From Datnioides undecimradiatus (lineage: Eukaryota; Chordata; Actinopteri; Lobotiformes; Datnioididae): a stretch of DNA of 64,000 nucleotides. Under the pieces are notes generated by a model. The model worked only from the letters and a program-made list of their open reading frames with translations, was not told where the DNA came from and did not search any database. The stretch is taken from contig WARS01000007.1 of the NCBI GenBank assembly GCA_008933995.1, positions 7,188,923 through 7,252,922 on the forward strand. The letters are read 5' to 3'. Positions 1 through 64,000 of the stretch are shown here, piece after piece. The translations under genes were made by a program, and so were the position numbers. The number at the start of each line of letters is the position of its first letter. Positions within the stretch are counted from its first letter, which is position 1.

Positions 1-2607
1 CTACCTGCCACTGCTCCAGTTTGCCCAGATGAGATTAGGTCAGAGATTTGATGACCCTGTCTCTTTATCCCCTCCCTTCCATCTGTACTTAAAAAAAACC
101 CCATACAATTCACCACTTCCCCCTGTCTCTAGCAGATGGCCGTGCAGGCAGAGGGAGGGAGAAAGTGCAAGCAGGGAAACAAACAGGCAAAAATAAGGGA
201 ACACGGAAGGAGAAAACATCCAGACATGAAGATATCTTTCTTAAACACCAATTACTTTTGATGAGGAATCAAATAATTGTTTAATAGTTAAGAAAAGTGA
301 TCTGGAAATAGATTTCTTTTCAGATGTTTCCAAAATGTCAACTCTTCACGATATGAGCTTTGTTTTTGGGTTGACATCAAAGCAAAAAAAAGCAAAGTTG
401 AAAAGGTTTTACGAGCCCAAGAGGCCAGAGAGTATTTTTACCCAATAAAAAAAAAACAAAAAAACAAAGGCATGTAGTTATTTAACTGTAGCAAAAGCAG
501 GAAAATCCCCATGCTGTCATAGAAGGGATTTTAAAATGAGAGCAAAGACTGTAAAAGCCAGGGAAGCGTGCCACCGTGTTTCATTATTGTTTCCCCCAGT
601 GATTGAGGCAAGAGATGATGGGATTTAATGGTAAGTCTGGCATGGTGCATGCTGCAGTGGCACCTTCTTCATGAAGCCAGTGAGAGAATGGCTTTCGCCT
701 ACTCTCATTACTGTACATGATTAATCAGGTGCAATGTGCCATGCTGTCTGTTCGCTGCATCAGTGTTCCCAGAACGATGCAGCGTGGCGGGCTGTGCACT
801 TTACAGACAGACTATCAAAATGACCACAAAGCACAAAACTCACTGTGATGCAAAAAGGCGTGCTGTCATGCGGCGGTACAACCTCTGCCCTGCACCGTGG
901 CTCACTCACTGTGGCTGAAACTTGATGATGGCTGCTTGCGTCAGTCTGATCCGACTAATCCAACATGTTTCCACTTCTCACCCTCAGTGTAAGTTAAAGC
1001 ATCATATTGCCTCATTTCCACTCCTGCAGCTCCACGTGTTTAGCGTGTCACCTGATTGAACAGAGCCTGCTACTTGCCATGCCTGACTCTGCTTCCCTTG
1101 GCTACCTTTTGATGTCTTTTGAAATGTTAATTCTTGCTTGTTCTGTAAAGTTCTGATTACCCAGTAAATCATATTGTTTTTATTCTTAAAGTCAAACAGA
1201 CAATGGAAATTGGCTGAATGTGGTATATTTACAGATGAATATTATGCCTTATTGTGTTATGTAATCATGAATGTTGAGTTTCTGGGGGACAGATGCAGCA
1301 GTGGAGGCGACACATTTAAAAATGCTACTCCAGCGAACAGTAAAGGAGAATAAAAGTGGATGTACAGCGCAGCATGCGACAGCTGGCTGTGGTGGGGAGC
1401 GGGGTCTGGGGTCACAAGCCTGCAGCAGAGGACCTTTTAGCACTAAATCTGCTTTTCTGGCTTCAGTGAACCTCAGCACGAGACAATGAGCTCATCATGA
1501 TTACCTAAGCTCAACTGGTTTGCTCTGCTCACACAGTCGTACACGTGTTTCGCATCAACAACACTAGGACCTGGTTCACTTGGCTGGTGGCGAGATGTGG
1601 CCAAATGAACACATCCACATTTAATAAAACCTTCACAATGTAACAAGTGATTATTATGAATATCAACAATATCAATATCAGTGTGTGAGCAGTCAGAAGT
1701 CTGGTCAGGTTTGTTATCATGCTTACCTAGTTAAACAGTTTGTGATTTGCTGGTTTAGACTGTATGTTTTTTAGGCAAAGCTCTTATTTAGCTGTCAAAG
1801 TTCTGATAACACTGCACATTTGAAAACTTGGGCTTTTTTTGTTAAATAAAAATGTTTTATGTGACACAGTTACCAGACTGTAGGACTGAATGATTGAGAA
1901 ATAATATCTAATAACAATTATTTTGAAATTGCGATATGATTCGGATGTCTGATAATTTATTTTAAAGCCATCTTCACCTTGTGTTAAATGCCACCTGCAG
2001 GCAACATATACTATAATACTAATACTGAATCCCCCTGCAGAACCTCTCTCCAGAGACTGGGTATCATTTCCGAATTTAAAGAAAATACCAAAATGTCACA
2101 TTTGCAACTGCAATCAACTTGGGGGGCAATACGACAGTGATTTATGATTTGCACACTGAACAAACAATGAACAATGGTATTCATTTGGTTTTTGTGTCCA
2201 CCTTGGAGTTAAAGCCCAGTAAAGAGATGTACTCTCCACCAACTCTTGAGGGAAATTTGAGCCTCTTTGCTGCTTAATCCTCCATGATGGTTTACCATAG
2301 TAATATTCAAATATATTAAAAAAAAGATAGAGTTGATGTTGGTTTTTCCACCACACAGGAGGCTCGGGAGCTCACCTGACAATTTCAAAAATTTTAAAAA
2401 TTAAAATAATTCATATTTATGACTGCATAAGTTCGTTCTGGCGCTCATTCAGCTGACGGGGGGTATCTGCTGGCTGCAACATGTCAAACTAATCATTTAA
2501 ATGCCCCCCACCCCCCTTGCCTGTGAAGCAGTAGGTATAACAGCCTGGGTTTATGGCTCAAATGGAAATAGTGTAAATGAGATGAGGTCTGCCACAGATG
2601 GACTCAC
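1..2607 (-). other. TJP2 intron after the first PDZ1 exon; no exon seen
   Basis: By position this should be the intron leading to the GFGIAVSGG exon of PDZ1, which I did not find on the minus strand here. Open frames at 736-918, 1249-1489 and 2114-2356 have no recognisable domain. Confidence 0.45.
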
Positions 2608-5600
2608 CCTGTGCAGGGTCACGGTGTACTGCTCCCACACGGTCTCTTCCATGACCGGGTTCTGTGGAGACAAAGGCAAGATTACCACGGGTAGTTTCAT
2701 TCCACTGAACAGATTAATAATGTATTACGTGATGTACCGACAAAGCCAGTTCATTAGCCTATGCTGTCGTTATACAACCAGGGGCTCCCTGGGGAACAAT
2801 GACAGGTCTCTACTGAGCTGTTTGCAACAAGTTCAACTTAGAAACTTTGGGCTCCTGTGGATTAAAAATAGATGGGAACACTTTAACATCAGTTGGCCTC
2901 TTTAAACACGCACTTAAAAATAATTCAGGATGACGGCTCTCCTTCTGACAGAAGCCATGTTCTGTGAAGCCACCAACAGGTCACATAAATCCAGCAAACA
3001 AAACACACCCAACTACTGCTGCAACCAACGGTTAAATAACTAGTCTTTCAAGACTAATGACAAAGAACTAAAGCCCAAACCAGTCCTGACACAGTCAAAC
3101 CGCCCAAAAGGTTTTAAATGCTGTAAAAAAATGAAAAACAATCATATTATTGCATCTGAGAAAGCTTTTTCCATTTTTTTAAAACTTAACATAGTTATCC
3201 ATAAGTGTCCTGTTAAAAGTCATTGGGCCAAGCAGCCCCTCCATCAGCTCTAATAAATTAAAAACTTTTGTCAAAATATTTCATCATTGAAGACCGAGAT
3301 CAGACCTCAGTACGAATCACTGAGCCTGCTCTTGTGCTGGCTATAATTAAATGATCCTTCAACAACAGTTGATGCCACTCTTCTGCAATTCTGAATCCCT
3401 CAATTCAGAAGCAAACTCGACTCAACTCAACTTGACCCATTTCTGAAGCACTCAAGTCGATTAATGAAACAAGCAAACAGGCAAAACACACTCCATCACA
3501 GAACCAGTCATGTCCGTCTTTCTGCCTCAGATCGGATCGAATGTGAGCCAGGGTAGCGGAATCAAACTCACGAGCCCCTGAAGGATACGTATGGTCTTGA
3601 CCGCGTGGGCCCATTTCCTGTGCAGGCTGAGGACGGTCTTCATCGTTGGCGCTCTGCGTCTCTCCCTATCTGCGTCTCTCCCGGTTCACCGCCAGCGGTG
3701 CTCTGACAGACTGATGTGCGCCACAGCCTCCTCCATGGTCACAGCTGCACAACCACCAGCAGCTCTCTTCCTGCATCTGCCCGCCCGCCTGCCTTTGACG
3801 TAAGAGGGATTCTGCTGGCCTACATTCAGCACAAATCCCACCGTCTGCAGACAGTGTAAACATACAGACACACCATCTCCTGCACAGGCACGCGGTGATT
3901 AAACGCCAGAGGGTTCATCCATAAACGCAACAACAAATCACGCTCCATGTTTTGGGTTGGATGTCTGCTCACACTCCAACACATATCAGATGCTCATCAA
4001 GTTTTAGTGACAAACTAACACTACACAGGCATGAGTAGAAAACAGGGAGTTAGCGACAGCACAATGGTGACAATGGTTGTGATTCTGAGTTTGAGGGGTT
4101 TTTGGAAACTGAAGTGCACAGTGAAATCTGACATCTCATGCCCAGGCTTAGTGAAATGGGGGCAGCTCACCCATCATAACCCACTTCTTTGATCTTCTGG
4201 CCTACAAGAGGAAAGGAGATGCTCGGCAGCGAGACTGCAGAGGGCCGAGAGGGCTCTGTGAATGGAAACAGGACAAACGTAGCGCGTCTACACACTTCAG
4301 ATGCAAAACATGGAGGGGATCTTTAGGGTCTGTGGATCCAAGTGGAAAAAATGTGTTTACAGAATTTCCTTGAACCACGTGTACTTGAAACAAGCCAGGA
4401 GATATAAAGCAAAACTGTTCATGTGACAATCATTTCAAAAACTGGTGTCAAAACGAGATTTAACAACAACTAACAACAAGGTTGGACAACAACTAACAAC
4501 ATTTTAGTTGCACTGAAGGTGAAATTAGGTGAGAACATCATCGTACATCATACTCTGGAGACTCAATAAATGGGATTTCATTTAATGCTACATAAAGACA
4601 TGTGACAGTCTTTAGTTTCAAGTCAGGATTTTTGACTTTCAGGTTAGGACTTTTGTTTTTTAAGCTGGGTTAGCTCACCCACAGCCTAATGTCCCTGCTC
4701 ACGCTCACAGCAGAGTTGTGACGAATACTTTGCACAGATAAATGTTACAAGCTCAAACACTGAATTAGCCAGATAATTGTAGTGATGGTGGACAGAGATA
4801 CCATCCATGCTACCACCAGCCTGCAGACTTGATGCAAAACAGAAAGACTTCAATCGACTAATGTACTGTAGCAAGGAGTTTGGTATGCACTTAAACAGTA
4901 CAAATTCTTCTTTTTGTTTATTTTATATCAATTTCCACCAGAGAAGCCAACAGAACAAGACATAAGAAACATATTAACTCATGAAAGTCAGATAAATGGC
5001 TTAGAAGCAGCCAATGAAAGTGCTCTGAGCAAGGCCAAACCAGTCTGAATCACTCTTCTTGTACTTTGTGATATGATTGTGATGGCTGCTTGCAGGCAGG
5101 CCTGCTGGATAAGTCGCAGCCTCCTGAGTGTTGCCTATTACATAACAAAACACAAACATTTCCACTAATGAGAAAGGAGACCGAAATACTGGGTCATGCT
5201 CGCAGGACACGACTTAGAAAACAAATTATTTACAGAGAGAGTCAGCTCTTTTTAAAAAATCACAAATATAATGTGGATAGATTTTAGTAAAAACACCCAA
5301 AGGTGAACTGAAATAAAGTCTCTTGGGTGACATTTCAATTTAAAAGATTACAGACAATCACATTTCATTTTTGTTTTCCTCTTTTGTGATTGAAGTAGTG
5401 GTTCTCATGGATGGAAAGATCAATTTTGGCTACTTTGACATGAATTTGACATGAGAGTAATACACGCCACAATACAGGCCCATTATCAAAGATTTTCATT
5501 TCAATGCTTTTCTCCATCACAAATAATATAAAAAAAGCAGTTGATGCAATACAGGATGTCTGAGTCTTAGCACTCAGGAGAAAAGCAACTAAAGTACTCA

Positions 5601-7968
5601 TTATTATCATCATGATCATTATTAAAATAATTATTTTCAATCTACAATTGTCTATTTTTGTCCAAACAACGATTCAAAATGAAAAATATAATATAATAAA
5701 ATATAATAAAATTTTGTTTTATAACATTCAGAGAAAAGCAGCAAATATCCACACAGAAGATGCTGGAACAACATCAACATCAAACTTGGAAATATTTGCT
5801 TAAAGAAAACAACTCAGGTGATTAAGTATCAAGATTGTTGTAAATTCAATATATTAAAACAAATATTAATTAAAGGATCGTTTCAGTTCAGGTATCTGTA
5901 CTGTTGAACTGATTTTATACACATTTCATCGTCTACACCAAGGCAGCTATAAACTGAGTGATGAAAGACTTGTTCTGATTTGACTACAAAGTATAAGATG
6001 CAAAAATCACAATAAATATAAGATGTTCATCATCATTATAAGATGTACGATAAATAAAAAAACCCCAAAATATTTCTGAATCTTCCCACTCAAATAAACA
6101 ACTAGCAGTTTTTAGCTGAGAAACTAAAGGTCTTTGGCTCGAGCCAGATGTAACACATGAGGTCCATGCGCAGGGAAGCAAGTTGCAACTTTCTGGTTTC
6201 AGGTTCATGTGAATACATTTACTGAACGTCTTTCCACCTCAAAGCGACCCCAAACACCTTCATCATCAGTCTGAATGTGCCAATGTGTTGCTACTGCGAA
6301 CAGAAAGCTTGAACAAGGCTGCCCCCTGCTGGAGACACGGCGGCGTTACACCGTGAGGCACAACAGAGAGAAACAACACAGTGCACCAGTAACTTCAAAA
6401 TATACCATTACACTAACGTTGGACATGTAAATACCAAAGTTTGTGATTCCAACTGGACTAACCACCGTCATCTCTTCCTCCTCTAAAAGTGTGTAAATGA
6501 AACTAAAAAGAGGCACAACTGTTGTTTCGACCACTGAAGGACAAATACCGCTGAGCGCAATGTAAATCACATCAAATACTCAAATAATAGATATATCAAT
6601 AATAGTTATACGGGCAGAACAAAGTTTAAACACATTTATTGACTTTGGAAGTGTTTCTACAGACTAAATCAAGTGACCGTTAAAGAAACTTGCTGTTAGC
6701 GGTCACAGCAGGTGCGGCAGGATGCAACAGGGAAACTCCTGAATAACTACATCTCCTCACAAATGTACACACAAAACCCTGCACCAGAAGCGTAGCAGCG
6801 GCGTTTCCTTTGGTATTTTGGAATAATTTGGCGGTAGAGGTACTTACAGTGAAGTACTGAGTCGCGTATCTGCTCAGAGAGAGCAGCCCCCCTCCGTTTA
6901 CTGGCATCACGCACTTTGAACTGTCCGGGACCGCTACTAAAGATTAAAACTAAACTATTAATACAGATGTTTCTGGACGAATTCACACCAAATATATATG
7001 TATAAACTCGGTGTAAAAAGGCTGTAAAAGTCTCTCCAACTTTACTTTAAATGTCGCACTTATTAAAAACATTAAGAACAGACATCGAGGGCAAAATTTG
7101 CGCCGACAACTCCAAGCACGGTTCAGATTATACCAAAAGCGAGCGGGGGTGGTAGGGGCGTTACATTTAGAAACAACCTTAATAGTTAACAGTAAACTAA
7201 ACTAAAATGGTGTAAAATGAAACCTCGTTAATGTCCGAATAACTACTGACTTCGTTAGTGGTTATAACTAATCAGTGATAACACTATAGATACATGTATA
7301 AAGGGAGCCTGAACCTGTAATATGGATCAGTCCAACATTCCCATTGATTTTTTTGGGAACCTGCTGTGAGGCTCCCAGACAGACAGCACGAAAACACATC
7401 ACTTCAGCAAAATGCAGAATACAAGGAACACGCGTATTTCAAAAAAGCACCTACGCAGATAAAAAGAATTAATTTGAGCATTAGAGCATATTTAAATAAA
7501 TCTTGGACAGCCTAAACCTGTGGCTACTGCCTTCAAAAGGCTAAACAATTTAGGTTTAGTGTACAGTTTTAAAAGCACTTCAGATTAAAGACAGCTACCC
7601 AAATAAAGACGAAACACAAACACTATAGTCCTAAGCACAGATATGAAAGATGCTGAGTTGACATCAGGTCTCTGTGTAGGCCAGCCAAGTTCTTTCACAC
7701 CCCAGTGACAAAAGCATTCCTTTATGAATCTGCCTTGAATGACAGAACTGTAATTTTGAAATGTCAAAGGACCTTTCATAAACGTTTGTAACAAAGTTGA
7801 ATGTGCGCTATTGTAATTGTATTGTATTGGAGCAAAAGAAGACACACATATGAGAACTCGTATAGAGTTAAGTAAAAAATGTCCACATGAGCAGCTGAAG
7901 CGAAGGTTCACATGGTCAAAGAGACAACTATATGCAGCTGACCCACAATAACCTATTGTTGTTGTTTT

Positions 7969-8003
<35 letters not shown>

Positions 8004-11000
8004 TACTATCCATTCAGGCCTGCACTCATTTGGTATTTTATCTACACGAGACAAATCACAAATCACAGCAGAAATCCACCTGTCCCTGAAAAAGTCCAGA
8101 ATCCCTAATGCCATGTGAAACATAACCATTTAGTTTCCATATCCACCATTTTAACACACAATAGCTTTTTGTAGCAAAAGCAATCACGCTTTATCCAAAA
8201 TGTTTAACTTCAGGGCAGTGATGACTTAGAAATGTGGCAATAACAATAAATGTATCAGAAATATTAAGGTCAATCAGGTAAAATCACCACATTTCACATC
8301 AATTTAAATATGCCAAAGAGACCTTAAAATAGGCCATGCTAATGCAAAACAGCTTCAGTGGCCTGTATAATTTGTGGGACCAAGTCATTAAAACAATGAA
8401 GCTTCCAGGACATGACATGTTTCCCTGATTAATCATCATCCTGTACGCAGGAGGGGTCACTAAAGTGTTGTCATATCCATATAAGAAAAGAGGACAGAAG
8501 TGTGGGAAAGTGTGTCTCACAACACCTTGTGTCTCGAAACAATCAGCATTTCTGGAGAGAAGCAGCCTTGTTTGCAGCTTACAAACTATTTTTGGATAAA
8601 CTCAAAAAAAAAGAAAGAAAAACGGGCACATGCATTTTTCAGCTCATCCAATGATGGGATTATGAAAGAGTTTCATAAGATTAAAATTCATAGAGAGATA
8701 CACACAATCGTAGTAAAGCTTGCTGGCCCTGTGAGGGTGCGCAAACAGAATATGGCTGCTAAATGCTTATATCTGACTGGATTCGAGGTCTACAGCATGA
8801 TGAATGCTAATATTTTAGTAGATTAGCATATTCAAATCTGGTAAGTATGAGCACAGACATGCTGACTTTAAAATCTAAAAACGTGCAGTCGCGGGTAAAC
8901 AGGCCAACACAGACAGAACAGAGAAGGCTGACTCAAAACTAGATGCCCTTTGTCCCTGAAAACTCCAGCATCAACATTACACATTATGTAAACAACATAC
9001 CATCATAATCGCCGAGTAGCTGCGCGAAGAGAGGCGGCGAAGATACAAGTACTGGGCTTCTCTGGACCAGCGGAACTTGCGGCCGGACTTGAGCAGGTCA
9101 GTGCTGGTCTGGTCAGAGCCAGGCTGGTCCCTAAGCACAGAAACACACACACATTTAACTACAAGTGTGCTACACATAGAAATGTTTTACAACAAACAAC
9201 ATTCACTCTGTGAATCTTTGTCAAGAGAGAACAAAGTATAACATGTGACCTGAGTATTATTACACATGCATACCTATGCAGTGAAATGTTAATTTGCAGA
9301 GTGGTTTTGAAATTATTATAAATCATGTTACAAATAAAGGTTAGTTTAATCATCATGTTTGACACTACTCAGCAAGTAAAAACAGTTATACAGTTAACAT
9401 CACTAGTCTTTTGAATGAACTTGGTCAAGTAATGCTAGAGTAATATTGGTGCAAATCTGTAGGGCAGACTTTTCAAATCATTCTGCTTACTACTTTATTT
9501 TCATGGAATGATAAAACAAAAAATAAATCAGTGTGATGGGATTACACATTTGTAGCATGAGTACATGAGTTGTACTTCAGGAGATAAGGCTTACGCATCA
9601 GTGCAGTCCAAAGCCACTCCCGTGGACTCCCACTTACAGATTGTTTTGAAATATTATTATGTATCAGGCAACAAGACCAAGAGTTCACAGTCATGATAGT
9701 AGCACTGTGAGGCTGTGATTGAGCACAGCCACGCTTTGGGCCAAATGCTAATGCAAACAAATTCCAACAGGGATGTCTTTACTTTCGCAGGTATTTGATC
9801 AAAAACCAAAATACTAGACAAACTTCAACTTGCTATTGGTGCTTAGTGAAAAGCTTAAGGATTGTCAAAGTTGGTCGATTGAAACAAGCAGTCTGTAGAT
9901 CCAAATTTAGTTCTGGGATTTTCAATTTTTGTTGCAATGGATTAGAAACCTCACACTTTCAAAAGGATGAGAAGAATGATGATTGGCAAGGACATATTTC
10001 CAAGGCCAAAGATGAGAACAAGTAGAGCTAGAAATGGTGACTAAAATACCGTTTCCTAAACTAAGCCACCCGTGTATGGCTGTGACAAAAGCCAAAAGAG
10101 ACCAGGCCCACACTGATACTACTGACTATAATACTATAATCTGCAGTCTCACTTCAACAGCCGCATCTCTGACCTGATCGCTAACAACATGTACGAACAT
10201 GTGGTGTTCTCTACTGAGCTGAAACTTTTTTTCCCCAACTTCATGGCAGCGAGTCAGAAATGAAATGTCTGACGCGTTCAGACGGAGTCAGTCAGAGGCT
10301 GCTGACATACTGTGCGGAGAGTTAAAAAGGGAGATTTGAGATTGGCTCTGCATGACTAAACCTGCTGCTCCTTACACATTAAGCACAGACTTGTAGGTTC
10401 AGTGAAACAATGAGGAAGGGTTTGGCTTCTCCAATGTAACAAGTTATCTAAAACACAACTCATTGGACTTCAAAACATAGTTTAGCTTTACTTTGTCACA
10501 TAGGTTTGCTCTGAGAACTTAATATTACCCTTCTATAAAAACTGGGGGGGATATTAAAAGACACATTAAATTAAGAAAGGTGAAAGACTCCTTTCTTCTT
10601 TAGACACGCCCTGCTTGGCTGACTTCAGAGTCAACTCACCCACGGGGTTTCTCTTATAAATGCAAAGTCTCAATCCTTATCAGATATAAACTAAGGACAA
10701 AAAGTCAGGTATCGCATTGATAATAGTGTTTTCAAATAACGCCAAACCCCTTTGTTAACAACAAATAAATGTAAAATCACATTGAGTATAATAGATTTCT
10801 CTACCTGCCTGTGATGCATTTTAAACTAACATCACTTACTGGGAAATCTGACCTTAAGTGAAGCCATCAGTCAATAATAATGTTTCATTATTTTAATTGG
10901 CGTCACTTTATGGTAATATAAGGATTAGGGTGCATGTCATGATAGACCATTCCACAATCCAAAATGATAAACAGTTTTTTCTAGATAGGTTCATATAGGA

Positions 11001-12704
11001 AGTTTAGCGTCTGATTAGCACAAAAAGTAGTACAAATAAATAAGTATACAGATTAATAAAAGTTAAGATTATACAGTAAAAAATGGCATGTGATATTTGC
11101 AAAATGAATAAACCATTATACCAAATGTACAGTGGACATGAATAATATGGTTTGTTCAGGGTGGACAAAACCAATTAATGGTATATCCAGTTTAAAGAGT
11201 GTAGTATACTGTATTTAGTGTTATTGTACAGTGTAAAAAAAACACCTTTATGTATGATTATGCATATGTTTTTGCACGTATATGCTGTGTGTCGTGTAAC
11301 AGCACTAAGCTGGTTTTGGGTAAAAGATAGAAGCTATTTTGCAGCGAGTTTCCTGGTAAACTGGACAGTCAAGACAAAACAAAAACGCCATATAACAGAA
11401 AGGTCAGATGACAAGTGCAGCAAAAAAAGAGAAGATTAAAAGGGCAAAGATGGAGCACGTGGATGAGTGACATCACAGTCGGGAGTCCCAGTTCTCTCCT
11501 TTTACAGGAAATAGCTTATATATGAATTTGCATATGGTAAAATATACAGGTTACCTGCATGACACAATTAAGCCATTGACATCCAGTTTGTTCTGTGGCA
11601 TGATTTTGTAATTAGATAGTAAAAGAAAAAGACCTAAATGGCTTTAAAGGAGGGTTTCTTTTGGGAATGGATGGCATGAGCTTCAGCCACAAAGACTGCT
11701 CAACTGCAATGCTGTGGGGGGCATTTTACTAACATGGTTTGGGTCCACCTGTCCCCTTAAGGAGAAGGGACTCTGCAAATCAATAGAAAGTTGCTCTGAG
11801 TGATCGCCTTTAATTGGTGATGAAACATTTTATCCTCTTCCAAGACAACAATGCCTCCATCCAGAGCACAGACGGGTGCACGTTTGTTTGAGGGCCATGA
11901 CAGTTATGTGAAACATAGGATATGGATTTGTGTTCTCCCTGCCCTGTCATCATTTTAATAAAGACAAACAATCCAGGTACAATGCACACTAGACAATACA
12001 AGTGAATCCTCAAAAATATGGTTTGTGCCCCTATTTAAACCAATGTTTCACCAATGTTATTAAAGAAAATCCTAAAACCAGCCCTATGGATGGTTTTGCT
12101 TTTATTTGTGCATGTCTGGAGAAGTCAGCACACCGTCTGAGGTTTCTGGCTCCACTACCCTGGACTATGAATAATTGGGACATTATTTCTGGAAAGGTAC
12201 AGTGATGTCAACCATAAATTCTGTGAGGACCAAAATACCAAATATTCACCAAATACCATTCGCTTCCATCCCACTGGAGTGGAGACAGAACTCTCAAAAG
12301 ACTCTCAGAGACCAAATAAGACATAAAGAAAAACTACGTGCAAGACCAGATTGTGCTAAGTAAGCATGTTGTTGACTCCTCCTGTCCACCTGTTGAGATG
12401 TCCTTGAACACTAATTAAGTTTTTTATTTAACCAAAATCCATCCACAGTTTCCCCGGATGAGACAGATTTCAGAAACATTGCCATGAGTTAAAGATGGCT
12501 CTATGAGAAATAAACAGCTGCAGACGTTGTACAGCTCATGACTAAAACTCAGTATTTTAGGCGAAGATGCACAGACACAGACCGTGATCTGACTCACCCC
12601 GGGGGTCTCCACAGTTTCCTACCAGGAGGCAGAAGCTCACGTTTGTTCAGAGGTACAATCCCCATGGCTGCCTGCATTATCGTGATGAACTTCTTGAACT
12701 TCAT
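2608..12704 (-). CDS. tjp2: TJP2 (ZO-2) 5' part: distal isoform N-terminus up to start of PDZ1; partial, continues off left edge
   Basis: Zonula occludens-2 is a membrane-associated guanylate-kinase scaffold that links claudins and occludin to actin at tight junctions. Three coding exons on the minus strand join in phase. Exon A is 12598-12704 (ATG at 12704; acceptor at 12719-12721, donor gtgagt) and encodes MKFKKFITIMQAAMG..., ending RPP plus two bases. Exon B is 9001-9130 (acceptor ttag, donor gtatgt) and is rich in Arg and Lys (KSGRKFRWSREAQ). Exon C is 2608-2661 and encodes NPVMEETVWEQYTVTLHR, the start of PDZ1; the WEQ(Y/H)TVTL motif is diagnostic of ZO proteins, and 'ME(E/L)..WEQYTVTL' is closest to ZO-2. 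The distal form adds 79 residues before NPVMEE. The next PDZ1 exon (GFGIAVSGG-type) was not found in 1-2607, so the rest of the gene lies outside the window. Family identity is strong; exon A/B inclusion is inferred from phase and splice sites. Confidence 0.85.
2662..6847 (-). other. TJP2 intron between alternative exon and common exon
   Basis: No coding exon was recognised. The stretch is AT-rich with scattered short frames on both strands that lack splice-consistent neighbours. A CTCF-like motif sits at 6318-6332. Confidence 0.5.
6318..6332 (-). promoter_or_regulatory. CTCF-type motif
   Basis: The minus strand reads CCAGCAGGGGGCAGC, which fits every position of the core consensus CCASYAGRKGGCRSY. 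It lies in a TJP2 intron, about 0.5 kb downstream of the alternative MPV exon. This is a motif match only, and such a short motif also occurs by chance and within repeats. Confidence 0.45.
6848..6907 (-). CDS. tjp2: TJP2 alternative first coding exon (ZO-2A-like, Met-Pro-Val start)
   Basis: An ATG at 6907 opens 20 codons (MPVNGGGLLSLSRYATQYFT), followed directly by a consensus donor gtaagta at 6847-6841. The exon ends in phase 0 and exon C (2608-2661) begins in phase 0, so it can splice straight to NPVMEETVWEQ. That places exactly 23 residues before MEE. Human ZO-2A, as I recall it, also has 23 residues starting MPV ahead of MEELIWEQ, produced from an alternative promoter, while ZO-2C starts at the internal Met. 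The surrounding 6.7-7.2 kb is somewhat GC-richer than its flanks, consistent with a promoter. No expression evidence is available. Confidence 0.6.
7970..8002. repeat. (GT)n microsatellite
   Basis: About 16 uninterrupted GT units within the TJP2 intron. The open frame that runs through it on the minus strand is an artefact of the repeat. Confidence 0.95.
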
Positions 12705-15700
12705 CTTCTAATTCTCCTCTAGGAGTGACAGCATCACACACCACACGGCTCTGACTGCTGCTACACCTCCATCACTCATCTTCTAACAAACCGTGAGACC
12801 AGGAGCAAATACAGCATCTCCGTGTTTGCTTCTCTCCCTCTGCATCAGAAAGACTACAAACTTGTCCTCCCTTGCCGCCTCAGCGCATCAGTTTCTCCAT
12901 GACAACGAGCCACAGCTTCAGCACCCAGAGCGTCGAGATCCCCGTGGCGTGGCTACTACGAGTCCTGTCCCCGGCTGCTGAATCTGACAGATGTCCTTTT
13001 GGCTTTTCTGAGCGCGGAGGGATAAAAGGAAAACAAACGGCCACGTTCCTGCCGGGCGATGGGCTGGCCGAGAGGGGATGACGGCACGTCACGCTTACAT
13101 AATTCTGGAGCTTCTCTGGACATTACACTAATGAAAACGCAGACTCTGCTACCACCACCACCACCGATGCTGCTGCTGCTGCTGCTACAGCCGCTGGGAT
13201 AATTGTGGTACTAAGCTCTGACAGATCATGTATGGTCCCCGCCCACTCCTCCTATAATCCCCCATCCAGGCTTAGTATTCTCGCCATTTACACCCGGACA
13301 GACTCATCACACTCACATCCTCATACACCAGTCCACCTGGATTAACCCCTTATGGGGGTTTAATAAGGACAAGACTACTACTAAACAAAGTTAAGGTAAT
13401 CAATCTGCCCTTCACGATCTGACTGAGCCAGATTTTCCAGAACAAAACACGTTTTCAGAGCAACGTCAACATGCACGAAACAAACTGGAGATTACCCCTG
13501 ATGTCATGACGGTAACAGGAGAGGGAATAAGAGAATGGCATCTCCAGGTCAAATCTCATCTCACTTGCACACACTCATTTTCATCTGTGGAATTTTAGTT
13601 TTTAGTTCAAAATATGCTTCACAATCACCGTCGGAGGTTTTGTCATTAAGGAATTTCCTGATACATCCTCAACTCACTCCCTCAATTAAAGAATGCACTT
13701 CGTCATTCATTCCGTGTCATTCCGACACTTGTGCAAACCCTAGCATGCATGCCACACCGCCGTGCAGATTAAATGTCTGTATCTTGTAGTCCCAGAGTCA
13801 CCAGCTGACAGCAGGACGGCCATGTCCTGAGAGGTTTGAAATAAATAAATAATCTCTGCGGCCTCTTGATGAGCTGCCAGCCAATGCAAACTCCGGACAG
13901 GATTTATATCCCAGCAGCTTGGACGTCTGGATTACGGCTCTGGATGGTTGTGCCATGAGAGCTGCTGCAGATTTCAATGAGCAGCAGAAATCCCACAGCA
14001 CTCCGAGGGGGGCTGAAAATACCAGGAGCACAGCAGGGAGGGGGAAGACAAACATAACAAGAGTCTATTTTTGAGAACATTGGGTAACAACAGGACAAAG
14101 GGAGAGAAGGAACAGGGTTTTTTAAGTTCAACCTCCGTGTCGTCTTTGTCAAAGGAGTTCAGATTAGGAGCCTCGTCTGGGATGAAAGCACTGAGGAGGC
14201 CAAACTATTAAGCTGTGCAGAATTAACACAGCGGCATGACATTCACAGGCGGTTTTATCATAATCCAACACCTTACAGTAATCTCGCAGAGAACTCTCAT
14301 CCAGCCCAAAATGCATGCAGACAGTGTGTAGGTGTGTGTCTACATGACTCAGCTGCACACGCACACAAAAGATACACAGCTGGTGAATGATGTCTGACAG
14401 TGTCAACAATCCATAACCTATGGATTACAGGATGTCACTTGCTGTCCAGTATAACCTATAAAGGACATATATGGAAGCGGTATGAATCTTATCATCTATG
14501 TCTGGGCAAGAAAGCAGATATGTTTGTTTCCCAAAATGCCAAGCTCTCCCCTAAAAAACAATGTGAAAACCCCCTGGAACAATGATTGTGAAGTCAAAAG
14601 TTGCACAAGCTTAAAAGAATGTGGGTGTATGAAGTCTGTGCTTGCCTCAACGCTTCAATAAGCAACGATTATCGTATCAGCAATGGATCAAATGATGCGC
14701 AATCACAGCATGCCTCCTCTGGTGGTTCATAATTCTGAACAACTAGAGAACTGACAGCAAACTGCAGCTTCGTAGAGCATTTTGGCCTCTTTTACCACGT
14801 AGTTTTGGTTTCATGGTACGTTTACTGATCATATTGTTAATTACCTGCTTAGTTCTGCACAATGAAGCACATTAAACCTTATGAAAATCTAAATGGCAGT
14901 GACTAAAATTATTCAGCTGTGCAGTCCCCTCTCCCATGGCAACACCATTGATTTGGTTTTGCACAGATGGTTGCATGATGGTGTTTTGTAATCATTTCCT
15001 ATCCAAAATTTGAACAACATGTTAAGCTTCTTGGACTTTTTTTTTTTTTTATTTTGGCTCTGCTGTTGCTGTATTTTCAGAACTACAACATGACCCATTT
15101 TAATCTTTTGAAACTTTTCCCCGCCCACACACACTCCCACCAAGACACTGGCATACTCACTGGGACACTAGGACCAAAACGAATCATATTTACAGTGCAA
15201 TTATTATAAAACCTTCATTATATATTTAAAAGCCATTTTTAAAATAGCAGCTTGACATACTCGTGTATGCATATTTTAAGTGTTTTTAAGTGTGTTTTTT
15301 CTCCATCTTAAAACTTGGTTATTGAAATCACTAGTTGTCTTTATTTGTATATATTCATTGACAAATCTACTCAAACAAATATTATGAAAGTGTACTGCAT
15401 CAAAGCTGCAGAGAAGAGCTTTCACTTTTTAAAAAGGTTGAGATTTAAATTATTAAAGACGAAGGAGAGGGATTCATTCTCCCGGCTAATTCCTCTGCAC
15501 TGCATGTTTTCAGTATTTAATGAACTCTGGGAATGCCTTTTATGTTTTCCCTCTGTTTCCACAGGGTGAGCAAATGTAGCTGGAGTTGTTTGGTCGTCTT
15601 AATGCTTTTACATAAGCGGTTTGTTTCTCTGCCCCTTGTCACTTCCCCCACATGTTGGAGTAGTGCTGTATTGCTGCGTTACTAAGGCCCAAGGCCATTA

Positions 15701-16793
15701 TGCAATGTCCATATGCAATTCATGTGCGAGCCAGATGGAGGGACACATGCCACACTCAAATCTGTGATGAGAGTGATAGAGGGAGGAAGAGTGAGGGAAA
15801 GAGATTGACAGACACAGGCAGGAGAATCAGTGCGTGCACGTGCTGTCCACAGACATAATCTGGATCATCAGCATGCAGTGACCCGGAGAGGCAAACTACA
15901 AACTAGAAAAATATGACATATTACAGTTTTGCATGAAATAAAAGCAAAAGAAATAAAATTAGATACCGAACACAAGTCTGTCCATCCCTGTTGAATCCCA
16001 CCACAAGTATAGACAAACCTGTACAGTTACCACAGAGGACGCTGAGGACATGTTGTTAATATTCTCTCTTCTGTCTGAGAATTTGTATTTTATCAACTTG
16101 TGAGACTGATTCTGATTATTTGTTAGAATTAATGTAAGCAAACAAGGTAGAAGGGGGAATTTGGAGTTTCTTGCTCAAGGACACTTTGATAGGTGGAGGG
16201 GAGGAGCTGACAATGCTTGACAGAGCAATTCGTACTCCTGACAGTAGCATTCCTAAAATTCGGGCTATGGCTCTTATCACGACTACAAGTGTGATTCGTG
16301 ACAACATGATAAACACACAACAAATTAAAAGAAATCAGAAATGTAAAAAAATGTGCTCATCATCATTTGTCCACTCAATCTATGCACAGTTACAGTCCTG
16401 CAGTCTTTCTTAGATGTTCACCATTATATTGATTTTTGTTTCGCTGAAACGGTTTTAGAGAAGTACTGACTCAACTTTATGATCAGTCTGATTCATTTCA
16501 AAACATTATAACCTTCATGACAAAGAGGATTTACTACATTACTCCCTAACTTACTCACTGCCCTACTTACTGGTATCACTTATATTTACATAAGTTTTAG
16601 CTAGATATACCTAATAAAGTGGCAACTTACTGACTTACTGCCTGAGTGAGTTGTTCTCAATCTTTTTTTGACATGAACCCCTTCATATACAAATAAAGGT
16701 TCTTGCAGCCCAGCCCACAATTCTTATCAACCTTTTTACAAATCACTGACAATACTAGGAGATGCAGCTAATACGACAGCATTCAAGTTGAAT

Positions 16794-16796
<3 letters not shown>

Positions 16797-16831
<35 letters not shown>
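16797..16831. repeat. (CA)n microsatellite
   Basis: About 17 CA units, followed 75 bases later by a second alternating tract. Confidence 0.95.
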
Positions 16832-16834
<3 letters not shown>

Positions 16835-16904
16835 TGGAGTCGAAAACCCCCAGAACAGTAACGATGGTGTTCGCGATCTAGCCAATAACAGAAATATATA
16901 GAAA

Positions 16905-16937
16905 TGTATGTGTGCGTGTGCGCGCGTGTGCGCATGC
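16905..16937. repeat. Alternating purine-pyrimidine tract (GT/GC)
   Basis: The run gtatgtgtgcgtgtgcgcgc continues to about 16937 with almost strict alternation. Such GC-containing tracts favour the Z-DNA conformation more than pure CA repeats do. Confidence 0.7.
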
Positions 16938-17469
16938 CCATGTCCAAACTGTCCAATCAGAACTCACATACATTTACACATTAACAATAAATAGGATTTA
17001 TTTTAAAGCAGACAATGTAATGTAGACCACTATTAACCAGTCTAAAATATTTTTTTCATTCTTTTTCCTCCGCAAACACCTGACAGGTAGAGGTAGGGAA
17101 GGTAGAGAAGCAATGCGCTAAGTAGGCTACCCTAGTTTGCAAACAGGAGTACAATGGTAGGTCAGGCCCACCGAGTGCCTCTCATGTATTTACACTGGGG
17201 CGAGTATGCATGAAGACAAAGCAAACACAGTAACAGCTACACCGAGGCCTCAACACAGTGTGGGTCAGAGCAAACAAGCGCGTGTGATATAAAAGCGAAA
17301 ACAACCGATTTAAGAGCAGAATAAAATGTTGTTTAAACGCAAGCTGCCAAATTAAACCCACAAGTCGTGTAGGGATCAGTACAATGACCTAATATGGCAG
17401 TGAGCGCAGCGAAGCACCGGGAAAACCCGTCGACTTTGAGGGCGAACAACAGCGAGGCGAGCCACTTAC

Positions 17470-17650
17470 CAGGTGTAACTCCGTCTATTTCCGGTTTATA
17501 TGCGACCACGGCGGATTAATCCGAGAGAAGTGTTTGAGCGCGTGAAGGCTGCAGAGGACGATGACAGTTTCAACAGGGCGAGTTTCTGGTGGTTGTTTTG
17601 ATTTCGTCGGATCCTGGTAATCATTTCCTGGTTCTCGCAGGTATGTGGGC
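17470..17650 (-). promoter_or_regulatory. tjp2: Probable TJP2 distal promoter and noncoding first exon
   Basis: This is a CpG-rich island in an AT-rich setting. On the minus strand a sequence ending ...GTTACACCTG is followed by gtaagtggc, a good donor at 17469-17464. Exon A of TJP2 has a clear acceptor (cactcctag, 12721-12719) only 14 bases upstream of its ATG, so an upstream untranslated exon is required unless a promoter lies just next to exon A; this island is the best candidate. The upstream boundary near 17650 is a guess. A tttata at 17495-17500 sits too close to the donor to act as this exon's TATA box. It could instead be a first exon of some other minus-strand gene. Confidence 0.4.
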
Positions 17651-20600
17651 GTGGAAACTGCAGGTGTGCTGTGTGCAGGGTTGCAGCGCTGATGTGACTC
17701 CCTTTGGGTGCGGCAGGTGGTGACATTCTACTGAGTCACCCATCCTGTAACCCAAAGGTGACACAATGACTCGAATGAATTTACTATGGACAAATAAAAA
17801 GAAAAACTAGCTGACCGGCAAAGATAAATGAGGTCACGCGAGTGTTTTATTTGAGCGAGTTCAGGGAATGATGGGAAATGATGTCCCATATCTGTTGTAC
17901 ACCACAGTAATTAACCAACGACTAATAGCCTACAGGGGTAAAATGTGAATAAAGTAGCAAAACAAACATTCAATTAATGTTTACATGCTAAAAAAATTAT
18001 ATTTTAACATGTGAGATCACAGATGGAGGATTGTAGTGCCTCTTAAGTAATTATAATTACTAAAATACTAAAATATTTTCCGAATAAAAGCAATTCAAAA
18101 GTGAATGGTTATCTTAGATTGGATTAACCTGTCAATGAAGATTGACAGTGGGGTTCATAAAAAAATGACATGAGCTATTTAAAATGATACTGTTAAATAT
18201 CGGTGATAAATGTGTTTTTATTACATGTGATGTGTATTTCATGTGTGATACTATACATACACAAAGGATTTTTTTTAAACATGATTTCTCAAGAAATATA
18301 TTGTTCTTATATTAGGCAAATTTATCACATGTAAAAACATGAAAACCATAATCTCCCTCATCTGACATTTTCACAAATTGTCTCCCATTTGTGTGCTAAA
18401 CATGCCATATATTTGTTTAAAAAAAGATCAGCAAAGTGTTTTCTAGAGCTTCCAACCACATGTGCAAAGTTAGGTGCCAGTGTTTTACATGTTGTGCTGA
18501 ATTTGCATGTGTTTTTACAATGCTGCTGTAAAACCTCAAATCTCCAATGTTCCTGTCTTTTCAGCTTCCTACTATACAGAAATTCAGAAAATATAGAATA
18601 TGAGGATAAATATGCATCCTCATCTAAATAAAACAAGGAACCTTTTCATCACTCTGTTGCTTGGGGCTACAGCTCACAAAAAGTTGCATTTATTCTAAAT
18701 TACACTTAAAAGGTTTACCTCAGCCTGTTTCTTGCAAACAATTCAATTAATATGCACATGCTGTATGTAACAAAATATAAAAATACACTGTCTGTCCCCC
18801 ATATGTCCTTTTGCCCTACTTTCCTCAGTTCAAATACCAATGTGGTGCAATAAATGTTCGCTGAAAGTGATAACAGTATTCATTATCTAAACATTGTCAC
18901 ATCTGTGCACATTTGTTAAGTCCTTTGCTACCACTCATTTAGTGTACATGTTCATGGTACAAAGGCAACAGAAGTCTGTGCTGTTTTGCTATTGCTATTT
19001 TGCTGCTTGTCCGACTGGTTTGACCTGTTCACGTTAAGACAGTCTGGTATGTCTAATGTTCGAAAAGCTGAGTAAAAGCTGTTAATACTCTGCAATTTGT
19101 TGTTTTCAGAATGAAACTGGACTCGGTACAGAAAGGTTACACAAAATCTAAAACAAAATGTAGGGCCAGCTTCAAAATCACACTATAAAACTGAGAATAA
19201 ATAAATGCACTTTGTTAATTTCCACCTCTGGCAGATGTTTTTCATCCCAGTCAGATTAACCTAAATCCTCTAAACCTGCAGTGTTGGCTTCACACTTCCC
19301 TCTGTCTCTGCCACCATCAGTGGCTGAAAACAGACACAAAACATTGCTGCACATTCAGAAATCAGTTGAATTGAACCAGGTGAATAGATTCAATACAAAT
19401 GCGTTTATCTTTGATATTAATCAGAATGAAGTAGTCAACATTGTAAACCAAGAGACTTATTTTATCATACTTAAAGTAGTATATTGTGCTGGACAGGGCA
19501 CACATGCAGACATGCAAAAGATCATTGTATCATTGTACTGTATCATTGCTATGCCCCCTTGTGACTAAATAATATATGACAGCAGAGGTGAGCAAGGCTT
19601 ATCAAATTCTCAACTCCAACAAAATTCAAACTACAGCTAATGAGTGGGTTATGTACTCCATCTCTAAATGGCCTCAATAACAGGAGCCAATAGGGCCCAA
19701 TACGCCTGAAGACCCTTTCTTTATAATAACTTTATAATAATCTTTCTTTACTTCACTTATTTATTTCATGATGAAACAGGACACTGCATGCTCCTATTTC
19801 TGTGTCTGTTTTCTGCTAATTATATATGTACTGCAGTAATTCAGCTTGTTATCAAAATATTGGATACAAGTACCAAATACAGTCTCAAAACTGTTACATT
19901 AAATATTAATTTATTTCACAAACACATGTCCAAGGTATTGCTATAATACAGTTGAAGGCCTATAAATCTCATTAAAGCACTTTTTTTTTTTACAATCCTC
20001 CAGGATTCATAACAGGCATTAAGTTTTAATAAACCCAAGAAAAAAAAAATTAAATACATTCTCTAGAGAAATGACTCTGATGCTGAAATAGGTCAAGGAC
20101 CAAAAACAATTTGGAAGTATGTGATTACAGTATTTATGGTGACCAGTACATGCAGTAGTATGGGAGTGTGACTTAGCATTTAAAATACAACAAACATCTT
20201 GTTATAACAATGAAACAAACAAATACTTTATGTCACAGAGGCTATTATCATTACATATTACGTCTATAAGGGTATAACACATTGTATCAGTCAACACGTT
20301 GTAGGAGTCATCGCCACTTCATTCAGATTCCTGGAACCAGCATGATTTCAACATGGCTCTATATAATCATATGATTTAAAAATAATTGGTGACCCTGCAG
20401 CTGATTAAGCTACAAGACAGTTTATTTCTTCAGGGATCCAGCCGCTCAGAAATTTGAACATTTGCACAGATAATCTGAAATCCAAGAGAAAAGATCAAAC
20501 TAAAACACTTTTTTTAAATTGATTGCTGTTGTTGAACTAGCAGCAAAGTGTCCAGTAACAGGAGGAGGAACATGTCCCTAGTGTTTTCTATTCATACAGG

Positions 20601-22980
20601 TGAGTGATCTTATCATGCACGAACACAGACTGTGCCAAAATGTGTTAATAATGGGACAACAGAAAAGCCAGTGGTTTGGCACATTTAGGTTGGGTCAAAA
20701 AGTTTTGTCACAGAGGCACAGAGTGATGCTGACAGTAGTGAAACTGTTACCAGTTCCAGCTTGTGTAACATTTATGCTGGTGTGAGGTCCTGATGTCTTG
20801 ACGTGGTGGGGCTGGGAGGTCCAATGTCAGTAGCGCAGGTGGCTGGAGAGGAGCTGCACTCATTTCTCCTCACTAGAGAAACAGAAAGATTATTCTTTCC
20901 TCTTTGCTATTTTGAATAACAAAGGGACAAACAGCTGGTGTTAAGAGCTGAAGTAGTGAAGACTTTAAAGAACATTTACATTGAAGACATGGATGGATTG
21001 CTGAACAGGGCTACCAGGCACAGGTACAAGAGGTGCAGACACTCTGTTTGAAGTGACTGACAGTACTATTTGTCTTTGGAAAGTCCCAAAGTTTCATTAC
21101 TTATCTGCCTGCCCATACCAGGTCAGATGTTGTTTTTTTTTAATTTATTTTCTTTCCTAAGAAAAAATGAAAATTAAGGAGGCAAACAGGACTATGGGTC
21201 CTTTTTCATGTCTGTGCCAGGATGCCAACTGTTTTCTAATCATCCATGATTATTATATTATTTAATGCTCATATTTGTCTTTCAAATATTCCATACAGAA
21301 GTGCATATAGTCATTTGTGTGTTTTCCTATTTAGTTTGTGTGTGTGTGTGTGTGTCTGTGTGTGTAGATGTGAATCTTGATGTGAATGTGCCTTTCTTCA
21401 TCTTTGTGTGAGTTAAAGGACCATACCACTGTTTTCGAATGAAACGTATGTGAAGTAAAGACAGTGGACAGAGCACACATCCAATGGAGGTGCAGAGATG
21501 AGGCAGTATGCAAAGGAAAAAGAGAGGTGGTCCCAACTAGAGCTCTGGTTCCAAACAATGTGTCAAGGTTTAGATGAGGTTCAGGTTGGGTTTTAAATGC
21601 AATATTTACAGACAGTTCTATTAAAATAAACTAACCCTCCCTTCTTTTAAAAATACTAAGACAGATCTGTGAACTGGTCAGCAGCAATGTTATGTATGCA
21701 AGACGTAATTCATTTGTTGAAACATGCAAATTTGCTTCTTTGTTAATTTGTTGCTATAATAAATGTTAATGTAAGAATAATATAATAAATAATAATGAAA
21801 ATCTCTGTCCGGCTAATCTAGACTGGACGTAGTTCTACTTAAGGGGTTAAAGGTTTAAGAACAGCTGGGATCGTTTGGATCATTAATCTGACCAGTTTAA
21901 AAAGACAAGCGGCTGTCACATGTGCTCAGGGTTTAGAGTCCCCTTTCACCCTCACTGTAGTTTTTGAATTCCAATGTCTTCTGTCAGAGGCTTTGAGAGT
22001 AGATTAACTCCGACGTCTGCAGGCTTCCCACCGAGCCTGAGTGCAACTGCTTAATGTGGGCTGGTGAACGGCTTCACATAAGCCTGAATGAGGATTTGGT
22101 GGTTATGTAAGAGAAGTGCTGTAGAAAAGGGGATTCATGGAGGTTTCTCAGGCTGACACAGGCGTAAGGGCCGACAGTGGGGGGGGGTCGCGACTGAGTC
22201 ACACAGTATAGACGTCACAGCATGCCAGTGGAGCTTTTAGGACCCAAGATACTACCGCAACCAAAGAAGAAACCTACAAGAAGCTGAAAGAAATTGCATG
22301 CTGGGATTGCAGGCAGGACAGCTCGTGCATGAATGGAAAGTAGGGTTATTTTTCTTTTGCTGGGTCATCATGAGGACAAAAAAAAAACAGTGTCCTGTCC
22401 AAATGAAAAGATTAATAATAAAAAAAAAAACCCAATACAATCATCTATGGATGTCATTTGCTGCTTACAGTTTATGGATGCTGAGACACAACATCTGATC
22501 AACTCCAGCTGGGTCGCCTGGGTGAGAGTGTGTGACACTGAAAATGCAGAAACACCCAGTGACCCCCGGATTCAACACGAATGATGTTCCCAAATACACC
22601 AGTACCACAACCCAATGCTTCATCAAATGACTCAGGTGGTGTTGAGTAGCCTGATGTCTGTTGTGTAAAAGCCTTGACATGCAGAGATCAGTGGGACTAT
22701 GACTTTTTTTCTCAAAATATTACAACTTGTTCTTAAAATCTATGACTTGTTTTCCCAAAACTGTAGCTCTAATACTCTGTCGTACACCAGTTATTAAATA
22801 TTCAATTTCATAAACTGTGCGGATCAGCATATAACCACTTAAAGGTCAAGCAAGCGTTTGCTAATTTTGGATATATATATACATCTGCTGTTTTGCTGGA
22901 AATTAGATAAATATTCATACTCATGCCTGAATACGATGGTTAGCTGATGTTACCAGCTGATATTTAATCATTCTATGTGG
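17651..22980. other. Intergenic region between PIP5K1B 3' end and TJP2 promoter
   Basis: No gene is supported. There is a GT microsatellite at about 21338-21364. Open frames at 18358-18636 (both strands), 19281-19568 and 21327-21558 have no recognisable domain or splice partners. Frataxin, which lies between these two genes in human, was not recognised. Confidence 0.55.
21338..21364. repeat. (GT)n microsatellite
   Basis: An imperfect GT run, interrupted once by CT. Confidence 0.85.
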
Positions 22981-22986
22981 TTTATT
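22981..22986 (-). terminator. pip5k1b: Polyadenylation signal for PIP5K1B
   Basis: AATAAA on the minus strand, 87 bases beyond the stop at 23073. Its closeness supports the last recognised exon being terminal rather than spliced onward. Confidence 0.45.
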
Positions 22987-23072
22987 TCAATCAGATAAAT
23001 ATAGAACATCCTTATCCTGTCACACTCTGCAACTAAGTGAAGAAGTTTTTAACACATATGAAGTCAAACGTT

Positions 23073-23964
23073 TCATACCAAGTAGACGTCCAGTTCAGAG
23101 TCTGACTGGCTCCTGCTGAGAGACGCCAAAGGATCATCCAGAGCGATCGTTGAACTGGAGGCTCGTCGGTCTTCACTGTAACATAAAAATACAAACATGG
23201 TGCAAGCATGCATTGACTGTGTCAACATTTGTATTATGGCATTGTGGGCTTTTTCACAAAAAGATTTATAATTCCTGTACAATTTATCTGCTCAGTTACA
23301 TATCTATAATTGTCTTCTTTTAGAGAATCTGAAGTGATGAATTTGTATTAACCTTTCTTAATTCCTGGAAAGCTCGCTTGTTATGACACAGTTTAGATCT
23401 GAGAGCTGCACATGTAAAAATACCTGCTTGCAAGATCCTCTTCATCATTCCCAGTGCATTCAAAAGAAACTGCTGATCTCGGCAGAAGATCTGGTTGCTT
23501 GGAGGAACTATAAACTGTTGCAAAAAGCACACCCTGACTCACAGATATGTAAAAACCTTTAAAACCTCTCTGAAAATGACCAAAACGTTTCTCACTATCT
23601 TGTGCACAGTGTATTTGTTTGAACTCACAGTTTCCATCCAGGTTGTCCATGCTTTGGGCCTTCTTCTCCTCCTTCTTGTCATCTTTCTGTGGGGACAGAA
23701 ACTCCTGAGAGGCTGACTTTACCGCATAGAGGGAACCCCTCTTCCTCTTTGAAGATGCTCCTCTTAAAGCTGAGAGACACCAACAAGAGAAAGGATTAGA
23801 AATAAAATATGCAGGAAACAGAATACAAAAGTTATTTCAGTGTGACGACTTACGATGAATCTTTTTAAACACAGTTGAGCCCATGAATTTCAGAAATCTG
23901 TCTGCGTAAAAACTGGGCCTGTGAACCGACACTGTGTCCTGAAGAGCAAAGAATGCTGTCAGAT

Positions 23965-24013
<49 letters not shown>

Positions 24014-27000
24014 CATATGCAAGTATTTGACCGTGCAGGTACATACCCCATCATGTACAAGAGCTTTCCAGGAGTGTTCCACCTTCTTGATGAATCTGAA
24101 AATATGAATAAAAGAACACCACTTATAATGTATTTAATTATAATAATCATACTGTATGTTTATGGAACCAGGTAACACAGTTTAGACTCTACTGACAAAC
24201 TGTGTCTTTGTCTAAAGCCAACAGAGTGGTCTTTTTAGCTGAAGCTAGACACAAACACTGTGACAATGACTATGACAGGCAAACACTGTTCCTAATTAGT
24301 CATATAAAACAGAAAAAGGAAACTCAGTTTTGTTATAAAAATGTATTCTTATATTAACTGTTTATAATCCAATACTGAAAAGGTACAAAATGTTTTGATG
24401 TATCAGAGAAGCGCTACAGACTGAAAAGTGGGAATGTTTGTGTTTCATACTGAGCTCTCACCTGTAGGACTGAAGGATGTCGATGATTCCCAAAAAGATA
24501 AGAAGGTTCTCGTCTTTATGTTTGGCAGGAATGCCACCCAATCTGAAAAAAGCAAGATGTGTTGATTAACTTTACAGTTCTTAATTAAACAGAGTACTCG
24601 ATCTACCTGAGTTATGTCCGAGGACAAGTTTGGTGAAATAGAGAAAACTGTTAAGTTTGAGCACAGTGTAAAAAGAATTAGAGGAGAATTTTAGAAAGTA
24701 AAAACAGAAGGATAGAGAAACAAAAGAAAACAATAAGAATATTTGATATTTGTTTGGTGACCATTAGTCTTCATCTCTTCATCGCAGGCCTGCCCAAACA
24801 TAACAGCTCTCATGTCGTATTTATGCACACTGCCTAAAACCTCTCTAGCACTGATGTAGCAAAACAACGATTCAAATATAAAACCAAGCTGTGAAATCTA
24901 ATGTTAAAAAACAATATGTGTGATACATATTGAACCCCCTTAAAAAAAACAAAAGCAGATCCAAAAGCAGCAATCGCATTTACGGAGATAAATGGAGAAA
25001 GTTTCATTACGTGTCGTCATCAGCCACCGGTTCAGGGTCCTTCACGGTCCCCTGGATGGACTCGAGGGCAGTGGAGTAAAGCACTTTCTGCCCTTTCCTG
25101 CTGTCACATCGGCTTCCTCTGCTCAGCGGCTTCCGGTCCAAAATGTGAATCCCCAGCAGGAGACTGTAGTCCATAATCTTAAAGCTCTCCAGGACCTAAC
25201 AAGAGACCAAAACTCAGTGTGAGAAACTCATAGACTCCTTAAGGCGTGTCCTCATTCGGTGGCTGCAGCTGTAATAAATCTCATAACACGCTAAGTAACA
25301 TGTTCCATGTTGAGACATGTAGCTGGCACACACAATGTGACACTACACCTGGGTTTCACGTTTGAACTTGTGTCACATTTGAGCATGTCAAGCATGACCT
25401 CTGACCCACATGTAAAGCGTGGTAATTGAACAGAGAATTTCATAGTCTGTAAATGGTCTTAAATTGTTATTACTTTCGGATATTAGGTCAGCGTCAAGGT
25501 ATTTCTGCTTTTTGCCAAGAGCTATTTTCAGTAGAATAACAAGTATCAGATTAGTCTAACAAAACAGGTCTACTTCAGTGTACTAAACACCCACAGTAAA
25601 CTATTCTTCAACAAGTGACGTCTCTGCTTGACTGAACCAAGTCACAGTTACAGTACAGTCAACATACGTAAAGACTTGCTCCCTCTGACCAAACGCTGAT
25701 GTCATGAAGTAACCCCTGTAAACAAAGAGGCCCTAATACACTGACTCAAGCCTTTCAAAAGGCCCAATAAGTCCACACTACACCCAGACGGGCCACTTTG
25801 TGCTCCAGAGTCCAGATGCTCAGCCTGATCATATGAGTCAGGTGCTTCGCTCTACTGGCTGTTAATCCTCCATCAAGTGGCCACTGTTGTTACACACTAA
25901 TGAAATAACAGGCAGGCACTAATGAGGTCATCATAACAGCTCGAGAACAACCCAGGGGGGGGCTCATTCAAGGGGGCTGTCATAGTTACATAATGTAATG
26001 GAAGAGGCGGAGTAGTGCTGTGTTTACTGGTTGAATTCAGTTCAGGCTGCGATAAAGAAAGTCACTGTGAGCGGGCTTAGTACTTAATAAACCAGAGAAA
26101 CAATAAAAAATCAATAGCAATTTTGATGACTGATTTATAGCTTTAGTAATCTATTAAGCCAAAAATAACAGCAAATTAAATACTGTTGGGTTTCGGACAA
26201 GCCTAAACAGGAATAATCAAAACTCTTGAAACGTCACCTTGGCTTCTGGAAAATTGTGATTGATGTTTTATAGAAAGAAATTTCTAATAAAAAGTAATGA
26301 TTAGTTTTAGCCACTGACTTATTCTCAACAACATAATCCTAATAATTTACACATAAGACATGCTTGCTATCAAATATCACTGCCTCTAAACTCAGTATGT
26401 TTCACGTAAATACATTTACATTTAAATAGAAAGCAAGACACCTGGACTTCCATTGTCTGCTGCAGATGTTAATGGTCCCCAGATCTGAATTTGAATAATT
26501 TTAATGACTAACCAACCAAACAGATCTTAACCATGGCCAGTGTTTTGAAAACCTGAAATTAAATACCACCCTGCCACTGCTCCAAATTCATTTTTTAACT
26601 CTTGAACTCTCCTTTTGGACAGGACTTACAGTAGCCAATCAACTGATTACTTGACTTTTGTATTAATGGTCCCCAGAGGATGAACTATTTACACTTTGTA
26701 AAATCTTTCCTTTAGGTCATGATGTCAACGGTGTCATAAGACATCCCATGATGAAAGAAGCATTTTCCCAGCAATGTTTCTGATAACACTTCTGCTCCCT
26801 GGAGAATGAGCCATTTTAAGGTTAATGACCCTTTGACCATAAACTTAAACACTAATCTCAGTCACATTATAGAACATGATCTACTGCTGATAGATGTATG
26901 TAAGAACTCACCCGACAGTCCCTCTGCAGGGTCTTCATCAGAGCGCTGTAGGTGTCTGAGTCAAAGTGCAGGCCCTCGTGCATCTCCTGAAAGTCCAGGT

Positions 27001-30000
27001 CTTTAAATGTGGGTGAAGACTTGCCGCGTTCTTTGCGTGATGCACGGCGTTTGTATGAGGAACCCTTCAGGTCGTACTTGTAGTGCATCTTCATGGCACG
27101 CGGCAGCACATTGTTCATCACCACAACACGGACAGTGACACCACTGCACTGGATGCAGTAAAGACCGTAAAACTTAGGCAGCAGTGTCCTCGGGTTCTGA
27201 TTCAGGTTCTACAATGAAAAAGTAAAAGCAGACTTTTCTGAGGATAAAATGTTAAATAGAGACATCTCGGATGAATAAATATGGTTTATTAAAAGTTGCA
27301 TGTAAAATGATACCTCTAAAGCATCAGTAATTGACAATATAAATGTAAGCTGAAATCTCTATGGCTCCTCATGATTTTAAAACTTTGTTCACAAATTTGA
27401 GTCTTTGAATTTCAACTTGTTTTGCCAACATGCAGTATATTTCATGGATATTTAAGTGAATAAACTGTGGTAGTGAGACACACAATGCTGCCTTTAAAAT
27501 AAATCTTCCTGCCCATTGAAGAATAAATAAAATAACTATGTCTGATCATAAACTTAGAGTGTAATTTACATGTTTGTTTGCACTTTTCTGCTGGTGGACA
27601 GCTGATGGTGCTCATGCACAAAGGAACAAGGATAAACAACTACAAGCTTGGACTGTAAGCTATCAAACAAAGACATAAACAATTGTGGTGAGAGTTTGAG
27701 GCGGGAGCTCACCATGTAGTAACCAGGAAGCAGCTTTTGCAGGAACTCAGCCTCTTTATGTTGCACTGTCTTAATGATGAACTCATCATCGCTAGTGAGG
27801 TAGAACCAGGAACTGCTGGCACCAGGGTTGGACAGCTCGATCAGAGGCTCATTACAGATGGAGTACTGAAATTCAGAGTAATGCAACAGTCTTAGCATGG
27901 ATAAGTGTTGCAATAGATCAATTATCTGAAACCCCCACCACTTTGTGCTGATTCAGAACGATGAGGAAACATCACACTGACCAGATAGTCATCTGGTTTG
28001 ATGCCAAACAGCTCTCTGAAGTAGCGAAAGGCCAGTGGTGCGTATGTTTTCAGACGGAAATCTGGGAAGTGATGTGCTGGAGTCAGGTTGCTGCCCTCAC
28101 TGAAGAAAGTATTAAATGTTAGGACAAGAAAACCATCATTGTATAAAAACAAAACAGTTTATATATCTTTAAGTCTGTGTTGTCCATTGCTCTCTGTACA
28201 AATCAAATATCACATATCAGATGGATCTGAATCTAAGGGGTCAGCTCATTCAAAAAGCAATGAAACCACTCATTTTATCCAGAGAGACATTTTTTCTATT
28301 ACTTGGTGAAAGTGGTTTGTCAGTTCTTTCAGCTGGACAAACATTATATTCCCTCCACATTTCAGTTTTGGGTGGACACAGAGAAAAATAATCTCACTGG
28401 ATCAGTTGCTATCAGTAAATCATTAATTCATTAATTCAATTTGAATACATTCCATATTTCTGCACATTGAGTTCCATATAGCCCTTAGCTTGTTGTATTC
28501 CTGGCAGGTTGGCAAGTCCTGGACACCTTCATCTTCTCTCCATGTTTGGTGTGTCACACAAACGAAACACTTTGCATCACGTCACCGTACTTAGACTAAC
28601 CACCCACTGAGAAAAGCTCAGTTAGCAAGAATGGGAACAGGTTGTTGTCTCCTGGGTGATGCAGTTTATTTTGGGTCTTTATGAATCACCCAGAGAACCT
28701 GATATGGAGAGGGTGCAAGTGGCAGCTTATGAGAAGTGCCGGTGTACAAGAGAAAGTCACAATATCTGGATGTCTAAATATTACTAGAGGTAGGTAGAAA
28801 AATAGAGCATGAGTTTATTATTGAATTCATCAATTAAGTTTATCATTCTGAAATTGATTTTGAATATGCACACTGGGCAAATGTAAACAATAATATGTAG
28901 AAATGGGTGTGTACCTGGGCAGGAAGACGCTCTCTACCACGGAAAAGTCCTGCATGAGAACATCTCTGTCTGGTTTAGAGCTGAGGTTTCCCACAGCGTA
29001 ACCAATGCCCAGCTGGATGGCTCCTTTCAGAGCAGATGCTGTGGGCTAACAAAATATGACAGAGAAGAAGAAACACATTATTTAAAATAAAATAAAATAA
29101 AATAAAATTAAATATATGTATATATTGGCAACAGCAGTGTTGATTAATGAGCCTATCCAATCAGAGATTGGTCCCAGCAAGTGCTTTACTTTGTCCACCA
29201 AGAAGGTTCAGTTTACTGTCTGTTAGCAGGCAGCTTGTGTATATATGAGGCTATAAATAAACACAGTAGTGTTCTGACTTAACTGCTCACATCAACATGC
29301 CAACATGTTTGAATGTCAGTGCTTCAAAGTGTCAGTACTTCAAACTATGAGTTTTCCCCACCAACTGTACACTAAACATCCAAAGATAAGATTTACAATA
29401 ATTGATTAATTCATTAATAATGGATTTATTAAATTTTGTTAGCATGCTAATATTTGGCAGTTTGCATAAATGTCATTGGTTTTGACATTCTGGTCATGAA
29501 GTTAAGGGATCGCCAAAGATGGTGATGGGGTTGAGGTGGGGAACATGAATGCATGTATCAAATTTCATGGAAATCCATCCAAGAGTTGCTGAGGCATTTC
29601 ACGCAATGTCTGAAAAGTCGACCTTGTGGTGAAAAAAAGTGGACCATAAAAGTCATTGAAGTTCATCCGCTGGTGGCATGAATGTAGAAAAAACTATACT
29701 ATACGTAATTGAATGCTTTAATTTCATAGATGGTATTTCCTGTTTTTTACTCATTTTGATGTTATTTGTCAATCTGATATCATGAGAAAAACAGGAAATG
29801 CCTTACTATATCAGTCAACTTAACACCACAACACCTCATGAGGATACTCTGTGGATTGTTGCAAATTTCACAGAAATCTATCCAATGGTGAGAAACTTCA
29901 GTCTGGTTCAATCTGTTGAACCGATTGACAGACCAACATTGATTCCTCCTGAGCTGTTTTGATGTTATAGTAAGTCTAAAATAAGAATTTGATAATTAAC

Positions 30001-30088
30001 AATGACGTCTGCTTACCTTTTTATGATCCTTTGACACTTTAGAGGTTTTGGTTCCTCTTCCTAAAGTGTCTGTGCTGGTTGTTGACAT
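23073..30088 (-). CDS. pip5k1b: PIP5K1B: phosphatidylinositol-4-phosphate 5-kinase type I beta, ten coding exons
   Basis: Phosphorylates PI4P to PI(4,5)P2 at membranes. Coding exons on the minus strand: 30017-30088, 28915-29045, 27982-28099, 27713-27865, 26912-27208, 25011-25195, 24462-24542, 24047-24095, 23854-23938, 23629-23769, 23424-23514 and 23079-23175 with read-through to a stop at 23073. All phases join, giving about 501 aa against 540 in human. Landmarks: ATP-site Lys139 in EFIIKTV; DLKGS at 204-208; MDYSLL near 265; GIIDILQSY at 337-345; activation loop with Glu352 (KKVEHSWK), the residue that favours PI4P over PI5P. The beta type is supported by VFLPSEG, PLAFRYF, MHEGL.FD and the C-terminus LDVYL. 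Oddities: a 24-aa non-conserved N-terminus, and one residue fewer before MHEGL than I recall for human. The last codons could instead splice at gtatga (VYL|). There are 12 segments in all, the last two forming the tail. Confidence 0.95.
23967..24009. repeat. (CA)n microsatellite inside a very short PIP5K1B intron
   Basis: About 21 CA units. On the coding strand this is a GT run occupying about 40 percent of the 108-base intron 23939-24046, upstream of the 23938 acceptor. Confidence 0.9.
29260..29950. repeat. Teleost-type interspersed repeat in PIP5K1B intron 1
   Basis: It contains phrases I recognise from common fish repeats: gttagcatgctaatatttgg near 29440, then atttcatggaaatccatcca near 29570 and a related caaatttcacagaaatctat near 29870. 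The second and third phrases look like two diverged copies of one unit. No coding capacity is seen, and the family name is uncertain. Confidence 0.5.
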
Positions 30089-30099
30089 TGTTTTGCCAG

Positions 30100-32252
30100 A
30101 GAGAACTTGATCAGAGGGAAGCTTAGATGCTCTTCCTCCAACTGTGAGGCTGACTAAGTTCCTTTTTTCCCCTCAATGATGAATGACCAGGTGCAGTGAT
30201 TTACCTTGAATGGTCTTTACCGAAACTGTATTTTCCAGGTCTGCTGCTCCTGTTGATGAGGTAGAGAGAAGAGGTTACATAGTGTGTGACATTTGCAGGA
30301 ATGTTGATGCAAATAACTGATTACTGAAGTTCATTGAAGATTTCAGGGTTCTTCTTCCATAGTTTGTCAGTCCAGGTCAAACTGTCCTTACTTTCATCAG
30401 GCTTCCAGGGTCTTTAAAGACCTTTCTGTCCACGGCACTGCGAAGTTCTGAGGGACCACCAGTGTTTGTCAGAATCTTTAGCCCCAGAATCCTTCACAAC
30501 AACCCTTAATCCTAATTAAGAAGGATTGGAAAAATATTACATACCAAATTCCCCTGTTTTATAACACTATTCAAGGGGACTCAGTGCTCTCTTGCTTACA
30601 TATATGATTGTCAACTCTCTTAAAAAAGAGAGAGTGAGAGTGATGACCAGAAAGTGTTTTTAATAGTAAGAAATTAATAAACTTTTTGCTGTATCAGTAA
30701 ATTGTCCAAACCTATTAAAAATATTGAAAAGACTGTCTATAAGATTTAAAACATTTGAAAACATTTAATATATTTCAAATACATACAGTGTTTATATACA
30801 AAAGAAATAGTAAGTGGACTTTCACTGAGCCTTGAGGGACTCCACAAGTCATTTATATTACTTAAGAGAACATACTGATATACCTTCCCATTTTTGAAGT
30901 AACCAAGCCAGGGGTGTGTGGCCCTTCCAGTGGCATATATACTGTTTTGACCTGACTGTCTTTGGTAGTCTACAGAGTAATTGAGAGATGAAGGCAGTTT
31001 TCATTAATTTTGTATTACTTTTTAGACCATACAGACACCAGCATGTTAAACAGAAAAAGTTGCATTCTTGTCAAAACATTTTTGTTTATTAGTCAACCTT
31101 CAGCGCAGATCCTTACAGACAAGCCCTTGTTTATTTTAAGTACTGCCTCAGGATGTGGTATTGTGGTCTGACTTGGGGAGAAAGAAACTGTTTCTTAAGC
31201 GTCATGATGAGAGGGCTAGTTTGTCAAGGATTGCCAAATTGTTTGCATATTTTAATTGGAGGCTGAGGGGATCAAGAAACCTGCTAAAGATTATCCCTTT
31301 TCAAAAACAGACTCTGGGATTAGTGGTTACAGTAATGAATGGGGTTAAATATATGTACATAGAGTCTTTGACAGGTCATTTCAGGTTTCCTGTGCAAAAC
31401 CTTACATATTGGAAACACACAGAGTGATGTAACAGTACAACGTGGGCACAGCATGTTGCATTAAGCATTAGTACGTGCGTTAGTTTGCCTCCTGAATGGT
31501 TTAGAGAGTTTAGTTTTGGCCCTTATGGCTGATTAATAACACCAGAAATATAGCTGATTACAAAATAAAAATAAATAAAATACAAAAATCATTTGACTGA
31601 GAATGGTGTTAATTGGTAGACTAAACTAAGGGATGAGGGGTTCAGTACCCACCTTGGTCAAGGTCTGGGGCACTAAACATCACCACATACAGCCACCACA
31701 TACAGCCTCCATAACCACCACAAAGTTCAACCAAAACCTCTTGTAAACATATTTTCAACAAAGCATGAACAATATAACTCTCATGGAGGCAGGACTGGGC
31801 TGGTGTATACACTGCATTAGCTTCAGCCAGCTGTGTGGCTGTCTAGTGTATATGTAACTTATCAGGCTCAGGTAAATTCAGGTGAATATTTAAACCTGCA
31901 CACCCTCACACAGCATGTACACGGTAGCTCTTTTGCATGCATGTAAATGGTGACAACCTCATCCATGTTATTGCCGACATTTTACTTTCTGTCTCTGACT
32001 GAAGGGAAGTGAAGCTGATTTCCTCCTGTGATACCATCACCAGCTCCTCTCCCTCCTGAGCGACACACAAACTGCCTGTACGCGCTGAGTGACATTATTA
32101 TTACTATTATTAATTATTTAAGACAGCAGATATAAAACTACAAACCTACAGCTAAGTGTTTTATGTCATTCTAGCAGAAACAAAAATAAAATATGACAGT
32201 TCAACAAGTGGTTCCATCCTCAGTGACAGGAAATGAACTTAGAGGATCTTAC
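30100..32252. other. PIP5K1B upstream intron; no other gene seen
   Basis: A 90-codon plus-strand frame (31155-31427) occurs here, but it has no recognisable motif and no splice-consistent neighbours. Additional untranslated exons around 30170-30260 are possible (a caag|gtaaat donor-like site), but cannot be fixed. Confidence 0.4.
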
Positions 32253-32400
32253 CTGGACACACATGTTTGTATGAAGATGGCAGTGAATGCAGGTCAGTTA
32301 CACACCAATGATACACCGATGTTGTGAGGTGTAAAGACTGACTGCCCGAGATGAGATGACGAACAAAGTGCAGCAGTGCAGCACAGTGCATCCTCACCAC
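32253..32400 (-). promoter_or_regulatory. pip5k1b: Probable PIP5K1B 5' untranslated exon and promoter region
   Basis: On the minus strand ...CATGTGTGTCCAG is followed by gtaagatcct (donor at 32252). It lies 2.2 kb upstream of the start-codon exon, whose ATG has a pyrimidine-rich AG about 22 bases upstream that could serve as an acceptor. The upstream flank is a CT-rich tract (32403-32480) of a kind often seen at TATA-less promoters. The transcription start is not determined. Confidence 0.35.
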
Positions 32401-32402
32401 TT

Positions 32403-32480
32403 CCTCTCTCTCTCTCTGTCTCTTCCTCTCTCTATCTCTCTCTCACTGTGTGTGAGTGTCTCTCTCTCTCTCTCTCTCTA
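32403..32480. repeat. TC-rich low-complexity tract
   Basis: Runs of TCTCTC with interruptions lie just upstream of the putative PIP5K1B first exon. Confidence 0.85.
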
Positions 32481-35018
32481 TCCACCCACCTGTTGTGTTA
32501 TTCCCTAGCACCTATGAGGCAGACTGAAGTGTTGCCTGTAATATTGCATGTAGAAGTCTGTGGGAAAAAAATACAAGTGAAACCAGAGCCTTTATAACAT
32601 TTTGTAATCATTCTCATTTTCATACAGTTGTTATTGAGCTCTTGTTGTATGTTTGTACTTTTTTAAACATTTTAATGCAATGATAATGATATCGTAAAGC
32701 AAACTGAGCATCCTTTTGACTACAACTGTGGTTGCTGGAATAATATTCATGATATTGACAAGGATGTTATTAGTTAATAGATGTTGAGCAGCCAGTTAAA
32801 AATATCTACCTATTGATTTGTACGAGGCAGAGGACAATAGAGACGTGACAGGATATGAGAGGAGAAAGAGATGAGAAATGATGAACAACATTTCCTCAGC
32901 TGGACTTGAACCAGTGGTGTAATCTAATTACATACATTTACTCAAGTACATGGTACTTGAAAAGCCTATAAATAGCAGTGAACTGTGAAAGATTAGTTGG
33001 TACAGTCATGTCATGTTTTGCATGCACCATAGGCCAGACATTAATATATAGTCCTCATTAAATTAAACAATCTACGCTTATTAATAAACTGTGAATACAT
33101 TATATAAACCACATTGTTCTTTTGGAAAATGATCACACAAAATACTGTAAAATAAAAAAAAAACAACCCAGAGCATATATTAAAAAAAAAACAACATGTG
33201 TCTTTCTTACACACTACAAAAGTACAGGGTAAGGTTCCACGTGCCTGGCATGAATGAGTTTTCTCAGATACAGTGTCAGTGTTTCCATCTGGCCTCTAGG
33301 GGGTGCTGGTGCAGCTCTAGCACACCTGCCAAACCTTTCAGTTCTTAAGGGATCACTGCATTTTCCCTAAGGTGTGGTAACACTGCTCAATTTTATTAAT
33401 CTGTTCTCAACTCTGCTGCTGTGCACTTTGTTCCTGTCGAATGCCTGAGAATTTTCTTTTGTTCATTTTCATTTCCTCTGCAAACACTGGCTTTGTATTG
33501 TTATTTACTCCTGAGATAAAGTCTCTATTTTTCACCACTGTCTTTCTCTTTTTTCTCTCCAGATATTTGCCATTTTTTCCTCTAAGTAGGCCAGAGTTCG
33601 ACCTGTTGGAGGTTTGTTTGGGAACACAAGAGGGGACAGGCTGCCTGCAAGTCGGACGTCAAGATGGTGACTTGAGGCCATCAGATATGAACTCAGTCCT
33701 CCAAGATTTAACTCACAGCCTTTGTCATATTTGGCTGCAGTACAGCTGTGAGCTTACAGAGCACAGACTTCCTGTTTCTCTTAAATATACTTTGCTTAAT
33801 ACTTCTTTCTGAAAGTCAATCAGATGACGCAAAAGAAAAGGAATAAAGTGACCACAAAGACACAAAAGTATCACAAGAGGTGTGATCCCATCCAGTTATT
33901 TCTTTTAATGTCAAAATTTCTTTGCTATATTTCCATTTTTACATACTCTCTACACTCTATAAGACACTTAAGCTGGATTTGTGGATGAAATGTGCCATAA
34001 AAATGAATGATAGATGAGAGATAAAACTACTGCTATAGCCAGCATCACAGGTTTCCTCCCATGATCTATTTTATATTTTGTATAGTATCCGTGGAGAGGA
34101 GTGGTATGTTTATTTTGCACATTTCCTTTACATATACTTCACTGATTTCTCATTGCACTCCTGTAATTTTGTCAGAATCATAATTGACAGTTTAAACAAA
34201 AGTGAAGTCTAGCCTGCACCAATGCGACTCAAGCAGTGATGAGGAGTGAGCTACAAAGGTCCGGCTCTGTCTAACCCCACACCCACGGACATTTTTTGTC
34301 TTTGTTTTCAGCCCCAACTAATGCTGACTCAAGTGACATCACTTGTGGCTGTCTATCACTCCTTAACATCTGCAAACACACTATGATTTGAAAAAATGCT
34401 TGGAGTGAAATAATGACACTTGGTTTACCAATTTGTATCAAAATTGTGTATTGTGCATTTCATTTCTAAAAAAACTGCTATGAGAGCAGGAGAAATCTCC
34501 CCTTCTCTCTATTGACATGTTTGCTTTTCTCATTTTAAAGGTCGAATGTAAGACTGAATGACTTGCCAATAATTTTATTGTCTAACATTATCCACAAGTC
34601 AAGTGCACAGAGTGCGTTGAGCCTCTCCTATAGGGACATATAGATCAACATGTCCAAAAATGTGAGGTTATATAATGGTTATGCCATGTTATGTCATGTC
34701 ACAGTATGTAGACTGAGAGCAACATAAGCCACTGGTTGTAATCAGAAAATCTGTTTTGCTCTTATTGTAGTGTAAACTAATAAGAGTATGCTCCACTGCC
34801 TCTACTGGACTGTACTCAACAGTTTGAGAAACTACTTTCAGAGAACTTCACGTTGTTTCATGGTACACATGACCTGAATACAACCAAATGAGTTTAATTA
34901 GTTAAACCAAAAAACACGTGAATTAGTTCTTAGATCATTTTGATTCTTAGATGATGAACCTCTGAACGTCTGTGTGTGTTGTTAGTCTGAAGGTTTCTCT
35001 GACTTCAGTGAGTGTCTG
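32481..35018. other. Intergenic region between PIP5K1B and the ANGPTL-like gene
   Basis: No exon was recognised on either strand. In particular there are no fibrinogen-like motifs (GGWT, WLG, GWW) that would extend the ANGPTL-like gene. The open frame 33441-33812 has no domain signature. Confidence 0.5.
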
Positions 35019-35024
35019 TTTATT
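35019..35024 (-). terminator. Polyadenylation signal for the ANGPTL-like gene
   Basis: AATAAA on the minus strand, 275 bases past the stop of the proposed last exon. This supports the gene ending here. Confidence 0.35.
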
Positions 35025-35298
35025 TGGGTGTGTATGAGCAAAGTATCTTCCCACAGCATTTCACCACCATCGTCAACCACAATATTGTGGAAGTCAGAGC
35101 CACAACACAATGACTCAGGAACAGTAAAGTTGTCTTTTCAAACAGACCACAACTGATGGCTGTTTTTGACAGTAGCCCAAATATGAATTTATCTAAATTG
35201 GGAAGCACATTTGTTGATTCTGTTGTGGGTTTCAGCAGCTCATTCTGTCAGCCATTCTAAATGAGAGTGAAGTCACTATGTTGACGCAGCTGTGCTCA

Positions 35299-37429
35299 TC
35301 AGACACAGTCGGGGCCAGAAACTGGTCTCAGTGCTGCTGGGAGCCTCTCAGACATCTAAAACATACACAAAGAGACAGGTCACGAATAAAGACATGCACG
35401 TTTTACTATAGAAAATGTGCTTTTATCTGGACATACAGTTTATATTTATATTTATCTCGTACATGTTGTTATATATTTTTGGATAATATTATGTTAAATA
35501 TCCACTTTTTCTGCTTTGTTTGTTGCTGCATTTTAGTTGTTTTGCATTTGCCCTTTTTGTGTATATCTGCAACTATTTGCACATTTCACTGCATCATTTT
35601 AAAAAACAATTGCAAATAAATTTGAACTGATTTATCAATTTATTGATTTTTTATTTTTATAACACATCTCACTAATAACATTAATTATTTCTTGAACTAA
35701 TTAAAAATAAATAATATTTCAACAATACTTCATTTACTTTAGGGAGTCTAATCTCTTGGACTAAAAGTCATACAAATACAGCTATAACTACTACTAACAG
35801 AGCAATTACATGTCTAAAGTCGGGCAATAAGAAGAAGGCATCAGCATACCTGTTTCTCCAGGTGGTCAATGTACTGCAGGTGTCTGTCAATCAGTCTGTC
35901 TCGGGCTGAAACCTCTGAGGTCAGACTGGCGAGCCTCCGGGTCTGTTTATCGATGATAACCTACAGCACAACAAAGATATTAGATGACGAGAACAGTCAA
36001 GTCTATCATGTCTACTGAAAAACATGTGTCTACAACAACACAGAATAATAATAATAACAGAAAAACATTATTTTTAGATTTTACAGTTTTATCTGACATT
36101 TAGGAAAAAAAGAACTAAGCAAAAGGGAAGTAATACATTATGTGGCCAATAGTGTGTGGACATCCATGCGGTGTTTGAAACCTTGTTTGGCTTAAGCCCC
36201 ATGGTTTCAGTGCTGGTTAATCTTAATGTTTCAGTGTACACTGATATTTTAAACAATAATGTGCTTCCAACTCTGCATCAACATTTTTATAAATGTTTTG
36301 TCCTGTTTCAACTTAATAAATTGCATTGATTACAACTGAGAATTAGATGTCTTTATATTCCACCAGGGCAAGTACGTGTCTGTGTATTGGTTCAGTTCTT
36401 AGTTTTTGCTCACCTTCATGGAGCTGATGTCGAGCTGATCTCGCCCCCCTGTCCTTGGCTCAGTCAGGCTCGTCACCCTTTGTAGGATCCGGTTCATCTG
36501 GTTCTTTGTGGCTCCCTGCTCCGTCTCCAGATCCTCCAGTACTTTCTGCAGATCTCCGATTGCCCTCCACAGCCTGTCCCCCCTGGCACTCTGTATCTGC
36601 AGGTTCTTCCTTACCTAAAGAACACAACATTCATCACATTATTTATGTATTATTTATATATGTTCTTGTCCAGAACAGTTTTCATTGAAAGCGCTATATT
36701 TGACAGTGGGCAGCATCATGTGTATCATTTAGACCAGCATGTTACAGAGTATTATTCAAACCCACTGAGATCTATTTCAGACTTAAATGTGATGATGCTG
36801 CAGTAAAAATCATGGTGTTATGGTGCATACATAGGATACATTTTAAGCTTTTACATAACAAAAGTTTTAACACAAAAGCATCAACCCACAAAAAGGAAAC
36901 ATAACTACATGTATATTTTACTTAGCACTAAAGTAGAAGATAAATGAGTTTCTTAAAAATAAGGAAAACTAATACAGAAATACAGCACAACAGTGCACTG
37001 TATTTAAATTGTTTCATGGATGAATATGTTTTAACAGGGACCAGAGCAAAGTGAAAGCATATTTGGCTCCCCAAATTGCCTATTAAGGTAGATTTTGGCC
37101 TTTTTCAAATGCTTCAGGCTCACCTGCCTTTGAGTCCGGCCTGCCTGTAAAGTCTGCTTACGAAAGCTCTCCAGACTCTTTGTGGCACTGTCCAGGTCTG
37201 CTGCCACCTGCTCTCCCTGCTCCTCCAGCCGTGCGGCGTTCTCTTCCACCCCCCGCAGCAGGTGAGCTAGTCCCAGGGAGAGCATCCTCAGCTGAGACAC
37301 TGGGACCTCACCTGCCTCCTGCGATATGGAGGCATCACTTGGTGGAGGGGCAGTCTGGGCCTGACACAGCCCCACCAGCAAAACGGATATCTGCAGCACT
37401 CTGGTCCCCCTCATACTCCTGGATTGCAT
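35299..37429 (-). CDS. ANGPTL8-like secreted coiled-coil protein lacking a fibrinogen domain
   Basis: Four exons join in phase: 37124-37429 (102 codons), 36414-36614 (67), 35850-35960 (37) and 35299-35355 (18 plus stop), for 224 aa. Residues 1-25 form a signal peptide (second Met at 6, hydrophobic VLQISVLLVGLCQAQ). Residues 45-60 (SQLRMLSLGLAHLLRGVEEN) match the lipase-inhibitory segment of ANGPTL3/4 (LA.GLLQLG.GL). The remainder is heptad-rich coiled coil, including QVAADLDSATKSL and LWRAIGDLQKVLEDLE. ANGPTL3/4 continue into a fibrinogen-like domain; this gene does not. Human ANGPTL8 (198 aa, four exons) also lacks that domain. Family members regulate lipoprotein lipase in plasma. A TTTTAAAG at 37543-37551 could serve as the TATA element. 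The last exon is short and is the least certain part. Family placement is confident; orthology with ANGPTL8 is inferred. Confidence 0.75.
36130..36180. repeat. DNA-transposon/MITE terminal fragment in an ANGPTL-like intron
   Basis: The phrase tatgtggccaatagtgtgtg followed by gacatcc resembles terminal repeats of Tc1-like MITEs that are frequent in fish. No partner terminus was located. Confidence 0.35.
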
Positions 37430-37551
37430 CAGGTGAAAACTCTAAGTCCTTTCCTGCTGGCTTTAAGATCTAGATCCCAAAACTTGAAAACCCAGAACCA
37501 GATCAGCACCATATACCAGATATTTGGCTTAAGAGAGCAGGTCTTTAAAAG

Positions 37552-38617
37552 CTCAGGAGTCGTAAAGAGATGAATCCACATATGCAGGGCTTCTAGTGTC
37601 CTGATGTGTCTCAGATGTTCCCTGGGGAGATCTGGAGCTCATGACTGGGGAAGAATAAAGGGACACGGAGAGGGAGGAGAGCCAGACGGAGATGAGGGGG
37701 GAGTTCCTAGACTGACGCATGATCTATAAAATAGGAAAATTAAAGCGAGTTATGAAAAGTGACCTGAGAAAACCTGTTATGATTTGACACTGTATGCATA
37801 AAATTAAATTTAATTAAGTTATTTACTTAAAGTCATACCCAGAATTGGTCCCAAATCATGTATGCACGAGACATCATTTCATGACTCCTGTTGAAGCATT
37901 ATCAATATCATCTGATGTTATAAAATACTCAATCATAATGCACAGTTACAAGTGAAAGGAGTTGGTTTACTGTGATCTACACTTCGCTGAATTTTGGACA
38001 CTTTTCTCATCATGCACATTGGTTTTATACATGAAAGTGAGGCAAGAGAGACATCTTCTGGCTGGTTGGGGAGCTGCAATGACCCTCTTTCCGTTGCAAA
38101 CTGGGAGGTGTGATGATAACCGTGAACTGTTCACAGTCTAGTCACTTACTTTGCATGTTTGCAGTTTGGTACTCACATTATAGCGCACAGTGACTTTAGA
38201 AGATCCTGGTTGGAAACAAGATTGATGATTGTACAGTAAATGTTCACAAAGACAAACCCACGAACTAAAAGAGGTTGAAATGCTTTGTAGGACTGCAGAT
38301 TTTGTGATAGCTCTCTGTGACTACACGTTACACAAAAACATTTAAAATATTACAAAAAAGAAATAATAAAAATCTATGGTTTTGAATAAAGGCTTTGCCC
38401 CTCAGATTCACTGTACTTACTATTCAACAGTGTTTCCAATAAAGCTTTGTTGAACTGAACTGGATTGAGACACAACATGACTTCCTACACTCAGAGTCAG
38501 GCTGAAAGAGCTGCTTTGTGCCAATGAGGGACAGACCAACAAACTGTTCTTTGAATTGTTTTGGAGTTGGGGCTGGCCTTATGCAGAAACGACACTATGT
38601 CAACTCATAAAGCCTGA
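37552..38617. other. Intergenic stretch upstream of the ANGPTL-like gene; nothing recognised
   Basis: AT-rich sequence without splice-consistent frames on either strand. Confidence 0.4.
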
Positions 38618-38740
38618 TTTATAAAGGAGAGAAAGGCGTCACTCTCAGCCCACTCCTTCCTCCTGGCATTCAGGATTCAGGAGAGAGCAACAGGGAGACA
38701 GCGTCACTGGGCCATTGCATGAGTGAGGCTGCAGACCACA
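38618..38740 (+). promoter_or_regulatory. Candidate TATA promoter plus first exon of an unknown plus-strand gene
   Basis: TTTATAAAG at 38618-38626 is followed by about 90 bases of possible 5' UTR, an ATG at 38719 and seven codons (MSEAADH). One base then precedes the donor gtaagtc at 38741. The arrangement of TATA, start codon and donor is that of a genuine first exon, but a 22-base coding piece is weak evidence. A phase-compatible acceptor occurs at 41578 (ttaccttcag), but the sequence that follows is not recognisable. Confidence 0.3.
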
Positions 38741-38741
38741 G

Positions 38742-41700
38742 TAAGTCAACACAATTTTATCATTTAACAGACATTTGAATCATTTGTTAAGATTTTAAAA
38801 AATCATACTAAAATCACTGGTGCCAGATGAAAACCTTGTATCTCTAAAATATTACCTTTCAAAATAAAGGCAAACAACTTTCTTCTAGGCTTGGAGAGAC
38901 AACATTGTGTTTTGAAATGTCTCAGTCTCCACAGCAAGATTAAACCTAAGAGTCAGTGATGAAGAATTAAACACAGAAACAGGAAGAGTGAAAAGGAAAA
39001 CAAAAAAAGTAGTTGGATATCTTGAAGGAGAAAATTGTTGAGTCCGAAAAGAAAATGATATAAAAAGACCCAAGGCAATAATGATCACAAGCTTACAGTG
39101 ACATGGTTTGTTTATGAGACAGTTCTGATGCTTTCTTTGCAAAAGTTTGATAAATGTATAATAAACACATTATATCTGCACACAACAGAAATGTCAACAT
39201 GACAGCTTGTGGTTTAGCTAGTATGTGTTGCCACTCTAGCTTTCAGTCTATGTCAGTCAAGGTTGTATCATGGCTTCAGCTCTATACAGACTACAGCTGC
39301 TGTTGGAATATTCCTCAGATTTTCTCTACACTTGAGGTAATATATGTTGTTATTAAATGAACTTGTTTGCTCATAGATGCAATAATACCAAACAGAGGAT
39401 TCATTAAAATGCCAACTGTGATCGGCACATTCAGTCAGACAAGTAACCCGTCCTCGTGGGTCGCTTCATCCCACTGACACCGGTCTCTGAAAACCTGCTA
39501 ATCTGTACAACACATAAATTAAAGTAGGCACCAATGAAAAACAAAGGGAAGATGAGGACTTCAAAAGTTGGCTCAAAGGCATAATTTCACAGCAGAATGC
39601 ACCCTTTGTTTATCATTCTTTCAAGTCTGAGGCAACATGTTTGAGGCACACTCCAGTGTTATCCAACAAGACTTTGGACAAAGAATGAAGACAAGCTCCC
39701 TAGATCACTTCATTTTCATTAAGAGAGATTCATCTCAAGGCAGCCTTGTAATTAGCCTACCACTATGTACAGCGTGCTCAGTGAGGCACTGCTATAGCCA
39801 TGCTAGCACAGACCTTACCAACGAATCTGATTTGTTGACAACTACAAGACATAAAGTCATAGTCTAATGAATTACCCCAGCAATCAACCCATGGGACAGT
39901 GACATAATCTTTTGTGGTTACTAGATATGCTGCTTCATTCATTCATTATTACTCTAGCGATGCAGGAATACCCGTTACATTTATTGTAACAATAACTTTT
40001 AACCCCAAATGCATTTTTATTGGTGGCATGTGCTGTGAGAATCCAGGAATTTGAACCTGTTCTTCCACCACAGTGCTTTAATGCCTTTAATACAATCCCT
40101 CAGTCACCAGGTCTCCACCTTTCATAAAGGCCCCATCAAGTCAAGCATGAATTGACTTGAACTCCGAGGGGTTTGGAGGTCAGAGGTAGAGTGGCTGAAC
40201 AGCTGTCGGGGGTGTAGGGGGCGTCACATGCCATGATCACGCTTGGTATGTCATGCTTCTCTGGATCAAACACGTAAAAACCAAAACCCCAGCAAGAAGG
40301 ATCGAGTCTGTTATTGTAGTGTGATTCCATCTAAGTAAGCACCAGCAGTAACACGCACTGCCAACCACTCGCCATACAGCAGGATCGCGGAGGATAGAGT
40401 TTAGTATGAGCCCGAGTACGTCATGTTCACTTTAGCTAAAGCACGCTCACCCTCAGAACACCATGTCTCACGGGGATTGAGCAACAGTGAAGAATTTAAT
40501 ATGAAAATCATTTATGTGACATGAGAAACTGGGATGAGTGACGGTTTAAGATGCAGCTGCGGAGCGTAGCCATGAACCATAAATCATCACTGATTGGCTG
40601 AGGAGATAATTTAGTCACTGCTGGCACGATGTTTCAATAATCTTATATACAAATCAAAAACAATCTGAACGTTAACCTGCTGAGCTGATTACATAAAATC
40701 TCTCATATTTATCTTCAGGTGAAAACTATGATTACAACCTGAAAGTTCAGTATAAACCATGGACGATCATGTCCTGACATGCCACCTGCACTCCTACACC
40801 ATGCATTTAGTTTCATATATTAATTTGTGTATGTATTTAATATGAGTTGAATGCATCTATCACCATATCACATCAACATATGGAGAACACCTGGGACAAA
40901 CTGTAAAAGTTTCTTGATCATAAATCATCAGTGATGATGGATGGCTGAGGAGATGATTTATACACTGTTTTTCCATATTGCATCAAATGCAAAAAAGCTC
41001 ACCAACAATCAGACTGTTAGTCTGCTGATTATGTAAAATTGCTGATGCTTAGCTTCAGATGTACTTCAGATGTAACTATTACCCACGGTTACCTTGTCGC
41101 AAAATCTTTTGTGTTGCTGGATTTAAGCAACAATTGGGGACAATGAAGCTGAGCTTGGACCAGCAGACACCAGCAGCTATTGCTGCCTGTGACCCAAAAT
41201 AAACGCAACCTGATATGTCAGCTATACTTACATTTTTTGTAGATTTGGCAGGTGATACTTTTCTGTTGTCTGATTGTTTTGTTTAGTGGATTATGAATGC
41301 AGACCAATAGTAAGCTATTTTCTCTCATGCAAGCACAAAACATATTTACACAACAGCTAAAGCTTTTGTTGTATAGGTTGTATGTTGTATATTAAAACTA
41401 GTTTAAACCTTCAGACTAATTTATACACCATCGGTTTAAAAATAATCCATATTTCTCATTCATTTCTGAAAGACAGAACATTTAAGGGCAAGAGTTCTCG
41501 AATCATATGTAACCCAGATTTGTGTGGATGTGCCTTTCTTCTACTTCCTAATCAAAGTCTTCCTCTTTTACCTTCAGAGCGCAGCCTGGAGTTTCCCGCT
41601 GGAAACATGTGCTGGAGTGAGCAATGTTTTGCCTCTCACTGGCTGGTTTACAGGGGGCTCCCTATGACTCCCTCTACACAGTGGATGAAAGCCAGTTAAC

Positions 41701-42223
41701 ACGATGATTGCAGGTACTTGCCTACATTCTGGTTCTGAGACACACAAAATTAAAGTACATGTAAGAGTTAATTAGAAAGTATTTAAAGCATGATACAGCC
41801 TGATTACATATGAAAAGTAAATTACTGCAGTGAAACCTGAAGCTGAACTATAACTCCAAAACCTATACCATCACCATGACAGCAATCCTGTTAACCCCCA
41901 GTGTTGCATTCGGTCTACACACTTTTCAGAGCAACATTTCAAGTCTGCCAGAGGTGAATGTCTAATACTCAAAGCATAATTTTTAAAGAATGATATCCTT
42001 AAGGCGTAACCTTTTATTTGATGATGGGTCAAATCCAGGTCTAAAACCCGTCCTGCATTAAAATGATGAACAAACCAAGGGACAAACCAACGAGAAACAG
42101 CAGGTGGAGGCAGGAAGACTCATTGTGTCCCAGAATGCCCCCACACCTGCCGTGAGACTTGCCCACCCAGCAGAGTGAGGGGTGATTATCATTAGTTACT
42201 ATCAGAGGAGCACGCTGTCATTT
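38742..42223. other. Gene-poor stretch
   Basis: No recognisable coding sequence. The minus-strand frame 40136-40330 and plus-strand frame 41382-41699 were inspected and show no domain. Confidence 0.4.
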
Positions 42224-42480
42224 TTATTCCAGGGCCAGACTTCCTCGGGCCTCTCTGGAGTTCCTGATATAGGCGTAGCAGTTAATGAGGGAAATACCCA
42301 AAGTTAAACCGAGCATGGGAGTCTGAGTGGGGGAGGGAGGACCGGAGAGACTGGAACGTGAGAGAAAAAGTAGCAGGAGAAAGGAGAGGGATGACGAGAG
42401 GAGGGCAGAGTCGGGAGTTTTCCAGGAGGACGGACGGAGTGGTGTCTTTGCTGTGGCTGTGAGGGTCTCTGGCATGCTGA
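42224..42480 (-). CDS. Possible exon of an unrecognised minus-strand gene
   Basis: A long pyrimidine-rich stretch ending tcccaaatcag (acceptor side at about 42481) leads into an open frame of 83 codons beginning MPETLTATAKTP. It contains a hydrophobic run SLSFLLLLFLSRSSL and ends INCYAYIRNSREARGSLALE. The stop codon overlaps AATAAA (ggaataaaaatg), an unusual but possible polyadenylation arrangement. I do not recognise the product, no partner exon was found, and the composition is low-complexity Ser/Leu/Pro. It could easily be noncoding. Confidence 0.2.
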
Positions 42481-45400
42481 TTTGGGACAGAAAATAAAAA
42501 TCACATTGCCAGGGATTACTACACTGCTATGGTGTCTGCTTCTGCTGCTGCTGGAGCTGGAGGAGGATACATATGTACCTGCTTTTTGAGTGTGACACTT
42601 TCTACTGTTTGTTTTTGTTGTTTTCACACATTTCTGAGAAAGGAGTTCTTCAACCTGCCAGTCTGTGGATCACAAACAAAGAACAACTCTTCTGAGGCAA
42701 GATCAGTGGATTGGAGTGTTTGTGGTCGTGTGTATCTGCTGTTTCTGATCAGGTGCAGAGCTTAGTCGACTGCTGAACAGGGAGTCTCAGCAATTTGTTC
42801 ACAGTGGCTAAGTTCTTCACTTGCACAGAGATGATGTGAATGTATGGAAAAAAATGTGCAAAGCCAATCGAAGGTCCTTACTTACTCATGGTGTATATAA
42901 TATAGTAAAAAACTACACATTTAGGTGGACTTAAATGATTTTAAAGTGTTTCACACAAAAAATGACCACTCTAACATTCTGAGCTCAAAATGTAAAGAAA
43001 ATTATGAGTACTACCGTAATAGCCAAAGCCTAATATATTGTGCCATGGAGCGCCACAGAGTATTAAACACATGAGTGAGCCACACTGTTGCACTGTTGCA
43101 CTGCACTGGATGACATGTTCACTCATTTTTGTGAAAGCACACACACTGAAGTTAAGTTTAACTGAATCACACTTATGCTGCTGAAGAAGCTCACGAGTGT
43201 GTATTAATCCACTGATGAAAGTAGTCCTCAACAATGCTCCATTACCTCATGTGTAAGTGATGATGGCTAAAAACTATGGCGTTCACCTGTTTTGACACAT
43301 CATGAGCCTCTTTTACAGACTAGAGCTGGGCAATGAGTGCTGCAGACATGAAAAACTGTGACACGGACAAAGACATTGCTGGTTTTGGTCTTTAGTTGGT
43401 ATTTGTTGACAATAAGAAGAGTAGAGACTAACACCAGCCTAGTGCTTTAAGTAGTCCTCCCTGCCATATAACATCCTCTCTATTCAATGAAAGCCTCAGG
43501 TTAAAGTCCCTTGAAGGCTTGATAGTAGAGAATATAAGCTTGAGTTTAAGCAATAAGTAAAGTTAAAACAACTATGTTTCAAATAAATGAAATGGCCTTT
43601 GGGAGAAACACTGTTTTAAGGTTCTGTATTTATTATAGTAGATGTCTTTTACTGGGGTGAGATGAAATTCTTTAAACTGGTATGTTTATCTGTTCTCTTT
43701 TGCTTAGTGTGTAAAATTTGTTTATATTTTCAAAACACAATATTAGGGTACAGGATGGAGCAGTATTGTGCTGGTGAAACATTTGTCAACACAATGGTGT
43801 TGAGGACAATAAACACACTAGTTGGATTACAAGGCTTATCTCAATTATATTTGATATCACAAAAAACCCAGATCAACCACCAGCATGTCGACCACCATAT
43901 TACTAATTTAAAAAACTTCTTAAACATCATGATTATTGTGCAACACATTTGGGATTGTCTATATCATCAAAAAAGATCCCCATCTTAGCGACGAAAGACT
44001 GATTTCTATTTTCTGTCTGGTCTGATGGCCACCTGCAGCAGTGTTTCTCTCTTGGACACGGAGTGGATTTGCACCTACATGTTTATCAGGTGTTTATCTC
44101 TGCTTGTGTAACTTCTCTCCCTTTGTTGTGCAGAGTGACTGACAAATTGCAAAGCTGCCAGCTGATCTCATCACTGACATGTTTAATTAAGTTTTCCTTA
44201 AACAATAAGAAAAAACTTTCAATAGAAAATTGTGTTTCACTTTTCCTTAGGACTGATGTTATCTGATAAGGTAATATCATATAAAATAAATATCAGAGGA
44301 AAATACAAAGACCGTTTGATGTTTTGTTCCCTACGCGTTATTACAATAAAGCAGATATGTTTTCTGTGGAAATAAAATCTGAGCTGTGTTTTATCTAACA
44401 TCCAGAATCAGAAGCCGCTCTAATCGGCTTTGAGTGGAGCCACCAGAGGGCCACATCAGGAGGCTCTTGACCACAGTCTTCATAACTGCGGGGAAACATC
44501 TGGCCTCACTCTTGTGCCTACTGAGCTGACAGCAGTTTGATCAAATACACTGGCTCAGTTCAGCAGGAACAGGAGTCCAGTCAACACTCAACACTGTGTA
44601 ATGACTACCAAGCACGGATCTTCAGGGGTCTGACACTGCTGCTACATTTTCCCTCCTCAAGCTATCTGTCTGAGTGTTCGGCGCCCTCTCGTGGTTACAC
44701 CGAGGAACTACAAGCGCACATTAATATTTCCGCCAGAGAGCGCTGTCATCTGCTATTAGCGGTGTTCATACCAGGGTCAAAGGCAGACATGACAGCACAT
44801 TGAGTGTAAATCACATATAAATGAAATTTCTTAAAAGTTGGTGTTGGAACATAATTTGTTTACCGTGTGGGTTTAATTACGCAGACCCCAGACTCAGTCA
44901 AGAATTGGTGGTTAAAAGCAGAGGTGGATACAATTCAAGGAAGCAACAGCTGAGCCTAAATATAGGGCAAACAAAAAATGTCGCGTTGTCGATGTTGCAT
45001 GTGTTGTTGTGACCTTTACCACTTTATGTCATTGAGAACCAACTGTATCACCACAATGCAGTCCAACCTCTCGATCCCAAGCCTCTACCACAAAGACAGT
45101 AACTCAGATTGGTTCCAAAGAGAAAACCCTGCTTGGCATATTCTGTGAAATGTGTAGTGTCCAAAACGTGATAAGAGGAGCAGTTTAGGTGGACTTTTAT
45201 GATTCTCATCTGAAATGTCTCCTCTTAATATTGGGGTAAATGTTGGAATTGGGTGGTGCTCCTGCTTGGTGGCTGCTTCCACGATTACAAATCTGCGACT
45301 TGACCAAGTTTTCCTAGTTTTTAACACAATCATGTAAGTCTACAGCTCCCCTCCACTCTTAGTGACAATAGCACCCAATCTGGCTTTGACCGTTCCCTCT

Positions 45401-45517
45401 CACGTACCCGATCAGCTCATACCTGGCTGGCTCCTCCTCACTGCCAATCACATCAGCAGCGTTCAGCTCCTGTTTGTTTGCACAGCTGCACTGGCACCGC
45501 AACAAACTCAAAAATAA
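42481..45517. other. Gene-poor stretch with a CTCF-like site
   Basis: No gene is supported. A CTCF-like motif is at 44680-44694 and a weaker one at about 44450. Open frames at 43662-43988 and 45085-45333 lack recognisable domains. Confidence 0.4.
44680..44694 (-). promoter_or_regulatory. CTCF-like motif
   Basis: The minus strand reads CCACGAGAGGGCGCC, one mismatch (G for a pyrimidine at position 5) from CCASYAGRKGGCRSY. It has the same strand orientation as the site at 6318. This is a motif match only. Confidence 0.35.
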
Positions 45518-45793
45518 GTGCACTTGTGTTCGGTAGGAACAAAGGAGAAAAGTACTAAAAGAAAAGAGTCCGGCAGCACAGACACTGACACCGGTAAGAA
45601 AACAAAGCAACCCCGCCGGGTACAGCAGCTTTATCACTCTGCCTGTGAGTTAGACCACACGTTTAAGGGATGGCTTCAACTTGTTGCTGAGAACGAGGCT
45701 AAAGCATTTTGCCACTAATGCGGCATTCAATTGGTGTCCGACATTACAGGTCTGAAAAATCATGCCGAAGGAAATAAACACACACACAAAACA
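45518..45793 (+). pseudogene. Remnant of a transposase N-terminal zinc finger with an in-frame stop
   Basis: One frame reads a basic Lys/Ser-rich leader, then TFKGWLQLVAENEAKAFCH, then a TAA at 45716-45718, then CGIQLVSDITGLKNHAEGNKH in the same frame up to a stop after KT. The pattern F.GWL..V.....KAFC..C...L.....GLK.HA...KH is the N-terminal finger of a class of hAT-derived transposases abundant in fish. The stop falls between the two metal-binding Cys residues. No catalytic part follows. Confidence 0.6.
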
Positions 45794-46723
45794 TAAAGTC
45801 TCTTCCTCCAAATTAAACCTCCATTGCCCAGTGTTTGCAACAAACAAATGAGCTTCTGTGTTTATTCCTTGTTGCAGTTTCGTGCATATATACCTTTGTT
45901 TCTAAATGCACTGTCTTAGCCTGTTGTTTTAGTACATATGATAGTTTGGGTGAAAATATGATAATTTTAAAGCAACAGTAGGATATTTCTTCATTTCCCA
46001 TTTGGCAAAACTGATGAGCAGGCATCAGTTTCTGGTGATGTGTGGGTATTCACGTAGATCAAAACAACGTTTTTTGGGGGGTGCATGGAAATGCCAAAAC
46101 TATATTTGTCCTTTTAAAAAAGTATTTATTGTATAGTATAGGCCCTAAAACTATCATATAAATACAATAATTATAGTATATCTGGCAACACTACTTCTAA
46201 TGGGAAAATAGGGCAACATAGCCTAAAGTGATACCTTTGGAAACATAAACCAATGGGAACAGAGAAATACTTTTCAAAAAAGTTTGTGATCATTTTATTG
46301 GCTGAAGGTTTAAGTCCTGCCCACTTGTGCAGCATTTCACCATTTCACCAACACCATAGGCTGTTTTTCAGGAAGTAACTTTTGGAGGGAAAATGAAAGA
46401 CCCATTTCATGGAGTCTTTACACTCTACATGGGGGACAGTTCTTATTCTTAACAATGTTTACCAAACCAAAGACACACATTCAATGACTGCACAGAGGAC
46501 AATTTGATTCTAATTTAGCTGCTAGCAAATTGCTGAATTTCTGGTTTTGGAAAGGCACAGACAACACACATCTGTGCAATACAATACAGAATGGTTTTCC
46601 TGTTTTTGCCATTAGTTTATTTCTCTCATTACTTCATATCATTGTGTGCTTAGTTAAGCATCATTTGCCACTACTTAACAGGCACAGTTGGTACTGCTTT
46701 GACTTGAAGTTTAAAATGAAACA

Positions 46724-48410
46724 CAGTAGTGATGGGTCCGGCAACACTGATGCGTTGGCACGTGTTGAGCTTATAGAGCGAAACCCCGTGTCGGTGCGCG
46801 TATCGCGTTAAGAAAGAGTCACGTGACCGATACAGATGCTGTTTCGTCTGTCACTGAGGCGCCAAACTGTGTTTATAAGGAAGCGCATCTGTCAGCGGGA
46901 TGCGTCTCTGTCAAAAAGAAAAGCATTGCACTTTTGAATCTGAACTTTTCCTTCAAGCCTTGCTATGGAGCAAGAAAGAAAGAGAAAGGTGTCCGCCATG
47001 TGGGACCATTTTGATCTTATATCAGCAAATATGGTATTTGTTTTTATTTCATCCTGTTCCTCTCAGTTTCCGCTTGATCTATCAGGATCAAATCCATTTC
47101 CAAGTGACTTAAATTACTCATGTCGCATTTGTTAAATGTCGCATTTGTTTGACAGAATTCTCATATATAAATAAAAGCACCTCTTCAATGCTTCGGCATT
47201 ATAGAGCAAGGCATGAAAATGAGGAGGCCACAAATACACCAACAATAAACACAGGTAGGCCTATACAGCCATTTTATAACTTCATAGTCCTCAATGTTCC
47301 GCATGATCGCTTTGTTAATAATGAATATATATATTGTTTTTTTATTTCATTTTTGACCATCAAGCTTCTACTAAGCATGTGTTGGACGAAGCAATCGTCA
47401 ATTTCATCATCAAAGACTGCCAGCCTCTCAGCACTGTTGAGAGTGAGGGCTTCAGGGAACTGCTTCAGGTCCTTGATCCCTCATATGTTTTGCCAACCAG
47501 AAAGGTTTGTCTAGCAAATGTCTACAGGAGTAGTTATATTTAATTAATTTAATATGTAATTTAAATATATTGGTTTGCTTTTGGCTTAGTTTTGTTTAAT
47601 TTTTCAGACTGTCAAAGAAATGGTGGACAGAAAATATCAGGAGGAACGAGAACGAGTGAAAATGGAAGTACAGCAAGCTGTGGCAGTGACATCAGCTGAC
47701 GTGTGGACATCTGTGAATATGGAAGCTTACTTGGCTCTTACCTGTCACTACATTAATGAGAATATGCCTTTGTGTACATCTGTGTTGGGAGTGCAACACT
47801 TTCCACAAAGTCACACTACAGACAATTTGGCCCAAGTCAGAAGGGGCATGATGGATGACTGGGCCATAACCCACAAAGTAAAGTGTCTTGTGACTGACGC
47901 AGCACCAAACATGATTGCATCCACAAAACATCTCCATATTCGCCACTCTGTTTGCATTGCACACACGCTAAATTTAATAGTAAGGAAGTCATGTGATCAA
48001 GTCCCAGCACTTACATTCATCAAGCACCACAGCCAAAGAGAAGCTTGCTCAAGTGCAGCAACAGATGGGATGGCCACTCCTCCTCCTTTTTTAGATAACC
48101 TGTGGCAGCACCTCGACGAGGAGGTTGGAAGGCAGACAACCAATGCCACAGCAGACGCTATCATTGAGGTGCAGAGATACCTCGGAGAAGGCAACCTGCT
48201 GAGAACCCAGGATCCTCTGACATATTGGGCCAGCCACAAGCATGTGTACCCAAACCTGTTCCATCTTTCTCTACAATTTCTATGCACACAGCATCATCAG
48301 TCCCATGTGAGTGCGTGTTCTCAAAAGCTGGAGAACTGGCCTCCAAAAAAAGGAATCGCCTGAATGCAAAAACACTGGAGAAACTTGTTTTTTTGAATAA
48401 AAATTTGTAA
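46724..48410 (+). mobile_element. Defective hAT (BED-finger, Ac/Charlie-like) DNA transposon
   Basis: CAGTAGTGATGGGTCCGGCA at 46724 resembles a hAT terminal inverted repeat. It is followed by a GC-richer leader and an intron-containing BED transposase with internal damage. The matching 3' terminal repeat was not found in the 0.9 kb after the coding part, so the right boundary is unknown and the end given here is only the end of the coding remnant. Confidence 0.65.
46965..48410 (+). pseudogene. hAT transposase (ZBED-like), exon structure preserved, frameshifted and internally deleted
   Basis: Exon 1 is 46965-47033 and carries the BED start KVSAMWDHFDLISANM. Exon 2 is about 47131-47254 and completes the finger (VKCRICLTEF...SMLRHYRARH); its acceptor lacks AG. 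Exon 3 is 47365-47504 (FIIKDCQPLSTVE, LDPSYVLPTRK). Exon 4 starts at 47608 (TSADVWTS, CLVTDAAPNM, CIAHTLNLIVRK). Near 48028 the frame slips: the neighbouring frame reads TAKEKLAQVQQQMGW. A large part of the catalytic core is then missing before DNLWQHLDEEVGRQ. A further slip near 48285 puts the C-terminal dimerisation motif (SSVPCECVFSKAGELASKKR, ending at 48410) in another frame. It cannot make an active enzyme. Confidence 0.85.
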
Positions 48411-49375
48411 AAAAAACCCAAAAACCTCTCAGACACATTGTATTATTCAGTTAATGTTTATTGGTTAAGTTCTCTGCAGTCAATTTCTTTCTTTGCTACT
48501 TACCATACACACATCATGGATTCCAGGGACAAAAGGAAGAGCCACTCAACAACTTCCTGTATTTATACACTGAGTGACATCAACTGGGTTAGATCAAATT
48601 TGAGGAGGGGGGAATAAATTATGTGACCAAAGAATTTATGTTGACTCTCATCTTTTTTTGGATGGCTGCAAGCATATGTTATATGGTATGTGATCGAAAA
48701 GTGTTTCTTATTAAAGGTTAGTAAAAATGAACAACTTTTGCAAATTAAATCATTTCTGGACAGGCATCATTCACCTGCAGGAATGGTATAGCCTTTCTTG
48801 AACCCTCCTGAGTAGGGGTCTATTTAAGTGGTTGCCTTTGCTTTTGCTCCACTTGGAGGAAAGGGTATGCATGTCTTGGTAAGTCAATGTAAGTTGTGTT
48901 TTTGCAGTGCCACTTTATATTTGACTGTCTATTCATTCTTCTTAGCAGTTTTAACCATATTGTTGAAACTGCTGTTTTTATTGCAGGTAATCTACAGACA
49001 GTAAGTGTTGTTTTTCTTTTCACATCACATTTTGTTTCTCACATCTTTGTTGGGCTTTTGGTTGGTTGCTGTGGTTGAATGTTTCTCCATATCTACCTGT
49101 CTCTCTTCCTAACAAGTTTTTTTTTTAATATTGTTGCAATAATGTTTTTAGTTTTTCTCCCAGGTACAAATAGTATGTTTGTTTTTCTCTAAACCTTTGT
49201 GCTGTTGTGTCTACCAGTTCATCTAGGCCTGATGAAGCTGCTTGTTTTTTAAGGATTTCAAGGTAATTCACGTAAGTAAACTAATGGGAGCAAAAAGTTT
49301 TTAAAGTCATTTTTAATTCATGTGCATGTAACATTATCATGTTAAATCCTTTCAATCTTTGCTGTACTAGTTGTT
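48411..49375. other. Intergenic stretch after the transposon
   Basis: AT- and T-rich sequence with no recognisable exon or repeat boundary. Confidence 0.4.
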
Positions 49376-49377
49376 GG

Positions 49378-49620
49378 TTGTTCTGCTTGCTCGGTTTGTT
49401 GGTCGGTCGCTCTGTCGCTCGGTCTTGTGGTTGGTCGGTCACTCGGTCTTGTGGTTGGTTGGTCGCTCGATCTTGTGGTTGGTTGGTTGGTCAGTCGCTC
49501 CGTTTTGTGGTTGGTCGGTCTGTCACTCGGTCTTATGGTGGTTCGGTCGCTCGGTGTTGTAGTAGTTGGTCGGTTGCTTGGTCTATCTGTTGCTCTGTCT
49601 CTCAGTCACTCTTTTTACTG
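49378..49620. repeat. Minisatellite based on a TCGGTC(A/T)..TTGTGGTTGGT unit
   Basis: About seven imperfect copies of a unit of roughly 30-36 bases, with the shared phrase cggtcttgtggttggtcggt. Open frames in three phases span it and read as Trp/Val/Gly/Arg-rich nonsense, typical of translated satellite. Confidence 0.85.
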
Positions 49621-49936
49621 CTTAAATGGTCATTTCTTTCTTCTCTTTAAATCTTGGTTTTGTATCATACCTTGATATCAGTCTATGTTTGTCTGTCAAG
49701 CTAACGATCTTTGATTATTCCTAGTGCAACTATTATTTTCAGGTGCTACAAAAAGTATCACTTTCAATTTCTTTGATGCTGTTTCTGGTTCTTGATGTTC
49801 TAAAATCCATCTGACCATCTACTTATCTAATCAATATGTTAGATTTGTATCTGTGTAGTTGTTTTTTTTCAGGTATGTCTACAAATGGTGAGTGTGTTTT
49901 TTTTTTTTCCTTTTTCCTGTGTGTGTTCTGTTTGTG

Positions 49937-51660
49937 CTTGGTCGCCATGCATAAATGTCTCATCTCTCAGCTGCCCAGCGAGCCTGAGTCTCAGCTGTTA
50001 AACCTGGATTTAGGAAACAAGTGTTTCATTAATTTTCACTTGGACCCAAGGAAGGATTGACCCAATTTTCATTTGGCTTAGTGAAGACAATTTCACGGGA
50101 TGGAATCGAGGAAATCCCTTCAAATTTGGCACAAGCACTCGGATTAAGTAAGTGGTAAACTGAATACATTTTCTGTTGAGTATGTAATATAACATAAGCG
50201 TCTCATGGAAATGGATTTGGTGCATCCATTTGGATGTCTCCTTGTCCTAATTTTTAAAATTACATTGTTATTGATCAATAACTTATTGATCAATATAATA
50301 ATTTATATCTGAGCAGATCTTTAACCAGAGTTGGTGTTTTTCAACTTAATTGCACTAAAGGTGGGCTGCTGGCCCTAAATGTCTCCTAACTCTCCTAAAA
50401 TTACAATTAAAAATCCAAACTAGTTAATAATTAATATCATTAATTAATCATTATTTAATGATTAATTAATTATAAATCATTTTAGTAATATTTTTACCTG
50501 CGTTTCTGGTTGACCACCATGCCTGAAAATAGGTGCCTTGTGTGATGGTCTGCCTATCTAATCTCAATATTGTTTCAGTAGTTGTTTGTTTTCGTGGAAG
50601 GTTTACAGTTGCTGTAATTTTTTCCTTTGTGCCTTTGGTAGTGTGTCTCGTACACCACTGTGCCTAAATCATAAAATCAATCTCCACTGATCTGTCTCTC
50701 TATTGCATCGGTTTGTGGTTGGCCACAGTGCCTAAATGTTTATCAGTTTTCATCTAAAACCAATAATTTGAATATTGTTTTTTTTCTCTGGTGTAATTTA
50801 CTTTCTTTAAGTCTTTACTCTACTCTATCTTTACTTCTATCTCTATCCAAAGAGCTCTTTCTATCAAATCTGGGTTTTTGGTTGGCCATAGGGCCAAAAT
50901 GTCTCTATTAATCAAAAACCAATGATGTAATAATTTTCTCTCTGTTGTAATTTGCTTTTGTTGAACCTTTGGTGTGTTTCTCGTATACGGTTGTGCCGAA
51001 ATTGGAGAATGACTTTTTTTTTCTCCTGGTTTATTACTTTATCATTCACTCTTTACCCAATGATCTCTCAAATCTGCTTGTGGTTGGCCAACCATCAATC
51101 TTTCTGTTGGAAACAATCATTGGATGATTGTTTTTTCTTCTGGTTGAATTTGCCTCTTTAAGCCTTTGCTCTACCTATCTCTTCTACCTCTCTATACAAT
51201 GATCTCTATCAAATCTGTGTTTTTGGTTGGCCACTGAGCCTAAATGTGTCTATTAATATATCTAAAATCAATCATTTATTTTTTTCTGGCATAATTTACT
51301 TTATGCCTTTTGAAGTGTGTCTTGTTCCCCACTGTGATATTGATCGCTGCTGGTTTCTCATACTATCCTCAATCTCTCTCCCCAACAATCTATCTCTCTA
51401 TGAAATATGTGCTTCTGGTTGGGCATTGTGCCTTTGGTTGTCCATCTAATATCAATATTGTTTCATTAATTGTTTTCTGGAAGGTCTGAGACCTGTATCA
51501 TTTATTTCCTCGAAATCTTCGTAGTGTTTCTCGTTTGCGGGTGTGTGTGTGTGTAACTCATACAATCGTTCTACTGGTTATCCTATCTTATTACCCAACG
51601 ATGTATCTTTCTTAAAAATCTGGATTTGTGGTCAACCACAGTGCCTTAATGTGTATCTTT
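49937..51660. repeat. Degenerate long-period tandem array (ggttggccac...gcctaaatgt)
   Basis: The phrase ggttggccacagtgcctaaa and diverged versions recur near 49937, 50362, 50503, 50715, 50881, 51081, 51222, 51416 and 51625. They are mostly preceded by a pyrimidine-rich stretch with (a)caatgatctctatcaaatct and alternate with a second phrase, gtgtgtctcgtacaccactg (about 50640, 50970, 51315, 51525). The spacing is irregular, 110-430 bases. Open frames here are incidental. Confidence 0.7.
50266..50480. repeat. AT-rich palindromes
   Basis: TTATTGATCAATAA (50268-50281) is a perfect 14-base palindrome, repeated nearly exactly at 50283-50296. A hairpin ttaatcatt/aatgattaa with a 4-base loop lies near 50445-50466. 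Confidence 0.7.
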
Positions 51661-51699
51661 CTATCATTTGCTCTGTTTCTTTCTTTCTCTCTTTCCCCC

Positions 51700-51830
51700 C
51701 AACCAGTCAAGGCAGATGGCCGCCCACCTGGAGCCAGGTTCTGCTCAAGGTTTCTACCTGTTAAAAGGTGTTTTTCCTTGCCACCGTCGCCACACGCTTG
51801 CTCCTGGTGGGATCTTTTGGGTGCAATTAA
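51700..51830. repeat. Teleost interspersed repeat fragment
   Basis: The segment around gcagatggccgcccacctgg, ggttctgctcaaggtttcta, tgttaaaaggtgtttttcct and tgccaccgtcgcc is a phrase I recognise as very common in teleost genomes, often close to or inside 3' ends of transcripts. The family name is uncertain. Confidence 0.6.
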
Positions 51831-52104
51831 TATCAAGAGTCTAGACCTGCTCTATATTTAAGACAGACAAATTTAATTGAATAGAACATTTCCAGGGCAG
51901 AATGAACAAGCAACAGGAATTACAAAAATGTTATTTGTAAAAACAAACAGAACAGAAGCTTCAGTAGTCTACTTGCACTCAAGTGAATTGTATTTTATAT
52001 ATTTATTTCTTTATTTTCTGGTAGTACCCTGTTGTGCTTTATAATTTTATCAGTCTTTTTACTAGTTAAAAATTCTATTTGTCTTTCAGTTACTTTAAAG
52101 CAAT

Positions 52105-52240
52105 ATGTTAGGTCTGCTCCATGAACTGCCACCTTAACGTGGTGGAGGAGTTTGAGTGCCCTAGGGCAATTGGCCCTGGTCCTAGGTGAGGGGCCAGACT
52201 AAGTGCAGTTCAAGAAGATCCCTGATGAAGAAAAGGAGCA
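52105..52240. repeat. Teleost interspersed repeat, LINE 5'-end-like fragment
   Basis: The phrase catgaactgccaccttaacg, tggtggaggagtttgagtgc, then cctaggtgaggggccagact and agaagatccctgatgaagaa is widespread in fish genomes and, as I recall, sits at the 5' end of a non-LTR retrotransposon. It is truncated here with no ORF following. The class assignment is tentative. Confidence 0.5.
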
Positions 52241-52681
52241 TGGAATACTACTAATACTACATACTAAAGACAAAATTGCCTGCTCTTCGTGACTACTCAT
52301 ACTGTATTTTGAATCCATAGAAATATCATGATTGGCCTATTTCACCCCTTTTCCAATAGTCTTCCAATTAAGCTTACAGAATAGAGCAACTTTTATTTTG
52401 GAGTGGAGGAAGTGGAGAGGCGACACTGAGTCTGACACTGAGTTTACCCGATGTTAGGGAGCAAAAAGCTTAAACATTGGACGAAAATAAATTATGTAGT
52501 ATTTGTAGTTGTGACTTGGTTATGAGCACTTTATTTTATAGAGGGCAGACGTCTTCCTTAATGCAACTGGTCTGCCTGACATCCCACGAAGAAGAAAGGA
52601 GTCCTGCTTTTGTAACAACAACAGGACCTTTGGACAAGTTGCCCAGTGCTGACAGATATATTGTTATATATTACTCACAAC

Positions 52682-55600
52682 ATGCTCGGTCTGGAGACTT
52701 TGGAGGGTCAGATATCTGCTGTAATGGAGACTCTGGTGAAAACAGCGGTGACGGAGCTCAGCACGCTCCTGGACGGGTGCTCGGCTAACGCTATGGCCGC
52801 TCAGCAGCGCTCCGCCTGGGCTCCAGCAACTCCTCTGAAGCACGAAGAAGAGGATGTCGTGGTTACTCCGCTGGAGGGGAGACAGCACTTTTATAAAGCT
52901 TTAATGGTACCACACAGACACAGGCAGACCCACACTCACGGTGGTGTAACGTGAAAGCAGCACGGAGCTGGTTTGTGGCTGTGCGGTTGCTAAAAACTGC
53001 GCCATTTTATCTAAATTCAGTACCGTCCGTTTACATGTAACGGCGCAAATAACTACAGTTCCCATGAGACTTGTAGGTTGTTGCCATGGAGAGGACGCTC
53101 GCGTGAGTGAAGAAAAACCTTGATGTTTTGGGTGTGTTTGCTTTGGTGTCGCTGACAGCAGTTATAGGGTCACTCGACTTATAGAGTTAATTAAAAGCTA
53201 CATTTAATAAAAGTTTGTTGTATTAAGTAACTTTCTACTAAATTTTCAGCTTTTTGGTTGTTAAGGGCCCAGGGCTCCTTGTATTTTCTCTCTCAATTAA
53301 CAAGTGGACTTTTTGGTAGATGTTCCCATAGCAACATCTTCTAACTGCTTTTTTTGGTCCAACCGCCTTTCCATAACTCAAGATATGCTATAAATGATGA
53401 TATAAAACAGAGAGGAAGAGCATATCCTCATATTTGAGAAACCCTACCCCTACCTCTAGTCAGTTTTTGTTACTCTTAATTCTGTCTTACTCATGACTTT
53501 ACAGAGCCATTTTGCATCCCTCATGGAAGAGTGGGCCAAAGGAGCAGTAGAGAAAATACTGATGATGCTGAAAGTGTCGATATGTGATGCTGAAGACAGT
53601 CCTGCTGCCTACCAGGGAACTGTGCTGAGTGATGAGACTAAACAGGCGAGCGTGAAGCTGAAAGCAGTGCAAATGTCGAGGCAAAGAAAGCGTAAGTCAG
53701 TTAATGGTTTGAGTGACTGTGAGACTTTATCTTCACGCACACTGGCATTTTGTGTTAAACAAGGAATAATAATGTAATTGTTAAATTATAGAATCGGCAT
53801 TCAGGAGCTCACGTCAGAAGAGACAGAAAATCAATGGAGGACCAGAACAAGCAATAAGAAAGGACAGTGAGCATATGTATCACCAAGGTATGAAATTTCT
53901 ATAGAATTCCATTTTTCTCCTTTATCCTACTGCAGTTGGAGATTGTAATTGATTGCAAAGTTTTCTTTACGTATGCTAAAACATGTCTTAAAAAATTGAT
54001 TTTTATGTCTCTGCATGTCTCTTTATGTCCAAAGGTCCATATCATAATGTTCTGCTAGAACACTTTTGTGGCCGTTATTCAACATCATAACTTTAGTTCA
54101 GAAGGGGACATTGTGACCCCATTTGACTTGCGGCCAGATACTGAGTCAGTGACACTAATCTTGGGTGTCCAGCTTGAAACTGTGCTGATTTTTGAGAGAT
54201 CTTCTGTGCTGCGTGAACGTCTATGAACCATCCACATTTTAGAATTTGTAGCGTCTTTGCAGCAACATCTGTTTTTGAAGCTTTGCAGATGACTACAAGC
54301 TCATTGGTTTTGCTGGTAATTAGCTACAGGTGATTGTCATTGCACCATGTAACGATGTAAGTAATATCTAAGTGAGGACAGCAAGTGTCTCAATGTAAAT
54401 TATTCACTGGATTCATACATGCCCACTTTGTTCAAAAATACACTTCAATCATTTGTTGACTTCCTCTTCATACATAAATTACACAACTCTGGACAGACAT
54501 GGATTTAAACTGCAACCTGACTGGCACTAGTTCTTCATGAGCTGTGTTTGTCTGTGTTAGCTGAATACATCTACATTGTTTCAAGTGGCCAAATGAAGCT
54601 TTTTCCCTTTTGTTTTTAGCTGATGCAGTCATTCCTGAGAGCATCTCTGGATCCCCATCTGAACCTGAGGCTTTGCTGACAGAGCCTGTTGCAGAGCTGG
54701 CCTCTGATATAAACAGGGAAGATGTCATCCAGGAGACTGCAGAAACCTCAACAGCCAAATCCAAGATCAAAAAGAAGACGACCACCACAGAGCTTTTCCA
54801 ATGCCCTTCTTGTGACAAATCATTTGCTCTTAAGTGCTTGATGGACAGACACTACCTGACTCACTCCAAACCTCATGTTTGCTCAGACTGTGGCAAACGT
54901 TTTGCTGGACTTTGGGGGCTCACAGCACATTCAAGAAGTCACACCGGAGAGAAGCTTTACCAATGCTCAGTCTGTGGGACAGAGTTTGCTTATAAGTATA
55001 CCTTTGACAGACACATGCGGCAGCACAGCCTGAAGAAATCAAGCACCCATATGTGCGCGCTGTGTGAGAATCAGTTCACAGGGCTGTTGGCGTTACAGCG
55101 GCACAGGTGTAGTGCCTTAAAAAAGACGTTTGTCTGCTCGCTTTGCCCAGAGACATTCGAGTGCAGACAGAGTTTGGCTGATCACGAAAATCTGCATTCA
55201 GGAGACAAAGATTTTGTCTGTGAAATGTGTGGCGAGAGTTTCTTCTCGTCCTCGTCCTTGGCCACTCACCGGGTGACTCACATGCAAAGGGAGAACTGCT
55301 GCGATGTGCTCGGCCTCGGTTCCAGTGACTTGAGTGTCCTCAAAAATCACTTGAGCAAACACACTGGAGAAAAACTTTTCTCCTGCGAGGTTTGTGGCAA
55401 AGGTTGTAGTCACCAGAGTGCTCTGAAGCACCATATGCTGACCCACACAGGAGAGAGGCCTTACATCTGCGAGACCTGCGGCAAGCGCTGCAGCCACGCC
55501 AGCGCACTTCAGAACCACATGAGGATCCACACTGGGAAGAAACCAGGGCAGCAGCCAATCTGCAGCGTGTGTGGCAAAACATTTCGCTGCATGGTCAATC

Positions 55601-55923
55601 TCAAATACCACATGAGCATTCACACGGGGGAGAAGCCCTACGCCTGTGATCAGTGTGATAAAAAGTTCAGCAACCCAAGCAATCTCAAGTTACACACCAT
55701 GATTCACTCAGGGGAGAAGATGTATGGCTGCAACATCTGCGGCAGGAGGTTCACGCAGTCCAGTAGCCTAAAGCTGCACAGGCGGATCCACACAGGAGAA
55801 ACGCCATATCGATGCATAGTCTGTGGAAAAGGATTCATCTACAGCAGCGAGTTGAAGAAACATCAGAAGAGTCATCTTCCAGCTGGAGATGGACAGTCTG
55901 AGAAAACTGCAGTGAAAGTCTGA
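52682..55923 (+). CDS. C2H2 zinc-finger protein, four exons, 603 aa
   Basis: Likely a nuclear DNA-binding regulator; target unknown. Exons 52682-52906, 53505-53691, 53792-53887 and 54620-55923 join in phase with GT-AG borders. The start at 52682 has A at -3; an in-frame ATG at 52646 is also possible. Exon 1 (MLGLETLEGQISAVMETLVK...) and exon 2 (HFASLMEEWAKGAVEKIL) each carry a helical module of the kind that heads many fish zinc-finger proteins. Residues 137-230 are charged and probably disordered, with basic patches (RQKRQK, KSKIKKK). Residues 231-588 hold 13 finger units. Units 1-3, 5, 6 and 8-13 are intact. Unit 4 lacks its final His (LQRHRC). Unit 7 has lost its Cys pair (NCCDVLGLGSSD). 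Linkers are TGEK-type. No KRAB, SCAN or BTB domain is present. A specific ortholog is not recognised. Confidence 0.9.
53052..53093 (+). promoter_or_regulatory. ZNF143-type and X-box (RFX)-type motifs just inside intron 1 of the zinc-finger gene
   Basis: ACTACAGTTCCCATGAG (53052-53068) fits the ZNF143/SBS consensus ACTACAATTCCCAG(A/C)ATGC over its first 13 positions with one mismatch. GTTGCCATGGAGAG (53080-53093) resembles the RFX X-box GTTGCCATGGNAAC. Both lie in a small GC-rich island, indicating that the promoter region extends beyond exon 1 or that a second start lies downstream. Confidence 0.45.
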
Positions 55924-56114
55924 AACATTTTACAGCCGTACAGTCACTCAATGTCATTTCCATACTGTACACTCGTGATTGGGTTGGGAAACGTGATCAC
56001 TGTTTCTATGAAGGAAATTTGTCATTTTCCTAAACTGTTGCCGCAAATTTGGAAGCACACTTTGTTTGAACAACAGGTGTGACCACATGAAACAGCCACA
56101 GACCAAAAGCTCAC

Positions 56115-56165
56115 ACACCTGTCAGCAGGGGTGTCCATATACTTTTGGCAATGGAGTGTACTGAT
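56115..56165. repeat. Tc1/MITE-like terminal fragment in the zinc-finger gene 3' region
   Basis: The phrase caggggtgtccatatacttt followed by tggcaatggagtgtact resembles the terminal repeat of Tc1-type elements common in fish. Only one end was noticed. Confidence 0.45.
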
Positions 56166-56407
56166 ACAGAAAAGCAACTTTTCCCTGATAAAGGTTTGTG
56201 TTTCTGATGGATTCATTTTTTATTTGAATTTATTTACCACTGATTTCAAATGGACTCCTCAGAAGTTTGATGTTTGTTCATTAGCAGCTGTTGACTTCAC
56301 TGGTGCCTTTATTTAAAGCAGCTCTGACTTCCAGTTTAATGTTTTTTTCCACTTGATTGGTTGTACTGGAATCACAAATCACTTACATGTGGGTAATTTC
56401 TGTTGTC

Positions 56408-56413
56408 ATTAAA
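56408..56413 (+). terminator. Possible polyadenylation signal of the zinc-finger gene
   Basis: ATTAAA, 485 bases after the stop codon, is the first such hexamer I noticed in the 3' flank. Confidence 0.3.
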
Positions 56414-57358
56414 CAAAGGAAGGGGAGGAGGGGGCAAATGAGGTCAATGAAGGAAGCAGATAACCTAAGCTGATTAGCACTTCATTGTGTCTGAGACTTT
56501 GCATAAAAATACCGTCCAGACGCAGTGACTCAAAACAACACTGGGATTTTGGCTACAGGGGCGAATGCAACCCAGTTAGTACTTTATAATCAACAGTAGC
56601 TAAATGTATACGGGAAAAATATCCCAGGATGTAAATCTAAGACTGAAGCACAAAGAGTGTGTGTTCACCGTGGCTCTTACTCTACTGGGCTGAGAACACA
56701 GCAAACTAGTCACCTTTCATCTACTATAAGAGTTAAAACTGAACAGTTTTACATTAAAACATGTTCAGTCTACCACTGTATAGTGTATTGCACTACAGCT
56801 GGTTTGAAATACATCCAAGATCAACTCCCTGATTTGTTTACACTGCCCTTAGACATGCAATGACACGGTTGTGCTCAGTAAAACCATACACTAGATGGTG
56901 GTAGAGGATCAGCACAGAGGAAACTGCAGCGTTAACATGAAGCTCAACACGCATTGGTGCAACAGGGTGTGCATACTGACAAAACAAAGTCAAACAAAGC
57001 TATTTATGTTTAAAACTTTTACTGTGGCAGAATTCATTTTTCAATCATGATGTGACTCGGCAGAGGGATTTATTCTTTTGGTCTAGTTATCTTAGTGGCC
57101 ATATCATAGAACAAAATCCCTTTCAAGTTGACAGTAAATGAAATAAAGAAAAAAAAAATCACATCACATCACAACAAAAGCAAAAGCAATTTTTAAAAAT
57201 GAATTAATAATTATAAAACAATAAAATCTTGTGAGACCTTTTGAAAGTGGATTAGACGTGATCAATAGGCATAACCTGTCTCTCTCCAACATGTTGCAGC
57301 ATGAGGAGATAAAGTCAGTTTGAGCTGTGGAAAACTGAAACGAAACCTTTGTCCTTAC
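56414..57358. other. Intergenic stretch
   Basis: No exon recognised on either strand. Confidence 0.35.
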
Positions 57359-58659
57359 ATGAGTCTCACTCTGTGAAGAGCTCAGTGTTGCTTGTGGCAG
57401 CGCCAACTGTTTCCCTGTGTGAGTCCGTCTCAGGCTGCACTAAGCAGGTTACACACTTCTAAAACCAGTTTATTGCATTTAGTATAACCTTTGTTCTTAA
57501 TGCTGCTAAGAATTCAGTGTTTTTACAGAGATTAAACTTCACCGACACTGAGGTGACTTTCTCCATGTAGAGGAACATGCACACACAATTCCACATTTAG
57601 TAAATGCAGAAGAGCTGTTAGAAAATCTAGTGCTTGTGCATTTGTTTCCCCTGGCAACAGGTATGGCAGATTCAGTGTTGTCAGGTGAAGCAGGAAGCCC
57701 CCCACCACTAAAATAGTTATGCATCTTTAAATAAGAAATAAAAATATTGTTTGTATTCCTGAAACTAATGGACTGTAATGAGTGCTATTAACTTCCAACC
57801 ATCTTCCCAGTCTTATGTGACCAAGTATTTAGACAGCTGGATACAGTTCCAAGAAGGCAAAAGTTGCTCTCTGGGAGCATATACAAAGAAAAGGTTTTCA
57901 GGCCTCTATGGGCTTCTGTGTATTTTAGCCCAAAGGGCATGTGCGTTAGAGACTCCCCATGGTTTAGCTGATTGGCTTCCTACTGGCTTTCTACACATAT
58001 AAATGGCATGAGAATAATGTAACGATTTTAGTAGAAGGGTTCAATTCATTCAAGTCATTTTAGAATGTTTTTGTCTATTGAAGGTGTTTATTCATCAATT
58101 TACAGCAGTTCTTTATAATCATACATCTCAGATGAAGATTTCCTGCAACTATATCTCAGGTGATCCTGCAATCACCTCACGGTCCAATTGCATTTACTTG
58201 GCCTATGATCCCTATAGCTGACCACATGCATCCTTGATTTGTTTGCATACAGGCAGAAGTTGCTGCTTCATTTCGGAAAGGGCAGCAGCAGAGTCCATAC
58301 CTGTGGCGAACCTGCTTCTGCCTCCCAGACTGACCTCTAGCAACTTTCATTTCTCGTCCACTGTGGCTCCCTGCGTGTTGTCTAACTGTGATTAATGGAA
58401 GACGGTTTCAGGGGTCACTACCCTGACGGTCAGCTGGAGCCGTGTGGTGACAGAGTGTCACTGACTGCAGAGTGATGAACTGTAGGGACTGAGAACAGGC
58501 AATCAGCATGCAGTGGTGCTTTCCTTGTGATCGTTCGATCCAAGGTCCAGATTTAGTCACACAGGTAATCATACCTTCACTGTCAGAGCTGCTGGAGTCT
58601 GGGGGAACCGGTTTGTAGACATCAGGGAGGAAAATACTGCTTCTTCTTTTATAAAACAT
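57359..58659 (-). CDS. Candidate 5' end of an unrecognised minus-strand gene (three phase-compatible exons)
   Basis: Exon 1 is 58575-58659: ATG with A at -3, encoding MFYKRRSSIFLPDV, then a Ser/Asp cluster DSSSSDSE, donor gtatga. Exon 2 is a 36-base mini-exon at 58301-58336 (ttgctag acceptor, gtatgg donor) encoding VSLGGRSRFAT. Exon 3 is 57359-57414 (cacacag acceptor, gtaagg donor) encoding KQLALPQATLSSSQSETH. All three join in phase for 59 codons without a stop. Continuation would have to lie below 57359, possibly across the zinc-finger gene on the other strand; I found none. Short exons with acceptable splice sites arise by chance, so this is a hypothesis. Confidence 0.25.
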
Positions 58660-58739
58660 CCTCTTCTGAGACTCACTTCTACAACTTTGTGTAGACTACC
58701 TAGTGCTTATGTTATTATTATATGATATTATATGATATG

Positions 58740-59000
58740 TTATTATACCAATGGATAGATAAATAGGTGAATGGATGATGGATGGATGGATAATGCATGG
58801 ATTAATTAATAAAGGATAGATGGATGAATGGATGGAGAATGAATGAATGAACAATAGATGGGTTGATAATGAATGAAATGATAATGAGCTAATGGATGGA
58901 TGGACTGCTTGATGGATGGGAATGAATGGATGATAGGTGATAGATAGATGATGAATGTATGATAATGCATGGATACATGGATTGATGGATGGACTACAAC
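58740..59000. repeat. GGAT/ATGG-type simple repeat
   Basis: Imperfect (ATGG)n/(GATG)n runs such as gatgatggatggatggataa, interrupted by AATG-type units. Confidence 0.85.
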
Positions 59001-59014
59001 TGGGTGGAGGGATG

Positions 59015-62000
59015 AATGAGTTAATGCTTGGCTGGATCTTGTATCTGCAGTGCTGTCACAGGCCCCAGAACCAGATCAATGTGTGTCACCTGACTGGACA
59101 TGTGACTGTGTGAGTGTGAGAGCAGAATGTGATCAATCAATTCTGGGGCCACAGCTCACTGACATGATGACTCTGACCTTGGATAGACACCATTAATTAA
59201 ACTCTGTCGAGCTCTTTATCACTCACTGCTCCTCCTCATGTGGACGGACGGCCCATCAGTCAGCAGCAGCAGCCGGCTGTCAGCAGTGAGCAGGATAATG
59301 TGAGTGTTCAGCGTGCTTCCATCACTGCATTATGCAACATTATCAAACATATGTGGGGCAAACTGTAAACAGCAGGTCGGGTTCTGAGCTGAACTGGTGT
59401 CAGCGATGATGTGGACTCACTGCTCACACACATTAAATCAATGCTGTGTCTGCAGGAGGTGAGAAAAAATGATGTGGTATGTTGTTGTGATGGGTTTTTT
59501 TTTTTCACACATGGCTTACAGTATATCCACAAAACAAAGCCTCAGATTCACATAAACCTGAAAATAATACCACTTGTACCCAATACTATTGGATGCAATT
59601 TAAAACATTATCTATGATCACTGAAGTAAACACATGAAAATATTTAATTTTTACTGTCAAACATATTCAATTGCTTTTGTAATCTGTGGCCTTACTGTAT
59701 CCTAAAAATGCACTGGAGCTGGAAATAAAAATAAACACTTCATAAAATGGATCCGACTGAATTAGGCACTGGAGGAAATTATATATATTCAGCATTAAGG
59801 GAACTTGAATTTGGCTCAAGAGTAGAAAAAAACAAACAAACCCTACCATCTCTACCTACTTTAAATTGAGCCCTGTGGCTTTCTAAGGAGCAGTGTTATT
59901 ATTTCTCTCTGGGTTAGGGGCCCCCCCGATGCCCTTTGGGCCCTTGAGTCTATGCTCTAATCCATCCATGTATCCTGATAATTAAGTGTTGATAAGGTTG
60001 TAATTAAGTATCAAGAAAGAGGACACTTCTTCTTCTTTCTCATTAGTTTAAGTACAAAAGAAAGGATAGGAGAAAAGTAAACAAGGGATAAAACAAACTA
60101 AAAAGAAATAACAGATAAAACAGGAAACAAAGAAGGTAAAGAACATTTGCCCGTATTTATTTCATGATTAATCAGGAATCTGAAGAAATACCCATTGCTT
60201 CCAGCTGTGATACAGAGTGAACAAAATGTGTACATTTGTTCTTTGTCACCCAATACTGGCTTGCATATTGGGTGTTACCCAATGAAAGAATATTTTAAAA
60301 AACCCAGAAGAATTGGAGGCCATATTTAACAAAAAGACATTGTCACCACGGTGCAGTAAAACCAATAAAAAACTGAAAACTGACAATGAAGCCTTCCAGA
60401 ATCAATGGTTTTATAGCAAATGTGCCATAGCAGCAAATGATGCATTAATTTTTCTTGTGAGTCCTCTTGATGAAAGGAGGGTTCATTTTATTGACTGACA
60501 GGGAAAGGTCAGATTGGGGGAACACCACCCCCAGGCCTTTAAAGATGGAGTGATATTTCGTGTGAAGAAATCAAAACAAGGCCTGTAAATGGAGCCAATG
60601 GGGAATGGAGCCCCAGCTGCACTATTGACAGGAGAAGAAGAAAAAAATGAAGGAGCTCACTCAGAGACGAGAGCCTCAGAGGGATCAAGTCTGACATTCT
60701 GCCTGTCATTTAGCTGATTTCCCCCTTGGTTTATATAGCCTCCTACCTGTGGAACACATTTCATCATATAAGCAAATATAAAAATATTATCAACGACTGA
60801 CTGCATGAACAATACATGTCATGCAGAAATTCTGCATACATACAAAAAACCCATGTAACAAAAATACTGAATAACAGAACAACATTGTACAAAGTTCTGC
60901 TTCTGGTAATGTTTACTATTAATACCAAAGAGACAAACATTAGTCCAGTATACTGAGAATACAAACCAGAGTTTAGAAAGAAATGTGAGGGAAAGATAGG
61001 GAACATATTGAATATTTGAGGAAATAATGAAATTTATTAAATTGATGTGTAAAATTGTTTATTAGTTACAGGAGACAAAATGTACGTGATTAAATTACAT
61101 CTAGTAACATTTGCCTAATATCTGCTGTAGAAAGGATCAGTCCTAGTTCCTCATTCAGGCCTGGATAGTTGGTTTCTTTTTTATTCTATATTGTTTCTTC
61201 TTTGACAACAGTTTAGCCCTTTTTGCCAACAGTGGCAGGTTCAGAGAACTACAGAAATGCTCCTGACATTTGTTTGTTTGTTAAATTATCAGTCACCATT
61301 TTCTTCCTGGAGTAAGAAGGACAGCTTTATGATGTCTTTTACACAGAAAATGCTTTTGAGGGGCCAAGGACAGTCAGAACAGAAGTGTTTGACCCATAAA
61401 AGTATTTCAGTAAAAATCTGAAAAATCATACTTGAAGTTCCTTGACATTATTTCTGTAACTACTTGAGAAGGCTGCTTTAACATCTTTGATGTCGATTGA
61501 CCTTTCATGTTTAGGGCTGTTTTATTTATACATGTTATATACCATTCTGGACACCTGCATAAATCACAAGACGCTTTTAAAAATAGAGAGAGCATAAAAG
61601 CAGGTTTGGTTTTTCACCCTCAGTGAGCCTGCTTTGGGGAAGTGCTCCCCGAGGAGCAGAAGCCTGCAGAACCACTATCATCTTCCAAATCACTTCCTAC
61701 TTCCTCCACATTTATTTAATTTGTTTCTACTTCCACTGCTGTTGAAAAAGTTTGTGATTCTTCCTGTTGTTATTTATTTCCTCTGCCTACTGTTCAATCA
61801 CCACAGTTAGTAAAAATGCCTTTTATTAATTTGGCAGTCTTCCAGGTGCATGTCATTTCACCATGTAAGCCACATTAGGGAATGAGAACATCTAAAAATA
61901 ATTTTCTCTGAAGCTCATACTGAGGACTTTCCCCGGAAATTTCTCTTAAGTTCAAAGTTTCTTTTCTTTCTCTCCCTGACTGCATTCACAGCATAAACGT

Positions 62001-64000
62001 GTAACTAAGTTCAAGCCCATGTGAGTGTACCTGCATGTGTGACTAATCTACCTGCTCTAATGGCACCATTAGAGTGTTTCATTGGGGCCCAAATAGGCTG
62101 AGGCCTGCTCTTAATGGAACCTGCGCTCCTCTAAACTGAGAGCACAGTCCGGTGGTTGGAGAAGGACATTTCGCTCTAGGAATAATAAGGCATAACAAGA
62201 TCTGCAAAGTGTTCAAATGGTAAAATCAATACTAAACTGAAATGTTGCCATGGACACATGGAAGCAAGTGGAGGAGAGTGGAGAGGCGCCGGTGATCTGG
62301 ATTATTGGGGAATATTGAGGTTGAGTGTTGCATGGTTTTATCCTCAGTGACAGAACAAGAGAAATGGCTGAAAGTGCAAAGTGAATTTACAAATATCTGT
62401 GTCAGAGGAAAAAGAATGAAGAAATTAACATGTTTGATAAAGATTAATTTGGATCCTTTGCTGTGTTCTGTATGAAAAGGAGTCACTGAATTTTTAAACA
62501 TTTTCATTGTAGTCAATGTCTCCAAAAAACTTCACTGGACTTCAGTTACCGCCACCAAGTAGTTTGTGTTTTAGGTTTATTTATTTGTGTGTCTGATTGC
62601 TAGTTAGAGCCCCACTGATATTAGATGTTTGACACTGATACAATATTGATTTTGAGGGAAAGTTGAAGGTGTTCTGTATCTACTGTATCATTACAGGCCA
62701 CGCTACAGATTTTCTACTGAACTGGTGGGCGTGGTCACCTCTTTTTCATATTTGGCCTCTAATTAAGTGGTTGAGCATCATGCAGATGTTAGGTCTCTAT
62801 TTGGGTCTGTTCAGGTTGACAGCATTTTGGATCAGATCTAATTATCCCAGAGTCTGTTCATTAGACGTGGAGTTGCCCTGGGCTATGTGAATTGACATGA
62901 AGACGTGTCTGGTTAAAATGTTCCATATCACAGGGGTTTGTGGATCTGCTTCATAAACGTGCAGAAACTGGAGGGAAAAGGAGTCTGAGCTGCCACACAA
63001 AAGTGCCTTTTGCTAGCTTGGCTTTACTTTCTGTCTGAACAAACCTTAATAGCTCCATACAGGATTTAACTATTATTCAAAAAATTTTCTTTTAATAAAA
63101 TACATTCAGAGTGTTGATCAGCCTTGGTGGCACAATGTGCAGACTAAGTGTTAAGCTCTTTTGCCTCTTTCGACAATTCAGGTATTTGTTTGCCTCAGAC
63201 AAACCATGTTGTTTGTTTGTCTAAAAGCAAAAGTCTTTCTGTGTATTCTAAATGGCCAGACTCGAACGAATGCAGAAGAAAAAGTTTTACACTTGCCTTA
63301 TTCCACTGTCTACACAAACTCTACAAGTGTTCTGTCCTTTGGTCTTTGTAATCTCACTGTAATGAATCATACCAAAAGATATCATAGGAACACTTTTGGG
63401 TGGTCTGTCCTTCAAGACAGTCATTGTGTTAAACTGTGTTGTAATGTACACTTTAGAAGCAGTTGAAAACCAGCCTACCTTCACATGAGTCCACACCTGG
63501 TGAATTGTGGGATTGTTGGATTGTCTGTTGCAGAGAGTAGCAAGAATTGTCAGAAGCAGCTCAGCCCACATCTCCTATTGTAAAGTGTGCTTTGGATGTT
63601 TGGAGACATTCCAGCAAGAATTATTCTGAAGCACAGTTAGGCCTTTACACATCAACTAGTGTCACGTTACAATTGTATTTTGATTTGTTTATTGAAACAC
63701 CAAGTGATGGTCACCATGGATGCCCTCTCTCATTGCGGCCAATATGGTAGCAGCACTGCTGTATGTCATACCTAAGGTGTGAAATGTATGTGTGCTATAC
63801 CTGAGAATTACATCTGCATCTGTGCACCCTCGTCAAAGGTTTTCCATACTGCATCAACCCGATGCACAGTGGTTGGCTGAAGAAGTCAATACAGCTCACA
63901 GCCATAATCAAAACCTATGTATGTGCAGAGATTAATGCTGTTGACTCAGTCGACGGACAAAGAATTACAAGAGAATATAAAGAAGCAGTTTCTGTATGTC
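59015..64000. other. Intergenic region to the right edge; no gene supported
   Basis: AT-rich sequence with many short frames (for example 60313-60498, 62232-62525, 63161-63466, 63287-63571), none with a recognisable domain or consistent splice partners. Confidence 0.45.

What the first reader, a model, noticed from the sequence alone, without database searches (positions are those of the whole stretch)
35299..37429. Compact ANGPTL-like gene with lipase-inhibitor-type coiled coil but no fibrinogen domain in a fish
Seen: four in-phase exons, signal peptide, a segment like the ANGPTL3/4 LPL-inhibitory motif, coiled coil, then a stop and AATAAA; no fibrinogen-like motif in the following 5 kb. Known: among the 3/4/8 group only ANGPTL8 lacks that domain, and in human it lies in a DOCK6 intron, not near PIP5K1B. 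Inference: either a teleost ANGPTL8 in a new location or an independently truncated paralog.
Basis: partly seen in the sequence, partly recalled or inferred. Interest (0 to 1): 0.7.

Follow-up and report, generated by a model that had tools for sequence, protein, structure and literature searches.

The report
Fish ANGPTL relative lacking fibrinogen domain
A fish-like genome carries a small intact-looking gene for a secreted coiled-coil protein related to the fat-clearance regulators ANGPTL3/4/8 but without their usual tail, a layout reported so far only in mammals, although it may have arisen separately from the mammalian one.

Summary
A four-exon gene lies on the minus strand (37429-35299): all introns phase 0 with GT-AG ends, 224 codons (219 from the second ATG), exon GC 0.52-0.60 against intron GC 0.27-0.33, AATAAA at 35024. 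A codon-usage scan found exon 1's donor and both ends of exons 2 and 3; exon 1 is the best candidate in the window. No fibrinogen-like domain was found in the 64 kb.

It most likely belongs to the ANGPTL3/4/8 group. It aligns to human ANGPTL3 without a gap over 164 residues on one diagonal (98; next best 35; 0 of 1000 heptad-keeping shuffles). Its 111-nt exon 3 starts and ends exactly where ANGPTL3 exon 2 does. Identity is only 27 of 164, and the human sequences were recalled.

Orthology to ANGPTL8 is not shown: similarity is no better than to tropomyosin, the tree is unresolved, and the first intron differs. Polar LPL-inhibitory residues are missing, so a partner role with Angptl3/4 is likelier than direct inhibition (inferred). 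Three papers seen say ANGPTL8 is absent outside mammals. Whether databases already list this gene could not be checked.

The parts
37124..37429 (-). exon 1: start (M1 at 37429 or M6 at 37414), hydrophobic leader, leucine-rich segment aligned with the ANGPTL LPL-inhibitory region, first half of coiled coil (102 codons)
36414..36614 (-). exon 2: coiled coil (67 codons, phase 0 both ends)
35850..35960 (-). exon 3: 111 nt, 37 codons, counterpart of ANGPTL3 exon 2 (codons 166-202)
35299..35355 (-). exon 4: 18 codons and TGA; ends where ANGPTL3 (recalled) continues into the linker and fibrinogen-like domain
35019..35024 (-). AATAAA poly(A) signal
23079..30088 (-). neighbouring downstream gene, type I PIP5K (1B-like); from a putative first coding exon (MSTTST..., not tested) to a candidate last exon whose peptide ends ...DVYL, followed by a possible donor or by V-stop; ends approximate

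Best explanation
An intact-looking gene of the ANGPTL3/4/8 group that lacks the fibrinogen-like domain. It encodes a secreted coiled-coil protein of about 200 residues. Most likely the protein joins the coiled coil of Angptl3 (or Angptl4) through its leucine heptads and alters how well that partner inhibits lipoprotein lipase, as ANGPTL8 does in mammals, rather than blocking LPL by itself. Shown: gene structure, absence of the fibrinogen-like domain in the window, ungapped kinship and shared exon boundaries with ANGPTL3 (recalled sequence), heptad periodicity. Inferred: secretion, expression, partner, effect on LPL.
For: A single ungapped diagonal with ANGPTL3 scores 98 against 35 for the next of 300 diagonals, with 0 of 1000 heptad-preserving shuffles reaching it (maximum 52), and the score is spread evenly over exons 1, 2 and 3 (33/32/31). 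Fish introns 169|170 and 206|207 fall exactly on ANGPTL3 codons 165|166 and 202|203, which are the boundaries implied by printed variant names c.495+6, c.496-88 and c.607-109. Against ANGPTL4 the two best diagonals are the two expected ones, the 37-aa exon and the N-terminal segment (46 and 42). Heptad periodicity: 0 of 2000 shuffles for residues 44-153 and 20 of 2000 for 169-206. Of the six ANGPTL8 zipper leucines named in PMC9036128, four are Leu and one Val in the fish protein. No N-glycosylation site, as stated for ANGPTL8 in PMC5237311.
Against: Identity to ANGPTL3 is 27 of 164. Tropomyosin and vimentin give gapped scores of 54-112 with the fish protein, ANGPTL3 or each other, so only the ungapped diagonal and the exon boundaries carry weight. 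tblastn with recalled ANGPTL3/4/8 did not rank the locus: the best ANGPTL3-coil hits were elsewhere (E 0.007-0.057); with ANGPTL8, exon 3 appeared at E 8.7 and a piece running from exon 4 through the stop at E 0.29. Pfam and PDB searches returned only weak matches to other proteins, mostly generic coiled coils. LPL-motif polar residues are not kept. Human ANGPTL8 itself did not show the heptad signal in the same test (353 of 2000 shuffles). No expression data, no other fish sequence.
Confidence: 0.6

Rival explanations
1. It is the true fish ortholog of ANGPTL8, present at another chromosomal place, so that ANGPTL8 is older than mammals.
For: Same architecture: no fibrinogen-like domain, four exons (human: PMC4284785), and a stop soon after the counterpart of the 37-aa exon, in the next exon. 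DKQ is shared at the start of the 37-aa segment (recalled ANGPTL8).
Against: Human ANGPTL8 R59 lies in exon 2 (PMC5592946), so its first intron is at or before codon 59, while the fish intron 1 falls at the equivalent of ANGPTL3 98|99, well downstream. Pairwise score with ANGPTL8 is 66 (2 of 300 shuffles reach it), no better than with tropomyosin (67). 4-taxon tests reject none of three topologies, and the best tree, weakly supported, does not pair fish with ANGPTL8. Human ANGPTL8 sits in DOCK6 intron 14; I recognised no DOCK exon by eye in the exon scan, but no DOCK profile was searched.
Confidence: 0.35
2. It is an independently truncated paralog, for example the member of the DOCK-linked ANGPTL quartet that lay near DOCK8/PIP5K1B and was lost in mammals, or a truncated teleost Angptl3 or Angptl4 duplicate.
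For: First intron not shared with human ANGPTL8; ungapped length match to ANGPTL3, not ANGPTL8; location beside a 1B-like PIP5K. The DOCK8/PIP5K1B chromosome linkage is recalled, not tested.
Against: Truncation in the same exon as ANGPTL8 would have to be convergent. The tree is unresolved.
Confidence: 0.45
3. An unrelated secreted coiled-coil protein that resembles ANGPTL3 because of coiled-coil composition.
For: Low identity; gapped scores within the range of unrelated coiled coils; no Pfam or PDB ANGPTL match, though the PDB copy gave no ANGPTL match to the recalled ANGPTL3 and ANGPTL8 halves either; plain tblastn does not rank it.
Against: Unique ungapped diagonal and coincidence of two intron positions and phases with ANGPTL3.
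Confidence: 0.1
4. A decaying relic of a full-length ANGPTL gene.
For: The fibrinogen-like exons are not there; single species seen.
Against: Open frame through four exons, intact splice sites, strong codon-usage signal.
Confidence: 0.08

Closest known systems
ANGPTL3 (N-terminal coiled-coil half)
   Same: Gap-free alignment over 164 residues; same two exon boundaries and phases around the 37-codon exon
   Different: No linker or fibrinogen-like domain; an extra intron at the equivalent of codon 98|99, inside human exon 1; 27 of 164 identical
ANGPTL8 (betatrophin, lipasin)
   Same: Short, no fibrinogen-like domain, four exons, no N-glycosylation site, four of six zipper leucines kept
   Different: First intron elsewhere; polar H/Q residues of the LPL segment absent; beside a PIP5K gene; described only in mammals; heptad signal strong here but not in human ANGPTL8
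ANGPTL4 (N-terminal half)
   Same: 37-aa exon segment (9 of 37 identical) and N-terminal segment (6 of 22) align
   Different: Human ANGPTL4 lacks 58 residues of the coil in this alignment and has the fibrinogen-like domain; E40/H46/Q50/Q53 replaced
Angptl9 of non-mammals (PMC5237311)
   Same: An ANGPTL absent from mammals
   Different: Clusters with Angptl7 in that paper and lies in another gene neighbourhood (KLHL29, ADCY3, POMC)

Membership tests
ANGPTL3/4/8 group | Homologous N-terminal coiled coil | tested here: met
   Unique ungapped diagonal with ANGPTL3, 0 of 1000 heptad-preserving shuffles; human sequence recalled, 16 of 16 residue checks against positions named in papers passed
ANGPTL3/4/8 group | 37-codon phase-0 exon at the end of the coil | tested here: met
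   111-nt exon aligned end to end with ANGPTL3 exon 2; exon positions in ANGPTL4 and ANGPTL8 not checked
ANGPTL3/4/8 group | LPL-inhibitory segment (leucines and polar residues) | tested here: inconclusive
   Leucine core largely kept; the recalled polar residues are not
ANGPTL3/4/8 group | Signal peptide | tested here: inconclusive
   Hydrophobic leader VLQISVLLVGLC read by eye; no predictor run
ANGPTL3 or ANGPTL4 proper | C-terminal fibrinogen-like domain | tested here: not met
   None in the 64 kb by tblastn or motifs; no RNA-seq
ANGPTL8 | No fibrinogen-like domain, four exons, stop just after the 37-codon exon | tested here: met
   human four exons from PMC4284785; that human exons 3 and 4 correspond is recalled/inferred
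ANGPTL8 | Position of first intron (at or before codon 59 in human) | tested here: not met
   Fish intron at 102|103, equivalent to ANGPTL3 98|99; R59 in exon 2 of human
ANGPTL8 | Groups with ANGPTL8 in a tree | tested here: inconclusive
   Four taxa only; all three topologies pass the AU test on both alignments; best tree pairs ANGPTL3 with ANGPTL8 (bootstrap 70 and 51)
ANGPTL8 | Inside a DOCK gene intron | tested here: inconclusive
   Exon scan read by eye shows a PIP5K gene and a C2H2 zinc-finger gene, no recognised DOCK exon, but no DOCK profile was run
ANGPTL8 | Binds ANGPTL3 and enhances LPL inhibition | not testable with these tools
   Needs expression and assay

The most novel reading that the evidence does not exclude
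The vertebrate ancestor had a further ANGPTL3/4/8-type gene linked to the PIP5K1B region. Mammals lost it, and fish keep it as a second, independently truncated, fibrinogen-less regulator that heteromerises with Angptl3/4. Fibrinogen-less ANGPTL partners would then have evolved twice.
Probability: 0.3. Interest if true: 0.75.

Novelty: new variant of a known kind. Interest (0 to 1): 0.55.

Why it matters
ANGPTL8 is reported as mammal-only (PMC4284785, PMC5237311) and its appearance has been tied to mammalian traits (PMC4284785). A fibrinogen-less ANGPTL3/4/8-type gene in a fish means either that ANGPTL8 is much older than thought or that such truncated partners arose more than once. It would also make a feeding-state LPL switch testable in fish, which according to PMC8319833 (passage) lack GPIHBP1.

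Tried and rejected
Pfam and PDB searches of the whole protein gave only weak matches to other proteins. PDB searches with recalled ANGPTL8 and ANGPTL3 N-terminal halves found no ANGPTL chain to use as a yardstick. tblastn of recalled ANGPTL3/4/8 pieces on the window failed to rank the locus. Plain Smith-Waterman scores with shuffles were set aside as main evidence because unrelated coiled coils score as high. The 4-taxon trees were uninformative. The idea that 'four exons' in itself proves orthology with ANGPTL8 was rejected because the first introns do not coincide. A repeat search of 34000-38500 showed nothing of note. The viral, genome, metagenome, plasmid, phage and E. coli collections were not searched, as they should not hold vertebrate relatives. 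In the titles and abstract starts listed I saw no paper describing a fish ANGPTL8; listed were 40 of 372 papers, 25 of 1,325 (17), 9 of 9 (20), 1 of 1 (21), 4 of 4 (27), 8 of 9 (28), 2 of 2 (33), 0 of 0 (34), 2 of 2 (43) and 3 of 3 (44), so this is not exhaustive. Passages were read in nine papers and, in PMC5237311, also the abstract and sections 18 and 23. PMC8976361 gave nothing of use.

Full report
What is there. On the minus strand at 37429-35299 four open segments join in phase 0 through three GT-AG introns of 509, 453 and 494 nt into 224 codons, then TGA, and AATAAA at 35024. Exon GC is 0.52-0.60 and intron GC 0.27-0.33. Exons 2 and 3 came back with both exact ends, and exon 1 with its exact donor and the highest score in the window (35.6; exon 2 25.5; exon 3 15.1). 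In 20 first-order Markov windows the maximum was 8.5-11.9. Some real candidates that I cannot assign reach 21.3 (9001-9130), so the Markov null flatters the result. Exon 4 has no independent support beyond its acceptor, GC and the poly(A) signal. Translation may start at M6 (37414) rather than M1: M6 has A at -3, M1 has C, and a plausible acceptor precedes M6.

No fibrinogen-like domain. tblastn with recalled ANGPTL3 and ANGPTL4 C-terminal domains gave nothing better than E 0.32, at other places, and 5 recalled motif patterns gave no hit in six frames of the 64 kb. The own-genome search for the fibrinogen family did not complete (11 tries).

Family. Pfam and PDB give only weak matches to other proteins. 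Compared with recalled human proteins, the product without its leader scores 98 with the ANGPTL3 coil, 66 with ANGPTL8 and 51 with ANGPTL4; of 300 plain shuffles 0, 2 and 11 reach these, and of 300 heptad shuffles 0, 2 and 10. A control with recalled tropomyosin and vimentin gave gapped scores of 54-112 among pairs that should share no more than a coiled coil (fish-tropomyosin 67, fish-vimentin 54, ANGPTL3-tropomyosin 67, ANGPTL3-vimentin 92, tropomyosin-vimentin 112), so these scores alone prove little. Two facts do more. First, the ANGPTL3 match is a single ungapped diagonal of 164 residues: 98 against 35 for the next best of 300 diagonals, while the control pairs had top diagonals of 45-73 with runners-up of 43-63. 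None of 1000 heptad-preserving shuffles passed 52, and the score is shared evenly between the three exons (33, 32, 31). Second, on that diagonal fish introns 2 and 3 fall exactly at ANGPTL3 165|166 and 202|203. These are the human boundaries implied by variant names: c.496-88 in intron 1, c.565 in exon 2 and c.607-109 in intron 2 (PMC7997994, passages) and c.495+6T>C (PMC12873742, passages). Identity is only 27 of 164; in the 37-aa exon it is 7, 9 and 8 of 37 with ANGPTL3, 4 and 8, and in the 22-residue N-terminal segment 5, 6 and 4 of 22, against 7-11 of 37 and 7-11 of 22 among the human proteins.

The recalled human letters agree with 16 of 16 ANGPTL3 and 8 of 8 ANGPTL8 residues named in the passages. 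That is not a substitute for the database records.

ANGPTL8 or not. For: no fibrinogen-like domain, four exons as in human (PMC4284785, passages), and a stop shortly after the 37-codon exon. Against: human R59 is in exon 2 (PMC5592946, passages), so the human first intron lies well upstream of the fish one (equivalent to ANGPTL3 98|99); ANGPTL8 similarity is at the coiled-coil background (66, against 67 with tropomyosin); comparison of the three 4-taxon trees rejects none (AU for fish with ANGPTL3, ANGPTL8, ANGPTL4: 0.29/0.29/0.73 on the anchored 77 columns and 0.37/0.41/0.62 on the full coil), and the best tree pairs ANGPTL3 with ANGPTL8 at bootstrap 70 and 51. I therefore file it as a fibrinogen-less member of the ANGPTL3/4/8 group, not as ANGPTL8.

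Likely action (inferred). Residues 44-153 have strong heptad periodicity (0 of 2000 shuffles), as has ANGPTL3 (0 of 2000); human ANGPTL8 does not by this measure (353 of 2000). Of the ANGPTL8 zipper positions L35/L38/L45/L49/L60/L67 in PMC9036128 (passages), the fish protein has L/L/L/V/G/L; of the ANGPTL3 zipper positions L40/L46/L50/L51/L53/L57 it has V/L/L/A/L/V. The polar residues E40/H46/Q50/Q53 of ANGPTL4 (their importance is recalled) are Q/L/H/R. A partner that joins Angptl3/4 coils and changes their grip on LPL fits better than a stand-alone inhibitor. A lone cysteine outside the leader sits next to last (C223) and could link chains.

Surroundings. Downstream on the same strand is a type I PIP5K gene (Pfam PIP5K E 7.4e-73; best PDB matches type I alpha). 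By recalled sequences it is closest to PIP5K1B (219 of 251 identical, 1C 207 of 249, 1A 192 of 248). A candidate last exon has the peptide end DVYL, which I recall as the PIP5K1B end; the next bases read either as a splice donor or as V-stop. To the right are a hAT transposase remnant and a C2H2 zinc-finger gene. That the window is from a fish was not proven by a call; the compact PIP5K gene fits.

Print. PMC5237311 (abstract, passages, sections 18 and 23) and PMC4284785 (passages) state that ANGPTL8 is absent outside mammals; PMC10475376 says so too (passages). I could not check gene databases, so this gene may already carry a predicted name in some fish.

Noticed in passing
47590-48360 (+): Reading frame with the hAT transposase C-terminal dimerisation domain (Pfam PF05699, E 8.2e-05), probably a transposon remnant.
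   Followed up: partly
54565-55920 (+), possibly with upstream exons at 52.5-53.7 kb: C2H2 zinc-finger gene exon of 451 codons with about ten fingers.
   Followed up: partly
9001-9130 (-): Exon-like candidate with a high codon-usage score (21.3); the surrounding frame 8983-9186 has no Pfam match up to E 0.1; unassigned.
   Followed up: partly
37419-37440 (-): A plausible splice acceptor just before M6, suggesting an untranslated first exon upstream and a start at M6 rather than M1.
   Followed up: no
23079-30088 (-): The PIP5K1B-like coding region spans only about 7 kb.
   Followed up: no
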